From NCBI GenBank assembly GCA_013215565.1, contig JABSQV010000016.1, positions 1 to 64,000 on the forward strand: DNA of 64,000 nucleotides. The letters run 5' to 3'. This stretch comes from Myxococcales bacterium. GTDB lineage: Bacteria > Myxococcota_A > UBA9160 > SZUA-336. Shown piece by piece: positions 1-64,000 of this stretch; position 1 is the first letter of the stretch; each line of letters starts with the position of its first letter. Below the pieces are notes generated by a model. That model ran no database searches. It worked only from the letters and a program-made list of their open reading frames with translations, and was not told where the DNA came from. Position numbers and translations under genes: made by a program.

Positions 1-454
1 CGGCCGCGGGCAAGCCTGCCGAGAGCCGGACCTGCACCCCGCCGTCGGCATCGACGCGGACGCCGGTGCGTTCGAGCACCTCCTGGCCCACCGGCGCGAC
101 CTCGAGCAAGCCGCTCTTGCCTGAGCCGGCGCGTGCCCGATGGCCGGAGAGCGCCCGCCCCAGCGCGCGCTGGATGAAGTCGGCGGCCGCGCGACGCGCG
201 TCCGGATTCGCAGACGCGCGTGCGGGCAGTCCGGCCGCGTCCGCCGGGACCTCGACACAGACGCGGCTGGGTGCCGCGAACGGGTCCCCCTGCACGTGGT
301 CGAAGCAGAGCGCGAGCCTGCCGAGGGTGTAGGCGCGGCGCGCGAGGTCCTTGTAGTGCCCGTAGGGGCGGCCGTCGATGCGTTCCAGATCGACGCGCAG
401 ATCGCCGGAAGAAGGCCGGGAAGGAGGACGCGGGCGCCCCCGACCCACGCTCAC
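1..454 (-). CDS. ABC-class predicted ATPase (PF09818/COG3044 family), N-terminal part, cut by the window edge
   Basis: I translated this by hand from a GTG at 454; the frame is open to base 1, giving 151 residues. After a basic Arg/Pro-rich start come RIDGRPYGHYKDL and then CFDHVQGDPFAAPSRV, which I recognise as the conserved N-terminal signature of the 'predicted ATPase of the ABC class' family. The P-loop part of that family would lie further along and is outside the window. The GTG overlaps the stop of the upstream membrane-protein gene as GTGA, so the two are probably translationally coupled and share an operon with the hydrolase before it. The cellular role of this family is not established. 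The family call is fairly sure; the function is unknown. Confidence 0.75.
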   Translation of the reverse strand, partial: MSVGRGRPRPPSRPSSGDLRVDLERIDGRPYGHYKDLARRAYTLGRLALCFDHVQGDPFAAPSRVCVEVPADAAGLPARASANPDARRAAADFIQRALGRALSGHRARAGSGKSGLLEVAPVGQEVLERTGVRVDADGGVQVRLSAGLPAA

Positions 455-861
455 GCAGCCGGCGTCGCGCGGCGCCGAAACAGCAGGACCGCGAGCGCCA
501 GGAACGGCAGCGCCGAAAGCACGCCGCCGACCCAGCCCTGTCCATGCGGGTCGAGGAGATTCCAGAGCCACATGCTGAACGCGATCTGGACCAGGTAACC
601 GGCCGACGCCACCCAGACCCAGGGTCGCAGCCGGTAGAACCCGTAGCTCAGCGCGGCATACACGATCCAGTGCAACGCCGCGCCCAGCTTGGCTGCAACC
701 CCCGAGAACAAAATCCCGAACCAGACCTCGTCGTCCTGGTCGAGGGGCTTCCAGAACAGGTCCCAGGGCACATAGATCAGGGTCATGTAAAGGCAGAACG
801 CCAGGATCGCGTTGACCCACCATGGACGCCGCGCGAGTTCCCCGCGCCATGCGAGCGCCAT
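451..861 (-). CDS. Small integral membrane protein, function unknown
   Basis: A 136-residue hydrophobic protein starting MALAWRGELARRPWW, with about four predicted membrane segments: VNAILAFCLYMTLIYV, a segment around FGILFSGVAAKLGAAL, one around YRLRPWVWVASAGYLVQIAF, and a C-terminal one ending LPFLALAVLLF before an RRR tail (positive inside). I chose the ATG at 861, which overlaps the stop of the hydrolase gene as TGATG, rather than a TTG one codon earlier. The downstream gene overlaps by GTGA. I do not recognise the family; its place between a hydrolase and an ATPase gives no clear job. Confidence 0.75.
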   Translation of the reverse strand: MALAWRGELARRPWWVNAILAFCLYMTLIYVPWDLFWKPLDQDDEVWFGILFSGVAAKLGAALHWIVYAALSYGFYRLRPWVWVASAGYLVQIAFSMWLWNLLDPHGQGWVGGVLSALPFLALAVLLFRRRATPAA

Positions 862-1802
862 CAAGCGCTTCCGTTCCCGCCGATCCCGCGCCGGCGCAGG
901 AACGCGTCGATCGCATCACACAGTGCGCGCGGTTCGTCGAAGTGAACCATGTGTCCGGCCCCCGGAATCTCGGCCGACTCGGCGTCCGGGAAGAACGCGA
1001 GGCGTCTCAGGAACTCAGCCTCCGGAAGATAGCCACCCGTCTCGCCGGTCTCCCGGGGTCGTTTTCGGCCCCGGGTCCAGAAGTCTCCCGAGGCGCCCCC
1101 GTTCACCACCAGCGTCGGACAGCTGACGCGCTCCCAGCTCTCCTCGATCTGCCGGAAGTTGAAGCCGCCCCAGCTGGTGCGCAGGAATGGATCCCACTTC
1201 CAGCGAAGCCCCCCCTCGGGGTGCGGGCGGGTGCCGGCCTCGGCCAGCAGGCGTGCACGCGCGGGATCGAGACGGCGATGGTTGCGCCGGATCCGCGCAG
1301 TGGCCTCGTCGAGATCCGCGACGCGCTTGCCGTGCGGCGAGAGCTGGTCGAGCGCCTCGATCGAGTTCCGCGCCCAGAAGAGCCCGGCCTCGCGGCTGCC
1401 CTCGCCTTCCCAGTTGGGAGGCCCGATGCCCTCGACGAGCACCAGCGCCCGGGGCACCTCGGGGAACAGCCCCGCGTACTGCGACGCGACCTCGCCGCCA
1501 AAGCTATGCCCGATCAGGACCGGCCGCCCGAGTTCGAGTCCCAGGATCGCGGCGCGCACGTCGATCACGAAGTGCTGCAGCGCGTAGTAGTGCACGTGGT
1601 CGCTGTCGCCGTGTCCACGCAGGTCGAGCGCAACCACGCGAAAGCGGTCGCAGAAGCGCTCGGCAATCGGATCCAGGCTCTGGGCCAGGTCTCGCATGCC
1701 GTGGAGGAGCAGCATGCCGGGGGCCGCTCCCGGCCCGGGCTCCCCGTAGTCGAGGACCGACAGCTCGATCGCGTGACTCCGGATCCGGAGTTGCTTGGGC
1801 AT
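861..1802 (-). CDS. Alpha/beta-hydrolase fold enzyme
   Basis: 313 residues, the usual length of a single-domain alpha/beta hydrolase. The oxyanion-region motif LLLHGM sits near residue 33, the nucleophile elbow is GHSFGG (Ser near residue 99), and the C-terminal His lies in GAGHMVHFDEP. RGHGDSDH between strands 3 and 4 is typical of the family. The substrate cannot be told from sequence; esterase, lipase-like or C-C hydrolase activity are all possible. It is the first gene of a three-gene overlapping operon. The 200 bases upstream are locally AT-richer and probably hold its promoter. Confidence 0.85.
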   Translation of the reverse strand: MPKQLRIRSHAIELSVLDYGEPGPGAAPGMLLLHGMRDLAQSLDPIAERFCDRFRVVALDLRGHGDSDHVHYYALQHFVIDVRAAILGLELGRPVLIGHSFGGEVASQYAGLFPEVPRALVLVEGIGPPNWEGEGSREAGLFWARNSIEALDQLSPHGKRVADLDEATARIRRNHRRLDPARARLLAEAGTRPHPEGGLRWKWDPFLRTSWGGFNFRQIEESWERVSCPTLVVNGGASGDFWTRGRKRPRETGETGGYLPEAEFLRRLAFFPDAESAEIPGAGHMVHFDEPRALCDAIDAFLRRRGIGGNGSA

Positions 1803-2010
1803 CCGAATTGACTTTCGTATTTTCTTTGCTAGTTTCAGCCGAGCTTCGAGGGTGATTTCAAGTTACGCACGCTCTTTGCAACCCCCCCATGACCCCTCCC
1901 AGGAGTTCAAAGGGACGCCCGCTCCGATCCGCACCGGGGCCGGAGAGCTGCGGAGGACCCGGGCGCCTCGGGGCCCGGGCTCCCTCGAAGCAATTGGCGC
2001 GCCCCGGCCC

Positions 2011-2487
2011 TCAGAGCCGGCCGAGCAAATCCGACGCCGCGTCCCCGAGCGCATCCGTCGACGCTGACATCTCGAGGTTGCGCATCCGGCTCCGCAGCAG
2101 GCTGCGCTGATCGGTCGAGGCTCGGGGCACGGCTTCAGCGAGCGCGTCGAGTACACCCAACAACTCGCGCTCGTCGTCTAGGTCGAGCAGCATCAGCAGC
2201 ATGCTGAATTGCTCCGGCATGCCGAAGCTCTTCTTGAACTCGCGGTAGGTCCGGAGAAAAGTGGGCGACGCATGCGCGGTCCGCAGTCGCTGCTCGAGAC
2301 GGCTGCGCCCGGCGTCGTTGCGCTTGCCGAAGAGTTGCTCCTCGACGCGGCGCTTGTAGGCAGCGTTCACGCGGCGGGAACGTCGCCTGCCACCATCGGG
2401 GCCGGATCGGCCATTGCCGCCCCCGCGTTGCTTCTCACGGCGTCGCTTATCCGCCTCGCTTGACGAATTCTTGTCGCGATCAGTCAC
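2011..2487 (-). CDS. Conserved-looking hypothetical protein with a basic disordered N terminus
   Basis: 158 residues from a GTG at 2487, preceded by GAGGGA as a plausible Shine-Dalgarno. Residues 1-45 are Lys/Arg/Gly-rich and probably disordered; the rest is alpha-helical and acidic to mixed, with a repeated Leu/Asp pattern around LLMLLDLDDERELLGVLDALAEA. The codon pattern (strong G/C in third position) and the amphipathic helices suggest a real gene. I do not recognise a family. A nucleic-acid or ribosome-associated role is only a guess from the basic tail. Confidence 0.55.
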   Translation of the reverse strand: MTDRDKNSSSEADKRRREKQRGGGNGRSGPDGGRRRSRRVNAAYKRRVEEQLFGKRNDAGRSRLEQRLRTAHASPTFLRTYREFKKSFGMPEQFSMLLMLLDLDDERELLGVLDALAEAVPRASTDQRSLLRSRMRNLEMSASTDALGDAASDLLGRL

Positions 2488-2666
2488 CTGCAGGTTCCCT
2501 CGAAAGGCCGCGCGGCGCCGCGATCCAAGCTTGGCAAGGAGGCACGGCCCCGGGGCAAGGCCCCTAGGTCCGGGATCCGATGGCAGAGCATTCGCTGCCA
2601 GTCACATGGTTAAAGGGGGCGACCACCTTTGGCCGAAACCCCCACCGCACTCGTAGCATGCACCAT

Positions 2667-2954
2667 TCAGCCAATAATGTCGCGCTCTCGCCCAGGATCG
2701 GGTCCTGGAACACACAGCCCCGCCCAGCCCCGGACACGAGCGCCCGCCCCGGAGGCCCGGCGGCGTAAGCTGCGGGGCCCGCCGCTTCGCCACGCCCGTA
2801 CTCCCAGCCACAGACCGCGCCCCACGAAGAAGAGTCCCAGGCCGTCGAAGCAGGCGTCGAGCAGGCTCGGGTTCTCTCGAAACACAGACTCGCCGGTCGC
2901 GAATCCAATCCCGACCAGAACCGCTCCCAGGAGCAACTCGGGCAGGCCTCTCAT
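2667..2954 (-). CDS. Possible small membrane protein
   Basis: A 95-residue frame starting at the ATG at 2954 (MRGLPELLLGAVLVGIGFATG), with two hydrophobic stretches: the start, and LLDACFDGLGLFFVGRGLWLGV. The C-terminal 40 residues are low-complexity Arg/Gly/Pro, which makes the end doubtful. A longer frame from 2999 adds an unconvincing Cys-rich leader. No family recognised. It may be a small inner-membrane protein or a chance frame in a non-coding gap. Confidence 0.4.
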   Translation of the reverse strand: MRGLPELLLGAVLVGIGFATGESVFRENPSLLDACFDGLGLFFVGRGLWLGVRAWRSGGPRSLRRRASGAGARVRGWAGLCVPGPDPGRERDIIG

Positions 2955-3077
2955 CCGGCATCCGCATTCACATGCATCACCGGGAGACCTTTCGGACACT
3001 CAACCGCCGGCCTGAAGCCCCGCGCGAAGACACGCCCCCTGCGTGGGCTTCGAGAGCCCGGCAGGCCGGAGTCCGGC

Positions 3078-4151
3078 TCAGAGAGCCCAGACAGCGAGCG
3101 CGATGAGCAACGCGATCCCGCCCAGCACCCCGCTTAGAACCCGCGGAAAATGCGGCTGAATCAGCAGCGGGTCAGAGGCAATGCTGCGCACGTCGAGCGC
3201 ATCCAGGCGACCCTCGGTCACAGCCTCGAGGTCCTCGAGGCACAGTTCCACCGAGATCTCCGCGTAGGCCTCACCGATCTCGCGTGACGCGATCGCGGGG
3301 GCGCCGTGGTAGGAGACGCGTCTGCCCCCGCGCCCGTAGCCGAAGCGCGAATTCAAAGCCCAGCCGACGCCACCCGCGAGGCTCTCCGCGACCAGCCGCG
3401 ACTGCGCCGCGCTCTCGGAGCGACCCAGTCGGGCGAGCCCGGCCGCAATCCAACTCCCGAGGCGCGCAATCGGCCAGAACTCGGGTGGCGCATCGGCGGG
3501 GAGCGATTTGAACTCAGGCGCGACCAGTTCCGGACGTTTCGCCAGGTACCACGAGGTCTCCCAGCCACCCGCGTGTTCGCCCGACAGCAGGCCCGCGCGT
3601 TCCGCCTCGCTCAGATCGCGTCCGATGCAGGCCTCGACGCGATCGAAGGCGAGACCCCGCGTCAACTGGTAGAGCGCCCGGATCGAGGGCGTGAACATGG
3701 AGATCCCGGAGCGGCGCGAGACCACGCGACACGCGGCCTCGAGTGCGGCCGCGTGGCGGGGACCCCCGTGCGCGTTCGTGAGCATCACGTAGCGAAAGCC
3801 GGCCCGGGCCAACTGCTCGCCGAATGCGCGCACCACCCGGTAGACGACCCGCGGCGGGGTGTTGATCGATCCCGCGAGTGGCAGCTCGTCGGTCCCGATC
3901 GGGAGCGGAGGAAAACGCACCGCGGTCCAGTCGGAACGCGGCTGCGTGAAGCGGCGGGCAGTCTCGTCCGCCATCCAGATGGCCTGGTGATAGTCGGACC
4001 CGATCGGAAGATGGGGGCCGTGAACCTCGAGCGCGCTGACCGCACAGAACGCGACGGTGCGATCGAGATCCAGGGCCTGGAGATCCAGCTGGGAAAGGGT
4101 GTCGGCGTCCCGGATCGTTCCCGACCCCGGGCTCTGCTCTGGCGCTTCCAT
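3078..4151 (-). CDS. Creatininase-family amidohydrolase with a C-terminal membrane anchor
   Basis: 357 residues from the ATG at 4151. The creatininase fold is shown by ALEVHGPHLPIGSDYHQA (metal-binding Glu/His/Asp), LPIGTDELPLAGSINTPP, NAHGGPRH and SGEHAGGWETSWYL. Family members hydrolyse cyclic or linear amides (creatinine, riboflavin-precursor formamides, or the mycofactocin peptide in MftE). No mycofactocin genes are visible here, so the substrate is open. The last 20 residues form a hydrophobic helix (SGVLGGIALLIALAVWAL), so the enzyme is probably tail-anchored in the inner membrane, which is unusual for the family. A start at 4193 is possible but would overlap the divergent epimerase gene. 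A TATTAT box ends 8 nt before the ATG, suggesting a leaderless mRNA. Confidence 0.85.
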   Translation of the reverse strand: MEAPEQSPGSGTIRDADTLSQLDLQALDLDRTVAFCAVSALEVHGPHLPIGSDYHQAIWMADETARRFTQPRSDWTAVRFPPLPIGTDELPLAGSINTPPRVVYRVVRAFGEQLARAGFRYVMLTNAHGGPRHAAALEAACRVVSRRSGISMFTPSIRALYQLTRGLAFDRVEACIGRDLSEAERAGLLSGEHAGGWETSWYLAKRPELVAPEFKSLPADAPPEFWPIARLGSWIAAGLARLGRSESAAQSRLVAESLAGGVGWALNSRFGYGRGGRRVSYHGAPAIASREIGEAYAEISVELCLEDLEAVTEGRLDALDVRSIASDPLLIQPHFPRVLSGVLGGIALLIALAVWAL

Positions 4152-4175
4152 AGGTCTGTATAATACCTCGCCGTG
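4149..4175. promoter_or_regulatory. Symmetric -10 element between two divergent, apparently leaderless genes
   Basis: The sequence TATAATA at 4159-4165 reads as a perfect TATAAT on the plus strand (4159-4164) and as TATTAT on the minus strand (4165-4160). Exactly 8 nt separate each -10 box from its start codon: GTG at 4173 on plus and ATG at 4151 on minus. No Shine-Dalgarno fits into either gap and I see no -35 match. Transcription from each box would be expected to start at or next to the start codon. Confidence 0.65.
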
Positions 4176-4568
4176 CTCAAACGAATTCATCACATCGGAA
4201 TCGTGGTCCCCGACCTCGACGCCGCCTACGGCTTCTGGCGCGACACGCTGGGGCTTGCCTTCGAGAAGGAGGCGACCGTCGTCGACCAGGGGGTGCGCGC
4301 GGCACTGCTCCGCTGCGGGGAGAGCGAGATCGAACTGCTCGAGCCAATCGACTCCAAAAGCGGCGTCGGCCGCTTTCTGGAACGGCGCGGCGGAGGCCTA
4401 CACCACATCTGCTTCGAAACCGACGACGTCGCAGCCGAACTCGAGGGCGCGCGCAAGCGCGGTCTCAGCCTGATCGACGAAGCGCCGCGCGCGGGGCTGG
4501 CGGGCCAGATCTGCTTCCTGCACCCGCGCTCCTGTGCGGGCGTGCTGGTGGAGTACGCCGAGCCGTGA
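4173..4568 (+). CDS. mce: Methylmalonyl-CoA epimerase (VOC superfamily)
   Basis: 131 residues, the normal length of the family. It interconverts (R)- and (S)-methylmalonyl-CoA in propionate and odd-chain or branched acyl-CoA breakdown. The family signatures are present: RIHHIGIVVPDLDAA (first metal His), EIELLEP, FLERRGGGLHHICFETDDV (second His) and GVLVEYAEP (metal Glu). The GTG start is used because the -10 box ends 8 nt upstream. The next gene overlaps by GTGA, and a MatB-like synthetase follows, so the operon looks devoted to methylmalonyl- or malonyl-CoA supply. Confidence 0.88.
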   Translation: MLKRIHHIGIVVPDLDAAYGFWRDTLGLAFEKEATVVDQGVRAALLRCGESEIELLEPIDSKSGVGRFLERRGGGLHHICFETDDVAAELEGARKRGLSLIDEAPRAGLAGQICFLHPRSCAGVLVEYAEP

Positions 4569-4915
4569 GCGAGCACGAGAACGGACTGCGCCTGGACGAG
4601 GTCCGCATCGCGGTCGACTCGGTCCCGGATGCGGCCCTGACCTTCGATCGCAACCTGGAGCTTCCGGGGCGACCCGAAGCCGGCGTCGTCCGGATTCCGA
4701 TCGGGGCCTCCGAGATCGTGCTCGAGTCCGCCAGCGAGGGCGAGCGGGCCGGGATGACGGGCTTGGTCCTGGGAACGCCCGACCTGGAGGCGCTGACGGC
4801 GCGACTCGAGGCCGCGGGCGTGCCCTTCGAGCGCGATGCGGACGGAGGCCTCCGGATCGCGGGCAGCGTCGCGAACGGCGCGCCTCTCGAGATCCGAGCC
4901 ACCCAGAAGACTTGA
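4565..4915 (+). CDS. VOC/glyoxalase-like protein lacking the usual metal ligands
   Basis: 116 residues from a GTG that overlaps the epimerase stop as GTGA. The pattern of alternating strands and the segment TGLVLGTPDLEALTARLEAAGVPFE are typical of the second half of a VOC (glyoxalase/bleomycin resistance) fold. The His and Glu metal ligands seen in the preceding epimerase are absent at the matching places, so it is probably non-catalytic or a binding/partner subunit. It overlaps the next gene by TTGA. It may be a degenerate tandem duplicate of the epimerase; the function is unknown. Confidence 0.65.
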   Translation: MSEHENGLRLDEVRIAVDSVPDAALTFDRNLELPGRPEAGVVRIPIGASEIVLESASEGERAGMTGLVLGTPDLEALTARLEAAGVPFERDADGGLRIAGSVANGAPLEIRATQKT

Positions 4916-6291
4916 TCGAGAAGCTGCTCGCGTCGCTCGAGGCCCTGGCGGACCGCGAGGCAGTCGTGGGCCTCGATCCGCAGGGCGAGCCGGCCTGGCG
5001 ACGCTCTGGGCGCGACACGCTGCGCGAGATCGGTGGCTGGCAGCAACAGCTCCGGGCACGCGGCCTGCGACCGGGCGAACGGGTCGCGATCGACCTGCCC
5101 CGCGGACCCGATCTGCTGCCCGCCCACGCTGCGGTGCTCGCCTCCGGAGCCACGGTGGTCCCCGTCAACACGGCGCTCACGGCCGCCGAGCGCCGGAGGC
5201 TGGTGGAGCAGGCCGACCCGAAGGTCGTTCTCGGTCGCGCTGATCGGCCTGGTACGGCCACCGCTCCGGTGCTCGAGGCGCCCCCGCCCGGGACCCCGGC
5301 GCTGCTGATCTTCACGAGCGGGACCACGGGGCAGCCCAAGGCCGTGCCTCTCACGCTCGCCAACCTCGAGGCCAACCTCGAGGCCCTCGTCGGGACCTGG
5401 GGCCTGTCGGCGGCGGATCGCCTGCTCCACGTGCTGCCCGCGCATCACGTGCACGGGCTGTGTCTGGCCCTCTACGGCTGCGTGCGCGCCGGTCTCTCGA
5501 TCGTGCTGGCTCCCCGTTTCGAGGCAGATACGGCACTCCGCTGCCTCGAACGCTACGCGATCACGGTCTTCATGGGCGTGCCGACGATGTACCACCGCTT
5601 CCTGATCTCGCAGACCGAACCCGATCTGTCGCAGATGCGACTGTTCATCTCGGGCTCGGCCCCGCTCTCGGCCGAGGACTTCCGGGGCTTCGAGGCGCGC
5701 TTCGGACACCAGCCGCTCGAGCGTTACGGACTCAGCGAAACCCTGATCGTGAGTTCCAACCCGCTCGAAGGCGAGCGCCGACCCGGGAGTGTCGGACTTC
5801 CCCTGCCACGTACTGAACTCCGGCTCGCCGAAGACGGCGAGATTCTGGTCCGCGGACCCGGGGTGATGTCGAGCTACTGGCGAGCACCCGAAACCCTCGA
5901 GCCGGCGTTCGTGGACGGGTTCTTCCGCACCGGCGACCTCGGCCGGATCGGGGACGGCGGCTACCTCGAAATCAACGGCCGCAAGAAGGAGTTGATCCTG
6001 GTCGGTGGCTCGAACGTGCTGCCGGGCGAGGTCGAACGCGCGCTCGCCGGGGAGCCGGACGTAGATGACCTGGCGGTCGGCGGTGTCGCGGACCCCGATC
6101 TCGGAGAGCGCGTGGTGGCATTCGTGGTCGCTGGCCGGGACGCCGAGACTTCGAGCGTCGAGGCGCGGCTGCGTGCGCGCGCAGAATCCGAACTCGCAGG
6201 CTACAAGCGACCCCGCGAGTACCGCTTTCTGGACGAGCTGCCGCGCAACGCCATGGGCAAGCTGGACCGGCGCGCCCTTGCGCGGGATTGA
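4912..6291 (+). CDS. Acyl-CoA synthetase, malonyl/methylmalonyl-CoA synthetase (MatB)-like
   Basis: 459 residues if translation starts at the TTG at 4912, which overlaps the previous stop as TTGA; no better start is visible and the upstream extension of the frame is low-complexity. Adenylate-forming signatures are clear: IFTSGTTGQPKAVPLT (phosphate loop), ERYGLSETLIVSSNP (A5 region), FFRTGDLGRI (A7/A8) and a C-terminal NAMGKLDRRAL with the catalytic Lys. AHHVHGLCLALYG and VFMGVPTMYHRFL closely follow MatB enzymes, which make malonyl- or methylmalonyl-CoA from the free diacid. The preceding methylmalonyl-CoA epimerase supports that substrate range. It is slightly shorter than typical MatB (about 500) at the N terminus. 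Confidence 0.8.
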   Translation: MIEKLLASLEALADREAVVGLDPQGEPAWRRSGRDTLREIGGWQQQLRARGLRPGERVAIDLPRGPDLLPAHAAVLASGATVVPVNTALTAAERRRLVEQADPKVVLGRADRPGTATAPVLEAPPPGTPALLIFTSGTTGQPKAVPLTLANLEANLEALVGTWGLSAADRLLHVLPAHHVHGLCLALYGCVRAGLSIVLAPRFEADTALRCLERYAITVFMGVPTMYHRFLISQTEPDLSQMRLFISGSAPLSAEDFRGFEARFGHQPLERYGLSETLIVSSNPLEGERRPGSVGLPLPRTELRLAEDGEILVRGPGVMSSYWRAPETLEPAFVDGFFRTGDLGRIGDGGYLEINGRKKELILVGGSNVLPGEVERALAGEPDVDDLAVGGVADPDLGERVVAFVVAGRDAETSSVEARLRARAESELAGYKRPREYRFLDELPRNAMGKLDRRALARD

Positions 6292-6304
6292 AGGGCCGCG
6301 AAGC

Positions 6305-7138
6305 TCAGCCGAGCAGACAGCGCAGCTGGGCGAGGTGCGCGTCCGTGGCAGCCGTGAGCAGCCCCGTCACGCCGGGCTCGTAGCGATCCGGAAAGCTCCC
6401 GTCGAGGGATTCGATCCGGCCGCCGGCCTCGAGCAGCGGCAGGGCCGCCACCCAGGCCCGGCGCGACAGCCCATCCGGCGTCGCAGCCAGCCGCAATCCA
6501 CCGAAGATGTCCTCGAGAAACGGCGCCACCCCGATGGCGCCGCCCGCAGCCACGCGCGGCTGCAGGCCCTGCAGCGCGAGCGCGCTCCGAACCGAATCCG
6601 GAAGACCGTAGGACACCAGCACCCGTGTACCCGGGGGGCTCACCTGAAGCGGTTCGAACCCGCCCCCCGCGAACGCGATCTCGGCGCCCTTGCCGCGGAC
6701 GGCCCGGAGCAAGAGCCGCGACTTGGGCAGCCCGACCAGAGCGGCCTCGACGAGACCGCGTCGCTCCAGACCGACCAGAATCGCGTAGGGGCCATCTCCG
6801 CGCAGGAAGCGGAGCGTCCCGTCGATCGGATCGATCACCACGACGTGCGCGGCCGCAGCGTCGTGGCCGTTGCTGAATTCCGAAACGCTGGGGGTGTCTT
6901 CCTCGACGTACAGGCCGACTTCCGGGAAGGCCTCGCGCAGGGCCACCAGCAGGATTTCCTGTGAGACGCAGTCGGCGTCAGTCAGGGCCGCCTTTTCGGG
7001 CCGCAGTTCCTCGAGCTTGGGCCGGTTGCGTACGCGGCCCTCGAGCCAGCGCACCGCCGCAGTCGCCTGCCAGACGGGAAGCGTCAAGCGTTCGACGAAA
7101 GCCGAGGGAGTGAGTTCTCGAGAGGAGGGAACGGCCAT
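6305..7138 (-). CDS. Inositol monophosphatase / 3'(2'),5'-bisphosphate nucleotidase family phosphatase
   Basis: 277 residues from the ATG at 7138. The lithium-sensitive phosphatase motifs are VEEDTP (metal Glu), VIDPIDGTLRFLRGDGPYAI (Asp/Asp/Gly metal and phosphate loop) and, at the C terminus, a degenerate GGRIESLDGS region. It starts with a Ser/Thr-rich segment and has TDADCVSQEILLVALREAF before the first metal site, as in CysQ-like members. It could be CysQ (PAP phosphatase), an inositol phosphatase or histidinol phosphatase; context does not decide. The same frame stays open on the antisense strand far past this start, but that extension is a shadow of the acyl-CoA ligase. Confidence 0.8.
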   Translation of the reverse strand: MAVPSSRELTPSAFVERLTLPVWQATAAVRWLEGRVRNRPKLEELRPEKAALTDADCVSQEILLVALREAFPEVGLYVEEDTPSVSEFSNGHDAAAAHVVVIDPIDGTLRFLRGDGPYAILVGLERRGLVEAALVGLPKSRLLLRAVRGKGAEIAFAGGGFEPLQVSPPGTRVLVSYGLPDSVRSALALQGLQPRVAAGGAIGVAPFLEDIFGGLRLAATPDGLSRRAWVAALPLLEAGGRIESLDGSFPDRYEPGVTGLLTAATDAHLAQLRCLLG

Positions 7139-7255
7139 GGCGCGGCGGGAGAGTAGCCGATGTTCGCCGGCCCGAAAGTCGGGCCGCTGCGGGCGCAGGT
7201 GACGCGGATCGGCTCCTCGTTTTAGGATGTAGGGCGACGAGAGGAGCGAAACGAG

Positions 7256-8887
7256 ATGGAGTTCAACCTGGCCGAGATCCACGAGGCGATTGCGGCTGCG
7301 ATCCCGGACCGCCCCTCGATCGTCTATCGCGAGCGAATTCTGACCTGGGCGGAGGTCGCGGACCGAACCCGGCGGCTCGCAAACTACCTCCGGAGCCGGG
7401 GCCTCGGGCTCCACACCGCTCGCCGAGGACTCTCGAACTGGGAGTCCGGGCAGGATCACGTCGCGCTTTATCTCTACAACTGCAACGAGTACCTCGAGGG
7501 CATGCTGGGCGCCTTCAAGTCGCGGACAGCCCCGTTCAACGTCAACTACCGCTACGTGGAAGAGGAGCTGATCTACCTGCTGCGCGACGCGCGTGCCCGC
7601 GCAATCATCTACCACGCGGTCTTCGCGCCCACGCTCGAGAAGATCCGGCCGGAACTTCCGGATCTCGAGCTGCTGCTCCAGGTCGAGGACGCATCCGGCG
7701 AGGCCCTGCTTCCCGGGGCCACGGACTACGAGCAGGCACTGGCTTCCGCGTCGCCCGAACGACCCGACCTCGACTGGTCGCCCGACGACCTCTACATCCT
7801 GTATACGGGTGGCACCACCGGGATGCCCAAGGGCGTGCTCTGGCGCCAGGCCGACGTCTTCATCGCCGCACTCGGGGGCCGGGCCCCCGACGGGAGCGAG
7901 CCGGCCTCGCTCGACGCGATCGTAAAGCGCGCGGCACAGAGCACCGCCAGCATCATGCCGGCGCCACCGCTGATGCACGGGGCCGCGCACTGGGCTTCGT
8001 TCAACGCGTTCCACGGCGGCCAGACGATCGTGATGCAGAGCCGGAATGACCGCCTCGACGCACACGACGTCCTGTCCACACTCGAGGCCCAGAAGGTGCT
8101 CGCGATCCTGATCGTGGGCGACGCATTCGCGCGTCCGCTGCTCGACCAGCTCAGAAAGCAGAACTACGACCTCCAAGCGACCCGCGTGCTGGTGACGGGC
8201 GGCGCCGCGCTCAACGCTTCGCTCAAGCAGGAGTTCCTGGAACTCCTTCCGCACCTGACCATCATCGATTCCGTGGGCTCGAGCGAGACCGGCTCGCAGG
8301 GCCAGAACGTGAGCACGCGCGAGACCGGTGCCTCCACCGGGACCTTTTCTCCGGCCCCCGGTAGCTGCGTCCTGAGCGCCGAACTCGACCGCGTTCTCGA
8401 GCCCGGCCACGAGGGTCTGGGCTGGTTCGCCCAGCGCGGGCGTGTCCCACTCGGCTACCTCTGGGACGAGGCCAAGACGGCCCGCGCCTTCCCCAAGGTC
8501 GAGGGCGTGCGCTACTCGGTCCCGGGCGACCGGGCGCGCCTGCAAGGGGACGGCATCGTCGAACTGCTCGGCCGCGACTCGGTGACCATCAACTCCGGCG
8601 GTGAGAAGATCTTCGCCGAAGAGGTCGAACACGCGCTCAAGCAGCACGCGCAGGTCTACGACGCCGTGGTCTGTGGCCGGCCGAGCGAACGCTGGGGACA
8701 GGAGGTGGTCGCGGTGGTGCGCCTGCGCGAGGGGGTGGAGGCTTCGGACGCGGACCTGCTCGCGGAGTGCGGACGCCACATCGCCCGCTACAAGTTCCCG
8801 AAGGCCTTCATCTACGTCGACGAGATCGTGCGCAGTCCGAGCGGAAAGGCCGACTACCGCTGGGCGGCCGAACTGGTGGCCGGCTGA
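7256..8887 (+). CDS. Acyl-CoA synthetase, FadD19/steroid side-chain type
   Basis: 543 residues with GAGGAG about 10 nt before the ATG. It activates a carboxylic acid to the CoA thioester via acyl-AMP. LYTGGTTGMPKGVLWRQADVF, DSVGSSETG, INSGGEKIFAEEVEHAL and the end SPSGKADYRWA are the hallmarks of the mycobacterial FadD19/FadD3-like ligases that load sterol-derived side chains, rather than of ordinary long-chain FadD. The N-terminal MEFNLAEIHEAIAAAIPDR is also typical. It overlaps an Ltp2-like gene by TGATG, and a DUF35 gene follows, so the three probably form one acyl-CoA degradation unit. The substrate class is inferred from homology only. Confidence 0.85.
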   Translation: MEFNLAEIHEAIAAAIPDRPSIVYRERILTWAEVADRTRRLANYLRSRGLGLHTARRGLSNWESGQDHVALYLYNCNEYLEGMLGAFKSRTAPFNVNYRYVEEELIYLLRDARARAIIYHAVFAPTLEKIRPELPDLELLLQVEDASGEALLPGATDYEQALASASPERPDLDWSPDDLYILYTGGTTGMPKGVLWRQADVFIAALGGRAPDGSEPASLDAIVKRAAQSTASIMPAPPLMHGAAHWASFNAFHGGQTIVMQSRNDRLDAHDVLSTLEAQKVLAILIVGDAFARPLLDQLRKQNYDLQATRVLVTGGAALNASLKQEFLELLPHLTIIDSVGSSETGSQGQNVSTRETGASTGTFSPAPGSCVLSAELDRVLEPGHEGLGWFAQRGRVPLGYLWDEAKTARAFPKVEGVRYSVPGDRARLQGDGIVELLGRDSVTINSGGEKIFAEEVEHALKQHAQVYDAVVCGRPSERWGQEVVAVVRLREGVEASDADLLAECGRHIARYKFPKAFIYVDEIVRSPSGKADYRWAAELVAG

Positions 8888-10053
8888 TGCCTGACCCGCT
8901 GAGGGCCGCCACCGCCATCTGCGGCCTCGGGCTCACCGAGATGGGGCCCGTCTACGGCCGCAGCGCGACCGACCTCGCGACCGAGGCGATCCTGCTGGCG
9001 CTCGAGGACGCGGGGATGCAGAAGCGGGACCTCGACGGCCTGCTGATCAACGCCGGGGTCAGCGGCGGCCTCGGCCTCTCCCTGGCATCTGCGGCCGGCC
9101 TCGGGGAACTCGGACTGCTCAACCAGATGAACTCCTGGGGCTCGACCGCGGGCGCGATGCTCCAGTTCGCGGCCATGGCCGTGCATCACGGAATCGCCAA
9201 CGCGGTGGCCTGCGTCTTCGCGGATGCGCCGCTCGAGCCAGGGAAATCGAGCGGCAGTGTGTACGGCGCCCTGCGCTCGAGGCGTACCGGGATGTCGACG
9301 CTGAATGGCGCCTACGGGAACTTCGGCCCGATTCCCTGGTACGCGATGGCGGCGCAGCGGCATATGGACCTGTTCGGAACCACGCAGGATCACCTGGGCG
9401 CGATCGCGGTCTCGACCCGGGCCTGGGCGGGCATGTCGCCGCACGCGACGCTTCGATCGAAACTAGATCTCGAGGGCTACCACGCCTCGCGCTGGATCAT
9501 CGAACCCTTCCACGTGCTGGACTGCTGCCTGGTTTCGAACGGAGGCGTGGCCGTGATCGTGACCCGCGCCGACCGGGCCCGGGACCTGGCGCAGCCCCCG
9601 GCCTACATCCACGGCATGGGACAGGCACACAACATCGATCCCGCCGGCCTGACCGACAGTGCGGTCCACACACCCGCGAAACACAGCGGCGAGACCGCAT
9701 ACCGCATGGCGGGAGCCACTCCGGCGGACGTCACCTGCGCCGAACTCTACGACTGCTACAGCTACACGGTGCTGGCATCTCTCGAGGACTACGGCTTCTG
9801 CAAGAAGGGCGAGGGCGGGCCCTTCGTCGCCGACGGCAACATCGCGCCCGGGGGCGCGCTCCCGACCAACACCGGCGGGGGTCAACTCTCGGGCTACTAC
9901 ATGTGGGGCATGACGCCGATCTCCGAGGCGGTGATCCAGGCCCGGGGTCAGGGCGGAGAGCGGCAGGCGCCAAACGACCTGGTTCTGGTGTCCGGAAACG
10001 GCGGGCTCTTCAGTCACAATGCAACGCTGCTGCTCTCGCCGCACGCGGCCTGA
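8887..10053 (+). CDS. Thiolase-fold lipid-transfer protein, Ltp2/SCP2-thiolase-like (probable aldolase or thiolase)
   Basis: 388 residues, starting at an ATG overlapping the ligase stop (TGATG). The fold is that of SCP2/Ltp thiolases: AICGLGLTEMG, then ALEDAGMQKRDLDGLL, CAELYDCYSYTVLASLEDYGFCKKGEGGPF, and the C-terminal NTGGGQLSGYYMWGM. The usual nucleophile site (consensus around CASG) reads NSWGSTAGAML, so the thiolase Cys is missing. That is what is known for Ltp2, a retro-aldolase that removes propionyl-CoA from a steroid side chain when bound to a DUF35 protein. The next gene is a DUF35 protein, matching that complex. Aldolase activity is inference. Confidence 0.78.
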   Translation: MPDPLRAATAICGLGLTEMGPVYGRSATDLATEAILLALEDAGMQKRDLDGLLINAGVSGGLGLSLASAAGLGELGLLNQMNSWGSTAGAMLQFAAMAVHHGIANAVACVFADAPLEPGKSSGSVYGALRSRRTGMSTLNGAYGNFGPIPWYAMAAQRHMDLFGTTQDHLGAIAVSTRAWAGMSPHATLRSKLDLEGYHASRWIIEPFHVLDCCLVSNGGVAVIVTRADRARDLAQPPAYIHGMGQAHNIDPAGLTDSAVHTPAKHSGETAYRMAGATPADVTCAELYDCYSYTVLASLEDYGFCKKGEGGPFVADGNIAPGGALPTNTGGGQLSGYYMWGMTPISEAVIQARGQGGERQAPNDLVLVSGNGGLFSHNATLLLSPHAA

Positions 10054-10069
10054 ACGGGAAGGCGCGCCC

Positions 10070-10477
10070 GTGTCACAGCTCAGCGAACTGCTCCCGGTTC
10101 CCGACGAGGCATCCCGGCCCTTCTTCGATGCGGCGCTGGAAGGCCGGCTTCTGCTCCAACGCTGCGCGGGCTGCGCGCAGGCCTGGTTTCCGTTTCGCGC
10201 GCGCTGCGCCGCCTGCAACCAGGGAAGCCTCGCGTGGGAGGTGGCCAGCGGCAAGGGCCGCATCTACATGCACGGCCGGATGCACCAGATCTTTCACCCG
10301 GAACTGGCCGAGGCCGTACCCTACCGGCTCGCGATCGTCGAACTGGAGGAGGGGGTGCGGTTCCTGACGCAACTCGTAGACGCCGAGCCGGAGCGCGTGC
10401 GCACGGGCGCGCCCGTAGAGGTGATCTTCGAGCGGCTCAGCGAGCAGGTCGCGATCCCGAAGTTCCGGCTCCGCTAG
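10070..10477 (+). CDS. DUF35 OB-fold acyl-CoA-associated protein with zinc ribbon
   Basis: 135 residues from the GTG at 10070 (VSQLSELLPVPDE). An N-terminal helix (PFFDAALEGRLLLQRC) leads into a four-Cys zinc ribbon, CAGC then CAAC, and an OB fold containing GKGRIYMHGRMHQIFHPEL, PYRLAIVELEEGVRFLTQLVD and VEVIFERL. DUF35 proteins bind Ltp/thiolase partners; in ChsH2-Ltp2 the DUF35 domain is needed for aldolase function. It follows the Ltp2-like gene after 16 nt and ends a three-gene operon convergent with msrB. Confidence 0.85.
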   Translation: MSQLSELLPVPDEASRPFFDAALEGRLLLQRCAGCAQAWFPFRARCAACNQGSLAWEVASGKGRIYMHGRMHQIFHPELAEAVPYRLAIVELEEGVRFLTQLVDAEPERVRTGAPVEVIFERLSEQVAIPKFRLR

Positions 10478-10506
10478 ACGTTCGAGCCAGCCCCCCGGGC
10501 GCAGAC

Positions 10507-10902
10507 TCAGTCTTCGGGAATCAGTTCCAGCGCGGCCGAGTTCAGGCAGTAGCGCTGGTGCGTGGGCGGTGGACCGTCTTCGAACAGGTGTCCCAGGTGC
10601 GCGTCGCAGCCCGCGCACAGGACCTCGGTTCGCACCATCCCCATGCTCGAATCCGTCTCGGTTCGCACGCGGTCCTGGCCGAGCGGCTGCCAGAAGCTCG
10701 GCCAGCCGGTGCCCGAGTCGTACTTTGTCTCAGAACTGAACAACTCCATCTCGCAGCAGACACATCGGTAGCGTCCCGGGTCCTTGGTATTCCAGTAGCA
10801 GCCGCTGAAAGCGGGCTCGGTGCCCTTCTGACGCGCCACCTGAAACGCCTCGGGGCTGAGTCGCTCCCGCCACTCCCGCTCACTCTTCTCGACCCTCTTC
10901 AT
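10507..10902 (-). CDS. msrB: Peptide-methionine (R)-S-oxide reductase MsrB
   Basis: 131 residues, full length. It reduces the R epimer of methionine sulfoxide in proteins. Zinc ligands are C47/C50 and C96/C99; the family core GTGWPSFW and GHLFEDGPPPT are intact; the catalytic Cys is C119 in RYCLNSAAL. No signal peptide, so cytoplasmic. The start overlaps the stop of the HD-domain gene by ATGA. MsrA lies 6 kb away in a separate unit (16731). Confidence 0.95.
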   Translation of the reverse strand: MKRVEKSEREWRERLSPEAFQVARQKGTEPAFSGCYWNTKDPGRYRCVCCEMELFSSETKYDSGTGWPSFWQPLGQDRVRTETDSSMGMVRTEVLCAGCDAHLGHLFEDGPPPTHQRYCLNSAALELIPED

Positions 10903-11492
10903 CCGGACTCCTCCTCGCGTTCCAGGATACCGCGGGTTTCCACGAGCACCGCGTCGAATCGTTCTTCGAGGGCCCGGTTCGTCCCCCGCAGACCGGCCAC
11001 GACGCGTTCCGACCAGCTCAGATACTCGCTTCGACGCGAGAGCGACCAGCTCTGCGGCGGGTCGAGCCCGACGTCGCGCACATTGACGATCTTGTCGGCC
11101 AGCTTGATCAGCCTGGCCCGTGGGCTCTTGTGCGGCGCGGTCTCGATCTGCAGGCGTTTCCGCTCCGCCCGCTCGAGGCGCTTGTCGTCGCTCAGCTCCG
11201 CTACCAGATTACTCAACTCCGGCCCGAAGCGAGTTCCGAGATCGGCCAGACTCGCGTGTGTATCCTCGACGGTGTCGTGCAGAATCGCGGCCGTGATCAC
11301 GAGCAGGTCCCGGACGCCTGCAAGCTCCCAGAGCATCTCGGCCACCTCGACCGGGTGTTCGATGTACGGCCGCTTCCGGGGTCCCTTCCGGGTCTGGCCC
11401 CGATGCAACTCGGTCGCGTAGGCCATGGCCCGAAACAAGACCGAGAGCCCCCCCGTTCCGAACTCGGATCGGTCAGCGTCTACTGCGCTCAC
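10899..11492 (-). CDS. HD-domain phosphohydrolase, small alarmone hydrolase (MESH1/RelA-hydrolase)-like
   Basis: 197 residues. The HD motif is AAILHDTVEDT, with upstream GQTRKGPRKRPYIEHPVEVAEML and downstream KLADKIVNVRDV, the layout of the (p)ppGpp hydrolase domain of RelA/SpoT and of stand-alone MESH1-type hydrolases. No synthetase, TGS or ACT domain is present, so it would only degrade ppGpp or a related nucleotide. It is coupled to the GNAT gene upstream and to msrB downstream by 4-nt overlaps, suggesting a stress-related operon. Confidence 0.8.
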   Translation of the reverse strand: MSAVDADRSEFGTGGLSVLFRAMAYATELHRGQTRKGPRKRPYIEHPVEVAEMLWELAGVRDLLVITAAILHDTVEDTHASLADLGTRFGPELSNLVAELSDDKRLERAERKRLQIETAPHKSPRARLIKLADKIVNVRDVGLDPPQSWSLSRRSEYLSWSERVVAGLRGTNRALEERFDAVLVETRGILEREEESG

Positions 11493-11998
11493 GGAGCGCC
11501 GCCGGAGAAATCTCTGTGGAAATACGCCTCGATCGAGCGGCTCCGATCATGGAGCGCACGCGTCGCCGGACTCCGCCGATAGCCGCGACCTGCGTAGAGT
11601 CGGTGCGCGTCCTCGAAGCGCGTATCGCTCCAGAGCTCCATCCTCTCGCGGCCGCGCTCCACGAGTTCCGCCTCGGCGAGCTGCATGAGCCGGCTTCCGA
11701 GCCCCTGACGCCGCAGCCGGCGAGACACGTAGAGCTTCTTCAACTCCAGCGTCCGCGCATCGCTTCCCGGCCGGACGCCGGCGCTCCCCACGATGCACCC
11801 CTCCCGCTCGGCAACCCAGAACTGCCCGTTCCCGGCGCGGTAGCAGGTCTCGATCGTGAGCAACTCCGGCTCCTCGCCGCCGACGTCCAGAACGCAGCCC
11901 GCATATTCCGAAAATACGGCCTCGATCAGGGAAATCAGGCCCGCCGCGTCTCCGTCGCGCGCAGCTCGAATCCGGGGCTCCTCCACGTCCGGAATCAT
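11489..11998 (-). CDS. GNAT-family N-acetyltransferase
   Basis: 169 residues. The acetyl-CoA-binding motif A is present as LKKLYVSRRLRRQGLGSRLM (Q/RxxGxG/A type), followed by AEAELVERGRERMELWSDTRF and LYAGRGYRR (motif B). The substrate is unknown. First gene of an overlapping operon GNAT - HD hydrolase - MsrB. Confidence 0.85.
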   Translation of the reverse strand: MIPDVEEPRIRAARDGDAAGLISLIEAVFSEYAGCVLDVGGEEPELLTIETCYRAGNGQFWVAEREGCIVGSAGVRPGSDARTLELKKLYVSRRLRRQGLGSRLMQLAEAELVERGRERMELWSDTRFEDAHRLYAGRGYRRSPATRALHDRSRSIEAYFHRDFSGGAP

Positions 11999-12031
11999 AC
12001 GTGACCTGCAGCGGGCCGTCGCCCGGCCGCA

Positions 12032-14368
12032 TCACTTCGCCGGCTGCTTCTTTCTCGGCGCCCGGATCTGCTTTGCAAATTGGGCTGCGCTTCGTGCGGG
12101 CGCTTCGCAGACGCGGTCCTCGCACACGTACGCGGTCGGCTTCCCGTCGAGCGCGCGCTTGTGCTCGAGCAGCGGCACCCGGCCGCTGAGTTCCGAGAGC
12201 TCGGACTCCGTCGTCACGACGACGATGCGATTCGGAAGAAATACCCGGGCGAGTTCCGCCAGAAAAGGGTCGGCCTCGCTCCGGCTTTCGGGTGTGACGA
12301 TCAGAATCTCCTTCGGAGTACCGGCGAGGTAATCGACCGCGTCGAGCATACGGCCGAGCGAGGTCGGGCGCTGCGCCAGCACTCCGGAAAAGGCGCGCAG
12401 GGTCATCTCGGCGCGCTCGCGGTACGCTTCCCCTGAGGTCAGCGAGTAGAGCCGCAGCAGATTCAAGGCCGCCACCGAGTTCCCGGAAGGAAGCGCGCCG
12501 TCGCTTCCGGGCTTCTGGCGCACCAGCAGCCGTTCCCCGTCCGAGGGCGTCATGAAGTAGCCCCCGCCCTCCTCGTCGAAGAAGCGCCGGTCCAGGTCGG
12601 CCTGCAGCTCGAGCGCCCGGTCGAGCCAGAACGGGTCCCCGTTCACCTCGAACAGGTCGAGCAGGGCCGCGATCAAGAAGGCGTAATCATCGAGTACGCC
12701 GATACCGTGCGCGCGCCCATCCTTGAGATAGCGCGCGAGCCGGCCATCGGAAGCCGCGCGCTCGAGCAAAACCCGTGCCGCGCGAGCGCCCCGCGCGATC
12801 CAGTCCGGCTCCTGCAGCGCGAAGCCCGCGCGCACGTAGGCCTGGATCATCAGGCCGTTCCAGCCGACGAGCTGCTTGTCGTCGCGAAGCGGCGGAACGC
12901 GACCGGCCCGGGTCTCCCGGAGCCGAATCCGAATCTGTTCGAGTTCGGCCTCGACCTGGGCCGGCGGCCGCTCGAACTCGGCGGCGAGTTCGGCGACGCT
13001 GCGGTCGCGCCGCAGTACGGTCATACGCTGTTCGAAATTTCCCTGCGCTTTCACGCCGTACGCGGCCAGCGCGAGCGGGGCGAGTTCCGCGCCCACGGCC
13101 TTGCCGACCTGCGCGGGGTTCCAGACGAAGAACGTGCCCTCCTCGCCCTCGCTGTCGGCATCGGTGGCGGCGTAGAAGCTGCCGAGCGGCGATGTCATCT
13201 CGCGCGATACATAGGCCAGGACGTCGCGCGCAACCTGCGCGTACGCCGGGTCGCCGGTCAGCTGATAGGCCTCGGTAAAGGCAGTCACGAGCTGCGCATT
13301 GTCGTAGAGCATCTTTTCGAAGTGCGGAACGGTCCAGGTCGGCTCGGTCGTGTAGCGGTGAAAGCCCCCGCCGACGTGATCGTAGATCCCGCCGCGTCGC
13401 ATCGCGTCGAGCGTAGTTCGCGCCATCCGCAGCGGCGTTTCGTCTCCGCTGCGAAGATGCGCGCGAAGCAGAAAGGGAAGCGGAAGGCTCGACGGGAACT
13501 TTCGTTGTTGCCGCAGCCCGCCGTTTTCGGCGTCGTAGCTTCTGAGATACGCGGCGAGCGCGCGCTCCAGTTCCCGGGTCCCGGGCATCCCGAGCCCGCC
13601 CCGGTGCGTAGAGCCGGCCTCGATCCGGCGCGTGAGATCCAGACCCGCGGCCAGGACTCGCTCGGGTTCCTCGTCGTAGAGCCTGCGGAGTTGCTCCAGC
13701 AGGCTGAGCAGTCCGGGCCTCTGAAAACGCGGGCTGTCCCGAGGCGGAAAATAGGTACCGCCGTAGAAGGGTCGCCGATCGGGTGTGAGCCACATCGTCA
13801 TCGGCCAGCCGCCACTGCCCGAGATCAACTGGACCGCGTCCATGTAGACGTCGTCGACGTCCGGGCGCTCCTCGCGGTCAACCTTGATCGCGATGTAGTT
13901 CTGGTTCATGTAGCGCGCGATCTCGAGATCCTCGAACGATTCCTCCTCCATCACGTGGCACCAGTGGCAGGTCGAATACCCGATGCTGAGCAGCACCGGG
14001 CGCCCGAGTCGGCGGGCGGTCTCGAACGCCTCGTCCCCCCACGGATACCAGTTCACGGGGTTGTGCGCGTGCTGCAGAAGATACGGACTCTCCTCGAGAA
14101 CCAGCCGGTTCGTAAATCGCGCCGCGCCGTGATCGTCGAGGTGCCGGGTTCGGGGCACGTAGTCCGGGCCGAAGCGCTCCGCAGCAGTCGCGACGCGGGC
14201 CGCGAGTTCCTCGGAGAATGCGGCCGAACCGGGCGGAGGCCCGGCCTGGGCCGACCCGGCGAAGAGCAGCGCGAGGGCCGCCCGCGCGGCCCCGCGCGCG
14301 CACACGGCGCGCTGCGCGCAGCGATTCCGGGAGTCGCTTCCGCGAAAGCTGCCCAGCGCTGGCTTCAC
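12032..14368 (-). CDS. DUF255 thioredoxin-domain / glycoside-hydrolase-like protein (YyaL/SSP411 family), probably exported
   Basis: 778 residues. The N terminus has an Arg-rich region and a hydrophobic segment [12 protein letters not shown], a likely signal peptide cleaved near residue 42. The thioredoxin-like DUF255 domain follows: [17 protein letters not shown], then [10 protein letters not shown] (C134, C137) and [14 protein letters not shown]. The rest is an (alpha/alpha)6-barrel region with [27 protein letters not shown], the standard family signature. Enzymatic function is not established for the family. Export would be unusual, since most members are cytoplasmic. The ATG overlaps the upstream stop by ATGA. 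Confidence 0.88.
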
Positions 14369-14997
14369 TCAGGCGCTCCGGCGAGTCGCGTGGTCACCAC
14401 GACGGTGCTTCGCGTCAACCGGGCGCGGCGGCGAAAGCACGCGAAGCTCGCCTCTTGCTCCAAACCGGGACCTGCAGGCCGCCGTGAGCGCTCCCAGACC
14501 GCGAGACTCGGATAGCGCGTGATGAGCAAGACCCTCGCATCGGGCGCTTCCGCGTCGAGACTCCGGAATAGCCCCTGTACCTCCACCCCGAAGGACTTCT
14601 CGAACTCGGGCCACGCCGCCTGGGAGAGTTCCAGGAACTCGGGCCAGTCCGCATCCGCGATCTCGAACCAGCGGTGGGCATACACTCCGGGTTCAGTGCG
14701 GGGCACCGCCTCGGTCGGACGCACCGTAGCCTCGACGCGCTCCGACGAGACCGTGCGAACCCCCGAAACTCCATCGACCGCGAAACCGGCGCCGCGCGCA
14801 AGCGCGTCGGTGTCGGACCAGGCCGTCAGGACCAACCCCTGATGGGACGGAAGCCCGATCTGGGCCACGAAGAGTCCGAACAGAGAGCCTCCACGCGCCG
14901 CGACCGCGCTCGCCCCCGGGCCCGTAATCGCGGGAACCACGCGGGGCCAGGAGCCGGCCGGGACTTCGATTAGGCGAGACTCGAAGCAGCAGTTCAC
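14365..14997 (-). CDS. NIPSNAP-like ferredoxin-fold protein, function unknown
   Basis: I place the start at the GTG at 14997 ([17 protein letters not shown]), because a GATAAT box on the same strand (15009-15004) ends 6 nt before it, as in other leaderless starts here; a TTG at 15015 would lie inside or upstream of that box. 210 residues. The second half, [29 protein letters not shown] followed by [17 protein letters not shown]-like strands, has the pattern of NIPSNAP/dimeric alpha-beta-barrel domains, and the first half may be a weaker repeat. It is coupled to the DUF255 gene. No enzymatic motif seen. Confidence 0.65.
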
Positions 14998-15003
14998 GCA
15001 CGC

Positions 15004-15009
15004 ATTATC
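15004..15009 (-). promoter_or_regulatory. -10 box (GATAAT) for the NIPSNAP-like / DUF255 operon
   Basis: GATAAT on the minus strand matches TATAAT at 5 of 6 positions and ends 6 nt before a GTG at 14997, with no Shine-Dalgarno between. This is the leaderless arrangement also seen at 4151/4173. Confidence 0.5.
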
Positions 15010-15028
15010 GCGCAACGCGGGTTCCGTC

Positions 15029-15080
15029 CTCCACCCCTCACCCGAGGCTGGGTCGCCGGGGCAGAGGGCGAGGGGTGGAG
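15029..15080. repeat. Inverted repeat with 11-bp perfect arms
   Basis: CTCCACCCCTC at 15029-15039 is the exact reverse complement of GAGGGGTGGAG at 15070-15080. After one mismatch the stem extends with CCC (15041-15043) against GGG (15066-15068). The loop is about 22 nt. There is no T-run, so an intrinsic terminator is unlikely; a protein-binding site or a regulatory hairpin in the divergent region is possible. Confidence 0.6.
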
Positions 15081-15208
15081 TCCTCGGAAGCAGCCAGGCT
15101 CAGCGCCGATCCAGACCCGCTTCAGCATTGGAACTGGGACAGGAGCAGTCCAGCAACAGCTTCACCCAACATAGGGACCGGAAGGTGGAAGGTTCGGTTC
15201 TTCTCTAA

Positions 15209-16066
<858 letters not shown>

Positions 16067-16666
16067 TTGTCCGCGCGGGCCCGCGAAACGCTGAAACTCT
16101 ACTTCGATTACAAGAGCCCGTTCGCGTATCTCGCCGCGGAGCCCGCATTCGCCCTCGCGGAGCGCTACGCGGTAGAGGTGCGCTGGATCCCGTTCACGCT
16201 GCGCATCAAGGGCAAGGGAGCGCGCAGCGTCTACTCCGAGTGGAAGGTCCGGTACTCCTACATGGATGCCCGGCGCTTCGCGAACCGGCGCGGGCTTCGG
16301 ATCCTGGGGCCGCGCAAGGTCTACGACTCGACCCCGGCTCTGATCGGAGCGCTCCACGCGCAACGCGAGGGGTTTTTCCGCGAGTACACCGAAGCGGTCT
16401 ACTCGCGCTTCTTCCAGCGCGAACTCGAGATCGATCTGCCGCTCGAGGTCGCAAAGCTGATCTGCGAACTGGGCCGCTCGCAAGAGGACTACCTGGACTT
16501 TCTGGCGGGTCCCGGGCCCGGCGAACTCGAACGCGCGCTCGAGGAAGCACACGCGGACCGGGTCTTCGGGGTCCCGATCTTCGTCTTTCGAAACGAGCAG
16601 TTCTGGGGACACGATCGCATGCCGCTGCTCGAAGCGCGCCTGACCGAGCACGGGCTCGGACGCTGA
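16067..16666 (+). CDS. DsbA-fold protein, 2-hydroxychromene-2-carboxylate isomerase family
   Basis: 199 residues from a TTG directly abutting the SDR stop. [23 protein letters not shown] is the HCCA-isomerase/GST-kappa signature with the Ser in place of the DsbA CxxC, and [21 protein letters not shown] is the family C-terminal cis-Pro region. Members isomerise hydroxychromene carboxylates using glutathione or act in CoA-linked metabolism. The coupled SDR suggests a shared catabolic pathway, but the substrate is not known. Confidence 0.8.
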
Positions 16667-16730
16667 AGACAGCCCCGCGCGGCGGCTTGCTGGGCTTCGG
16701 TATAGACTGGAGTTCAAGGAGCGCGAAAAC

Positions 16731-17375
<645 letters not shown>

Positions 17376-17443
17376 GGCTGCTGAAGCACCGGGCCCCGAG
17401 CGGCACCCCGGGGAGACACCGCCTCGACGGAGCCTCGTCTAGC

Positions 17444-18844
17444 ATGAAGCCAGCCCCGACGCCGACGCTTCCGGACTACCGGTCCCAGAGCCTCTGGCTG
17501 GACACGGTTCCGGACGCGCTCCAGCCGCGGCCGTCCCTCGAGCAGGAACTCGAGGTCGACCTCGCGATCGTGGGCGCGGGCTATACGGGGCTCTGGACCG
17601 CCTACTACCTGAGCACACTCGAACCCGCGCTTCGCATCGCAATCGTCGAGTCGGAGATCGCGGGCTTCGGGGCTTCGGGCCGCAACGGCGGCTGGGTGCT
17701 CGGCGAGAGCATGGGGATCGAGGACTACTTCGCCGCGCCCGATCAGCGCGAGCGCGGGATCGCGCTCCAGCGCGCGCTCTTCGACGCGGTGGATGAGGTC
17801 GGCCGAATTTCGCAGGCGGAGGGGATCGACTGCCACTACACCAAGGGCGGCACGCTCGCCGTGGCCACGGTCGAACCCCACCGGCGCCAGTTGCAGGAGC
17901 GTCTGAACGAACTGCGCGGGCTCGGCTTCGGGAGCGACGACTACCGCTGGCTCGAACCCGCGGAGTGCCGCGCGCGGATTCACACCCAGCAGAACCTGGG
18001 CGGCGTCTACTCGCCTCACTGTGCCGCGATTCACCCCGCGCGGTTGGTACGCGGACTGGCCGACCGGGTGGAAGCGCGTGGTACCCGAATTTTCGAGCGC
18101 TCTCCGGCAATCGCAATCGAACCGCGCGCGGTCATCACCCCGCGCGGCCGCCTACGGGCGGATCTGGTGCTGGTCGCGACCGAGGGCTACACGCGTGACC
18201 TGCCCGGGCGTCGCAGGCAGCTGCTTCCAGTCCACTCGATGATGATCGCAACCGAGCCGCTCTCGGATGTAGTCTGGAAGGAGATCGGGCTCCGCGAGCG
18301 CGAGACCTTCGCAGACCCGCGCCGGACCGTGATCTACGGGCAGCGCACCGTCGACGGGAGAATCGCGTTCGGGGGACGCGGCAGCTACTTCCTGGGTTCA
18401 CGCTACCGAAACCGCTTCCCTGCGGACCACCTGAGGTTTCGCCAGGTACGAACTGCGCTGGTCTCCCTGTTCCCGGTACTGCGCGACGCCCGCATCACGC
18501 ACCGCTGGGGGGGACCGCTCGGCGTAGCGCGCGACTGGCGGGTCTCGGTCGGCCTCGACCGGAAGGCGGGCCTGGCCTGGGGCGGAGGTTATGCGGGCGA
18601 GGGTGTTTGCGCTTCCAACCTGGTCGGGCGCACGCTGGCTGACCTGATTCTCGAACGCGACAGCGAGTACGCGAGACTCTGCCTGGTACGGCCGCCATTT
18701 CAAAACTGGGAACCGGAGCCGATGCGCTGGCTCGCGGTGCACGGCAGCATGCAGCTCGGTGGGCAGATCGATCGCGCCGAACTCGCGGGCCGAACCTCGC
18801 CGCGCTGGCAACGCGCGCTGCATCGCTGGCTCGTGGGGCGCTAG
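17444..18844 (+). CDS. FAD-dependent amine oxidase, DAO family (PuuB/OrdL-like)
   Basis: 466 residues. The Rossmann FAD site is [17 protein letters not shown] (from about residue 41), followed by the family-typical [29 protein letters not shown] and [27 protein letters not shown] form the C-terminal FAD contact. DAO proteins of this type oxidise secondary or primary amines, as gamma-glutamylputrescine oxidase PuuB does. No putrescine genes are nearby. No clear Shine-Dalgarno. Convergent with the ABA4-like gene. Confidence 0.85.
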
Positions 18845-18865
18845 CAAGCGCGCGCTCCGCGGAAC

Positions 18866-19321
18866 TCAGGCCGTCGAGACTTCGCGAGCTTCGTCCAGCA
18901 AGAAGCGCCTCGTCCAGGCAAGCCGGAGCAACAGATAGGCGAGCAGCCCCAGCGGGCCGAGCATCAACGTAAACACCAGGCAGGGCACCACCGCAAGCCG
19001 ATGGATCCCGAGCCTGCGGGAATCCCGTATCTCCCAGGCTCCGACGAACAAGTCGAACACGAGGTAGTGCACCCAGCCCGCGAGTGCGGCGGTTTCGGTG
19101 GTGAAGAACTGCATCACGCCCGAAAGCGAGAAGAAACTCGCCCCCTCGGGAGCGCCGGAGGAGGAAAGAAACGCCCAGCCATACACCCCGCCGAGCAGGA
19201 TCGGAATGAAGGCGGAGTGGACGATGCGTTGCGTCCAGACCCAGCCCGGCGCGACCACGAGCAGCAGCCACGCAGGCAGCACACCGTTGTTACAGATCAG
19301 AAACAGCGTCTCGGCGGTCAC
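18866..19321 (-). CDS. ABA4-like (DUF4281) integral membrane protein
   Basis: 151 residues from the GTG at 19321, which overlaps the upstream stop as GTGA. NNGVLPAWLLLVVAPGW, LAGWVHYLVFDLFVGAWEIRD and VPCLVFTLMLGPLGLLAYLL are the ABA4 family signatures over four membrane segments. The plant member acts in neoxanthin formation; bacterial members are of unknown function. The longer frame starting at 19555 is a shadow of the neighbouring gene. Confidence 0.8.
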   Translation of the reverse strand: MTAETLFLICNNGVLPAWLLLVVAPGWVWTQRIVHSAFIPILLGGVYGWAFLSSSGAPEGASFFSLSGVMQFFTTETAALAGWVHYLVFDLFVGAWEIRDSRRLGIHRLAVVPCLVFTLMLGPLGLLAYLLLRLAWTRRFLLDEAREVSTA

Positions 19322-19782
19322 GACCTTCCTCCATTGCCGACACCCGGAGCCCGCTCCTCGGGAATCGGAACCAGGGACAGAATGCCCCCCATGAGAAACA
19401 GCAGCGGCAACACCCCGGCCGCGCGCCACGGGGGATCGCCCGGCGTCGCGCTCGCAACCGAAAACGCCGCGACCGAGAGCGCGAGCCCGTAGCCGCTGCC
19501 CAGGACCGAAACAGCCCAGACCGCCCAGCGTTCGCCCCGGCGGTAGGGCCCCCACAGGATCACCCCGAGTGCCAGACCCAGCGCGAGCGAGCCCGCACCA
19601 ACCAGACGCAGGGCCGTCAGTCCCAGGGCCTGCAGACCGGGTGCCAGGTCTTTCCAGTCGGTTCCCGCGGCCGCCGCGTGGTAGGCCATGAACTCTGACG
19701 ACGACAGGTAGGTCCAGCCGAATGCGATGAGCGCCAGCGTCGCGACCGCGTGAAACCCGAAACCGACTCTGCGCACGTGCAT
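19318..19782 (-). CDS. Small membrane protein, function unknown
   Basis: 154 residues with GGGAGG about 8 nt before the ATG. Four hydrophobic segments: FHAVATLALIAFGWTYL, LTALRLVGAGSLALGLALGVIL, AVSVLGSGYGLALSVAAFS and AAGVLPLLFLMGGILSLV. Coupled to the ABA4-like gene by GTGA and following a lipoprotein gene by 3 nt, so a three-gene envelope operon. I recognise no family. Confidence 0.7.
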   Translation of the reverse strand: MHVRRVGFGFHAVATLALIAFGWTYLSSSEFMAYHAAAAGTDWKDLAPGLQALGLTALRLVGAGSLALGLALGVILWGPYRRGERWAVWAVSVLGSGYGLALSVAAFSVASATPGDPPWRAAGVLPLLFLMGGILSLVPIPEERAPGVGNGGRS

Positions 19783-19785
19783 CCG

Positions 19786-20442
19786 CTACCTCCCTGACGC
19801 AGCCTTCAAGATGTCTCGATCCAAGGTCGACTCGTCGAGGCGATCGAGTTCCTCGAGTGTCAGCGTAGCGCCCTGCCCCGCGTACAGGATGCTGGTCGGA
19901 TCATCGTTCGGCTGCAGGCCGTAATACAGGAACGCGATCGCGCGGGTCACCAACTTCCGCATCCGGATCGCGACCTCCTCGTCGGTGGAGAGGCCCCCGG
20001 TATTCCGCGGGTCGATCCGCGAGGTCGAGATGACCCCGCAGCACTTGTCACGGAGAATCGAGAAGGCTTGCCCCGTACGGCCGCGCGACGGGGCAAGGCC
20101 GAGATCGGCGATCGCGAGCATGCGGGCGCTCGGGTTGTCGCTCGTATTCCCGACCGAGTTCCGAAGCAGGCTCAAGAGCGGCGCCGCGACGATCTGCTTT
20201 CCGTCGGCGGACAGGTAGCGTGCGCCGGGCCAGATCGAGGCCGTGATCTCGACCTGGAGCGAAAGGGCACGTTCGTAGTAGCGCGTGAGGGACTGGATGT
20301 AGTCGAGCCGTACCCCGCCCATCGGAATCAGATAGACGGCGGCCCGCCGCGGGTTCGGCGGGGTGGACGGAGCGTTGGATGCGCAACCCAGGGCGAGCAG
20401 AAGGGCGAGCAGGCCTCTGGTTGAAGGCTTCGACGCGATCAC
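19786..20442 (-). CDS. Lipoprotein, possibly a catalytically dead archaemetzincin-like protein
   Basis: 218 residues from a GTG with GGAGAGG upstream. The lipobox is LALGC with Cys near residue 20, so it should be lipidated at the membrane. AVYLIPMGGVRLDYIQSLTRYYERAL, then FSILRDKCCGVISTSRIDP and a late segment RKLVTRAIAFLYYGLQ followed by LEELDRLDEST, recall the layout of archaemetzincins (M54), where the late helix carries HExxHxxGxxH. Here the His and Glu are absent. The relation is a weak visual match and the protein may be unrelated. A TATCAT box at 20475-20470 (minus) is a possible promoter. Confidence 0.6.
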   Translation of the reverse strand: MIASKPSTRGLLALLLALGCASNAPSTPPNPRRAAVYLIPMGGVRLDYIQSLTRYYERALSLQVEITASIWPGARYLSADGKQIVAAPLLSLLRNSVGNTSDNPSARMLAIADLGLAPSRGRTGQAFSILRDKCCGVISTSRIDPRNTGGLSTDEEVAIRMRKLVTRAIAFLYYGLQPNDDPTSILYAGQGATLTLEELDRLDESTLDRDILKAASGR

Positions 20443-20501
20443 GGCCTCTCCGGATGGCGGGGAGGCGCGATGATAGCCCTCCCGGCGCTCCGGGATCCCG
20501 C

Positions 20502-20531
20502 TTGACGAAAAAGCGAAAATAAAGCGAAAAT
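20502..20531 (+). promoter_or_regulatory. Promoter of the mutagenesis cassette with an 11-bp tandem repeat, possible SOS operator
   Basis: TTGACG at 20502-20507 resembles a -35 box; 18 nt later GAAAAT at 20526-20531 ends 6 nt before the imuA ATG. Between them AAAGCGAAAAT occurs twice in direct tandem (20510-20520 and 20521-20531), a period of one helical turn. Alphaproteobacterial LexA sites are direct repeats with an 11-bp period (GAAC-N7-GAAC), so this could be the site of a LexA-like repressor. The sequence itself is not a known LexA consensus. Confidence 0.45.
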
Positions 20532-20537
20532 CTACCC

Positions 20538-21293
20538 ATGCAGTCCCGGCCCGCGCTCCCCCCAGGCACCCGCTCGCCCCGGGCCATCATCCGGGAGACC
20601 GGCCTGGAGGGACGCGTGCACCTGGGGCTCGAGTCGAGGATCGTGGCCCCGGGCGAGCTAGGGGCGCCCGAACAGAGCCCCCGCACACCGGATCGGCTCG
20701 GTCTCGACACGCTGCTGGGCCTCGAGGGAAAAGCCACCGCCGGTACCCTGATCGAACTCGCGGGGGAAAGGTCCTCGGGACGAACCGCCCTCGCCTACCG
20801 CATGGCGGCCGGAGCCACCGCACGGGGGGAACTCGTGGCCTGGCTCGACCTCCCGGATGCGCTCGATCCCCGCTTCCTGCGCCGCTCGGGCGTGGACCTG
20901 AACGCGCTGCTCTGGGTGAGGCCCCCCGGACTGCGCGCGACCCTGCGCGCAGCCGAGATCCTGGTGCGGGCCGGTTTCGCGATGGTGGCGATCGATCTCT
21001 GCGGCATCGGCACGAGCACGCTCGCGAAACTTCCGAACTCGGCCTGGACCCGGCTCCTGCATTCGCTCCGGGGGGCACGCGCCACGGCGGTCCTGCTCTC
21101 GGGTCCGGATCGGATTGCGGGCACCGCCGCAACCCTCGGGATCTACACCGAACGGAGTCAGGCGATCTTCGAGCGGGATTTGCTCGAAGGACTGGAACTC
21201 TACGCCTCGGTCGTTCGCAACCGGGCGGGGCCCATCGGCGAGGCGCACCCACTCCGAGTTCTGCAGCGTCCCGTACCCGTGGACCTTTCCTGA
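20538..21293 (+). CDS. imuA: ImuA, RecA-like component of the mutagenesis cassette
   Basis: 251 residues, the usual length for ImuA. It resembles a RecA core: GTLIELAGERSSGRTALAYRMA at the Walker A position, FAMVAIDLCGIG at Walker B, then a RecA-like C-terminal sheet. The invariant Walker A Lys is Arg here (GERSSGRTA), so ATP binding may be weak. ImuA helps ImuB and DnaE2 in damage-induced mutagenesis. The order imuA-imuB-dnaE2, with 11 nt and then a coding overlap, supports the call. Confidence 0.85.
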   Translation: MQSRPALPPGTRSPRAIIRETGLEGRVHLGLESRIVAPGELGAPEQSPRTPDRLGLDTLLGLEGKATAGTLIELAGERSSGRTALAYRMAAGATARGELVAWLDLPDALDPRFLRRSGVDLNALLWVRPPGLRATLRAAEILVRAGFAMVAIDLCGIGTSTLAKLPNSAWTRLLHSLRGARATAVLLSGPDRIAGTAATLGIYTERSQAIFERDLLEGLELYASVVRNRAGPIGEAHPLRVLQRPVPVDLS

Positions 21294-21304
21294 GCCGAGG
21301 AAGC

Positions 21305-22753
21305 ATGGACCGGTTCGCGTGCCTTTACGTACCCGACCTGCCCCTGGCGACCGCACTTCGCAACGAACCGGAGCTCCGCCACCGCGCACTCGCGATCGTC
21401 GACGGACCCACCATCGTCGCGGGCTGGCTGCAAGGCCTGACCGTCGCGCAGGCAGAGGCGGTCCGGTCCGACCTCGTCGTGCGCGCGCTCTCGCTGGAGG
21501 GCATTCACTCCGCGCAGGAAGCCCTGATCGACGTAGCGATTTCGGTGACGCCCCGGGTCGAGGAAAGCGAGACGGGTACCATCTTCCTCGACCTCGCGGG
21601 AACCGGCGCGATTTTTCCGAGCGAACGGGGCCTGCTCGGCGCCCTCGAAAAGCGGCTCGCAGAGGTGGGACTCGAGGGCGTCCGCATGGGCATCGGGCCG
21701 ACCTGCACGGTCGCGTGGCTTGCCGCACGCTGGCAGCACGGCGGTCAGATCGTCTCGTCGCACGGGACCAGGGGCTTTCTCGACCCCCTTCCCCTCGACC
21801 TGCTCGATCCTCCAGAGGAGACCTTCGACCTGCTCACGCGCTGGGGGATCCGAACGCTCGGGGAACTGCGACGAATCCCGGCGTCCTCCCTGGGGAGCCG
21901 CCTCGGAGAACCGACAGTCTGGCTCGCCCGCCGCGCGCGCGGCCAGGACCTGCGCCCCTTTCAACCCAAAAGCCCAAAACTGCGTTTCGAAGAAGGCGTC
22001 CAGATCGGCTTCCCGGTCGGAGACCTGGAGCGGCTCGCCTTCTTCTTGCGCGGGGTCGTCGACCGTCTGACCCGCCGGCTGCGCCTGCGTGGACTGGCCG
22101 TGCGCGAACTGCTGCTCGAACTGTTGCTCGAGAGCGGGCAAAACTTCGCGCGAACGGTGAAGACGGGCGCTCCGACCACCGAAGCGCCGGTGCTGGTTTC
22201 ACTCTTGCGGCTCGCGCTCGAGAAGGATCCGCCTCCGGAAGGGGTCGAGCGAATCCGTGTCGTCGCCGTGCCGGGCGGGGTCGAGCCTTCCCAACTCGAT
22301 CTGTTCCTGCCCCCGCTGCCCGCTCCCGCGGAACTCGCCGTCGCCGTGGCGCGGCTCGAGGCCCTGTGCGGGCCCGGAAAGGTGGGCGCCCCCTCCGTCG
22401 AAGACAGCCACCGGCCCGAAGCAAAGGGTCTAAACAGCTTCGCAGCCGGGCCCCGGGTCCTCCCGAAGTCCGCAGCGTTCTCCGGTCCCACGATGGCGCT
22501 GCGAGCCGTCCGTCCTCCGGAACAAATTCGCGCGTACGGAGCAGAGGGCCCACCCGTAAAGATCGAGTTCTCGGATCACCGGCGATTCCAGGTCCTTCAA
22601 CACGCCGGCCCGTGGCGCCTCTTCGGAGAGTGGTGGGGCGAGAGCTGCTTCGCGCGCGACTACTTCGATGTCGAACTCGGCGATGGGGGTGTCTACCGCA
22701 TCTACCGGAATCTCGATAACGGCCGCTGGTTCCTGGACGGAATCTATGACTAG
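21305..22753 (+). CDS. imuB: ImuB, inactive Y-family polymerase-like protein
   Basis: 482 residues. The Y-family palm and little-finger layout is visible: ACLYVPDLPLA at the start, IFLDLAGTG, GIGPTCTVAWLAA, LTRWGIRTLGELRRIPASSLGSRLG (helix-hairpin-helix), and a C-terminal domain. The acidic residues that polymerases need in the first motif are not in place, as in other ImuB proteins, which act as scaffolds between DnaE2 and the sliding clamp. QLDLF near residue 330 fits the clamp-binding pentapeptide QL(S/D)LF. Overlaps dnaE2 by 8 nt. Confidence 0.92.
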   Translation: MDRFACLYVPDLPLATALRNEPELRHRALAIVDGPTIVAGWLQGLTVAQAEAVRSDLVVRALSLEGIHSAQEALIDVAISVTPRVEESETGTIFLDLAGTGAIFPSERGLLGALEKRLAEVGLEGVRMGIGPTCTVAWLAARWQHGGQIVSSHGTRGFLDPLPLDLLDPPEETFDLLTRWGIRTLGELRRIPASSLGSRLGEPTVWLARRARGQDLRPFQPKSPKLRFEEGVQIGFPVGDLERLAFFLRGVVDRLTRRLRLRGLAVRELLLELLLESGQNFARTVKTGAPTTEAPVLVSLLRLALEKDPPPEGVERIRVVAVPGGVEPSQLDLFLPPLPAPAELAVAVARLEALCGPGKVGAPSVEDSHRPEAKGLNSFAAGPRVLPKSAAFSGPTMALRAVRPPEQIRAYGAEGPPVKIEFSDHRRFQVLQHAGPWRLFGEWWGESCFARDYFDVELGDGGVYRIYRNLDNGRWFLDGIYD

Positions 22754-25700
22754 CCCGCCCTATGTAGAACTCTGCACGCGCAGCGCGTTCAGCTTCCTCG
22801 AAGGCGCATCGCTGCCGGAAGATCTGGTCGAACGCGCGGCCGAACTGGGACACGGCACCCTCGCACTCTCCGATACCGATGGCCTCTCGGGAGCCCCGCG
22901 CTTTTACAAGCGGGGGAAGGCGCTCGGGGTGCGTACCCTGATCGGGGCGCGCGTGACACTGCAGGGGCCGGGACAACGCAGGCGCAAGAACGACCCGCCA
23001 CCGACTTCGGGGTCGGTGGTTCTGCTCAGTCGGGACCGGCGCGGATACCGAAATTTGTGTCGGATTCTCACGCTGGGACACGCGCCCTACCAGAAACCCT
23101 GGTCCCGGGTGCACATCCAGGACCTGCGCGAGTACGCGCAAGGCCTGGTCTGTCTCGTGCGCGACCCGCGACTCGCGGCTCCGATGCGCGAGATCTTTCG
23201 GTGCGATGCTTTCGCGGAAATCTGGAGGCACGCCGATCCCGACGAGGAACGCCTGAACCGTTCACTTCTCGCAACCGACCTGCCTCCGGTGGCGACCGGA
23301 GACGTCCGTCACGCAAGCCCGAAGGGAAAACGGCTGCTCGACGCTCTCAGTTGCCTCCGGCATAAAGTGACGCTCGCCTCCGCGGGGCGCCTGCTGCTTC
23401 CGAATGCGGAACGCCACCTGCGTTCGCCCCACGAGATGGCGGCACGTTTCCGCGATCTTCCCGAGGCACTGCACAACACGCTCGAGATCTCGGAGCGCTG
23501 CGAGTTCTCGCTCTGCGATCTCGGTTACGAGTTTCCCGACTTTGCCCTCGCTGCCGGTGAAACGCTGCCTCAAAAACTTCGGGAACTCACCGAACTCGGC
23601 GCGCGCGAGCGCGGGGGCGGCCGAATCTCGCCCGAGGCGCGCAGCCAGATCGATCACGAACTCGCCATGATCCGCCGACTCGGCCTCGAGGGTTACTTCC
23701 TGATCGTGTGGGACATCGTGCGCGAATGCCGGGCGCGCGGGATTCTGGCCCAGGGCCGCGGCTCGGCCGCGAACAGTCTGGTCTGCTACGCGCTCGGCAT
23801 CACGGCGATCGACCCGATCCGCTACGGACTGCTCTTCGAACGCTTCCTTTCAGAGGAGCGCGGCGAGTGGCCCGACATCGACATCGATCTCCCATCGGGA
23901 GATCGACGCGAGGAGATCCTGCAGTACGTCTACCGGCGCTACGGGCCCCACGGTGCCGGCATGACCGCCAACGTGATCAGCTACCGGCCGCGAAGCGCGG
24001 TGCGCGAGATGGGCAAGGTCCTCGGACTCGCGGGCGTACAGATCGACCGCCTGGCCCGACTGGTCTCCCGGCACGAGTACGTCGACGATCGCGACGCGCT
24101 CCGGCACCAGATCGAAAGGGGTGGGGTCGACCCGCGCGCACCCGTGATCCGACACCTGCTCCGCCTGGTCCGCGAGGTTCAGCACCTGCCCCGGCACCTC
24201 TCCCAGCACTCCGGCGGAATGGTGATCGCGAAGGGCCGTCTCGACGAACTGGTTCCGCTCGAACCGGCCCGCATGCCGAACCGAACCATCGTGCAGTGGG
24301 ACAAGGACGACTGCGCCGACATGGGCATCATCAAGATCGACCTGCTCGGACTCGGCATGCTGGCGGTGCTCGAGGAAGTGATCCCGCTGATCCGGGAACA
24401 CGACGGCGTCGAGGTCGATCTGGCAAAGCTCCCGGCAGACGATCCCCGAACCTACGAGATGCTCCGGCGAGCCGACACCGTCGGGGTATTCCAGGTCGAG
24501 AGCCGCGCCCAGATGGCCACCCTGCCTCGCATGCAGCCCCGCTGCTTTTACGACCTGGTCGTCGAGGTCGCCATCATTCGGCCCGGCCCGATCGTGGGCA
24601 ACATGGTGCAGCCCTATTTGAAACGCCGGGCGGGTCGCGAGCCTGTGAGCTACGCGCACCCGGACCTGGCACCGATCCTGGAGCGGACCCTGGGCGTCCC
24701 GATCTTCCAGGAGCAGCTCCTGCGAATCGCCATGACCGTCGCCGGTTTCAGCGGGGGCGAAGCCGAGGAGCTTCGGCGCGCCATGGGCTTCAAGCGCTCG
24801 GTCGAACGCATGCGCGCAATCGAGGCGAAGCTCCTGGCCGGGATGCGCGAGCACGGCATTGACCGGGCGACCCGGGGCGAGATCGTGAAGCAGGTTACGG
24901 CCTTCGCGCTCTACGGATTTCCGGAGAGCCACGCCGCGAGCTTCGCGCTGTTGGCCTACGCGTCCGCCTACCTGCGCGCACACCACCACGCCTGTTTTCT
25001 CGCGGCCATGCTCAACTGCTACCCGCTCGGCTTCTACAGCCCCGCGACGCTGGTCAAGGACGCGCAGCGGCACGGCGTCCGGGTGCTTCCCATCTGCGTG
25101 CAGCAGAGCGACTGGCCCTGCCTCATCGAGCGCCAGACCGACGGCCAAAACGGCGTCCGCCTCGGCCTTCGCTACGCCGAAGGACTCCGGGAGGCCGCGG
25201 GACGCAGGATCGAGACAGCCCGTCCCTTCGCCTCGACCGGAGACCTGGCCCATCGGGCCGACCTGCACCGCGACGAACTCGCCCGGCTCGCCGAGATCGG
25301 TGCCTGCGCGAAGCTCGGCCTGGAACGGCGCGCGGCGCTGTGGCAGGTCTCGTCCGTACAGCAGGGGCTACTCGCGGGCGCCGTCTCGGAAACGCCCTCT
25401 CCGCTCGCAGAGATGACCCCGTTCGAACAGACGCTGGCCGATTACCGGGGCACCGGCATCACGACCGGGCCCCACCTGGTTTCACACCTGCGACCCGAGC
25501 TCCGGCGCCGCGGGGTCCGCTCGGCGAGCGAGCTTCGGGACCTGCCCGACGGTCAGTGGGTCCGCACCGCGGGCGTCGTGATCGTGCGCCAGCGTCCGGC
25601 CACCGCAAAGGGGTTTCTGTTCATGACGCTCGAAGACGAGACCGGAACCTCGAACAGCATCGTGCTCCCGGACCTCTTCGAACGGCAGCGGGCACTGCTG

Positions 25701-25835
25701 CAGACCGCGGGACTGCTCCTGGTCGAAGGCCCGCTCCAGAACCAGGAGGGGGTCATTCACGTGCGCGTCCGCCGCCTGGAGTCCCTGGATCACGCGACCC
25801 GGGACGAACTGCCCCGCTCGCATGACTTTCGTTAG
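22746..25835 (+). CDS. dnaE2: Error-prone DNA polymerase DnaE2
   Basis: 1029 residues from the ATG at 22746, inside the 3' end of imuB. PHP domain at the N terminus (ALSDTDGLSGAPRFYKR), polymerase core with AQGRGSAANSLVCYALGIT and the catalytic PDIDIDLPSGDRREEI, a QWDKDDCADMGIIKIDLLGLG region, the ELRRAMGFKRSVERM segment, and FPESHAASFALLAYASAYLRAHH, which distinguishes DnaE-type polymerases. C-terminal OB domain from about residue 930. It performs translesion synthesis with ImuA and ImuB. Length fits DnaE2 rather than the longer replicative DnaE1. Confidence 0.95.
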   Translation: MTSPPYVELCTRSAFSFLEGASLPEDLVERAAELGHGTLALSDTDGLSGAPRFYKRGKALGVRTLIGARVTLQGPGQRRRKNDPPPTSGSVVLLSRDRRGYRNLCRILTLGHAPYQKPWSRVHIQDLREYAQGLVCLVRDPRLAAPMREIFRCDAFAEIWRHADPDEERLNRSLLATDLPPVATGDVRHASPKGKRLLDALSCLRHKVTLASAGRLLLPNAERHLRSPHEMAARFRDLPEALHNTLEISERCEFSLCDLGYEFPDFALAAGETLPQKLRELTELGARERGGGRISPEARSQIDHELAMIRRLGLEGYFLIVWDIVRECRARGILAQGRGSAANSLVCYALGITAIDPIRYGLLFERFLSEERGEWPDIDIDLPSGDRREEILQYVYRRYGPHGAGMTANVISYRPRSAVREMGKVLGLAGVQIDRLARLVSRHEYVDDRDALRHQIERGGVDPRAPVIRHLLRLVREVQHLPRHLSQHSGGMVIAKGRLDELVPLEPARMPNRTIVQWDKDDCADMGIIKIDLLGLGMLAVLEEVIPLIREHDGVEVDLAKLPADDPRTYEMLRRADTVGVFQVESRAQMATLPRMQPRCFYDLVVEVAIIRPGPIVGNMVQPYLKRRAGREPVSYAHPDLAPILERTLGVPIFQEQLLRIAMTVAGFSGGEAEELRRAMGFKRSVERMRAIEAKLLAGMREHGIDRATRGEIVKQVTAFALYGFPESHAASFALLAYASAYLRAHHHACFLAAMLNCYPLGFYSPATLVKDAQRHGVRVLPICVQQSDWPCLIERQTDGQNGVRLGLRYAEGLREAAGRRIETARPFASTGDLAHRADLHRDELARLAEIGACAKLGLERRAALWQVSSVQQGLLAGAVSETPSPLAEMTPFEQTLADYRGTGITTGPHLVSHLRPELRRRGVRSASELRDLPDGQWVRTAGVVIVRQRPATAKGFLFMTLEDETGTSNSIVLPDLFERQRALLQTAGLLLVEGPLQNQEGVIHVRVRRLESLDHATRDELPRSHDFR

Positions 25836-25842
25836 CCCGGCT

Positions 25843-26538
25843 TCAGGCCCCGAGCACCTCGGGAATCCAGCGCCCGAGGCGCTCCCGAAGTTCCGGGCCG
25901 GCTTCCGAGAGCAGGTGACCCGCACCTTCCAGCACCACCAACTCGCCGGAGCCCGCCAGGGCCCGGACCATTTCGCTGGACTGGGCCGGAAGCAGTTCGT
26001 CATTGCTGCCGTGAAGCAGCAGGAAGGGCCGGTCGCCGATCATGGCCGCGCGCTCGCAACCCGCCGATTGGGTCGAGAGCGTCACCACGCCCCGAACCGC
26101 GTGCTTGAGCGCGCCCGCAAGATTGATCGCCACCGCACCCCCGAACGAGTGCCCGACGGCCACGAATGCGCGGGCACCGTTTCGGCTCGCGAGGTCACCG
26201 GCCGCCGCCATGTCGAGCACGCATGCATTCAGGTCGTTGGGCTTGCGGTAGTCGACCCTGATCGTGCCGATCTCGCGCTCGGCCAGCGCCAGGCCGAGGT
26301 CGTGGTAGAGCCCTTCCGCGGGCCCCAGCAGGCCACCCATGGCACCCCCGCCCATCAGCGCGCAACGCTCCCAGTGCGGATCCCCGTGCCAGAGCAGCGT
26401 CAGCAGACCCTCGAGTGTGAAGATCTCGAGGTGTGCAAGGCCTGGAGCCAGCTGCACGCGCTGTACGGCGAGCGTCCCAATCTGATCGAGCGGGCGAGCG
26501 GATGGGTCCTTGGATTCGGGCCTTTCGGGATCGGGCAC
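25843..26538 (-). CDS. Alpha/beta-hydrolase (dienelactone hydrolase-like)
   Basis: 231 residues from the GTG at 26538; the frame continues to 26646 but that part is low-complexity and overlaps the divergent promoter. The nucleophile motif is GHSFGGAVAINLAG, the acid is in LLLHGSNDELLP and the His is in LEGAGHLLSEAG. CALMGGGAMGGLLGP forms the early oxyanion loop. Substrate unknown. Convergent with dnaE2 (8-nt gap). Confidence 0.75.
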   Translation of the reverse strand: MPDPERPESKDPSARPLDQIGTLAVQRVQLAPGLAHLEIFTLEGLLTLLWHGDPHWERCALMGGGAMGGLLGPAEGLYHDLGLALAEREIGTIRVDYRKPNDLNACVLDMAAAGDLASRNGARAFVAVGHSFGGAVAINLAGALKHAVRGVVTLSTQSAGCERAAMIGDRPFLLLHGSNDELLPAQSSEMVRALAGSGELVVLEGAGHLLSEAGPELRERLGRWIPEVLGA

Positions 26539-26590
26539 GGGCCCATGATTGGCGGGCCTGGCACGCCCGGTCAAGGCGCCGCGCTCCCGG

Positions 26591-26596
26591 TAGAAT
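26591..26596 (+). promoter_or_regulatory. -10 box (TAGAAT) for the AddB/AddA-like operon
   Basis: TAGAAT matches TATAAT at 5 of 6 positions. The expected start of transcription near 26604 leaves a short leader with AAGGGA before the GTG at 26629. An in-frame ATG at 26595 that could extend the helicase gene lies inside this box and would not be transcribed from here. Confidence 0.4.
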
Positions 26597-26628
26597 GAGC
26601 GGGTCCCCAACAAGCAAGGGACCTGGAC

Positions 26629-26736
26629 GTGAGCGACGAGACCCACAGCTTCGAGATCGAAATTTCCGGAGCCCCGCGCGGCAGGAGCATGAATCCGTGC
26701 CCGGGTCGCGTGCGCCGGCGCGCTCGGCGCCTGTGA
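26629..26736 (+). CDS. Possible 35-residue protein translationally coupled to the AddB-like gene
   Basis: A GTG with AAGGGA about 7 nt upstream opens a frame of 35 codons starting VSDETHSFEIEISGAPRG and ending in an Arg-rich tail. Its TGA overlaps the GTG of the helicase gene as GTGA, the same coupling used by annotated genes here. The first half looks protein-like (alternating EIEI strand), the second is basic. It could be a small protein, a leader peptide that sets helicase translation, or chance. No family recognised. Confidence 0.35.
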   Translation: MSDETHSFEIEISGAPRGRSMNPCPGRVRRRARRL

Positions 26737-29700
26737 CGGGCGAGACGACGACCGGCCGGATTCGTATCGAACGCGGCGTACGCAACACCGAGGCCCGACT
26801 CACGGCCGAGGTCGAACGCGAACTCGAAGCGCAGCGGCGGGAGCCGTCCCTGCTCGCCCACCCGGTCCGGATCGTCGTGCCCTCGCGTTCGCTGCGCGAA
26901 CACCTGGCCGCGGCCTTCGTGCGCCGCTTCGGAACGCTGCTCGGTTTCGAGCTGCAGTCTCTGTACGGACTGGCCCGGGAAATTCTCGATCGCGACCACG
27001 CCGAGGTCGCGGGAGGCGATCTGCTGTATCCCGCGATCGTGAGCGAACTCGCGCGCAACGAGCCCGCGCTGCAGCGCGAGCTGGCTCCGCTTCGCAACGG
27101 ATTCTCGGTCGTGGTCGCAGCGGTCTCGGACCTGATCGATGCCGGTCTCGAGCCGGCGGATGGCGAAACCCTCTCGGCGCAGCTGCGCGGGGTGCGGCCG
27201 TCGCGAGAGCGCGCAGAGGCGGTTCTGCGCGTAGCCGTCGGCAGTCTCCGGAGGATGGAGAAGCTCGGGATCGGGCGCGCCTCCCATGTGATCCGCTCTG
27301 CGCGCCGCGCCCTCGAACGCGATCCCGAGCGTTTGCTTCCGTCACGCCGCATCCTCGTATACGGCTTCGCCGACGCCACCGGGATCGCGAGCGAGTTGAT
27401 CGAATGCCTGGTCCGGAAGAGAAATACGGAGCTCCTGATCGACGAGCCTCCGGATCCGGCGGACCCGAGCCTGAGCGATCCGGGCGCCGAGTTCACTCAA
27501 CGCTTCGTCGCGCGGCTCGCGCAGTCGGCCTCGATCGAACGCAGCGAGGCCGAGGTCCCGACGACGGAGCTCGCACTCTTCGGAGCCCCGGGGATCCAGG
27601 CCGAGCTGCGCGAGGTCGCGGTCCGCGTCGGAACTCTGCTGGAGGCGGGCGAGCGCGCGGAGGGGATCGGCGTGGTCGCGCGAACGCTCGAGCCCTACGC
27701 GGTCGCAATCCGGACCCAGTTCGATCGCGCGGGCATTCCGTTCTCGGGGGTCGGTGCTTCGGGGCCGCCGGGCCCCGAGCGGCGGGCCATAGAGGCCCTG
27801 CTCGAAGTCGTGAGACGGCGCGCAGACGCGCCCGCAGATCGCTGGCTCGAGGCCCGGCAACTCGAACTCTCGCGCGGCGAGCGCGCCGACCTGCGGCTGG
27901 CGCTTCAAGCGCTGGGCGCGGCGCGCCTGCGCGACGTCGCGGCGCTCCGGCTCACGGAACTGCTGGGCACGTCCGCCAAGTTCGCGCTACCCGTCCGGCA
28001 CGGCATCTCACTCTCCGAGGACCTCGACCGGGATGAGACGCGGCCGCGTGCCGAGCGCCGCTGCGTGTCGCGCGAACTTCTCGAGCAGGCCACCGCGGCT
28101 GCCGCCGATCTCGTCGGCGCGTGCGAGGCCTGGCCCGCCGAGACGAACTTCGGGACACACCTGAGCCGCCTCCGCGACCTGCTACGCGGTCCGCTCGAGT
28201 GGCTGCCGGGCACACCCTCGGCTGACGCGGTGTTCGGGGCGCTCGCGACGCTCGAATTGGATGCGCCCGAGCAGCTCCGCATGCCCTACTCGGAGTTCGC
28301 GCTGCTCCTCGAACGCCTGCTCGCGGACGTCGCCGCGATTCCGATCGGAGGACGCGGCGGCGGCATCGCCGTCCTCGACGTCACGGAGGCGCGCGGCCGC
28401 TGCTTCGAGCACCTGTTCGTGGTCGGCATGAACCGCAATCTCTTTCCGAGGCTGGTCACGGAAGACCCGCTGCTCCCGGACTCCGTGCGCGAGGACTGGC
28501 GCGCCGGGCTCCCGGCGATTCCGATCAAGGGCCTCGGCACGAGAGAGGAACGCTATCTGTTCGCGCAGCTGCTGCATGCGAGCCCACAGGTCACGCTCTC
28601 CTGGCAGACCCTCGACGCGGAGGGCAGGTCTCGCGCCCCGTCTCCCTGGATCGAAGGCCTTCGGCTCGCCAACCTCGCGATCGCGGAAGACGCCGTCTCG
28701 TCTCCCTTCGCGCCCGCCTCCGGGTCCGCCGCCGCGCGAGCGCCCAGGAGTGCGCACGAACACGCGATCCTGGCCGGACTCTACGGAACCCGGGGCCGAT
28801 TCGAGGCCGCGCTCACAGAGGCGCTCGCGGAGCGCGACCGCACGCTGGGCTATCCGGAAGCAGAAGCGGCCCGCGCGGCGAAGGCCCGCACCGCCGTGCT
28901 CGACGAGATCGACCCCGGCCGGCGCCACCCGGCCGAGCAGCTCGGGCCCTTCTTTGGCGCGGTCGGGCCGGTGAGCCACCCGGCCGATCCGCGCAACGCG
29001 GAGCTGTTTGTGACGACGCTGGAGAGCCTCGCTGCCTGCCCCTGGCAGACCTTCGTGCAGCGATTCCTGCGCATCGCGCCGAGCCCGGATCCCCTCTCGA
29101 ACCTGCCCGGCTTTTCGCCAATGCTGATTGGCGCAGTCGTGCACGAGGCGCTCGATCGCCTCACGCGCGGCTCCCTCGAAGAAGCGCGCGCCGGCGGTGG
29201 GCAGAGCCGCTTCGAGGTACTGATGCGGGGCTCGCCGCAAGCGGTGGCGTGGCCGACGGAGTCCGCGTTGCACGAAATCATCACGGACGCGGCGCTTGCG
29301 GTGATGCGCGACGAAGGCATCGCATTCGCGGGCTTCGCTCCCGCGCTTGCGGCGCTTGCGCTGCCGCTGGTGCAACGCGCGGGTGCCCTGGACTGGCCCG
29401 CGGCCCCGGACGGGCTGCTCGTGCTCGGAAGCGAGGTTCAGGGCACGGCCCCGATCAGAGATGCCGCGGGGCGTGTGCGGCAGCTTCACTTCAAGGCAGA
29501 CCGCGTCGACCGGCGGAATGGAACGCCCGTACTCACCGACTACAAGACCGGAGCGCCGGTTTCGGATCGCAAGACCGAGAGCGTCCGACGCAAGCACCTG
29601 CTCAACCAGATCGGCTCGGGGCAGAGACTCCAGACCGTCGCCTACGCGCGTTCAGCCGGAACTCCCGGGGCCGAGGGACGCTACCTCTTCCTGAAGGAGA

Positions 29701-30020
29701 CGCTCGACTCCGAAATGGCGCAGGTATCGGTCAGCGCGGGCGACGACGAGGCCAACGCGCGCTTCGACTCGGCCATCGCCACTCTGCTGGCTGCGCTCGA
29801 TCGCGGGGCCTTCCTGCCGAGACTCTCGGAACCGAAGGGCAATCGCGCGCAGAAACGCTGCGAGTCCTGCGAGGTAAGCGAGGCCTGCGTGCGCAACGAC
29901 TCGAGCGCCCGCGCGCGCTTCGAACGCTGGGCCGCGCTTCAGCAGAACGCCACCTCGAGCACGGAACCCGAACGGCTCCTGCGCGACCTCTGGCAGCTTC
30001 CGGTCGCGGGGCAGACATGA
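26733..30020 (+). CDS. AddB-like helicase/nuclease subunit (PD-(D/E)XK, 4Fe-4S)
   Basis: 1095 residues from the GTG at 26733. The N-terminal part (VRIVVPSRSLREHLAAAF, FELQSLYGLAREILD) resembles AddB, where the helicase fold has lost ATPase motifs. GGGIAVLDVTEARGRCFEHLFVVGMNRNLFP is the conserved late helicase motif of AddB. The C-terminal nuclease has HFKADRVDRR and LTDYKTGAP (the D and K of the PD-(D/E)XK site). CPWQTF near residue 768 and CESCEVSEAC near 1042 supply four Cys for a 4Fe-4S cluster, as in AddB. With the downstream AddA-like gene (ATGA overlap) it should form a double-strand-break resection enzyme. Confidence 0.85.
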   Translation: MTGETTTGRIRIERGVRNTEARLTAEVERELEAQRREPSLLAHPVRIVVPSRSLREHLAAAFVRRFGTLLGFELQSLYGLAREILDRDHAEVAGGDLLYPAIVSELARNEPALQRELAPLRNGFSVVVAAVSDLIDAGLEPADGETLSAQLRGVRPSRERAEAVLRVAVGSLRRMEKLGIGRASHVIRSARRALERDPERLLPSRRILVYGFADATGIASELIECLVRKRNTELLIDEPPDPADPSLSDPGAEFTQRFVARLAQSASIERSEAEVPTTELALFGAPGIQAELREVAVRVGTLLEAGERAEGIGVVARTLEPYAVAIRTQFDRAGIPFSGVGASGPPGPERRAIEALLEVVRRRADAPADRWLEARQLELSRGERADLRLALQALGAARLRDVAALRLTELLGTSAKFALPVRHGISLSEDLDRDETRPRAERRCVSRELLEQATAAAADLVGACEAWPAETNFGTHLSRLRDLLRGPLEWLPGTPSADAVFGALATLELDAPEQLRMPYSEFALLLERLLADVAAIPIGGRGGGIAVLDVTEARGRCFEHLFVVGMNRNLFPRLVTEDPLLPDSVREDWRAGLPAIPIKGLGTREERYLFAQLLHASPQVTLSWQTLDAEGRSRAPSPWIEGLRLANLAIAEDAVSSPFAPASGSAAARAPRSAHEHAILAGLYGTRGRFEAALTEALAERDRTLGYPEAEAARAAKARTAVLDEIDPGRRHPAEQLGPFFGAVGPVSHPADPRNAELFVTTLESLAACPWQTFVQRFLRIAPSPDPLSNLPGFSPMLIGAVVHEALDRLTRGSLEEARAGGGQSRFEVLMRGSPQAVAWPTESALHEIITDAALAVMRDEGIAFAGFAPALAALALPLVQRAGALDWPAAPDGLLVLGSEVQGTAPIRDAAGRVRQLHFKADRVDRRNGTPVLTDYKTGAPVSDRKTESVRRKHLLNQIGSGQRLQTVAYARSAGTPGAEGRYLFLKETLDSEMAQVSVSAGDDEANARFDSAIATLLAALDRGAFLPRLSEPKGNRAQKRCESCEVSEACVRNDSSARARFERWAALQQNATSSTEPERLLRDLWQLPVAGQT

Positions 30021-33000
30021 CCCGCCGAAGGCAAGCGTTGCTCGCACGCGACGCCGCGGCACGTAGCGCGGCGCAGGCGGAATTCTCGCGACCGCTGGTG
30101 GTCGAGGCGGGCGCCGGAACCGGCAAGACCACCACGCTGGTCGCCCGCATCGTCGTCTGGTGCATGGGACCGGGATGGAAAGAGGCGGCAGATCGCAGGC
30201 ACGACTCTGAGAGCGCGGCCCGCGTGCTGCGCCGGGTCGTCGCCATCACCTTTACAGACGCCGCCGCAGCCGAGATGGAGGCCCGTGTCGGCTCGATGCT
30301 GCACGAGATCGCAGCCGGGAACCTACCCAGAGGCGTAGACGAGGAGCGGCTGCCCGCCGACCTGGATCTCCGGAAACGCCGTGCGCGCGCCCTGCTCGGC
30401 GCGCTCGACCGGCTGGTGGTCCAGACAATCCACGCCTTCTGCCGCCGGCTCCTGGTCGCGCACCCGCTCGAGGCGGGCGTCCATCCCAGCTTCGAAGTAG
30501 ACGCGGACGGCACGCACCGCGAGGAGATCGCGCGGGAGGTCGTCGAGTCGGCCCTGCGAGACGCCTACGGCGATCCACCCGAACCCGACTACCTGACCCT
30601 CGCCCGGGAGCAGATCGGCCCGCCCCAGATCGCGGCCGCACTCGAAGAACTGGTCGCGGCTGGCGTCCCGGCGGCGGCCCTGGCCAAGGACCCGCTTTCG
30701 GCCGCGCGGATCCGGGAGTTTCAGGAGAGCCTGGGCGCAGCGCTCGAGCCCCTGCAGGCACTCGCGCACGCGCTCGACAGCACGCAAACCGCCCGGGCGG
30801 TCGCGTCCGCAGTCTCGCAGCTTTCCGATCTGGTCGCGTCGGCCGAAGGCTGCTCGACTGCCGAGTTCGAGGCCTTCGCGGAGCGCTTCAGGGAGATCAC
30901 GACCGATTCAGTGCGCGGGCGGCTGCGGGACTGGGCCCGGAACAAGGCAGGGCCCACGGAGCGCGCCGCGTTCGGGGACCACGAGGACACGATCTTCGCC
31001 GCGGCGAAGCGGCTGGTTCCGGAGATCAACCTCGGCCGGGCACTCCGCCCTCGACGCCTCGAGGCCGCGCGTGCGGTCCTGCGCGGGTTACTCGAGCGCG
31101 TGGAGGCAGCACTGCGCACGCGCGGGATCGCGACCTATCCGATGCTGCTCGACTCCGCGCTGGCGCTGCTCGAGCGCCATCCGGCGCTCGCCGCCGAGAT
31201 CCGCCGCGGCATCGATCAACTCCTCGTCGACGAGTTCCAGGACACGGATCCCACCCAGTGCAGCATCGTGAAGGCCCTGGCACTTTCAGGACCGCCCGAC
31301 AGCCGCCCCGGGCTCTTCGTCGTCGGCGACCCCAAGCAGTCAATCTACGGGTGGCGCAGCGCAGACCTGCGCTCCTACTCGGAGTTCCTGTCGGAGATCA
31401 AGCGCGAGGGGGGCCGGATTCACCTGCTCTCGCGAAACTACCGCTCGGCCGGCGCGATCCTCGAGGAGGTCGATGCCGTCATCAAGCCCTGCATGAGAGA
31501 AGAGACCGGGCTTCAGCCGCGTTTCGAATCCTTGATTCCGCGCCCGAACCCGCCGGAGCCGTTTACGGAGGGCGGCCGTGCCGCTGCCGAATACTGGATC
31601 TCGTGGGACTTCGATTCCGAAACGCGAGTGCCGCAACCGAAGACCCTGGCAGCCAGGGCAAGAGAGATCGAATCCAGGGCACTCGCGCGAGACCTGCGGG
31701 AACTCCACGATCGGCACGGCGTCCGCTGGAGCGACATCGGCGTGCTCTTCCGCACGCGCACCGACGTCGAATCCTACCTGGAAGAGTTGCGCGACCTCGA
31801 CGTCCCCTATCAGATCGACGGAGACCGCAGCTACTACCAACGCCGCGAGATCATCGAATGCAGCGCCCTGCTTCGCACGATCCTCGACCCCAATGATCAT
31901 CTCGCGCTTCTGACCGTACTGCGATCCGCCTTCGTCGGCGTCCCCGACGCGGCGCTCATACCGCTCTGGACCCGCGACTTCCCGAGGCAGGTGACCGAAC
32001 TGGACGGTTCAGAGGAGCTCGATCAGCTCGTCGCCCTCGTGCGCGAGGTCGCAGCCCGGCTCCCGGAGCTGGAAGTGCCGGGCCTCGCCGAGCTCGCCGG
32101 ATGGGAACAGAACCTGATCTCGGCGCTTCGCTCGGTCCGCGCGCTGCGCGCGGCCTTCGAGGCCGAGCCCGCAGACCGCTTCGTCGAGCTCCTCCGCCGC
32201 CACTTCTTGATGGAAGCGACGGAGGCCGCACGCTACCTGGGCCCCTACCGGCTGGCCAACCTGGAACGGTTCTTCGATCGCCTCGTCGACGATCTCACGA
32301 CCGCAGGCGGGGACCCGCACACACTGCTTCGCCGGCTGCGGCGGCGCGTTGCCGAAGCGTCGCCAGAGGAAGAAGCGCGTCCCAAAGAGACCGCCCTGGA
32401 AGCAGTCAAGATCTGCACCATTCACCAGTCCAAGGGCTTGGAGTTCGAACACGTCTATCTGATGCAGCTTCACAAGCAGAAGCCCTCGAAGCAACCCGAA
32501 TTCGTGTCCGGGCACCTCGGAGATTCCTTCGAGTACCGGATCCTGGGTGCCCCGACTCTGGGACTGGTCCGGCTGGAGGCCCGGCGCGAGGAGGTCGAAG
32601 CTGCAGAAAGAGTCCGGTCCCTGTACGTGGGGATGACACGCGCAAAGCGCCGGCTCGTACTCTCCGGAGCGTGGCCGGTACGGCCGGCTCGCCCTCCCGA
32701 GGACGCGTTGAGCCACGTGGACCTACTCAAGCTACGCGAACCCGGGCCGCCCGATCTGGAAGAACGAGCCGCAGAGCTGGAGGGCGACCGCTTCGACGCG
32801 TCCAACGCGCAGTGGGTCTTTCCAGAACTGCTGGCCGGCGCCCGGAATGCGGCCGGGCCGACGGACGAGCGCGCCGCTTGGCTGGCGACTCCGGACGAGA
32901 TCCGACGCGACGCAGATCGCATCGAGCGGGATCGGACCGCCGCCCGCAAGCAGGCGGCGCGTCCGTTTCGCGCCGCCGCCTCGGACGAGTCGCATCACGA

Positions 33001-33586
33001 GCTACGGCAGGGCGCGCTCGACCCCGCGAGCGGTGCCGGTTTCGGCCGCCCGGCAGCGCTTGCGGTCGGAACCGCGATCCACCGCGTACTCGAAGAACTC
33101 GATCTCTTTGCGGACCCGGGACCGCAACTCGAGCATGCGCGCCAAACCGTTCGCATGGAACTCGGCCGCGAGTTCGGTGGCGCCGAACTCGAGACCGCCG
33201 TCGCGGACGCGCAGGATATCCTCCGGTCACTCGAACACGGCTCGCTGCTCAAGAAACTCTGCGGTCTCCGAGAACGCGTCATCGCGCGTGAACTTCCGCT
33301 CCAGCTCGCGCCTGATCCCGACGAATTCGGCGCCGTGGGCTTCGTGGCCGGCGCAATCGACCTGGTCTACCGCGACCCCGAGACGAATGCATGGGTCGTA
33401 GCGGACTTCAAGACCGACCGAGCCGAAGCGCAAGAAGTCCCTGCGCGGGCCGAGATCTACGCGGCACAAGGGCGCGTCTACACACGCGCGCTGCAGCGCG
33501 GCCTCGGGCTCGATCACGAGCCCCGCTTTGAACTCTGGTTCCTGCGCCCGGACCGGATCGAGGTGCAGCCGCCGCTCCCCGACTGA
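30017..33586 (+). CDS. AddA-like UvrD-family helicase with C-terminal nuclease
   Basis: 1189 residues from the ATG at 30017. UvrD motifs are intact: Walker A EAGAGTGKTTTLVARI, FTDAAAAEM (Ia), LLVDEFQDTDPTQ (II), VGDPKQSIYGWRSADL (III), HQSKGLEFEHVYL (V) and LYVGMTRAKRRLVLSG (VI). The nuclease follows: AVGTAIHRVLEELD, AGAIDLVYRD and VVADFKTDRAE. It unwinds and degrades broken DNA ends from the 3' strand, in partnership with the AddB-like subunit. RecB is less likely because no RecC- or RecD-like genes are present. Confidence 0.92.
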   Translation: MTRRRQALLARDAAARSAAQAEFSRPLVVEAGAGTGKTTTLVARIVVWCMGPGWKEAADRRHDSESAARVLRRVVAITFTDAAAAEMEARVGSMLHEIAAGNLPRGVDEERLPADLDLRKRRARALLGALDRLVVQTIHAFCRRLLVAHPLEAGVHPSFEVDADGTHREEIAREVVESALRDAYGDPPEPDYLTLAREQIGPPQIAAALEELVAAGVPAAALAKDPLSAARIREFQESLGAALEPLQALAHALDSTQTARAVASAVSQLSDLVASAEGCSTAEFEAFAERFREITTDSVRGRLRDWARNKAGPTERAAFGDHEDTIFAAAKRLVPEINLGRALRPRRLEAARAVLRGLLERVEAALRTRGIATYPMLLDSALALLERHPALAAEIRRGIDQLLVDEFQDTDPTQCSIVKALALSGPPDSRPGLFVVGDPKQSIYGWRSADLRSYSEFLSEIKREGGRIHLLSRNYRSAGAILEEVDAVIKPCMREETGLQPRFESLIPRPNPPEPFTEGGRAAAEYWISWDFDSETRVPQPKTLAARAREIESRALARDLRELHDRHGVRWSDIGVLFRTRTDVESYLEELRDLDVPYQIDGDRSYYQRREIIECSALLRTILDPNDHLALLTVLRSAFVGVPDAALIPLWTRDFPRQVTELDGSEELDQLVALVREVAARLPELEVPGLAELAGWEQNLISALRSVRALRAAFEAEPADRFVELLRRHFLMEATEAARYLGPYRLANLERFFDRLVDDLTTAGGDPHTLLRRLRRRVAEASPEEEARPKETALEAVKICTIHQSKGLEFEHVYLMQLHKQKPSKQPEFVSGHLGDSFEYRILGAPTLGLVRLEARREEVEAAERVRSLYVGMTRAKRRLVLSGAWPVRPARPPEDALSHVDLLKLREPGPPDLEERAAELEGDRFDASNAQWVFPELLAGARNAAGPTDERAAWLATPDEIRRDADRIERDRTAARKQAARPFRAAASDESHHELRQGALDPASGAGFGRPAALAVGTAIHRVLEELDLFADPGPQLEHARQTVRMELGREFGGAELETAVADAQDILRSLEHGSLLKKLCGLRERVIARELPLQLAPDPDEFGAVGFVAGAIDLVYRDPETNAWVVADFKTDRAEAQEVPARAEIYAAQGRVYTRALQRGLGLDHEPRFELWFLRPDRIEVQPPLPD

Positions 33587-33598
33587 CCCGCGCCGGTC

Positions 33599-34162
33599 TC
33601 AGTCGATCGACAGGCTCTCGATCTCGCCGCCGCAGTAAATGTTGAACGCGATCGCCGTCTCGACCGCGCGGGTCGCGATGGCCTCGGCATCGAGGTCCAG
33701 TTCGAAGAGATGGTGGAGTGCGCCCATGGCGAAGTCCGCACCCGATCCGATCGCGAAATAGCGGTCGAAGCGGGTCACGCCGAGATCCGAGGCCACGTAG
33801 AAGATGCCGGTCGTACCCGCAATCACGAAGGTCGCGTCGAGATTTCCGAACGGGGACTCGTCCTTGCTGACCTGGTCGTTCACAAACGGGTAGCGTGCGT
33901 GCAGATCCTTCCAGAGTTCGAGGAAAAAGGAGAATATGCTCGGCTTGTCGATCGGTTCGGGCAAATCCTTGGCCTGCAGAAAGTCTTCGAGGATGTCCTC
34001 GTAGAGCGCCCAACCGGTCGTTCCGAGAATCATCGGTCCTACGGTTCGGATCTTTCGCGCCCGCGCGTTCGGAAGCGGGACTTTGAGCGACCCGAAGTTC
34101 GACTGGCTGTCGGCCGCGACACAGGTCTTCCCATTCTTTTTCACCGCTACAACGATCGACAC
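33599..34162 (-). CDS. Proteasome/HslV-like Ntn hydrolase with an N-terminal serine
   Basis: 187 residues from a GTG preceded by GAGGGAGGG. The HslV/proteasome-beta pattern runs through the protein: a first strand IVVAVKKNGKTCVAADSQ with the Asp, a Lys in the loop after it, and YFAIGSGADFAMGALHHLFELDLDAEAIATRAVETA near the C terminus. In HslV and proteasomes the residue after the initiator Met is the Thr nucleophile; here it is Ser. No HslU or other unfoldase gene is nearby. It may be a self-compartmentalising peptidase of an undescribed subfamily, or one working with an unlinked ATPase. Confidence 0.75.
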   Translation of the reverse strand: MSIVVAVKKNGKTCVAADSQSNFGSLKVPLPNARARKIRTVGPMILGTTGWALYEDILEDFLQAKDLPEPIDKPSIFSFFLELWKDLHARYPFVNDQVSKDESPFGNLDATFVIAGTTGIFYVASDLGVTRFDRYFAIGSGADFAMGALHHLFELDLDAEAIATRAVETAIAFNIYCGGEIESLSID

Positions 34163-34266
34163 CCAGACCCTCCCTCTGCAATTTCTCGAAAACTTCGAAC
34201 GCTCTCGGACCCCGCGACGTCAAAACCCAGGGCACTCCGGGCGAGAGCATACCGGTTTCGGGGCGC

Positions 34267-34272
34267 TACAAT
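34267..34272 (+). promoter_or_regulatory. -10 box (TACAAT) for the PatB-like lyase gene
   Basis: TACAAT matches TATAAT at 5 of 6 positions and ends 8 nt before the ATG at 34281; no Shine-Dalgarno. Same geometry as the TATAATA element at 4159. Confidence 0.5.
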
Positions 34273-34280
34273 GGGCCTGC

Positions 34281-35780
34281 ATGCTGAGCCTCGAGTTCCC
34301 CCCGCTCCGCTTCCTCGTAGAGCACCGCGAGACCGGGTCCGATCTCGGTCCTACCCTGCGCGTGCTCGAGTCGGAGAGCGGCCGGGAGCGGCTGCGCTTC
34401 GACTGCTTCGAGAACAGGCCTCACTATCACTTCGACCCGGCCGGCCGCAACGAGGTGAACCACATCGAACGCTCGCTGGACCCGATCGCGTGGACGCTCT
34501 CGCTACTCGAACGCGACCTCGTCGGCTGCCTCTCCCGAGCGGGACTCGAGTCGGCGCCCTTCCCTCCCGACGCACTCGGGCCGCTCCTGGCAAAACTCGA
34601 CACGGCCATGCGGAATCCGCCACTGGACCTCGAGGTCTTCGACGTCGACAGCCTGCGCGCACGCCGCGGCGAGAAGTGGCGCACCTACCCCGCCGATGTG
34701 CTGCCCGCCTGGGTCGCCGACATGGACTTTCCGCTCGCCGGGCCGATCCAGCGGGTGCTCCGGACCGCCACTGAAATCCAGGATGTCGGCTATCCCGTAA
34801 ACCCACGGCCGCGCGACCTGCCGACGTTGTTCAGCGAAAGGATGCGCGATCGCTTCGCCTGGGAGCCGGACCCCGCGCGTTGCGAGGTCCTCACCGACGT
34901 CGTTCAAGGGATCTACATCGCCCTGCTCACGCTGAGCGATCCGGGAGACGGCGTCTGCACGCTCACGCCCATCTACCCGCCCTTCCTGTCCGCGCTCGAA
35001 GAGACCGGGCGGCGTCTCGTGCACTCCAGCCTGGTCCAGGGATCGCGCGGCTTCGAAATCGATTTCGACGAACTCGGAGAGCAGATCGACGCCGGAACCC
35101 GGATCCTTCTGCTCTCCCACCCACACAACCCCAGCGGCCGGGCGTTCTCGCGCGAAGAGTTGGGGCGTCTTGCAGAACTCGCGCTTCAGCGCGATCTGCT
35201 CGTGATCTCGGACGAGATCCACGCAGACCTGGTCTATCCGGGCCGCGCGCACCTTCCCTTTGCTTCGCTCGGGCCCGAGGTCGAGGCGCGGACCATCACG
35301 CTCAACTCCGCAACCAAGGCCTTCAACATCGCGGGACTCCGCTGTGCGGTCGGCGCCTTTGGAAGCCGCGACCTGCACGACCGTTTTCTCTCGATCCCGC
35401 GCCACGTACGCGGCGGAATCGGGAGCCTCGGCCTCTCCGCCACCGTCGCCGCCTGGAAGCACTCGCAGCCCTGGCTCGACCACACGCTCGTCTATCTTCG
35501 AGAAAATCGCGACTTCCTCGCAGAGCGCGTCGCCCGGCATCTGCCCGGCGTCGTACATTTTCCGCCCGAGGCCACCTACCTCGCGTGGCTCGACTTCCGC
35601 GCCCTGGACCTTCCTCGCGGTCCCTACGCGTTCTTCCTGGAGAACGCGCGTGTGGCCCTCTCCGACGGCGCGCGCTTCGGTCCCGGAGGTGAGGGCGCCG
35701 TGCGCGTGAACTTCGCGACCCCGCGACCGATTCTGACCGAGTTGCTCGAGCGCATGGAGAAGGCGGTCGCAGCTGGCTGA
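34281..35780 (+). CDS. PatB/MalY-type aminotransferase-like C-S lyase with an extra N-terminal domain
   Basis: 499 residues. Residues from about 115 on are a fold-type I PLP enzyme of the PatB/MalY class (cystathionine beta-lyase-like): LPAWVADMDFPLAGPIQ, LTDVVQGIYIALL, HPHNPSGRAFSREEL, SDEIHADLVYPG, TLNSATKAFNIAGLRCA with the PLP Lys, and GAVRVNFATPRPIL. Residues 1-110 are a separate domain with RFDCFENRPHYHFDP and LDPIAWTLSLLERDL, which I do not see in ordinary PatB proteins. The start at 34281 is set by the -10 box 8 nt upstream; the frame continues upstream without good coding character. Confidence 0.85.
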   Translation: MLSLEFPPLRFLVEHRETGSDLGPTLRVLESESGRERLRFDCFENRPHYHFDPAGRNEVNHIERSLDPIAWTLSLLERDLVGCLSRAGLESAPFPPDALGPLLAKLDTAMRNPPLDLEVFDVDSLRARRGEKWRTYPADVLPAWVADMDFPLAGPIQRVLRTATEIQDVGYPVNPRPRDLPTLFSERMRDRFAWEPDPARCEVLTDVVQGIYIALLTLSDPGDGVCTLTPIYPPFLSALEETGRRLVHSSLVQGSRGFEIDFDELGEQIDAGTRILLLSHPHNPSGRAFSREELGRLAELALQRDLLVISDEIHADLVYPGRAHLPFASLGPEVEARTITLNSATKAFNIAGLRCAVGAFGSRDLHDRFLSIPRHVRGGIGSLGLSATVAAWKHSQPWLDHTLVYLRENRDFLAERVARHLPGVVHFPPEATYLAWLDFRALDLPRGPYAFFLENARVALSDGARFGPGGEGAVRVNFATPRPILTELLERMEKAVAAG

Positions 35781-35789
35781 GGCAAAACG

Positions 35790-35829
35790 CGTCCGACCAC
35801 GGCGCCCGCGGCCGGCTCCAGCGGACGCT
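35790..35829. terminator. Inverted repeat between convergent genes, possible bidirectional terminator
   Basis: GCGTCCG at 35790-35796 pairs with CGGACGC at 35823-35829. It sits in the 47-nt gap between the convergent lyase and TetR genes, its right arm touching the TetR stop codon. The 26-nt loop is G+C-rich; no T-run. Confidence 0.35.
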
Positions 35830-36418
35830 ATCCGGAGCGGCCGTCGAGTCCGGCGCCGCGCAACAGGATCTCGGCTGCGGTTCGGACTTTCTCGACGATT
35901 TCTGCCTGGCTGTGGAGCCCGCCCGCCCAGCCGACCAGCAGCGCGAACCAGACCTGCTGGAGCAGTTCGGCCACGTCCTGCTCCGGGCCCCGCAGCTCCG
36001 AGAACGACTCGCCCCGCAGCGCCGCAACCACCCACTGGGTCGAGCGTCGGTGGAACCGCTCGACCCGCTCGGCCAATCCCGGATCCCCGGACGCGGCCGC
36101 GCGCAGCACGGCACGCAAGAGCTTGGGCCGCCGACACAGCATGCGCGTGGTGGTCCGGAAGAAATTCGTGAGACGCTCCAGCGCCGTTTCTCCACGGGCC
36201 GGCTTCAGTTCGAAGTGACGCTCGACGGCGTCGGACTCCCGGGCGAGGGCCGCGACCAGCAGGTCTTCCTTGCTGTGAAAGTGGCGGTAGAGCGTCCCGA
36301 GTGCAACGCCCGCATTCGACGCCACGTCGCGCAGGCGCACCGCCTCGAAGCCGCCCGCGCCGGCGAGTTCAACCGCGGTCGTCACGATCCGGTCGGCCCG
36401 CTCTTCACCAGACACCAT
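35828..36418 (-). CDS. KstR-like TetR-family repressor
   Basis: 196 residues from the ATG at 36418. The helix-turn-helix region GGFEAVRLRDVASNAGVALG followed by TLYRHFHSKEDLLVAALARE is very close in pattern to KstR, the repressor of cholesterol catabolism in mycobacteria (GG-EAV-MR-VA--A-VA-GTLYR-F-SK--LLV-AL from memory). The ligand domain (LTNFFRTTTRMLCRRPKLLRAVLRA; a Trp-rich QQVWFALLVGWAGGL) also fits. KstR responds to a CoA thioester of a steroid intermediate. The gene is last in an operon behind two acyl-CoA dehydrogenases, and a KstR-type palindrome stands at the head of that operon, so autoregulation is likely. Confidence 0.82.
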   Translation of the reverse strand: MVSGEERADRIVTTAVELAGAGGFEAVRLRDVASNAGVALGTLYRHFHSKEDLLVAALARESDAVERHFELKPARGETALERLTNFFRTTTRMLCRRPKLLRAVLRAAASGDPGLAERVERFHRRSTQWVVAALRGESFSELRGPEQDVAELLQQVWFALLVGWAGGLHSQAEIVEKVRTAAEILLRGAGLDGRSG

Positions 36419-36462
36419 GCCGGGCCTTCTCGCTTCCGGTCTCGCGGAGCGTCGTGAGCAGC

Positions 36463-37590
36463 TCAGATCTCCGCAGGAGCAACTTCCGCGGCCACCAGCG
36501 CACCGAGCTCTCGGAGCTGAACCGGCCCGGCGCCAAGGCAGAGTTCGATCTGCTTGGCCCACTGGTAGTAGCGGTGGAGCGGATAGTCGACGTCGATACC
36601 GATGCCGCCGTGTAGGTGGTTGCAGGCATAGGCGACCCGGAAGGCGGGCCCGGAGGCCCAGTACTTGGCAATCAGGATTGCCTCGCGGGCATCGAGCCCC
36701 TGCTCGAAGCGATAGGTCGCCTCGAGTAGCGCGAGTTCCAGCGCCTGCACGTGGATGAAGGCATCGGCCGCCCGCTGGTGCACGGCCTGAAAGCTCCCGA
36801 TCGGGCGTTCGAACTGTCGCCGTTCCGTCACGTACTCGGCCGTCATGCGCAGCATGCGGTCGAGCACCCCGTGCTGCAGCCAGCAGTAGGCCAGGGTCGC
36901 CAGCCGGGCAGACCAGCGCACGACCCCGGAAGCCGGATCGGTCTCGCCGATCAGGTCCACCGCTTCGGCACCCGAGAATTCGAGACGCCCCTGCAACTCG
37001 CCACTCGTCGCGACCTGCCGCTCCAGGGAAACGCCGGCGGCACCGGGCTCGACCACGAAGAGACCCGTGTTCCCATCGCCGATCGAGGCCGGTACCAGGA
37101 TCGCGTGCGCCCACTGGGCCGCGGGGACACAGGTCTTGACCCCATCCAGGCGCCAGCGCTCGCCGTCGCGCCGGGCCGTGGTCGAAGGCCGGGCGGGGTC
37201 GTCGTTCTGCGGCTCCGAAAACGCCCCGGTCAGGATCTGCTCACCGCTTACGACACCGGGCAGATAGCGCTGGCGCTGTGCCTCGCTTCCGAAGCGCTCG
37301 ATCGGGAGCGCGGCCAGCGCCAGCGTCGGCAGGAGCGGCAGCGGCGCAACACTGCGACCCACCTCGTGGAGCAGGATCGAGAGTTCCCAGATCCCGAGAC
37401 CGCTTCCGCCGACGTCCTCGCCGAGTGAAGCGCCCAGCAGGTTCGCCTGCGCGAGATCGCGCCAGACCTTCCGGTCGAAGGAATCCGGGTCGCGCTCGAG
37501 GTCCTTGAGCCGATCTCCGGTGAACTGTTCCAGGATCTTGCGGGCGAGTTCGCGGAGCGCTTCCTGATCCTCCGAATATGCAAAATCCAT
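36463..37590 (-). CDS. Acyl-CoA dehydrogenase subunit, FadE27/ChsE5-like
   Basis: 375 residues from the ATG at 37590, preceded by TAGGAG, which includes the stop codon of the gene before it. An acyl-CoA dehydrogenase fold (MDFAYSEDQEALRELARKIL; RRQFERPIGSFQAVHQRAADAFIHV), but the substrate-loop and FAD-contact regions are poorer than in the paired subunit and the usual catalytic Glu is not evident. In mycobacteria FadE26-FadE27 form such an alpha2beta2 enzyme, in which one gene supplies each half of the FAD site. HLHGGIGIDVDYPLHRYYQWAK is the family C-terminal FAD-binding segment. Confidence 0.85.
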   Translation of the reverse strand: MDFAYSEDQEALRELARKILEQFTGDRLKDLERDPDSFDRKVWRDLAQANLLGASLGEDVGGSGLGIWELSILLHEVGRSVAPLPLLPTLALAALPIERFGSEAQRQRYLPGVVSGEQILTGAFSEPQNDDPARPSTTARRDGERWRLDGVKTCVPAAQWAHAILVPASIGDGNTGLFVVEPGAAGVSLERQVATSGELQGRLEFSGAEAVDLIGETDPASGVVRWSARLATLAYCWLQHGVLDRMLRMTAEYVTERRQFERPIGSFQAVHQRAADAFIHVQALELALLEATYRFEQGLDAREAILIAKYWASGPAFRVAYACNHLHGGIGIDVDYPLHRYYQWAKQIELCLGAGPVQLRELGALVAAEVAPAEI

Positions 37591-37603
37591 CCCGGGAAAA
37601 CTC

Positions 37604-38779
37604 CTAGCTCTTGTAGTGCGGCAACCCGAGGCCCGCCATCGCGATAATGTCTCGCTGCACTTCGTTGGTCCCGCCTCCAAAGGTCAGGATCAAGGCGTTC
37701 TTGTAACTCGAGTCGAGGCGTGATTGCAGGACCTCTCCGGCCGAACCCGCCCGCAGGCCCGCCTCCGTGCCGACGACCTCCATCAGTGACTGGTAGATCT
37801 CGACGAAGGCCTCGCTCCCGAAGACCTTGACCGACGATGCAGCGGAGGGATGGAGCCGCCCGTGCTGGGTCCCCCACGCGATCCGCCAGTTCATGACGCG
37901 CAGAACTTCGACCTGGGCACGCGCCCGCGCCAGGCTCATCTGGACCCACTCCTGGTCGATCACACGGCTGCCGTCCGCCCTGCACGTCTCACGCGCCCAA
38001 TCGCGGACGTCGTCGATCAGTTTCCGGCAAGGTCCGGCGGAGGTGAGCGAGACCCGCTCGTGGTTGAGTTGGTTGGTGATCAGACTCCAGCCCTGTCCCT
38101 CCTCGCCCACCAGCCAGTTGGCCGGAACCCGCACGTCCTCGTAGAAGGTGGCATTGGTCCGCACCCCGCCCATGGTCTGAATCGGCGAGATCGAGAAGCC
38201 GGGATGGTCGGTCGGCACCACGAAGATCGAAATTCCCCGGTGCTTGCGAGACTCCGGATCGGTGCGCGCCGCGAGCCACACGTACTGGCAGAAATCGGCC
38301 AGGCTGGTCCAGATCTTCTGGCCGTTGATCACCCACTCGTCGCCGTCCCGAACCGCGCGCGTGGTCAGCGAGGCAAGATCGGTTCCGGCCCCCGGCTCGG
38401 AGTAGCCGATCGCAAAGTTGATCTCGCCTCCCAGAATCCTGGGAAGGAACTCCTTCCTGATCTCTTCGCTCCCGAAGTCCCGCAGTGTGGGCCCCACGGT
38501 GTTCATGGTCAGGAACGGGAACGGGAACCCGGCCGCCTGGGCCTCGTCCGCAAACAGGTAGTTCTCGACCGGGGTCAACCCCCGGCCCCCGTACTTCTCG
38601 GGCCAGGCCGCCGCGAGCCAGCCGTCCTCGCCCATCCTTCGCAGGGCTTCCCAGTAGAGCGGACCACCTCCCTCGTGGCCCTTCACCTCGGACCGGAACT
38701 CGGGCGTCATGATCTTGCCGAAGTACTCGCGCACCTGACCGCGAAACTTCTTCTGGTCGGGAGACAGGTCTATGCGCAT
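37604..38779 (-). CDS. Acyl-CoA dehydrogenase subunit, FadE26/ChsE4-like
   Basis: 391 residues with GAGGAAAG before the ATG. The motifs EKYGGRGLTPVENYLFADEA, NFAIGYSEPGAGTDLASLTT (FAD/acyl contact), NGQKIWTSLADFCQYVWLAART and ITNQLNHERVSL are those of steroid side-chain dehydrogenases (FadE26/FadE28 type). LTFGGGTNEVQRDIIAMAGLGLP is the C-terminal FAD-binding end. It should introduce the alpha-beta double bond into a side-chain CoA ester, as a heteromer with the product of the next gene. It is divergent from a ferredoxin gene, the same order as fdxD / fadE26-fadE27 in mycobacteria. Confidence 0.9.
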   Translation of the reverse strand: MRIDLSPDQKKFRGQVREYFGKIMTPEFRSEVKGHEGGGPLYWEALRRMGEDGWLAAAWPEKYGGRGLTPVENYLFADEAQAAGFPFPFLTMNTVGPTLRDFGSEEIRKEFLPRILGGEINFAIGYSEPGAGTDLASLTTRAVRDGDEWVINGQKIWTSLADFCQYVWLAARTDPESRKHRGISIFVVPTDHPGFSISPIQTMGGVRTNATFYEDVRVPANWLVGEEGQGWSLITNQLNHERVSLTSAGPCRKLIDDVRDWARETCRADGSRVIDQEWVQMSLARARAQVEVLRVMNWRIAWGTQHGRLHPSAASSVKVFGSEAFVEIYQSLMEVVGTEAGLRAGSAGEVLQSRLDSSYKNALILTFGGGTNEVQRDIIAMAGLGLPHYKS

Positions 38780-38805
38780 TCGCTTTCCTCGTGCTCCGGT
38801 GGGAT

Positions 38806-38819
38806 TGAAACGTGTTCTA
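38806..38819. promoter_or_regulatory. KstR-type operator in the ferredoxin / acyl-CoA dehydrogenase divergent promoter
   Basis: TGAAACGTGTTCTA matches all eight fixed positions of the KstR consensus TNNAACNNGTTNNA as I know it from mycobacteria. It lies 27 nt before the dehydrogenase ATG (38779, minus) and 120 nt before the ferredoxin ATG. A CATAAT box on the minus strand (38832-38827) would put the transcription start for the dehydrogenase operon at or beside this site, a place suited to repression. Confidence 0.65.
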
Positions 38820-38830
38820 ATTCCGAATTA
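38818..38830. promoter_or_regulatory. 13-bp perfect palindrome next to the KstR-type site
   Basis: TAATTCCGAATTA is a perfect inverted repeat around one central base and overlaps the edge of the KstR-like site. It is an AT-rich island in a GC-rich genome, so it may be a second operator or simply promoter sequence. Confidence 0.4.
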
Positions 38831-38938
38831 TGCGGGCCGGCCCGTGGTGGTGTCCAGCGACCGTGGTAGGCTACCCGCCGGTCCCCGCCTGGAAGGGCCG
38901 AGCGTGCCCGCGAATGGGCGCGGTGGAGGAGAGCAAGC

Positions 38939-39130
38939 ATGAAGGTGATCGTCGACTACGACCTCTGCGAAGCAAACGCCATCTGCATGCAGCAGGCGCC
39001 CGAGATCTTCGAAGTGGACGACGAGGACAACCTCAACGTGCTCCAGGAGGAGGTCCCGGAGTCGCTGCGAGAAAAGCTCGAGAATGCGGTGCGGCTGTGC
39101 CCGCGCCAGGCACTCCGGATCGAGCGCTAG
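38939..39130 (+). CDS. 3Fe-4S ferredoxin, FdxD-like
   Basis: 63 residues with GGAGGAG 8 nt before the ATG. The Cys pattern is C10-x5-C16 and C54-P, which gives three ligands and so a 3Fe-4S (or incomplete 4Fe-4S) cluster, as in the small ferredoxins that feed electrons to actinobacterial cytochrome P450s. Start MKVIVDYDLCEANAIC and the acidic middle match that class. In mycobacteria the ferredoxin FdxD is encoded divergently from fadE26-fadE27, as here. No P450 gene is in the window, so its partner must be elsewhere. Confidence 0.92.
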   Translation: MKVIVDYDLCEANAICMQQAPEIFEVDDEDNLNVLQEEVPESLREKLENAVRLCPRQALRIER

Positions 39131-39189
39131 CGCTTCCCCCGCCCGGCTCGCCGCTCAGCCGACCCGGGGCAGACCAGAGAGATCACGGC

Positions 39190-40269
39190 TCAGTCGAACT
39201 CGATCACGCTGCGGATGACCTCGCCCGCCTCGAGTTGCGCGAGCGCGTCGTTGACCTGGTCCAGTGAGATCCGCTGGCTGATCATGCCCTCGAGATCGAG
39301 CTGACCTGCGCGCCAGAAGTCGAGCAGGCGCTTGAACTCGGTGCGGACGTCGGCGGATCCGTAGAAGCTGCCGATCAGGGCCTTCTCCTGGAAGAAGAGT
39401 TCGAAGCCCGAGAACTGCACCATCTCGTCGGCCCGCGCGACACCGACGATGATCGCCTTACCGCCGCGCCGGGCCGCGTCGTACGCGGCCCGCATCGTCT
39501 GCGCCAGGCCGATCGCCTCGAACGCGTAGTCGAAGCCGTCGCGCGCGGTCAGCGTCGTCTTTGCGTCCTGGAGATCCTCCGGCTTGACCGCGTGCGTCGC
39601 CCCGAAGCGGCGAGCGATCTCGAGCTTGGCGTCGAGTCGGTCCACGGCCACGATCACGGAGGCGCCCGCGATCCGCGCGCCCTGGATGATCGACAGGCCC
39701 ACCCCGCCGCAGCCGAAGACCACGACGGACGAACCTGCCTCTACCCGGGCCGTGTTAAGCGCGGCTCCGACCCCGGTCGTGATTCCGCAGCCGATCAGGG
39801 ACGCCAGGTCCATCGGGACGTCCTTGGCAATCGGCACCGTCGCGATCGCCGGAATCACGGTCTCTTCGACAAAGGTCGGGGTCCCGGCGTTCCCGAAGAC
39901 GGGATTCCCTTCGAGCCGCAGGGACGGATTCATCGCGGCCTGCATGGGACCGGTCCCACACAGGTTCGGCTGGCCGCCGAGGCAGAAGGGGCAGCCACCG
40001 CAGGGAGGCGACCAGGCCACCACGACGTGGTCGCCCTCGGACACGTTCGTAACCCCGTCGCCGACCGCGATCACCTCGCCGGCGCCCTCGTGTCCGAGCA
40101 CGCTCGGCAGCGGTACGGGAATCGTCCCGTTCTGGAACGAGAGGTCGGAGTGACAGATCCCGGTGGCCCGGATCCGGACCCGGACCTGGTCGGGGCCCGG
40201 CCCGATCGCTTCCAGGTCGTCGCGAATTTCGAGTTTCTCCCCGGTCTTGCGGAGCAGCGCGCCCAGCAT
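39190..40269 (-). CDS. Zinc-dependent alcohol dehydrogenase (medium-chain family)
   Basis: 359 residues. Catalytic zinc ligands are in TGICHSDLSF and LGHEGAGEV; the structural zinc loop is CGGCPFCLGGQPNLC with four Cys; the NAD-binding motif is VVFGCGGVGLSIIQGARIAGA. PHP-like segments place it with class III/AdhD-type enzymes. It lies between the ferredoxin and the Ltp operon on the minus strand, so a role in oxidising an alcohol of the same side-chain pathway is possible. GGGAG precedes the ATG. Confidence 0.9.
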   Translation of the reverse strand: MLGALLRKTGEKLEIRDDLEAIGPGPDQVRVRIRATGICHSDLSFQNGTIPVPLPSVLGHEGAGEVIAVGDGVTNVSEGDHVVVAWSPPCGGCPFCLGGQPNLCGTGPMQAAMNPSLRLEGNPVFGNAGTPTFVEETVIPAIATVPIAKDVPMDLASLIGCGITTGVGAALNTARVEAGSSVVVFGCGGVGLSIIQGARIAGASVIVAVDRLDAKLEIARRFGATHAVKPEDLQDAKTTLTARDGFDYAFEAIGLAQTMRAAYDAARRGGKAIIVGVARADEMVQFSGFELFFQEKALIGSFYGSADVRTEFKRLLDFWRAGQLDLEGMISQRISLDQVNDALAQLEAGEVIRSVIEFD

Positions 40270-40363
40270 GGCTCAGAACTCCCGCAACAAGGAAAGGTCC
40301 GGTTCGCGATTCGTCATGGTCCGTGATCCTCCCAGGGGCACGAGTAGAACAGCTTCGATTTCC

Positions 40364-40409
40364 GCAGGCAAGATCGCTGCAGGCTTTCTGCAGGCAAGAT
40401 CGCTGCAGG
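40364..40409. repeat. Two direct copies of a 20-bp sequence, period 26 bp
   Basis: GCAGGCAAGATCGCTGCAGG occurs at 40364-40383 and again, identical, at 40390-40409, joined by CTTTCT. Each copy carries CTGCAG or part of it at both ends. It lies between the end of the Ltp3-like gene and the start of the alcohol dehydrogenase, just downstream of the former's stop. It may be a small slippage duplication, or a paired protein or RNA-structure site. Confidence 0.7.
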
Positions 40410-40423
40410 TCGGACGCTCCGGT

Positions 40424-41581
40424 TCAGGGCTTCTCGCTCGAGACGGCCCACATCGAGAAGAACTGGGAGCCGCCGCCGTAGGCATGTCCGAGCGCGAGAC
40501 GGGCACCGTCGATCTGGTGTTCGCCCGCGTCCCCCCGCACCTGAATCGCGGCCTCGGCGAAGCGGACCATGCCGGAAGCCCCGATCGCGTTCGACGAGAG
40601 CACGCCGCCCGAACAGTTCACGGGCATGTCCCCATCCAGCATGGTCGCGCCCGACTCGACCATCTTCCAGCCCGTCCCCTCCTCGGCAAAGCCCAGGTTC
40701 TCCAGCCACATGGGCTCGAACCAGCTGAACGGCACGTAGATCTCGGCCATGTCGAAGTCGCGCCGCGGATCCGTGATCCCGGCCTGGGCGTAGAGATCGC
40801 GCGCGCAGTCGCGTCCCGCGCGTGGATTCACTTCGTCGCGGCCCGCAAACATGGTGGGCTCGGAGCGCATCGCGGTCCCGCGCACCCAGGCCACGGAACG
40901 ACCGGAACGCTCGGCATTGCGCTCGTCCGCGAGCACCATCGCGCAGGCGCCGTCTGAGGAAGGGCAACTCTCCAGAAAACGGATCGGTTCCCAGAGCATC
41001 GGAGACTGTTCGATTTGTTCGGGCGTGACGCCCGGAATCTGCAGATGGGCGTACGGATTCTTGAGCGCGTTCAGGCGATCCTTGTAGGCGACCAGAATTC
41101 CGATGTTGTCCGGAGCCTTCGACCGATGGATGTACTCGCGGATGTGGGGAGCGAAGTATCCGCCCGCGCCCGCATTCACGTGAACCTGAAAGGGCTGCTT
41201 CAGCGAGAGTGCCCACATCGCATTCGACTCGGACTGCTTCTCGAACGAGACCGTGAGGACGCGTTCGTGGATCTTCGCCTGCACCAGCGAAGCCGCGACG
41301 ATCGCGGTCGCTCCCCCGACGCTGCCCGCCGTATGCACGCGCAAGATCGGCTTTCCCACAGCCCCAAGCGCATCCGCAAGGTAGAGCTCGGGCATCATCA
41401 CGCCCTCGAACATGTCGGGCGCCTTTCCGATCACGATTGCATCGATGTCCTTCCACTCGAGGCCGGCATCCTCGAGCGCACGCAGCGCGGCCTCGCGGAC
41501 CAGCCCGGCGATCGAAAGGTCTCCGCGTTTGGCCGCGTAGCGAGTCTGTCCGATCCCGATGACTCCGCAGAGTTCGGCCAT
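40424..41581 (-). CDS. Thiolase-like lipid-transfer protein, Ltp3-like
   Basis: 385 residues. Thiolase fold: GVIGIGQTRYAAKRGDLS, ALRALEDAGLEWKDIDAIVIG, AEIYVPFSWFEPMWLENLGF, NCSGGVLSSNAIGASGMVRFAEA. At the nucleophile position the sequence is HTAGSVGGATAIV, so the Cys is missing (Ser or Gly region instead), as in several Ltp proteins. The order DUF35 - Ltp4-like - Ltp3-like corresponds to the mycobacterial Rv3521-Rv3522-Rv3523 cluster. It may be an aldolase or hydratase-associated subunit acting on a CoA ester. Starts with a TGATG overlap. Confidence 0.82.
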   Translation of the reverse strand: MAELCGVIGIGQTRYAAKRGDLSIAGLVREAALRALEDAGLEWKDIDAIVIGKAPDMFEGVMMPELYLADALGAVGKPILRVHTAGSVGGATAIVAASLVQAKIHERVLTVSFEKQSESNAMWALSLKQPFQVHVNAGAGGYFAPHIREYIHRSKAPDNIGILVAYKDRLNALKNPYAHLQIPGVTPEQIEQSPMLWEPIRFLESCPSSDGACAMVLADERNAERSGRSVAWVRGTAMRSEPTMFAGRDEVNPRAGRDCARDLYAQAGITDPRRDFDMAEIYVPFSWFEPMWLENLGFAEEGTGWKMVESGATMLDGDMPVNCSGGVLSSNAIGASGMVRFAEAAIQVRGDAGEHQIDGARLALGHAYGGGSQFFSMWAVSSEKP

Positions 41582-42633
41582 CAGTCCGCCTCGAGCAGGC
41601 AGACCAGGTTCTGCTGCAAACAGGGGCCAGAGGTCGCGTGCGCCAGGGCGCGTGACGCTTCGCCCTCCCTAATGCTGCGCGCAGCCTCGCCAATCCGTAC
41701 CAGCCCGGCGGCCATCACGACGTTGGCTCCGAGGGCGCCACCCGAAGGGTTGACTCTCACCCCCGCGTCCAGCGAGAGCGCTTCCCGCAGGATCAGTTCC
41801 TGCGACGTGAACGGGGCGTGGAGTTCCGCGACCTCGGGCGGGACACTCCCAAGCCCTGCCTTCTCCGCCGCCAGCCGGGTGGAGGGCGAGGTCGCCAGGT
41901 CGCGAAGGCCGAGCGCGTGCGGCTCGATGCGGTGGTCGATGCCCCGGATCCAGGCCGGTCGATCGCAGACCTTGCGCGCGAGATCTCCGGCTGCGAGCAC
42001 GACCGCCGCGGCTCCGTCGGAGATCGGCGCGCAATCATGCACGCGAAGCGGAGAGACCAGGTAGTCCCGGGCCAGCAGTTCGTCGACCCCGGAAGGGTCC
42101 CGCTGGTGCGCACCCGGGTTCGCGGCCGCGTCGCGGCGACTTCTGGCCGCGACCTCGGCCAGATCGCGCTCGCTGGCCTTGCCGCTCTCGAGCAGAACAC
42201 GCGCCTGGATCGCTGCCAGGCTCACCGTGTCGGGCCAGAGCGGCGCCAGATAGTAGGGATCGAGTTGCAGGGTCAGCACGTCTCGGATCTCGCCCGGAGA
42301 GGACTTGCCAAAACCAAAGACAAGCGCGGAATCGGCCATGCCGCACTGGATCTTGGCCCAGGCCTCGTAGAGCGCCCACGCGGCATCCATCTCGACGTGC
42401 GACTCGACGATCGGGGGCCAGGCACCGAGCGCATCGACGGCGGAGACGAAAGAGAAGGCCTGACCGGCGAGGTAGTCGCAGCTTCCGGAGCAGGTGAACC
42501 CGATCTCGTGGCGCGGAATTCCCGAAGCTTCGACGGCCTGCGTCACGACCGGCATCAGGATCTCGACCTCGTTGCGGGCGGGCTCCCGGCGAGCCGCCGA
42601 CTGCGCGAACGAAACCACCGCGACCTCACGCAC
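41581..42633 (-). CDS. Thiolase-like protein, Ltp4-like
   Basis: 350 residues from a GTG at 42633. A second thiolase-fold protein: VAVVSFAQSAARREPARNEVEIL, CSGSCDYLAGQAFSFVSAVDALG, VSPLRVHDCAPISDGAAAVVLA, HAPFTSQELILREAL, NPSGGALGANVVMAAGLVRIGEA. No clear Cys nucleophile in the usual CxS context. It is coupled to the Ltp3-like gene (TGATG) and overlaps the DUF35 gene before it by 8 nt, so a stoichiometric complex is likely. Confidence 0.82.
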   Translation of the reverse strand: MREVAVVSFAQSAARREPARNEVEILMPVVTQAVEASGIPRHEIGFTCSGSCDYLAGQAFSFVSAVDALGAWPPIVESHVEMDAAWALYEAWAKIQCGMADSALVFGFGKSSPGEIRDVLTLQLDPYYLAPLWPDTVSLAAIQARVLLESGKASERDLAEVAARSRRDAAANPGAHQRDPSGVDELLARDYLVSPLRVHDCAPISDGAAAVVLAAGDLARKVCDRPAWIRGIDHRIEPHALGLRDLATSPSTRLAAEKAGLGSVPPEVAELHAPFTSQELILREALSLDAGVRVNPSGGALGANVVMAAGLVRIGEAARSIREGEASRALAHATSGPCLQQNLVCLLEAD

Positions 42634-43132
42634 TGGATTCTCTCCGGAACGACTCGATCGGCACGTCGGGCTCCCCAGACGGCTCGAAGTAGCGGATGTT
42701 CTCGAACGAGTAGTCCCAGTCCGCCCGGTTCTTCCAGACTGCGCGCAGGCGCATCCCCATTCGAACCTCGCTCGGTTCGCAGCCCGACACGACGTGCAGG
42801 CAAGTCTGATCGGCGCCGTCGAGCAGGATGATGGCCGCTACGAAGGGTGGGGAGACCTCGGATCCCGGGATCGGCAAGTGCACCACGGTAAAGCTCCGCA
42901 ACGTGCCGTGGTCCGAAACCTCGATCTCTCCTTCGGTCGGTACGCCGTGCGTCGGGCTCGATCCGCGCGGCGGCACGTAAACCGCTCCCGAGACCGGACA
43001 GCGCTGGCCCAGGATGCGTCCTTGCTTCATGCCGCGTAGGAAGATCGTGCTGGCGGTCCCGGGCGTGTACTCGTACTCGAGCGAGATCGGCGTGATGATC
43101 GTCTCGATCTTGTCGGGAAGCTTCTCGGTCAC
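42626..43132 (-). CDS. DUF35 OB-fold protein (first domain partner of the Ltp pair)
   Basis: 168 residues from the GTG at 43132, which overlaps the upstream stop as GTGA. FLRGMKQGRILGQRCPVSGAVYVPPR is the DUF35 N-terminal helix and rubredoxin-like turn, with only one of the usual zinc Cys kept, and GTLRSFTVVHLPIP starts the OB fold. SPPFVAAIILLDGADQTCLHVV is the family core. DUF35 proteins bind thiolase-like Ltp partners. The frame continues to 43351 but that is a shadow. Confidence 0.82.
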   Translation of the reverse strand: MTEKLPDKIETIITPISLEYEYTPGTASTIFLRGMKQGRILGQRCPVSGAVYVPPRGSSPTHGVPTEGEIEVSDHGTLRSFTVVHLPIPGSEVSPPFVAAIILLDGADQTCLHVVSGCEPSEVRMGMRLRAVWKNRADWDYSFENIRYFEPSGEPDVPIESFRRESSA

Positions 43133-43590
43133 GACGCATCCTCCGGCTCGAAGCACTCGATGTCCCGGATATGTCCCACGCGCTCGGCTCGCCAGCGCAC
43201 CTTGACGCGCCCACCGCTTCGCATTCTCGATTCGCTCCCGGCATCGACGGCGTGAAGCATCGGAACGTCGGCTCCGTCGAGCCGGATCAGGGCCCACGCA
43301 AATGGGCGGTCGAGCGGGTGCTTCTCGCGCGGAACCTGGACCCAGGACCAACTGACGACCTCTCCGGCATCACCTACCTCGACGAACTCGTCGAGGCTCT
43401 CGCTGGTCAGCGGATCGTATTCCGTCGGGGGGACGAGGACGCGTCCGTCGCTCATGCGGATCCCCTCGATCCGCCGCTGCAGAAGCCCCATCAAGAAGCG
43501 TCCGACGACAGGGCCGACCGAGCGGGTGTAATCGAATTCGAGCTTGAAGCGGGCGCTCAGCGTCTCTTCTGGACCCAGGTCCTGCGACAC
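43129..43590 (-). CDS. DUF35 OB-fold protein lacking a zinc ribbon
   Basis: 153 residues from a GTG with GAGAGGA upstream. GRFLMGLLQRRIEGIRMSDGRVLVPP aligns with the DUF35 start of the next gene, but has no Cys. WSWVQVPREKHPLDRPFAWALIRLDGADVPMLHAVDA is the OB-fold core. Together the two DUF35 genes would equal the single, longer DUF35 protein (Rv3521) that accompanies Ltp3/Ltp4 in mycobacteria, as if split in two. First gene of the four-gene operon. Confidence 0.8.
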   Translation of the reverse strand: MSQDLGPEETLSARFKLEFDYTRSVGPVVGRFLMGLLQRRIEGIRMSDGRVLVPPTEYDPLTSESLDEFVEVGDAGEVVSWSWVQVPREKHPLDRPFAWALIRLDGADVPMLHAVDAGSESRMRSGGRVKVRWRAERVGHIRDIECFEPEDAS

Positions 43591-43703
43591 GATGCTGTCC
43601 TCTCACCGACATCCGGGAAGATCGAGCGACAGGCGCTCCGTTTCTCGCCTGAACTGCACCAGAATCACCAACAGGCTGCGCCAGAACCTTCCCGCGGCGA
43701 CGG

Positions 43704-43719
43704 ATTAGAACACGGATTC
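43704..43719. promoter_or_regulatory. Second, half-degenerate KstR-type site between the Ltp operon and the oxidoreductase gene
   Basis: ATTAGAACACG at 43704-43714 is identical over 11 bp to the reverse strand of the operator at 38806-38821. The second half (GATTC) departs from the palindrome. It lies 114 nt upstream of the DUF35-Ltp operon start (43590, minus) and 46 nt before the oxidoreductase ATG. Confidence 0.5.
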
Positions 43720-43759
43720 GGGCTAAGCTCCAGCACCCCCGCCGACCGTTAAGCAGGGT

Positions 43760-46700
43760 ATGTCGTACTCCCCGGCGGAAGAGCCTGCCGTCTGGGCTCG
43801 CTACACGCAGGACGGAGGACGCGTCCACCTGACGGGCCTCGAGGCTCTGGTGCGCCTGCCGATCGAGCAGGTACGGGCCGATCGCGCTGCGGGCCGACGC
43901 GTCGCCGCCCTGATCTCCGGATACCCGGGCTCGCCTGTGGCGGGTCTCGACCGAACGCTCGACTCGCTGCGTCCGCTGCTCGAACGTTACGACGTCCGAC
44001 TCGAACACGGACTCAACGAAGAACTCGCGGCCGGCGTCATCGGCGGAACCCAACTACTCGACCTCTTCCCCCACTCCCACTACGACGGGGTTCTCGGGAT
44101 CTGGTTCGGGAAGGCGCCGGGCCTTGACCGCGCGCTCGATTCGATCCGGCACGCGAACTTCATGGGGACTTCGCGTTTCGGAGCCGCGCTCGCGATCGTG
44201 GGCGACGACCCTTCGTGCAAGAGTTCCTCGATCCCGAGTCACTCCGAGCACGCGGCCGCCCACGCGATGATGCCGCTCTTCGCGCCCTCGGACGCGCTCG
44301 ATGCGCTCGAACTCGGCCGGCTCGCGTTCGGGCTCTCGCGCTACGCGGGTCTCTGGGTCGCGCTGAAGATCACCGCCGACATCGCCGACGGCGGCGGAAT
44401 CTTCGAGCTGCCCGCAACCCGCCCTGAACCGGCGCTTCCGAAATTCAGAGTCGGCGACCCCGAAGGCGGCCGCAGCTTCGAGAAGCGCTTCGACCCGCGC
44501 CTGCTGCCCCCACACGTAAACGAAATCGAATACGCCCTCTTCTACGAGCGGCTCGAAGCCGCGCGACGCTACGTCTACGCCAACAAGATCGACCGGATCG
44601 AGGTCCGGGGCCCGCGCGACGCGATCGGGCTGGTCGCTTCCGGGAGGCTGATCCGCGAACTTCGCACGGCGCTCGAGCGGCTCGGGCTCACCGACTTCAC
44701 GCTCCGCGAGAAGGGAATTCGGCTGATGTCGATTCGGGCGATCTGGCCGCTCGAGCCCCGGCGCCTCCGAGAGTTCGCGGAGGGGCTCGATGAACTCGTG
44801 GTCGTCGACGAGCGTCGGGGCTTTCTCGAGGAACAGCTACGGGCCGTCCTCTTCAACGAGATCGACCATCCGCGCGTCCTGGGCCAGTTCCGCGAGACGG
44901 GAGCGCCCTGGCTGGCCCGACACGCGGAGGTGACAGCCGAGACGCTCGCGATCGACCTCGGGCGATACCTGGCCGATCGGCTTGAAAGTCCGGAATTCGC
45001 CGAGCGGGCAGCGCGGCTTCAGGCTCGCACGCGCGCGACCGAGCGCGAAATCAGCCTCGTCCGTGCTCCACACTTCTGCAGCGGGTGCTCACACAGCAAC
45101 TCGACGAGGCTTCCCGAGGGCGCGATCGCGGGAGGCGGCATCGGCTGCCACGCCATGGCGCTGCTCATGAACCGGGAGGTCCGCTTCATCGGGGCGATGG
45201 GCTCGGAGGGTTCCCCCTGGATCGGCCTCGCACCCTACTGCGACACGCCACACCTGTTTCAGAATCTCGGCGACGGAACCTACTTCCATTCGGGTCGGCT
45301 GGCAGTACGTGCGGCCGCAGAAGCGGGCACGAACGTCACCTACAAGATTCTCTACAACTCCGCAGTCGGGATGACGGGCGGCCAGCACCCCGTGGGAAGC
45401 AAGCCGGTCTCGGAACTCGTCCGGGATCTTCTCTCCGACGGCGTCAGAAGAGTGATCGCGGTCAGCAGCGACCCGGAACTACGCAAACTCTCCGCGAACA
45501 ACAAACGTGTCGAGTGCATCGGACGAGAGGGCTGGCCGGACGCCCAAGTGAGGATCGCGCGCGAAGCCGGCGTCACCGCATTGGTCTACGACCAACTCTG
45601 CGCGAATCAGAAACAGAGACTGGAGCGCCGGGGCATTCTCCCGAGACCCGCGAAGCGGATCGAAATCAACGCCGACGTGTGCGAGGGATGCGGAGACTGC
45701 GTTTCGGTTTCGACCTGTTCCGCACTGCTCCCCGTGAACACGCCACTCGGCCGCAAGACCCGCGTGAACACGACGCTCTGCAGTGACGACCGGAGTTGTC
45801 TCTCCGGTGACTGTCCGGCCTTTCTCGAACTCGCCACGCCGCGACTCGCGGAGGCCACTCCCGAACGCTGGATCGCAGACAAGCTGCCGGAACCGGAACA
45901 GCAACCGTGGGAGCGCGATCGCTTCTCGATCTACATGGTCGGTATCGGCAGCACGGGCGTGGTCAGCGTCAACGCGTTGATTCTGCGCGCGGCCGAACAC
46001 GAGGGACTCTTCGCGCTTCACCTCGACCAGACCGGGCTCGCGCAACGCGGTGGAAAAGTCGTGTCCCATACGATCCTGACTCGACAAGCGGCAGTCGGTA
46101 GCCCGCGCGTCGGCTGGGGCTGCGCGGATTCCGTCCTCGCGTTCGACCCGATCGGGGCCAGCGACGCCCGCGGGCTGCTCCAGTTGAACGCGCAGCGCAG
46201 CCTGGCGATCGTCCACACCAACATCACGCCCACGGCTTCGATGATCGGTGCTCCCGAGCTCGACGTGCCCGAGGTCCGGAGCTTTGCCGACGCGCTCCGC
46301 CGCCACACGCACAAGCTGGTCGAGGTCCCGGCCCAGGAACTGGCAGAAGCGGTGTTCGGAGAAACGCTGGCCGCGAACGTGATCCTGCTCGGCGTCGCCG
46401 TCCAGAGCGGCGCCTTCCCACTCTCGGCGGCGAGTTTCGAACGCGCGATCCGGGACCGGGGCGTCGCGGTGGAGTCCAACCTGGTCGCGTTCGGCCTCGG
46501 TCGATCGCTGGCCCTCGATCCCGGACTCTCGGACCGGATCCTGGCAGACGCCCGCCCGCCGTCGATCGGCGACGAGGGAGATCCCGACCGCGCGCACGAG
46601 CGGCTCGGCCGGGACTGGAGCCGCTTCGAGTCGGCGCTCTCGCGCTTCGAGGCATCTCCGCTCCGGGACAAACTGCGCCGACGCACCGCCGACTTCGCGA

Positions 46701-47299
46701 CCGACCTCATCGACTACCAGAGCCGAGCTTATGCGGCGCGCTATCTGGCGGTGCTGGAGCCGCTGGCGGAGGCCGAGGCCGCCTGTCACCGGGGCGCGCC
46801 GACCCTGACCGAGGTCGGGGCGCGCGAGCTCTACCGAATGCTGGCAATCAAGGACGAATACGAGGTCGCGCGCCTCCACCTGAGGGGACCCTTCCGGCGC
46901 TGGCTGGAACGCCACAGCCAGGGGCGCCTTCGGATGCGCTACCTGCTCCACCCGCCGCTTCTGCGACGGCTCGGCCTGCGCCGCAAGCTCGCGCTCGCCC
47001 GCGGCTTCGAGCCGGGGCTCTGGCTTCTGGTCGCACTGCGCAGAGTCCGCGGCAGTCTCCTCGACCCGTTCGGCCATACGCGGACGCGTCGTCACGAGCG
47101 CGCGCAGGCCCGCTGGTACGCCGAGGTCCTGACGCGTCTGACCCGGAACCTCCGACCCGCCGTGCACGCGGAGGCGCTGCGGATCGCGCGCTCCGCGGAG
47201 GGCATTCGCGGCTACGAGCAGATCCGGCTCCGCCGGGAAGGCCGCATCCGGGAGGAGGTCGAAGCGGCGCTCACGCAGCTCGAGCTGACGCAGCCCTAG
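43760..47299 (+). CDS. Indolepyruvate ferredoxin oxidoreductase, fused alpha-beta type
   Basis: 1179 residues. It decarboxylates aryl (or branched) 2-oxo acids to acyl-CoA with reduction of ferredoxin. An N-terminal pyrimidine-binding domain (SGYPGSPVAGLDRTL, HGLNEELAA), a TPP domain (FCSGCSHSNSTRLPEG, GGGIGCHAMALLM, MGSEGSPWIGLAPY, HLFQNLGDGTYFHSG), ferredoxin-like Cys motifs (CEGCGDC and CSDDRSCLSGDCP) and a C-terminal gamma-type domain (GIGSTGVVSVNALIL, DQTGLAQRGGKVVSH) are fused in one chain, plus a C-terminal DUF6537-like extension. The start is the ATG at 43760; only a weak GCAGGG precedes it. Confidence 0.92.
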   Translation: MSYSPAEEPAVWARYTQDGGRVHLTGLEALVRLPIEQVRADRAAGRRVAALISGYPGSPVAGLDRTLDSLRPLLERYDVRLEHGLNEELAAGVIGGTQLLDLFPHSHYDGVLGIWFGKAPGLDRALDSIRHANFMGTSRFGAALAIVGDDPSCKSSSIPSHSEHAAAHAMMPLFAPSDALDALELGRLAFGLSRYAGLWVALKITADIADGGGIFELPATRPEPALPKFRVGDPEGGRSFEKRFDPRLLPPHVNEIEYALFYERLEAARRYVYANKIDRIEVRGPRDAIGLVASGRLIRELRTALERLGLTDFTLREKGIRLMSIRAIWPLEPRRLREFAEGLDELVVVDERRGFLEEQLRAVLFNEIDHPRVLGQFRETGAPWLARHAEVTAETLAIDLGRYLADRLESPEFAERAARLQARTRATEREISLVRAPHFCSGCSHSNSTRLPEGAIAGGGIGCHAMALLMNREVRFIGAMGSEGSPWIGLAPYCDTPHLFQNLGDGTYFHSGRLAVRAAAEAGTNVTYKILYNSAVGMTGGQHPVGSKPVSELVRDLLSDGVRRVIAVSSDPELRKLSANNKRVECIGREGWPDAQVRIAREAGVTALVYDQLCANQKQRLERRGILPRPAKRIEINADVCEGCGDCVSVSTCSALLPVNTPLGRKTRVNTTLCSDDRSCLSGDCPAFLELATPRLAEATPERWIADKLPEPEQQPWERDRFSIYMVGIGSTGVVSVNALILRAAEHEGLFALHLDQTGLAQRGGKVVSHTILTRQAAVGSPRVGWGCADSVLAFDPIGASDARGLLQLNAQRSLAIVHTNITPTASMIGAPELDVPEVRSFADALRRHTHKLVEVPAQELAEAVFGETLAANVILLGVAVQSGAFPLSAASFERAIRDRGVAVESNLVAFGLGRSLALDPGLSDRILADARPPSIGDEGDPDRAHERLGRDWSRFESALSRFEASPLRDKLRRRTADFATDLIDYQSRAYAARYLAVLEPLAEAEAACHRGAPTLTEVGARELYRMLAIKDEYEVARLHLRGPFRRWLERHSQGRLRMRYLLHPPLLRRLGLRRKLALARGFEPGLWLLVALRRVRGSLLDPFGHTRTRRHERAQARWYAEVLTRLTRNLRPAVHAEALRIARSAEGIRGYEQIRLRREGRIREEVEAALTQLELTQP

Positions 47300-47353
47300 C
47301 CGCTCCCCTGCGCCGCGCGGTTTCCACCCCTTCGCCCGCGGCGCGAGCTGGGG

Positions 47354-47359
47354 CATCAT
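47354..47359 (+). promoter_or_regulatory. Possible -10 box (CATCAT) for the 2OG oxygenase - alkA unit
   Basis: CATCAT matches TATAAT at 4 of 6 positions and ends 8 nt before the GTG at 47368; no Shine-Dalgarno. Weaker than the other examples; supported mainly by identical spacing. Confidence 0.35.
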
Positions 47360-47367
47360 GCATTCCC

Positions 47368-48090
47368 GTGACCCCTCCGGCCTCCAGCATCGCCACGCGT
47401 CTCGGCGCACTCGACTGGGGTGAACTCGAGCGCTCACTCTGGGATCGGGGCTACGCGACAACGCGACCCATCCTCTCGGCCCGAGACTGCGCCGACCTGA
47501 TCCGGCTCTATCCCGACCCCGCGCGCTTCCGAAAGCGCGTCGACATGAAACGCCACCGCTTCGGCGAGGGCGAGTACCGCTACTTCGCACGCCCGCTGCC
47601 GCGGCTGGTCCAGGACCTGCGCACCCACGCATACCGCAGACTGGCCCCGATCGCGAACCGCTTTCAGGAGGCGCTCCGGAGAGAACTGCGCTTTCCGCCC
47701 CACCTGCGCGGGCTTCTCGAGCGCTGCCGGGCTGCGGGTCAGACGCGTCCGACTCCGCTTCTGTTTCGCTACCAGACCGACGGCTACAACTGCCTGCACC
47801 GCGACCTCTACGGCGAGGTCTGGTTTCCGCTGCAGGCCGCGATTCTCCTGAGCCGCCCCGGCAAGGATTTCGAGGGCGGCGAGTTCTTGCTCGTCGAGAA
47901 CCGACCGCGCGCGCAGTCGCGCGGGTCCGCCATCGCGCTCGAGCGGGGTGCCCTCATCCTGTTCCCGACCGCGGAGCGGCCGGTCCGGAGCGCGCGTGGT
48001 TTTGCGCGCGCCAGCCTACGCCACGGCGTGAGCCCACTCCGCCGGGGCGCGCGCTACACGCTCGGCATCATCTTTCACGATGCCGCGTAG
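47368..48090 (+). CDS. 2-oxoglutarate/Fe(II) oxygenase, nucleic-acid-linked 'Oxygenase-NA' family (PF09859)
   Basis: 240 residues from the GTG at 47368. LLFRYQTDGYNCLHRDLYGEVWFPLQ contains the metal-binding H-x-D, LRHGVSPLRRGARYTLGIIFH the distal His and the 2OG-binding Arg, and DFEGGEFLLVENRPRAQSRG the typical beta-sheet between them. This family is predicted to act on nucleic acids, perhaps oxidative dealkylation. The 3' end overlaps alkA by 11 nt, which supports a part in alkylation repair or base modification. Confidence 0.85.
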   Translation: MTPPASSIATRLGALDWGELERSLWDRGYATTRPILSARDCADLIRLYPDPARFRKRVDMKRHRFGEGEYRYFARPLPRLVQDLRTHAYRRLAPIANRFQEALRRELRFPPHLRGLLERCRAAGQTRPTPLLFRYQTDGYNCLHRDLYGEVWFPLQAAILLSRPGKDFEGGEFLLVENRPRAQSRGSAIALERGALILFPTAERPVRSARGFARASLRHGVSPLRRGARYTLGIIFHDAA

Positions 48091-49030
48091 CAGCTTCGAA
48101 CTCCGGCCCCCGGGCCCGTACTCGCTCGAACGCACGGCGGCCCGGCTCGCGCGCCTGCCGAACGGAACCGACCGCTACGAAGACGGAAACTACCGGAGGC
48201 TGCTGTTCGTCGCGGGCCGGCCACTGCTGGTGTCGATGGCACAGACCGCGCCTCCCTCCAGGCCGCGACTACGGGTGCAACTCGAAGGCGACGGCGCGCG
48301 GCGAAAGCCGGCCCGCGAGGCGGCCCAACTGCATCTCGAACGCTCGCTCGGTGTCGCGACGCGGGTTCAGCCTTTCTACCGCGCGCTTGCCGAGGATCCC
48401 GTTCTCGGAGAGCCAATCCGGCGCTTTCGGGGCCTGCGCGTACAGGGCCCCCCGAATGCGTGGGAAGCCCTGATCGGCGCCGTACTGTCCCAGCAAGTGA
48501 ACCTCGTCTTCGCCTACAGCATCCTGCGCGAGTTGGTCGCGAGCTTCGGTCGGCGCGCGCGCATCGCGGGCGAGACCTGGTTCGCGTTCCCGCGGCCCGA
48601 GCGAATCGCGCGAGTGTCCGAGACGAATCTACGACGCTTCCGACTCTCGTCGGCCAAGGCGGCGACGTTGCTGCGCCTGGCGCACGCTTTTCGAGACGGC
48701 GCCCTCTCCGACGACGAACTGCAGACGCTCTGCGACGAGGAAGTCGTCGAGCGGCTGGTCGCGATTAAAGGCGTCGGACGCTGGACGGCGGAGACGACAC
48801 TGATGCGGGGACTTGGACGGCCCGACGCCTTCCCGGCGGGAGACCTCGGCGTGGTGAAATACCTGGCGCAGGGGCTGATGGGCCGGACGCAGCCGGCCTC
48901 GGAGCACGGCATGCGGCGTTTTTCCGAGGGCTGGCGTCCTCACCGTGCGCTGGCTCTCACCTACGCCTACGCACAGCTCGCGGCGCGGCGGGCGGACACC
49001 CGCCCGGCGGACACCGGAAGGGGCGCCTAG
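48080..49030 (+). CDS. alkA: DNA-3-methyladenine glycosylase II (AlkA-like)
   Basis: 316 residues. N-terminal AlkA-type domain (FELRPPGPYSLERTAARLARL, YRRLLFVAGRPLLVSM), then the HhH-GPD domain: PNAWEALIGAVLSQQVNLVFAYSILREL, AIKGVGRWTAETTLMRGLGR with the hairpin, and the catalytic Asp in DAFPAGDLGVVKYL. It removes alkylated purines from DNA. Its start lies inside the oxygenase gene, so the two are made together. The 3' end overlaps the convergent serine acetyltransferase by 4 nt. Confidence 0.9.
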   Translation: MPRSSFELRPPGPYSLERTAARLARLPNGTDRYEDGNYRRLLFVAGRPLLVSMAQTAPPSRPRLRVQLEGDGARRKPAREAAQLHLERSLGVATRVQPFYRALAEDPVLGEPIRRFRGLRVQGPPNAWEALIGAVLSQQVNLVFAYSILRELVASFGRRARIAGETWFAFPRPERIARVSETNLRRFRLSSAKAATLLRLAHAFRDGALSDDELQTLCDEEVVERLVAIKGVGRWTAETTLMRGLGRPDAFPAGDLGVVKYLAQGLMGRTQPASEHGMRRFSEGWRPHRALALTYAYAQLAARRADTRPADTGRGA

Positions 49031-49875
49031 ATGTCGAAGTCGAGCGACTGCTCGCCCGCTTCGAGGTCGTCGCCGTCGGCGGACTGGATCAGGCGCGGCG
49101 CCTCGATCGCGACCCGGGTTCCGGCCGGCACACTGCGGGTCAGCCAGACATTTCCCCCGACCGTGGAGCCTTCTCCGATGACGGTCTCTCCGCCCAGGAT
49201 CGTGGCATTGGGGTAGATCGTGACATCGTCCTGGAGCGTTGGATGACGCTTCTTGCCTACGTCCTCGCGGCCCTTGCGATTGGAGAAGGCGCCCAGCGTG
49301 ACCCCGTGGTAGAGCTTCACGCGATTCCCGATCACGGTGGTCTCACCGATCACGACACCGGTCCCGTGGTCGATGAAAAAGTGGCATCCGATCGAGGCCC
49401 CGGGGTGGATGTCGATCCCGGTCTGGCCGTGTGCCCACTCCGACATGACGCGCGCCGCCACCGGCTCGCGCAACCCGTAGAGCGCGTGCGCGATCCGATA
49501 GGTGGAAATCGCCAGGATCGACGGGTAGGCCTCGACGATCTCGGCGTAACTCTGGGAGGCCGGGTCGCCGTGGTATGCCGCCTCGACATCCATTGAGAGG
49601 CAGTGTCGAATCTCGGGCAGAGTCTCCAGCAGGGACGAAGCCGAGCGCTCGCCGATCAGACGCGAGAGCAGGCCGTGGACCACCTCGAGGTCACTCGGAA
49701 GCGCCTCGCTGGGCGAGCGGTCCAGCAGGATTTCGCGCAAGCGCGCGAGCAGTTCGATCACGTCATTCCTCGCAGGGACCCGCTCGGTCCGCGCCTGGCT
49801 CACGGGGTCCCGCTGATCGCGCTGGGCACGCAGGTGCTGGGCGGTCACAGAACTCGGTCGATCGCTCCCGGCCAT
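49027..49875 (-). CDS. cysE: Serine O-acetyltransferase (CysE/EpsC-like)
   Basis: 282 residues. LPEIRHCLSMDVEAAYHGDPAS and YPSILAISTYRIAHALYGL form the N-terminal helical part; the left-handed beta-helix hexapeptides carry GIDIHPGASIGCHFFIDHGTGVVIGETTVIG and NRVKLYHGVTLGAFS. It makes O-acetylserine for cysteine synthesis. No cysteine synthase is adjacent. The start at 49875 (ATG) is followed by a polar, probably disordered 40-residue lead. Confidence 0.88.
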   Translation of the reverse strand: MAGSDRPSSVTAQHLRAQRDQRDPVSQARTERVPARNDVIELLARLREILLDRSPSEALPSDLEVVHGLLSRLIGERSASSLLETLPEIRHCLSMDVEAAYHGDPASQSYAEIVEAYPSILAISTYRIAHALYGLREPVAARVMSEWAHGQTGIDIHPGASIGCHFFIDHGTGVVIGETTVIGNRVKLYHGVTLGAFSNRKGREDVGKKRHPTLQDDVTIYPNATILGGETVIGEGSTVGGNVWLTRSVPAGTRVAIEAPRLIQSADGDDLEAGEQSLDFDI

Positions 49876-50032
49876 CTCGATAGAGTAAAGGCCCGAGCAG
49901 GAGATTTCAAAACTACGTTTGGAATGCGGCCAGGCGGGTCCCCCACCGGAGCCGGTTGACGCGTTCGCGAAGCCGGCCGCATACTGCCCCTACCCCCCGC
50001 CGCGCCCCTCCGAACGGACTCTTCAGGACCCG

Positions 50033-50914
50033 GTGGCCGTCTACAGCCATTCCCGCATCTCGTCCTACGAGAACTGCCCGCGGCAGTTCGAGTACCGGTA
50101 TGTCCAGAAGCTCAAGACCGAGCGGGAAGGCATCGAGGCCTTCGTGGGCAAACGCGTACACGAGGTCCTGGAGCGCCTCTACCATCACCTGCGGCGCCAC
50201 GGGCGACCACCGAGCCTGCGGCAGGTGCTCGAGCGTTTCAACAAGGACTGGGGGCTCCGCTGGCACGACCACATCGAGATCGTCCGGAAGGAGTACGAAA
50301 CGGATCACTACCAGAATCAGGGCAAAATCTGCCTCGAGAACTACTACCGCGGCCAGTACCCGTTCGACCGGGAGGAGACGGTGGCGGTCGAGCACACCGT
50401 CCATTTCCAGCTCGATCCCGGCGGCCGCTACCGCATGCGCGGAATCATCGACCGCATCGCGCGCACGGCTCCGGGCGCCTACGAGGTACACGACTACAAG
50501 ACGGGCAGGTATCTGCCGCCGACCGCGCGCTTCGAAACCGACCGCCAGCTCGCGCTCTACCAGATCGGGCTCGAACGCGCCTACCCCGACGTCGAACGCG
50601 TCGAGCTCGTCTGGCACTACCTGCACTTCAACCGCACCATCCGAAGCCGTCGCAGCCCCGAGCAACTGGACGCGCTCCAGACCGAAACCGCGGCCCGCAT
50701 CGACGAGATCGAGACCGCCACCGAGTACCCGGCAAAGCCCTCGCGGCTTTGCGCGTGGTGCGATTTCCGGGACCTGTGTCCGGACGCCCTGCTTCCGGAG
50801 CCGGCATCCGCGGGCCCGATGCCTGCTGAACCTGCGGCCCCGGGCCCCGCGGCCAAACCCGCAGCCGGCGCCGACCCGGTGCCGGACTCCGACGCCCAGC
50901 TGCGGCTGCTCTGA
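50033..50914 (+). CDS. RecB-family (Cas4-like) 4Fe-4S nuclease
   Basis: 293 residues from the GTG at 50033 (VAVYSHSRISSYENCPRQF). SYENCPRQFEYRYVQKLKTER supplies the first Cys, VGKRVHEVLERLYHHL the His, MRGIIDRIART and EVHDYKTGRYLPP the D and (D/E)xK of the PD-(D/E)XK site, and CAWCDFRDLC three more Cys for a 4Fe-4S cluster. Such stand-alone nucleases resemble the C-terminal nuclease of AddB or Cas4; no cas gene or CRISPR is here. The last 40 residues are Pro/Ala-rich and probably disordered. The start is not certain: the frame is open to 49919. Confidence 0.8.
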   Translation: MAVYSHSRISSYENCPRQFEYRYVQKLKTEREGIEAFVGKRVHEVLERLYHHLRRHGRPPSLRQVLERFNKDWGLRWHDHIEIVRKEYETDHYQNQGKICLENYYRGQYPFDREETVAVEHTVHFQLDPGGRYRMRGIIDRIARTAPGAYEVHDYKTGRYLPPTARFETDRQLALYQIGLERAYPDVERVELVWHYLHFNRTIRSRRSPEQLDALQTETAARIDEIETATEYPAKPSRLCAWCDFRDLCPDALLPEPASAGPMPAEPAAPGPAAKPAAGADPVPDSDAQLRLL

Positions 50915-50967
50915 CGGCATCGCCGCTCGGCCTCCACCCCGGCAAGGGGCCTGCCGATAGCGGGAAG

Positions 50968-51426
50968 ATGGCGGCCAACGAGCGAGCCCCGGGCGGGCCC
51001 CCACGCTTGGTGTGCCGCTGCGTCGGGATTTCGAGCCTTCGCATCGCCGAGGCCTGGTCCGCGGCCGGGGAGGCCGGGCTTCGGGATCTGGCTGCCGTGA
51101 AGCGCGAGACCGGGGCCGGGACCGCGTGCGAGACCTGCCATCCGGAGGTTCTCGAGATTCTGGCCGACCTAGACGGCAGGCCTTTCCCTGCAGGCCAGCG
51201 GACCGAGAACGAGTACCGGTGTCAGCACGAGACCGAACGCCGGATCGAAGCGGCGCTCAACAGCCGGATTCTCCCGGGCCTCCCACCCGGGACCGCGGCC
51301 GAATTGCTCCGCGTCCGCGGTCTCGCAGTCTGGATCGCATTCGAAGGACCCGAGAGCGAGCGCCCCGGACTCGCTGAGCGTCTGCGGAAGCTGGTCTGCC
51401 GCGACCTCGAGGTGCACTTCCGCTAG
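50968..51426 (+). CDS. Bfd-like [2Fe-2S] protein with a C-terminal NifU-like domain
   Basis: 152 residues. The N-terminal domain has C16-x-C18 and C54-x2-C57 (VCRCVGIS ... TACETCHPEV), the Bfd/NifU-middle-type [2Fe-2S] pattern. The second half (ERRIEAALNSRILPGLPPGT ... ERLRKLVCRDLEVHF) has the alpha-beta pattern of the small NifU C-terminal domain but not its CxxC. It may hand clusters or electrons to another protein. GGGAAG precedes the ATG. Confidence 0.7.
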   Translation: MAANERAPGGPPRLVCRCVGISSLRIAEAWSAAGEAGLRDLAAVKRETGAGTACETCHPEVLEILADLDGRPFPAGQRTENEYRCQHETERRIEAALNSRILPGLPPGTAAELLRVRGLAVWIAFEGPESERPGLAERLRKLVCRDLEVHFR

Positions 51427-51540
51427 CGGGTGCAGCCCCGCCGGGCTCGGGTCGCAGGGCTTCCGGTGCGCGGCCCTGGCCCGACGCCGGCTGCGTGCGG
51501 TCGCGGCTCGCTTGATAGACTGCACCCGAGGGAGAGCCGC

Positions 51541-52341
51541 ATGCGCGTAGAGAGAATCCCGACGCTTCGCGACAACTACAGCTACCTGATCATCGACGAG
51601 GATTCGAACGAAGCAGCCGTGGTCGACGCTCCCGAGGCGGAGCCCGTGGTCGAGCGGGTCCTACACCTGGCGGTCCGGGTCACGCACGTGCTCTCCACCC
51701 ACCATCACCCGGATCACAGCATGGCGAATCCCAGTCTGGCCGAACACTTCCGCTGCCCCGTCTACGGACACCACTCCGACGCGGAACGCATCCCGGGCTT
51801 TACGAACGGTCTCGAAGAGGGGGATCGGATCTCGGTGGGCGGCCTCGAAGCGGAAATTCTGTTCATCCCCGCGCACACGCGCGGTCACATCGCCTACGTC
51901 TTTTCCGACGCGGTGTTCTCGGGCGACACCCTGTTCGCGGCGGGCTGCGGGCGGCTGTTCGAGGGGGACCCGGCCATGATGCACCGCGCGCTCAACGAAA
52001 AGCTCGCGCGCCTTCCCGATGCAACCCGAGTGTTCTGTGGACACGAATACACGGAGAACAACCTGCGCTTCGCGCGTTCGGTCGAGCCCCGAAACGAGCG
52101 CGTTCGCGAGAAGCTCGCGTGGGCCGAGCAGCGCCGCGCGAAGGCGGCGTCCGACTGGCATCTCGCGACGCCGGACGAGATGACCATCCCGTCCACGATC
52201 GGAGAGGAACGCGAGACCAATCCGTTCATGCGGGTCGACTCTCCCGAGATTCTAGAGAGCGTCCGCAAGGCACACCCGAATGCCAGCGCCGACCCGGTCG
52301 AGATCCTGGGCCACGTGAGAGCCATGAAGGACCGCTTCTAG
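51541..52341 (+). CDS. gloB: Hydroxyacylglutathione hydrolase (glyoxalase II)
   Basis: 266 residues from the ATG at 51541 with GAGGGAG upstream. Metallo-beta-lactamase motif STHHHPDHSMAN (H54, H56, D58, H59), AHTRGHIAYVF, SGDTLFAAGCGRLFEG and FCGHEYTENNLRFA give both zinc sites. The C-terminal helical domain NPFMRVDSPEI is standard for glyoxalase II. It hydrolyses S-D-lactoylglutathione in methylglyoxal detoxification. Convergent with the Rieske gene across a hairpin. Confidence 0.92.
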   Translation: MRVERIPTLRDNYSYLIIDEDSNEAAVVDAPEAEPVVERVLHLAVRVTHVLSTHHHPDHSMANPSLAEHFRCPVYGHHSDAERIPGFTNGLEEGDRISVGGLEAEILFIPAHTRGHIAYVFSDAVFSGDTLFAAGCGRLFEGDPAMMHRALNEKLARLPDATRVFCGHEYTENNLRFARSVEPRNERVREKLAWAEQRRAKAASDWHLATPDEMTIPSTIGEERETNPFMRVDSPEILESVRKAHPNASADPVEILGHVRAMKDRF

Positions 52342-52353
52342 CAGATCCCGGAG

Positions 52354-52376
52354 GGGCCCCCATTCGGGGGGGGCCC
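52354..52376. terminator. GC-rich hairpin between convergent gloB and Rieske genes
   Basis: GGGCCCCC at 52354-52361 pairs with GGGGGCCC at 52369-52376 over a 7-nt loop. It starts 12 nt after the gloB stop and ends 10 nt before the 3' end of the convergent gene, the expected place for a bidirectional terminator. No T-run follows on either side, so termination may need Rho. Confidence 0.5.
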
Positions 52377-52386
52377 GAGGCAGGCT

Positions 52387-52704
52387 TCAGAGCGGGAGGT
52401 CGGGGTCGATCAGGATGTCGTCGCCTTCGACGCGGACCGGCCAGCGACAGAGCGGCTCCTCGTCGACCTCGCCGGGCGCCAGCCCGGTCTCCAGATCGAA
52501 GGCCCAGCCGTGACCGGCGCAGACCACAAAAGTGCCTTCCAGTCCCCCCTCGTGCAGCGGAAAGCCTGCATGCGGACACAAGTTCTCCATCGCGTAGACC
52601 CGGCCCCCGACCTGCCACAGGCCGATTTCGCGGCCCCCGACCTCGACCCGGAGCCCGCCGTGTTTCGGAAGATCCGAAATTCCCGCCACGCGCTCGAATG
52701 CCAC
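52387..52704 (-). CDS. Rieske [2Fe-2S] ferredoxin
   Basis: 105 residues. The two cluster-binding boxes are C43-P-H45 (NLCPHAGFPL) and C62-A-G-H65 (VVCAGHGWAFDLETG), the full Rieske set. No transmembrane segment or dioxygenase domain, so it is a small soluble electron carrier of the NirD/BphF class. No redox partner is adjacent. Confidence 0.92.
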   Translation of the reverse strand: MAFERVAGISDLPKHGGLRVEVGGREIGLWQVGGRVYAMENLCPHAGFPLHEGGLEGTFVVCAGHGWAFDLETGLAPGEVDEEPLCRWPVRVEGDDILIDPDLPL

Positions 52705-52763
52705 TCCTGGACCCTCCGTCCTACCCAGTATGGAACGAAATACCGCCAGCCTACGCGAGAGCC

Positions 52764-52798
52764 GTCAGTGGGCTGACGTGCAGCGTCAACCCACCGAC
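52764..52798. repeat. Imperfect inverted repeat upstream of the topoisomerase VI operon
   Basis: GTCAGTGGGCTGAC (52764-52777) and GTCAACCCACCGAC (52785-52798) are inverted repeats pairing at 12 of 14 positions over a 7-nt loop. It lies about 160 nt before the first small gene of the operon and may be a regulatory hairpin or operator. Confidence 0.45.
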
Positions 52799-52957
52799 GC
52801 GGAGCGTCCACCGGAAAACACCGCAAACGCCCGAGCGACCATCCAATCCGTCTCAGAATCGGACACTTGTCGAGCCCGGCAAAGTCGGGCCCGGGTTGGC
52901 ACGGCAAATGCTTCTCCGGAGTCCAGGACCGTCGAGGTCTCAAAGGAGTATGGAGAG

Positions 52958-53161
52958 ATGGCTGAGGGAGCAAGGATTCTCGAAACCGTCGCAGCGCCCC
53001 CGAACCCCGCACACACGATCACCCTGCTGGACCTGGTCGCGGCGGTCGCGGATCAAGCAGAATCGGAGGCCGAGGTGATCGCCACGGTGAGCCACCTGAT
53101 CAATTCCGGGCGCGTCCGGCTGGTTGGCAACTTCCGCGGAGCGGACGTCCTCACACACTGA
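52958..53161 (+). CDS. Small conserved-looking protein heading the topoisomerase VI operon
   Basis: 67 residues from the ATG at 52958; AAGGAG lies 10 nt upstream and GGAG nearer. The C-terminal half, ITLLDLVAAVADQAESEAEVIATVSHLINSGRVRLVGNF, is a compact helix-strand unit that looks like a small winged-helix-like fold. I recall similar short hypothetical proteins in deltaproteobacteria but cannot name a family. It precedes the topoisomerase VI B subunit by 37 nt, so it may be co-transcribed and linked to it. Confidence 0.65.
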   Translation: MAEGARILETVAAPPNPAHTITLLDLVAAVADQAESEAEVIATVSHLINSGRVRLVGNFRGADVLTH

Positions 53162-53172
53162 CGCTATCTTGC

Positions 53173-53189
53173 ACCCCCTGCGCGGGGGT
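53173..53189 (+). repeat. Short perfect hairpin between the 67-residue gene and topoisomerase VI B
   Basis: ACCCCC (53173-53178) pairs with GGGGGT (53184-53189) around TGCGC. It starts 12 nt after the small gene's stop and ends just before the GAGGGAG of the next gene. It may be an attenuator or an mRNA-processing point that sets the ratio of the small protein to the topoisomerase. Confidence 0.45.
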
Positions 53190-53198
53190 CGAGGGAGC

Positions 53199-54944
53199 AT
53201 GTCAGAGAGCCAGAGGTCGCTGCCCCTGGAGCCGGCAGCGCCGCGGCGCGCCTCGATCCGGGCCGGTCGCGGCCGCAAGTCGACCTTGAAGGGTTCCCGC
53301 CGAAAAGGCTCCGCCGCGAGCCCCAAGTCCGCCGGGCCGGCTCGCGCACCCGAGAAGCGGGCCCGGGGATCCCGGAATTCCGAAGGTTCCTCGGCTGAAC
53401 AGATGGCCCACCGCCAGCGGGACATCTCGGTCTCGGAGTTTTTCGCCAAGAACCGCCATCTCCTGGGGTTCGACAATCCTGCCAAGGCGCTCCTCACTAC
53501 GGTGAAGGAGTTGGTGGACAACGCGCTCGACGCTTCCGACGAGGCGCGCCTCCCCGCAGAGGTCGAGATCCGGATCGATCAGCTTGCTGAGGATCGCTTC
53601 CGCGTGATCTGCACCGACCACGGACCGGGCATCGTCGCACGCAACGTGCCCTCCGTATTCGGGAAGCTGCTCTTCGGTTCGAAGTTTCATCGGCTCAAGA
53701 TGAGCCGCGGCCAGCAGGGGATCGGAGTGAGCGCGGCCGGCATGTACGGCCTGCTGACGACCGGCCATCCGGTCCGCGTGATCTCCCGGACCTCGGCGAA
53801 GAAGCCAGCGCACCGCTTCGAGATCGCGATCGACACCCAGAAGAATCGCCCGGCCGTCAAGCAGGACGACGAGGTCGAGTGGGAGCTGGAGCACGGCACC
53901 CGCGTCGAGATCGAACTCGAGGCGAGCTACCGCAAGGGCCAGCACTCGGCCGACGCCTACATTCTACAGATCTCACTTGCGAACCCGCATGCGACGATCC
54001 GCTACCTGGGCCCGGGACGCGAGAACGACGAGAGCCCGACAGTCTACGAACGTGTCACTACGGAGCTTCCGCCCGAAACGGCCGAGATCAAGCCCCATCC
54101 CTATGGGGTCGAACTCGGGATCCTGATGCAGCTGCTGCGCGAATCGAAGAACCGGAATCTCTCGGGCCTGCTCGTCAGTCAGTTCAGCCGCGTTACGACG
54201 CGCACGGCGAACGAGATCTGCAAGGCGGCCGGGATCTCGAGCTCGCGACGGCCTACGGCAATGGACCGCGCCGAGGCGGAGGCGCTGCATCGCGGGATCG
54301 CCAAATCCAAGATCATGGCCCCGCCGACCGATTGCATCGCTCCGATCGGCGAAGAACTCCTCGCGCGGGCCCTCTCGACGATTCACGCCTGCGACTTCCA
54401 GACGGCCGTCACGCGCCGGCCCGCCGTCTACAGGGGCAATCCCTTTCTGATCGAAGTGGCACTTGCGTGGGGCGGAGAGCTGAGCGCCGAGGACCCGGCC
54501 ACCGTGTACCGCTACGCGAACCGCGTGCCGCTTCAGTATCAGCAGGGGGCCTGCGCGATCACGCGCGCGGTCTCGATGACCGACTGGAAGAAGTACGGAC
54601 TCCAGCAACCCCGCGGCGCAGCGCCGCTGGGACCCGTCGTGGTCATGGTTCACATTGCGAGCGTGTGGGTTCCGTTCACGTCGGAGTCTAAGGAAGCCAT
54701 CGCGCACTATCCCGAGATCATCAGAGAGATCAAACTCGCCCTACAGGACTGCGGTCGGCGTTTGGGTCAGCATCTGCGGCGGCGGCGGCGCGAGGCGGAC
54801 GAGGTCAAGAAGCAGGACTACATCAAGAAATACATCCCACACGTCGTGCAAGCACTGAAGGCGATCCTGGACCTTTCGGACAAGGAGACGCAGCAGACCG
54901 TCGTGACCCTGACCCAGATCCTCGAGCGCAGCCGGAAGCTCTGA
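53199..54944 (+). CDS. top6B: DNA topoisomerase VI subunit B (with a basic N-terminal tail)
   Basis: 581 residues from the ATG at 53199 with GAGGGAG before it. The GHKL ATPase is clear: KELVDNALDASDEARLP (N-box), RVICTDHGPGIV (G1), and GQQGIGVSAAGMYGLLTTG (G2). A transducer region with VTMTDWKKYGLQQPRG-like residues follows, and a long coiled C-terminal helix (RRRREADEVKKQDYIKKYIPHV). Residues 1-65 are an additional Arg/Lys/Ser-rich tail not found in archaeal subunits. Together with the A subunit (TGATG overlap) it forms a type IIB ATP-dependent double-strand topoisomerase, rare in bacteria. Confidence 0.93.
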   Translation: MSESQRSLPLEPAAPRRASIRAGRGRKSTLKGSRRKGSAASPKSAGPARAPEKRARGSRNSEGSSAEQMAHRQRDISVSEFFAKNRHLLGFDNPAKALLTTVKELVDNALDASDEARLPAEVEIRIDQLAEDRFRVICTDHGPGIVARNVPSVFGKLLFGSKFHRLKMSRGQQGIGVSAAGMYGLLTTGHPVRVISRTSAKKPAHRFEIAIDTQKNRPAVKQDDEVEWELEHGTRVEIELEASYRKGQHSADAYILQISLANPHATIRYLGPGRENDESPTVYERVTTELPPETAEIKPHPYGVELGILMQLLRESKNRNLSGLLVSQFSRVTTRTANEICKAAGISSSRRPTAMDRAEAEALHRGIAKSKIMAPPTDCIAPIGEELLARALSTIHACDFQTAVTRRPAVYRGNPFLIEVALAWGGELSAEDPATVYRYANRVPLQYQQGACAITRAVSMTDWKKYGLQQPRGAAPLGPVVVMVHIASVWVPFTSESKEAIAHYPEIIREIKLALQDCGRRLGQHLRRRRREADEVKKQDYIKKYIPHVVQALKAILDLSDKETQQTVVTLTQILERSRKL

Positions 54945-56200
54945 TGGGTACCCGGCGCAAGACGGCAGCGAAGAAGACGGCGCGAAAGAAGGGCGTGACC
55001 AAGAAAGCGCCGCGCAAGAAGAGCACGGCGAAGACGACCCGGAGCAAGAAGACCGTACGCGCACGGAGGAGCACGGCAGCAAAACCGCTCGAACGACGGG
55101 TCCATGCCACCGACGAAGAAACGATCGAACAGATCACCTCGACCGCCAGGGGCGTCCACCAGACGATCCGTAAGGGCAACCGACCCGACCTATCGCTCCC
55201 GGTACGGGCTCTCTCCAACGTCTCCTACGACGGCCGGGGCGGATACCTGGAGATCGGGCGTCAAAAGAAGACCCGGACGCTGTCCGTGAACACCGTCAAG
55301 AATTTTGCCCAGACGCTCAAGATGATGGCGCTCTCCAAGGATCTCGTGCAGGAAAACGATTTCGCGACCAAGCGAGAGGCCTATTACATCTCGAAGAACT
55401 GGGAAGAGACGAAGTTCGACGAACAGATCGAGTCCGACACGGTGATGGACGATATCGAGGCGCTCTTCAGCGTTCACGCGATCAACCGAGAGCAACTCCG
55501 CTTCTATCCGGAAGAACACGGCGGCTCGGTTTCGGGCCCGCTGGTGGTCAGCGACCGGGACGCGACCGGGCGAGTCGCGCGCATCGACTGCGCCAACTTC
55601 GGCTCCGGCGCCTACTCCATTCCAGCCTCGGTCGAGGACCTCGAGTTCGAAACCAGCGCCGACTTCGTACTGCTCGTGGAAACCGCCGGGATGTTCCAGC
55701 GCCTGCAGTCCCATCGCTTCTGGGAAAGCTCCAACTGCATCTTGGTCGAGATGAAGGGCGTACCCGCCCGCGCGGTGCGCCGCTTCGTGCGCCGCCTCGC
55801 GGACGAAGCACGCCTCCCGGTCTACGTGTTCGTCGACTGCGACCCCTACGGCATCGCCAACATCTACCGGACACTCAAGGTCGGCTCGGGCTCTTCCGCC
55901 CACATCAACAAGTTCTTCTGCGTCCCGAGTGCACGTTTTCTGGGGGTGACACCCCAGGATATCGTGGACTACGAACTGCCGACGCACCCGCTCAAGGAGG
56001 TCGACATCAAGCGCGCCAGGGATGCGCTCAAGAACGACCCCTTCTTCAAGAGCCATCTCCAGTGGCGGAAGGCGCTCGAGCAGTTGATCAAGATGGGCGT
56101 CCGGGCCGAGCAGCAGGCCCTGGCGATGTGGGGCCTCAACTACGTGATCGAAGAATATCTGCCCGCAAAGCTCGAACAGCCCGACCGCTTCCTGCCCTAG
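54944..56200 (+). CDS. top6A: DNA topoisomerase VI subunit A (Spo11-like) with a histone-H1-like N-terminal tail
   Basis: 418 residues. Residues 1-50 are almost only Lys, Arg, Ala, Thr and Ser (GTRRKTAAKKTARKK), like a bacterial histone-H1-type tail. The DNA-cleaving domain has the catalytic Tyr in ATKREAYYISK (Y147 or Y148). The Toprim domain has FVLLVETAGMF (Glu) and YVFVDCDPYGIANIYRTLK (DxD). The C-terminal residues match the archaeal subunit. It breaks both strands of DNA, coupled to B-subunit ATP use. The tails of both subunits suggest extra DNA binding specific to this lineage. Confidence 0.93.
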   Translation: MGTRRKTAAKKTARKKGVTKKAPRKKSTAKTTRSKKTVRARRSTAAKPLERRVHATDEETIEQITSTARGVHQTIRKGNRPDLSLPVRALSNVSYDGRGGYLEIGRQKKTRTLSVNTVKNFAQTLKMMALSKDLVQENDFATKREAYYISKNWEETKFDEQIESDTVMDDIEALFSVHAINREQLRFYPEEHGGSVSGPLVVSDRDATGRVARIDCANFGSGAYSIPASVEDLEFETSADFVLLVETAGMFQRLQSHRFWESSNCILVEMKGVPARAVRRFVRRLADEARLPVYVFVDCDPYGIANIYRTLKVGSGSSAHINKFFCVPSARFLGVTPQDIVDYELPTHPLKEVDIKRARDALKNDPFFKSHLQWRKALEQLIKMGVRAEQQALAMWGLNYVIEEYLPAKLEQPDRFLP

Positions 56201-56224
56201 CCCAGCGCTCGGAAGGCGGCGGCG

Positions 56225-56440
56225 TCAGCTGGCGGTCTCGAGTCGGACGAGCGCTGCCGTCTCGCGGACCGCTGCCCGGCCCTGCTCGCTCTCGATGATC
56301 TCCCGCAGCGCGCGGTGGCAGCCGCCGCAGGCCTTGCCGGCTCCCGTCGATCGGCAGAGCGCCGGCAGCGTCACGGCACCTGCGCGCACCGAGCGCCGAA
56401 CTTGCCGTTCCCGGATCCTTTTGCAGTGGCAGACGATCAC
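56225..56440 (-). CDS. bfd: Bacterioferritin-associated ferredoxin (Bfd)
   Basis: 71 residues. C4-x-C6 (VCHC) and C38-x2-C41 (CGGC) give the [2Fe-2S] site of Bfd, which reduces bacterioferritin to release iron. A Fur box stands directly upstream (56464-56482), so it should be made when iron is low. No bacterioferritin gene is in the window. Confidence 0.88.
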   Translation of the reverse strand: MIVCHCKRIRERQVRRSVRAGAVTLPALCRSTGAGKACGGCHRALREIIESEQGRAAVRETAALVRLETAS

Positions 56441-56463
56441 GATTCCCGGATACTACACCAAAT

Positions 56464-56482
56464 GAGAACGATTATCAATTTT
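56464..56482 (-). promoter_or_regulatory. Fur box upstream of bfd
   Basis: On the minus strand the 19 bases AAAATTGATAATCGTTCTC match the Fur consensus GATAATGATAATCATTATC at 14 of 19 positions, including the whole central GATAATC. It is an AT-rich island lying 23 nt before the bfd ATG and 21 nt past the fur stop. Confidence 0.7.
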
Positions 56483-56503
56483 GTTTTCAAGCGGACGACC
56501 GCC

Positions 56504-56941
56504 CTAACGGCAGTCCGCGCAGTAGCCGTAGAGGTCGTGGCGGTGCCGCACTAGCTCGAAGCCGTGCTCGCCCGCAATCCTTTCCTGCCGCCGCTCGATC
56601 TCGTCGTCCTCGAACTCGATCACCTTGTCGCAGCGCAGGCACAGCATGTGGTCGTGATGGGCACGTCGGGTCTCGTACACCGTCACGCCGTCGCGGAACT
56701 GACTCGCCGTCGCGATGCCGGCCTCCACGAAGAGTTTGAGCGCCCGATAGACGGTGGCCGCTCCGATCACGGGGCTGCGCTTCTCCACCTCGCGGTAGAG
56801 CTGTTCGCTCGTCAGATGACCGGACTGACCCATGAAGGTCTCGAGGATCAGCTCTCGCTGTCGGGTATGTTTCAGACCCTGCCGCGCGAGGTAGGTGTCG
56901 AGCCGTACCTTGGCGGAGCTGGAGGGCGTTGACACCGTCAC
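56504..56941 (-). CDS. fur: Ferric uptake regulator Fur
   Basis: 145 residues from a GTG. Winged helix (LKHTRQRELILETFMGQSGHLTSEQLYREV; IGAATVYRALKLFVEAGI), metal site HHDHM (H95, H96, H98) and structural zinc Cys pairs C101/C104 and C141/C144. It controls iron genes; the Fur box next to bfd shows a direct target. A shorter ATG start is not available; the GTG fits the family's N terminus. Confidence 0.93.
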   Translation of the reverse strand: MTVSTPSSSAKVRLDTYLARQGLKHTRQRELILETFMGQSGHLTSEQLYREVEKRSPVIGAATVYRALKLFVEAGIATASQFRDGVTVYETRRAHHDHMLCLRCDKVIEFEDDEIERRQERIAGEHGFELVRHRHDLYGYCADCR

Positions 56942-56973
56942 TTTCGACGCATGAGGGGGCTCGTCGCGCGAAC

Positions 56974-59319
56974 CTATCCCCCCGTACCGCGGGAGTCAAC
57001 GTGACGGGCCGCCACCAGCGGCCGCAGGGCAGCCGCGAGGTCGGCGTCCCGGTAGAGACCCATCGCCTCGAGTTCGCGCGAGACCAGCGCGCGCACCTCA
57101 TCGGCGCGGGAGCTCAGCACCGCCTGCCGGGCAAGCACTTCGGCCCGCCCGGAATCGGTCGCGCGCACCACCTCTCTGACCAGGCTCACCCAGACCGGCG
57201 CCATCGAGAACTCGCGAATCCCGAGCCCGACTAGCAGCGGCACCGCGGCCGGGTTCCCGGCGAGTTCCCCACACACCGAACACGGGATCCCGGCTTCCTT
57301 CGCCACGGTGGCGGCACGCTCGATCTGCATCAGGACCGCCGGGTGAAACGCGTCGTAGGAAGCCGCGACGCGCTCGTTCTCCCGGTCCACGGCGAGCGTG
57401 TACTGCACCAGATCGTTGGTCCCGATCGAGAAAAAATCGACGGACGCAGCGAGCCGGTCGGCGAGCGCGACCGCCGCGGGCGTCTCGAGCATGACTCCGA
57501 GCGGCGGTGCCTTCGCCGTGCTCAACTCCCCGCACACGGACTCGAGGAGCGCGCGGACCGCGTCGAGTTCCTCGATCGAAGTCAGCATCGGGATCATCAC
57601 GCGCAGGTTGCCCGCAGTGTTCGCGCGCACCACCGCACGGAGTTGCGTCTCCAGAAGCTCGGGGCGCGCCAGCAGCATGCGGATCGAACGCCAGCCGAGT
57701 TGCGGATTCTCCTCCCGCGCGATCTCACCCGGCATCCACTTGTCACCCCCGAGATCGAAGGTCCGGATCGTGACCCACTCCGGCAGCAGTGCCTCGGCGG
57801 CCGCGCGGTAGATTTGGACCTGTTCCGCCTCGTTCGGAAACCCGCGCGAAGAAAGAACCAGAATCTCGGTACGGAACAGCCCGATGCCGCGCGCACCGTG
57901 CCGGCGGATCAACTCGATGTCGTTGAGGCCTCCGACGTTCCCACACAGTAGAATCTCTTCACCATCCCGCGTCCGCGAGGGCAGGTTCCCGGACTCGTCC
58001 AGGCGATCCCGGAGGCGGTCGAAGCGATCGCGCTTGCCCTCGTACTCGGCGAGCATCTCGTCGGTGGGATTCACGATCAACTGACTGTCGATGCCGTCGA
58101 CGATCAGGCGATCCGAAGGTCGCAGCCGCGCCAGGAATCCGGACACCCCCGTCACACCCGGAATCTCGAGAGAGCGGGCAAAGATCGCGGCGTGGCTCGT
58201 GGGGCCACCGTGTTCGGTGACCAGGCCCGCGACCTTCTCGGTCTCGAGCAACACGAACTCACTCGGTGCTATCCGGTCGGCTACGACGATTACGCCGTCC
58301 CGCAGCGGCGGGTTCTGCTGGCGCACACCGAGCAACTCCCCCACCGCGCGGCGCAGCACGTCCTCGATGTCGGCCGCCCGTTCCCGGATCGTCGGACTCT
58401 CGGAGGCCGCGAAGATCCGCATGTACTCGCGCATCGTGTCGTGCAGCGCCCGGGCAGCGTTTCCGTGGTCGAAGATCTGCGCCCGGAGTTTCTCCCGGAA
58501 GCCGTCATCCTCGAGGATCATGATGTGGGTGGTGAACACGCGCGCAAACTCGCGACCGAAGCGCTCGCCCACCGCCGCGCGGATGTCCGAAATCTGGCGC
58601 GTCGTTTCGCGCAAGGCCCGCTCGGTCGCACGCCATTCGGATCGGGCCGAACGTGCCGGGCGATAGAGGTCGATCGCGAGGTTGCCGCGGGGCGGCTGCA
58701 GGTGGACGGGGCCGATGGCGATTCCGGGCGCTGTGGAAAGCCCGCGGATCAGCGTCCCGGCCGGGAAGGGTGCGGGCGAGGCGACCGTCGTGGCCTCTCC
58801 GACTTCGCCCTCCCGAAACGCGCGATCGAGCAGGCGGGCATTCAGCACGATCGTCGCCACCTGCGAGGCGATCGTCTCGAGCAATTCGACCTCGTCCTCG
58901 CTAAAGCTGCGCGGACGGCCGGTCTGAACGCTCAGCACCCCCACCGGGAGCGCCCGCACGACGAGCGGCACGGCCAGCAACGAAAGGAAGCGCTCCTCTC
59001 CGGAGCCCGTGAACTCCACCTGCCGCGGATCCAGCCGGACGTCGGGCACGGAAATCGATTCGCGACTCTCGATGCAGCTGCCCACGATGCCGTTGCCGGC
59101 CCGGAGCCGTACTTTCCCCACGGCATCCTGGCGCAGGCCGCGCGTCGCGCGCAGCACCAACTCCGAACCGTCGTCCTCGAGCAGATAGATCGAGCAGCAG
59201 CCCACGTGCATCCAGCGCGCAACCAGGCGCACCAGATTCTCGAGGGTCTCCTGGAGTTCGTGGCTTCGTACGAGAAGCCGTCCTACGTCCCGAAGCAGTT
59301 CCGTCGCCGAAAGCGCCAC
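56974..59319 (-). CDS. ptsP: Phosphoenolpyruvate-protein phosphotransferase PtsP with GAF domain
   Basis: 781 residues. GAF domain from about 15 to 165 (CCSIYLLEDDG, NGIVGSCIESRESI, LLAVPLVVRALPVGVLSVQ), then the enzyme I core: APGIAIGPVHL, the phospho-His H376 in TEHGGPTSHAAIFARSLEIPGV, and the PEP-binding barrel with GIGLFRTEILVLS, RTFDLGGDKW, FFSIGTNDLVQYTLAVDRENE and the active Cys in PCSVCGELAGNP. It starts the nitrogen-related PTS relay. The usual partners (HPr/NPr, EIIANtr) are not in the window. The start is the GTG at 59319, 6 nt after a TAAGCT box. Confidence 0.92.
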   Translation of the reverse strand: MALSATELLRDVGRLLVRSHELQETLENLVRLVARWMHVGCCSIYLLEDDGSELVLRATRGLRQDAVGKVRLRAGNGIVGSCIESRESISVPDVRLDPRQVEFTGSGEERFLSLLAVPLVVRALPVGVLSVQTGRPRSFSEDEVELLETIASQVATIVLNARLLDRAFREGEVGEATTVASPAPFPAGTLIRGLSTAPGIAIGPVHLQPPRGNLAIDLYRPARSARSEWRATERALRETTRQISDIRAAVGERFGREFARVFTTHIMILEDDGFREKLRAQIFDHGNAARALHDTMREYMRIFAASESPTIRERAADIEDVLRRAVGELLGVRQQNPPLRDGVIVVADRIAPSEFVLLETEKVAGLVTEHGGPTSHAAIFARSLEIPGVTGVSGFLARLRPSDRLIVDGIDSQLIVNPTDEMLAEYEGKRDRFDRLRDRLDESGNLPSRTRDGEEILLCGNVGGLNDIELIRRHGARGIGLFRTEILVLSSRGFPNEAEQVQIYRAAAEALLPEWVTIRTFDLGGDKWMPGEIAREENPQLGWRSIRMLLARPELLETQLRAVVRANTAGNLRVMIPMLTSIEELDAVRALLESVCGELSTAKAPPLGVMLETPAAVALADRLAASVDFFSIGTNDLVQYTLAVDRENERVAASYDAFHPAVLMQIERAATVAKEAGIPCSVCGELAGNPAAVPLLVGLGIREFSMAPVWVSLVREVVRATDSGRAEVLARQAVLSSRADEVRALVSRELEAMGLYRDADLAAALRPLVAARHVDSRGTGG

Positions 59320-59325
59320 GCGCGG

Positions 59326-59331
59326 AGCTTA
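59326..59331 (-). promoter_or_regulatory. Possible -10 box (TAAGCT) for ptsP
   Basis: TAAGCT on the minus strand has the TANNNT form and ends 6 nt before the GTG at 59319 without a Shine-Dalgarno. Only three of six positions match the full consensus; the case rests on the shared spacing. Confidence 0.3.
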
Positions 59332-59365
59332 GCGGGTCCGGCGGCGGGTTCGCGCGAGAACGCGA

Positions 59366-59635
59366 TTACTCAGGAAAGACGCTGTGCCGTTCGTCGAAGC
59401 TGCAGCCGAGTGCGAGCAGGATCTTGCGCTTGGTGTCCATGCGACACTTGAGACCCTTCTCCACGGAGTGCACGGTACGCAACGCAACGCGCGCCCGACG
59501 CGCGAGCTGAGACTGCGTCATCAGCCGATTCTCGCGCAGTTCCCGCACCCGGTTCCGGTAGAGCTGCTGGGACTGACCGTTCACCGGCGCATGATTATTG
59601 TTCTGGTCCAGGCCACTCTCTCTGAAGTCGTTCAT
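59366..59635 (-). CDS. XRE-family helix-turn-helix protein
   Basis: 89 residues from the ATG at 59635 with GAGG before it. The helix-turn-helix spans RVRELRENRLMTQSQLARRARVALRTVHSVEKG (residues about 28-60), followed by a KIL-type helix, as in Cro/C1 repressors. Unusual Asn/Gln-rich start (NNNH). No phage or toxin partner nearby; it could regulate the divergent AsmA-like gene. A longer frame from 59695 is less likely. Confidence 0.75.
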   Translation of the reverse strand: MNDFRESGLDQNNNHAPVNGQSQQLYRNRVRELRENRLMTQSQLARRARVALRTVHSVEKGLKCRMDTKRKILLALGCSFDERHSVFPE

Positions 59636-59864
59636 TCTGAACTGCCTCTGAATGGCGGAGGCCCTCCCGGAACTCCGTGGGGTTTCACCCATCACAATCG
59701 GGAAGGCAGTACGCTTTCTTTAGGTTCCGCCAGTCCTTAGCGCGTGCGCCACTGCCTCGGTGCACGCCCGCGCAGCGCCAAAGCGCACGATTTGCAAAGG
59801 TGTCGGCCATGAAGCTGCGCCCTCCCGATCGCGCATCGCGTAGAAGCAGCAGAACCGATTCCGG

Positions 59865-62453
59865 ATGAGCAGCTCCTGGCGCCGCCTGATCACCGCCGCA
59901 GTGGTGCTCTCGCTGGGGTCGCTGGTGCTGTGGGCGGGCCTGCGCGCAGCTTCGTCGCCGAGCGTCCTCGCGGGGCTACTCGAAGACCTACTGGGTCGCC
60001 CGGTCGAGGTCTCCGGGCTGAAGATCGGCTTCGGAGACGAGCTCGAGTTCGAGTTCCGGGAACTCGCCGTCTTCGAACCCGCAGCTCGCGCCGAGCACCC
60101 GGGAGACCCCGGCCCTCCCGTCCTCCAGGTCGCGCGTGCGCACGGCAGTCTCAGCTGGCGCAGGCTCCTGGACGGCGGCTGGATCCCGCTCAAGTGGAGA
60201 CTCGAAGCACCTGTCTGGATCTTGCGCGGGGCGGAGGCGGGCCCCTGGATCGAGCTTCCGCCCCTCCCGCTCGAGGTCGCGGCCGAGGACGGAGTCCTGG
60301 AATGGCACGCAGAGGGCGCCGCACCGCTGCGCTTCGAAGACCTCGACCTCCGGGTCAGGAGTTCTGGCCCCGACCGGACCCTGCACGGAACCGCGCGCGG
60401 CAATCTGGCCCAGGAAGGCTCCCGAGCCTCCTTCTCGCTGGAGTTCGAGGGCTCGCCCGAAGCCTGGTCCGCGACCGGTGAGGTCGCGGGACTGCAGCTC
60501 GCGGGTCTGGCAGCGTACGCGGGGAGCGACACGACCCCGGGTGGAAGCGCGTCGGGCCGCTTCACGGTCGCCTACGAGGCCGGGGTCTGGGAGGGCTGGA
60601 TCAACCTGGGGATCGAGCGATTCCGCCTGCAGCTTCCGAACTTCAGTGGCCCAATCGCACCCCAGGAGGCGCGGGTCGTTCTGGAGGCACGGGTGGAGGC
60701 CGGCTCAGCCCGGATCCGGGCTGAGCGTGTCGAGCTAGACGACTTCATCTTATCGGGGGAACTCGAGCTCTCTCCGGGTCCCGGCCGCCGGATTCGGGGG
60801 GTGCTGCAGGTCGCCGACTTTCAACCGGGCCAGCCTGGCGAGCGCCTGCAGTTCCTGCGGCTGGTGGGCCTGCGTCACGGGTCGTGGCGCGACTTCGACG
60901 CGCGCACCGAAGGTGGCCGCATCCAGGATCTGCGGCTCGAACTGAACCTCGAGCTCGATCGCCTCGGCGCCGCGCTCGCCTACGACATGAAGCCGGACCC
61001 GTCCGAACTGAGGCTCTCGGGAAGGGTTCGCGACGGAATCTACCGCCCCAGCCCAGGCGCCTCTCCGCTCGAGAAGATCTCGGGCGAGATCGAGCTGATC
61101 GGAAACCGGCTCGAGATCCGGGATCTCGCAATCTGGCGTGACGGCAAGCCGCTCCCACGCATCGAGTTGCACGTCGAGGGCATGCATCGCCTGACACACC
61201 TGCCGAAGCAGGCGCGCAAGACCCCGCGCGGACCCGGCGTCCCGATCCCGGGGCTCGGCTCGGCCTTCCGGGCCATGCAGGGGAAACCCGGAACCGACGC
61301 CCCGCCCGTGGTGGTACAGCTTCGCCACTTCGATCTGGGCGTTCCGGCGTTCGTGCTCGAACTCCGGGACGCCAGCGGGATCCTCGACTTCCCGAACGGG
61401 AATCTGCGCCTCGTGAGCGCGGAGGGGACCCTCGGCGGGGCCCCCGCGAGGATCTCGGCCCTCTGGGACCGGGCGCAGAACCGGGTCTCGACCGAGATCG
61501 TCTACGAGGACGGTCCCGCACTACCGCACCGCCGGCCGCGCCCGGACCCCGCGGCCCCCTACCCCTGGGCCGAGGGGGAATTTCGGATTCAGTCCGCCCA
61601 CTTCGGCGGGTGGAGAATCGACGGACTGCAGGCAGCGCTGCGGGCGACCGGGGCCGACGTCGCGCTTTCGGAAATCGTCGGAACTCTGGCGACGGGACCG
61701 GTCGAGGCCCGGGGCAAACTCTCCCTGGCCGAACCGGATAGTGCCCCGTTCTCGCTCCAGTTCAATGCCCGCGGGGCCGACGTGGAGGCGTTGCTCGGCT
61801 TCCTCAGCTTGCCGCCGGACGCGCTCAGTGGCACCGCCGCCGCGCAGGGAAGCCTGTCCGGCAGCCTGATGCCGGGCCGGCCCTTCCTGGCAGGCGCCGA
61901 CGCGGACTTCTCGGTCGGGGTCGAATCCGGCAGCGTCGAGAATCTACCGGCCTGGGTGCTACTGGCTCGACTCGCGACACCGCTGGGCTGGAGAGGTCTG
62001 ATCGGCCGACCGCTTCCGTTCGACGAGATCCGGTCCCGGGTCCGAATTGACCGCGGGATCCTGGAGCTGGAGCGCTTCGAGTTGCAGGGACCGGAACTGC
62101 GCGCGATTGCGGTCGGCAACCTCGACCTGATCTCGACGGAGCGCGAAACCGACATGGTGATCGCAATGCTGTTTCTGGAAACCGTCGATCGCGTGCTGCG
62201 GCGCGTCCCGATCATCGGACCCTGGGTTCTGGGTGACGACCAGAACCTCGTGGCCCTCTACTTCCAGCTGAAGGGGCCCTGGGAAGCGCCGCAGGGACGT
62301 TACCTGCCGCCCGACGCGCTCCAGAATGCCGTGGGACTCGCGGGTCGCGTCGTGGGCGTGGTCAAGCGACTCCGGGATCTGTTGCTCTCGCCGCTTCCGT
62401 CGCTCCCGCTCAGGCTTTCCGAGGAGGCGCATGCAAGCGAACGCACGCAGTAA
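59865..62453 (+). CDS. AsmA/YhdP-like envelope protein (DUF3971-type)
   Basis: 862 residues. One N-terminal membrane helix (LITAAVVLSLGSLVLWAGL), then long repetitive beta-structure with alternating hydrophobic residues, and a C-terminal AsmA-like part (ELERFELQGPELRAIAVGNLDLISTERETDMVI). Proteins of this class form bridge-like channels that move phospholipids between the inner and outer membranes. The next gene overlaps by 23 nt and is linked to lipopolysaccharide sugar supply. The start overlaps a possible 19-codon leader frame (59809-59868) by ATGA. Confidence 0.82.
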   Translation: MSSSWRRLITAAVVLSLGSLVLWAGLRAASSPSVLAGLLEDLLGRPVEVSGLKIGFGDELEFEFRELAVFEPAARAEHPGDPGPPVLQVARAHGSLSWRRLLDGGWIPLKWRLEAPVWILRGAEAGPWIELPPLPLEVAAEDGVLEWHAEGAAPLRFEDLDLRVRSSGPDRTLHGTARGNLAQEGSRASFSLEFEGSPEAWSATGEVAGLQLAGLAAYAGSDTTPGGSASGRFTVAYEAGVWEGWINLGIERFRLQLPNFSGPIAPQEARVVLEARVEAGSARIRAERVELDDFILSGELELSPGPGRRIRGVLQVADFQPGQPGERLQFLRLVGLRHGSWRDFDARTEGGRIQDLRLELNLELDRLGAALAYDMKPDPSELRLSGRVRDGIYRPSPGASPLEKISGEIELIGNRLEIRDLAIWRDGKPLPRIELHVEGMHRLTHLPKQARKTPRGPGVPIPGLGSAFRAMQGKPGTDAPPVVVQLRHFDLGVPAFVLELRDASGILDFPNGNLRLVSAEGTLGGAPARISALWDRAQNRVSTEIVYEDGPALPHRRPRPDPAAPYPWAEGEFRIQSAHFGGWRIDGLQAALRATGADVALSEIVGTLATGPVEARGKLSLAEPDSAPFSLQFNARGADVEALLGFLSLPPDALSGTAAAQGSLSGSLMPGRPFLAGADADFSVGVESGSVENLPAWVLLARLATPLGWRGLIGRPLPFDEIRSRVRIDRGILELERFELQGPELRAIAVGNLDLISTERETDMVIAMLFLETVDRVLRRVPIIGPWVLGDDQNLVALYFQLKGPWEAPQGRYLPPDALQNAVGLAGRVVGVVKRLRDLLLSPLPSLPLRLSEEAHASERTQ

Positions 62454-62925
62454 GCTGGTCGGGCGCCGGAACCTGGCCCGAATGCTGGCCCGCGAACGCC
62501 GACGCAAGCGCCGAATCGTGTTCACCAACGGATGCTTCGACGTACTTCACGTCGGCCACCTGCGCTCTCTCGAAGAGGCCCGGACACTCGGAGACCGGCT
62601 CGTGGTCGGCGTGAACCGCGACCGCCGCGTACGAGAACTCAAGGGGCCGGGTCGCCCGCTGGTCGGTGAAGCTCAGCGCGCCGAACTGATCGCGGGTCTC
62701 GGCTGCGTCGACTGGGTGGTCCTGTTCGGAGAAGCGACGCCCGCGGCCCTGATCCGTGCACTGAGGCCCGACGTCGTGTGCAAGGGCGGCGAGTACCGCG
62801 ACGCTGCTGCGCCGGAACGCGAGTTGATCGAGTCGCTCGGGGGTCGCTTCGTCCTACTCCGGCAGATTCCGGCGGTCCGCTCCTCGCGGCTGATCGAACG
62901 CGCCCGCCGTTCGCGCCCGCGCTAG
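62431..62925 (+). CDS. D-glycero-beta-D-manno-heptose 1-phosphate adenylyltransferase (HldE C-terminal/RfaE2-like)
   Basis: 164 residues from the ATG at 62431 with GAGGAG before it. IVFTNGCFDVLHVGHLRSLEEAR holds the cytidylyltransferase HxGH site (HVGH, residues 40-43), GVNRDRRVRELKGPGRPL and RPDVVCKGGEYRD the nucleotide contacts, and QIPAVRSSRLIERAR the ISSTxI-like end. It makes ADP-heptose precursor for the LPS core; the kinase half is not in this gene. Its 3' end shares CTAG with the convergent mobA stop. Confidence 0.88.
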   Translation: MQANARSKLVGRRNLARMLARERRRKRRIVFTNGCFDVLHVGHLRSLEEARTLGDRLVVGVNRDRRVRELKGPGRPLVGEAQRAELIAGLGCVDWVVLFGEATPAALIRALRPDVVCKGGEYRDAAAPERELIESLGGRFVLLRQIPAVRSSRLIERARRSRPR

Positions 62926-63506
62926 GCGGGCGCGAGTTCCCGCGGCAAGTTTACGTTCCGGAAGGAGCGGAGTTCCGGATCGGCCCGGCGCAGATCCTCC
63001 TCCGAGACGAGCAGCGTATCGGAGGCTGCGAGCAGGCCGCGGAGCGAAAGCTGCTCCGATTCGATGCGGCGCTCGATCTCGGGCAACAGTCGCGGCCGGT
63101 AGATGGTCAGCAGGGGTTCGGGCCCGTTCGGTCCCGCCGCAGCGACGATGTCCGCGCCGCCCGCCGCGGGGACCAGCCCCAGCAGCAGCAGCAATACGCG
63201 CGGCTCGATCTCGGGAAGATCGCAAGCAGCGACCAGTACCGCGGGCGCCTCACAGGCAGCGAGCGCCGCGTGCACGCCGACCAGGGCCGCCCGCGCTGGG
63301 TAGCGATCCTCAACTGCCTCGAGGCCCGGCGGTGGCGCCATTCCGGGGCGAACCACCGCCCGGACCCGCGCGATACAGGTCCGGAGAGACGCCGCTACGC
63401 GCTGCGCCATCGGCACTCCGTCCCACTCGAGCGAAGCCTTCTCGCGCCCCATGCGCGATGACGCGCCTCCGACGAGGACCGCGCCCTCGACGTGCGCGAG
63501 CCTCAA
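62922..63506 (-). CDS. mobA: Molybdenum cofactor guanylyltransferase MobA
   Basis: 194 residues from a TTG at 63506 that overlaps the moeA stop as TTGA. GAVLVGGASSRMGREKASL is the nucleotide-binding start of MobA; VLVAACDLPEIEP has the metal Asp; the C-terminal FRNVNLPREL is the usual end. It joins GMP to molybdopterin to give the bis-MGD cofactor. The coupled moeA supports the call. Confidence 0.88.
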   Translation of the reverse strand: MRLAHVEGAVLVGGASSRMGREKASLEWDGVPMAQRVAASLRTCIARVRAVVRPGMAPPPGLEAVEDRYPARAALVGVHAALAACEAPAVLVAACDLPEIEPRVLLLLLGLVPAAGGADIVAAAGPNGPEPLLTIYRPRLLPEIERRIESEQLSLRGLLAASDTLLVSEEDLRRADPELRSFRNVNLPRELAPA

Positions 63507-64000
63507 AACCCCGGCTCCGCCTGGAGATCGTCGCGCCCGAGCAACTGCACGCGGACCTCGCTCCCGGCCGGAAGCTGCGTCGTTCCAGCCTCGACGATCG
63601 CGAGTCCGTCGGCCCGCACCATCGAGAGCAACACGCCCGAACTCTGGTCTCCCGCGAGCCGCGCATCGAGCGCTCCCGAGCGGCGCTCGAGCGTGACCCG
63701 AACCAGATGCAGGCGGCCCAACGGCTTGCTGTAGGCGTCCAGAAGCACGGCCGCTTCGACAGGCCGATAGATCCGACGGTGGTGCATCATGCGCAGCAGC
63801 GCGGGCCGCACGAACTGCTCGAAGCTAACGAGCGTCGAGACCGGGTTTCCCGGCAGCCCGAACACCGGGCGATTGTCCAGCGTGCAGAACGCCAGCGGCG
63901 CGCCCGGCTTCATCTGAACGCGCCAGAGCCGCAATCTGCCCCCCATTTCGGAGAGCACGCGCTTGACGTAGTCCCGGTCGCCGACCGACACCCCCCCGCT
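63503..64000 (-). CDS. moeA: Molybdopterin molybdenumtransferase MoeA, C-terminal part (5' end outside the window)
   Basis: The open frame reaches the window end at SGGVSVGDRDYVKRVL, the MoeA/MogA-type molybdopterin-binding motif. RLRLWRVQMKPGAPLAF and VFGLPGNPVSTLVSFEQFVRPAL are strongly conserved in MoeA, and the C-terminal barrel (VTLERRSGALDARLAGDQSSGVLLSMVRADGLAIV) follows. It inserts molybdate into adenylylated molybdopterin. 165 residues are visible. Confidence 0.92.
   Translation of the reverse strand, partial: SGGVSVGDRDYVKRVLSEMGGRLRLWRVQMKPGAPLAFCTLDNRPVFGLPGNPVSTLVSFEQFVRPALLRMMHHRRIYRPVEAAVLLDAYSKPLGRLHLVRVTLERRSGALDARLAGDQSSGVLLSMVRADGLAIVEAGTTQLPAGSEVRVQLLGRDDLQAEPGF

Follow-up and report, generated by a model that had tools for sequence, protein, structure and literature searches.

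A symmetric TATAATA element as a candidate bidirectional promoter for two putatively leaderless genes in a Myxococcales bacterium

The 21 bp between a methylmalonyl-CoA epimerase gene and a divergent creatininase-family gene, in a 64-kb stretch of a Myxococcales genome (hereafter the window), probably form a bidirectional, doubly leaderless promoter of the sigma-70 type, reduced to one symmetric −10 element, TATAATA. We put the probability of this reading at roughly two in three. RNA polymerase would bind either way round, through TATAAT or through TATTAT, with the −11A and −7T of the two boxes pairing with each other across the strands, and RNA would begin no more than about 3 nt away from each start codon. 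The epimerase operon mRNA on the plus strand and the creatininase-family mRNA on the minus strand would then be leaderless or nearly so, and would be translated without a Shine-Dalgarno sequence. Because only one polymerase at a time could occupy the site, the two directions should compete. The reading is supported by a genome-wide peak of TANNNT boxes close before start codons, by the reciprocal 18-bp geometry of the locus, by the lack of a rival promoter pair nearby, and by seven compact divergent pairs elsewhere. The features of the locus are collected in Table 1.

Table 1. Genes and predicted promoter features around the 21-bp spacer (window coordinates)
Feature	Position	Strand	Basis
Creatininase-family protein, 357 aa, ATG start	3078-4151	−	PF02633, E 3e-32
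Predicted transcription start region; A of ATG 4151 is the first purine 6-9 nt past −7T	4151-4153	−	Inferred
21-bp spacer, the entire intergenic region	4152-4172		Sequence; geometry as published
TATAAT, predicted −10 element for the plus gene	4159-4164	+	Sequence; 8 nt (4165-4172) before GTG 4173
TATTAT, predicted −10 element for the minus gene	4160-4165 (read 4165-4160)	−	Sequence; 8 nt (4159-4152) before ATG 4151
Predicted transcription start region; G4170 or G4173 (first base of GTG)	4170-4173	+	Inferred; pyrimidine-purine steps 6-9 nt past −7T
Methylmalonyl-CoA epimerase, 131 aa, GTG start	4173-4568	+	TIGR03081 above cut-off; orthologues with the same start
Small overlapping frame, 116 aa	4565-4915	+	Open frame 3' of epimerase
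Acyl-CoA synthetase, 459 aa	4912-6291	+	PF00501/PF13193; 57-63% identical relatives in the same family

Inspection of positions 4149-4175 revealed the order CAT AGGTCTG TATAATA CCTCGCC GTG. The two boxes have 5 bp in common within the 7-base TATAATA, and A4160 and T4164 stand at −11 and −7 on one strand and at −7 and −11 on the other. The original prediction had given the positions of the boxes, their five-base overlap, the gap of 8 nt on each side and the 21-bp spacer, all of which are correct to the base. It had also claimed that there is no space for a Shine-Dalgarno sequence between the start codons; none was found in the spacer, which is too short for a leader, as would be the case for leaderless genes. 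A search of 3900-4450 for a sigma-70 −35/−10 pair found none.

We then considered how common such start sites are in this genome. For this purpose, 1.63 Mb of the 3.8-Mb genome were read, and 1,168 genes were called by a codon-based script. For 104 of 1,165 predicted starts, a TANNNT box ended 6-9 nt upstream, compared with 16.4 expected from positions further upstream, an enrichment of about 6-fold. Shine-Dalgarno-like motifs preceded 12 of these 104 starts, whereas they preceded 510 of the 1,061 others (Fisher 5e-14). No −35 signal was found in the set of 104, and G stood at −14 in 66% of it. From the enrichment of TANNNT, the small number of Shine-Dalgarno sequences and the lack of a −35 signal, a predicted class of leaderless genes in this genome is well supported, and promoters of this type would serve roughly 7-8% of its genes. 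Neither a TANNNT box nor a Shine-Dalgarno sequence was carried by 551 of the 1,165 predicted starts, a count that is inflated by errors in start choice. Loci from other genomes of the class showed the same peak at gaps of 6-9 nt, with 14 cases against an expected 2.2; in a small sample taken from the rest of the phylum it was not clear (2 against 0.9 expected).

The locus, with its gap of 8 nt on both sides, falls within this peak, which is beyond chance genome-wide. When a model of the leaderless box was built without the locus, its plus and minus starts ranked 71 and 91 of 1,165. G at −14 is present for the minus box; the plus box is without the −14G typical of the class. The earlier claim that both genes are leaderless drew good support at genome scale from the enrichment of the box, its large exclusivity towards Shine-Dalgarno sequences and the missing −35 signal, and the 5' ends are predicted to lie at or next to the start codons.

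The spacer was also compared with bidirectional promoters that have been described. In these, divergent start sites lie 7-25 bp apart, most often 18 bp, a separation of about 23 bp forms another common class, and the −7T and −11A of each box are base-paired with the −11A and −7T of the opposing one (PMC10268837, PMC12825309). At our locus, canonical starts are predicted at 4171 (+) and 4153 (−), a separation of 18 bp, and suitable pyrimidine-purine steps fall on the first bases of GTG and ATG (4173 and 4151), which are 22 bp apart, and on G4170. Reciprocal −7T/−11A at A4160/T4164 is combined with predicted starts 18 bp (canonical) or 22 bp (at the start codons) apart. The bidirectional promoters of E. 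coli and Salmonella reported by the Grainger laboratory (PMC10268837, PMC12825309) are alike in having one near-symmetric −10 element with reciprocal −7T/−11A and canonical starts 18 bp apart, between divergent genes. Those promoters were demonstrated by start-site mapping, whereas our locus is known from its sequence alone, and neither paper uses the word "leaderless". Accordance with this geometry and recurrence in related genomes, described below, add to the claim of bidirectionality; promoter use in both directions is what that sequence predicts.

One part of the original prediction went too far. It had called the exact mirror spacing striking, but TATAAT is nearly its own reverse complement, and a single A after it creates the opposing TATTAT, and likewise an opposing TANNNT, so that the opposing box comes almost free. 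Because of this near-palindrome, the mirrored boxes and their matching gaps cannot be counted as separate facts; what is informative is the coincidence of a second start codon on the other strand within the right 4-nt window. TATAAT occurs once in the window and 23 times on both strands of the 1.63 Mb, and TATAATA-N8-TG occurs once in the whole genome, as does a control pattern. Random 21-mers of upstream composition carried TANNNT at a gap of 6-9 nt on both sides with a probability of 0.0024, and among 167 neighbouring divergent pairs in the 1.63 Mb, only 6 are separated by 0-30 bp. A symmetric box is uncommon in this genome, since A follows only 7 of the 104 leaderless-type boxes against a background of 21%, and this locus, counted once for each strand, supplies two of the seven. 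Double-box divergent pairs are not in excess in this genome: 3 were observed, where about 5 would be predicted if the boxes were independent.

Another candidate bidirectional leaderless promoter was seen in the same genome (L116, contig C138, 7754-7776), between genes for a luciferase-like oxidoreductase (−) and a Gfo/Idh-type oxidoreductase (+). TAGGCT lies 7 nt from the ATG of the former and TATCAT 6 nt from the GTG of the latter; the predicted starts are about 23 bp apart, and the minus start is ambiguous.

The alternative that survives best is a leaderless promoter for one gene only, with the opposing box as a by-product of the near-palindromic −10 and the promoter of the other gene elsewhere. 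The automatic appearance of TATTAT when A follows TATAAT fits such a one-way promoter, and so does the scarcity of A after the box, as if most boxes worked one way. The epimerase operon, with its consensus TATAAT, would then be the likelier user. We nevertheless regard this as unlikely, because the minus start codon, too, has its box at a preferred gap and no Shine-Dalgarno sequence, the minus box carries the −14G that is frequent in the class, and no other promoter-like pair was present in the region searched. It is less likely still that TATAATA is no promoter, and that both genes are transcribed from within the opposing gene with 5' leaders that have no Shine-Dalgarno sequence. About 16 of the 104 boxes at gaps of 6-9 nt are expected by chance, and the 551 starts with neither signal, to whose number start-choice errors add, speak for it; however, both sides would need to be chance, TATAAT is rare in the genome, and no alternative promoter-like site lies nearby.

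The epimerase start at GTG 4173 is secure, because the TAA within TATAAT is an in-frame stop for the epimerase frame and the orthologues L061-L068, 63-73% identical, begin at the same residue. The small frame 3' of it, which matched nothing in Pfam or NCBIfam, is probably in one operon with the epimerase. For the creatininase-family gene, codon statistics picked ATG 4151 as the best start, which favours this codon and does not prove it. The minus frame is open up to 4193, which would give 371 aa, but a start at ATG 4190 or GTG 4193, with the minus box inside the coding sequence and only the plus gene leaderless, is very improbable in view of the codon statistics, the creatininase homology that begins 17-31 residues after ATG 4151, and the overlap of about 20 bp that the longer form would have with the epimerase gene. 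In three outside epimerase orthologues (L061-L063), TTGCCG and a TA-box (TAAAGT, TAGATT) were observed 11-19 nt before ATG, and the promoter upstream of the epimerase there differs from the one in the window.

To see whether start codons flank a single box in other genomes, we searched 91 genomes of the class for TANNNTA with start codons to its left and right. At a distance of 6 nt in both directions (a 17-bp spacer), 9 of 30 readable sites had long coding-like frames on both sides, and seven of the nine, from other genera of the class, were accepted after protein inspection (L254, L256, L257, L260, L263, L273, and L274). A control with 4 nt on each side, which should not work, gave 0 of 18. 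The one-sided P for 6/6 against the 4/4 control was 0.028 for 7/30 and 0.0085 for 9/30. The control is imperfect, since something other than promoter function might also make spacers of 13 bp scarce. Sites of wrong spacing and the ORF test were used in this way in place of a reversed-pattern control, which was unsuitable because backward reading alters the fit to coding frames. In every accepted pair but L273, the orthologue of L274, Pfam confirmed one side or both; the identities of the plus partners in L257, L260, and L263 were assigned by eye. L258 was rejected despite passing the automatic ORF test, as its minus frame had no Pfam match, and L277 was set aside for an ambiguous plus start.

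L273 and L274 are orthologous pairs from one genus, with proteins 69% and 80% identical, and they have equal spacer length and an unchanged TA...TA core. This shared length and core is weak evidence for the element, as the spacer as a whole is not more conserved than the coding DNA (71% vs 78%). It is the 6/6 spacing that recurs in the class; the 8/8 spacing of our locus is rare there, and only 2 of 13 such sites, our locus included, passed the ORF test. Two species of one genus also carry spacers of 19 bp that are almost the same in sequence, with TATCATA and a gap of 7 nt to its left and right (G082:C130:8350-8374 and G031:C45:5611-5635). As a tentative and rather doubtful generalization, the class may repeatedly pack divergent genes round one TANNNTA, with 17-21 bp between start codons, as a minimal switch between two genes: a single −10 would make up the entire promoter for both leaderless mRNAs, and the gene expressed would depend on which way round the polymerase binds.

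The history of the locus was examined in relatives. The creatininase/epimerase pair was found in none of the fetched loci of the class or the outside epimerase loci, no close epimerase orthologue was present in the class or phylum samples, and no relative was seen to have this spacer between these genes. The best relatives of the epimerase come from outside the phylum sample, with up to 73% identity in MAGs labelled Proteobacteria or Deltaproteobacteria, compared with at most 51% in the phylum. In the family member G003 (L234), a homologue of the gene at 2011-2487 (57% identical) adjoins the acyl-CoA synthetase gene with no creatininase or epimerase between; the block missing there between the same flanking genes is 3078-4915, that is, creatininase, epimerase and the small frame. 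Because the flanking genes of G003 adjoin without the pair and the best epimerase relatives are outside the phylum sample, the block was probably acquired by insertion, and the promoter is probably young at its present place. A probable insertion agrees with the published excess of bidirectional promoters in horizontally acquired DNA (PMC10268837, PMC12825309). Contamination of the contig was rejected as an explanation, since the relatives of the acyl-CoA synthetase in the family make the contig fit the genome.

Counted against the bidirectional, doubly leaderless promoter are the almost free opposing box, the 3 rather than about 5 double-box pairs, the plus box without −14G, the unconserved gene pair, and the rare 8/8 spacing. 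Its leaderless side resembles the TANNNT genes of Zheng et al. (PMC3160421) and the −10-motif genes of Deinococcus (PMC12340547), in which the box lies about 12 bp before the start; the gap of 6-9 nt and the lack of a Shine-Dalgarno sequence and of a −35 signal are the same. Text searches of these two papers gave no mention of divergent or bidirectional use, whereas here one box would serve two genes. The archaeal bidirectional TATA element of Pyrococcus furiosus PF1918 (PMC6640164) is likewise one symmetric element used on both strands, but it belongs to a TBP/TATA system, has starts 49 bp apart, and makes an antisense RNA, not two leaderless genes.

Elsewhere in the window, two adjacent genes at 53124-56200 (+) look, by eye, as if they encode subunits B and A of DNA topoisomerase VI, an enzyme unusual in bacteria. 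An ImuB-like Y-family polymerase gene followed by a DnaE2-like error-prone polymerase gene, a mutasome-type cassette, was likewise seen by eye at 21305-25835 (+).

Both components of the proposed promoter, the bidirectional promoter and the leaderless mRNA, are already known; the literature found, which did not include the data of the original 2021 bidirectional-promoter paper, has no description of the two fully overlapping within 21 bp. If the reading is true, a control region for two genes could hardly be smaller than this spacer, and the same 21 bp would set the direction of transcription as well as the initiation of translation. It would join the literatures on bidirectional promoters and on leaderless mRNAs, which are rarely found together in full-text searches, and the recurrent 17-bp version would provide a simple test set for how the polymerase chooses its direction.
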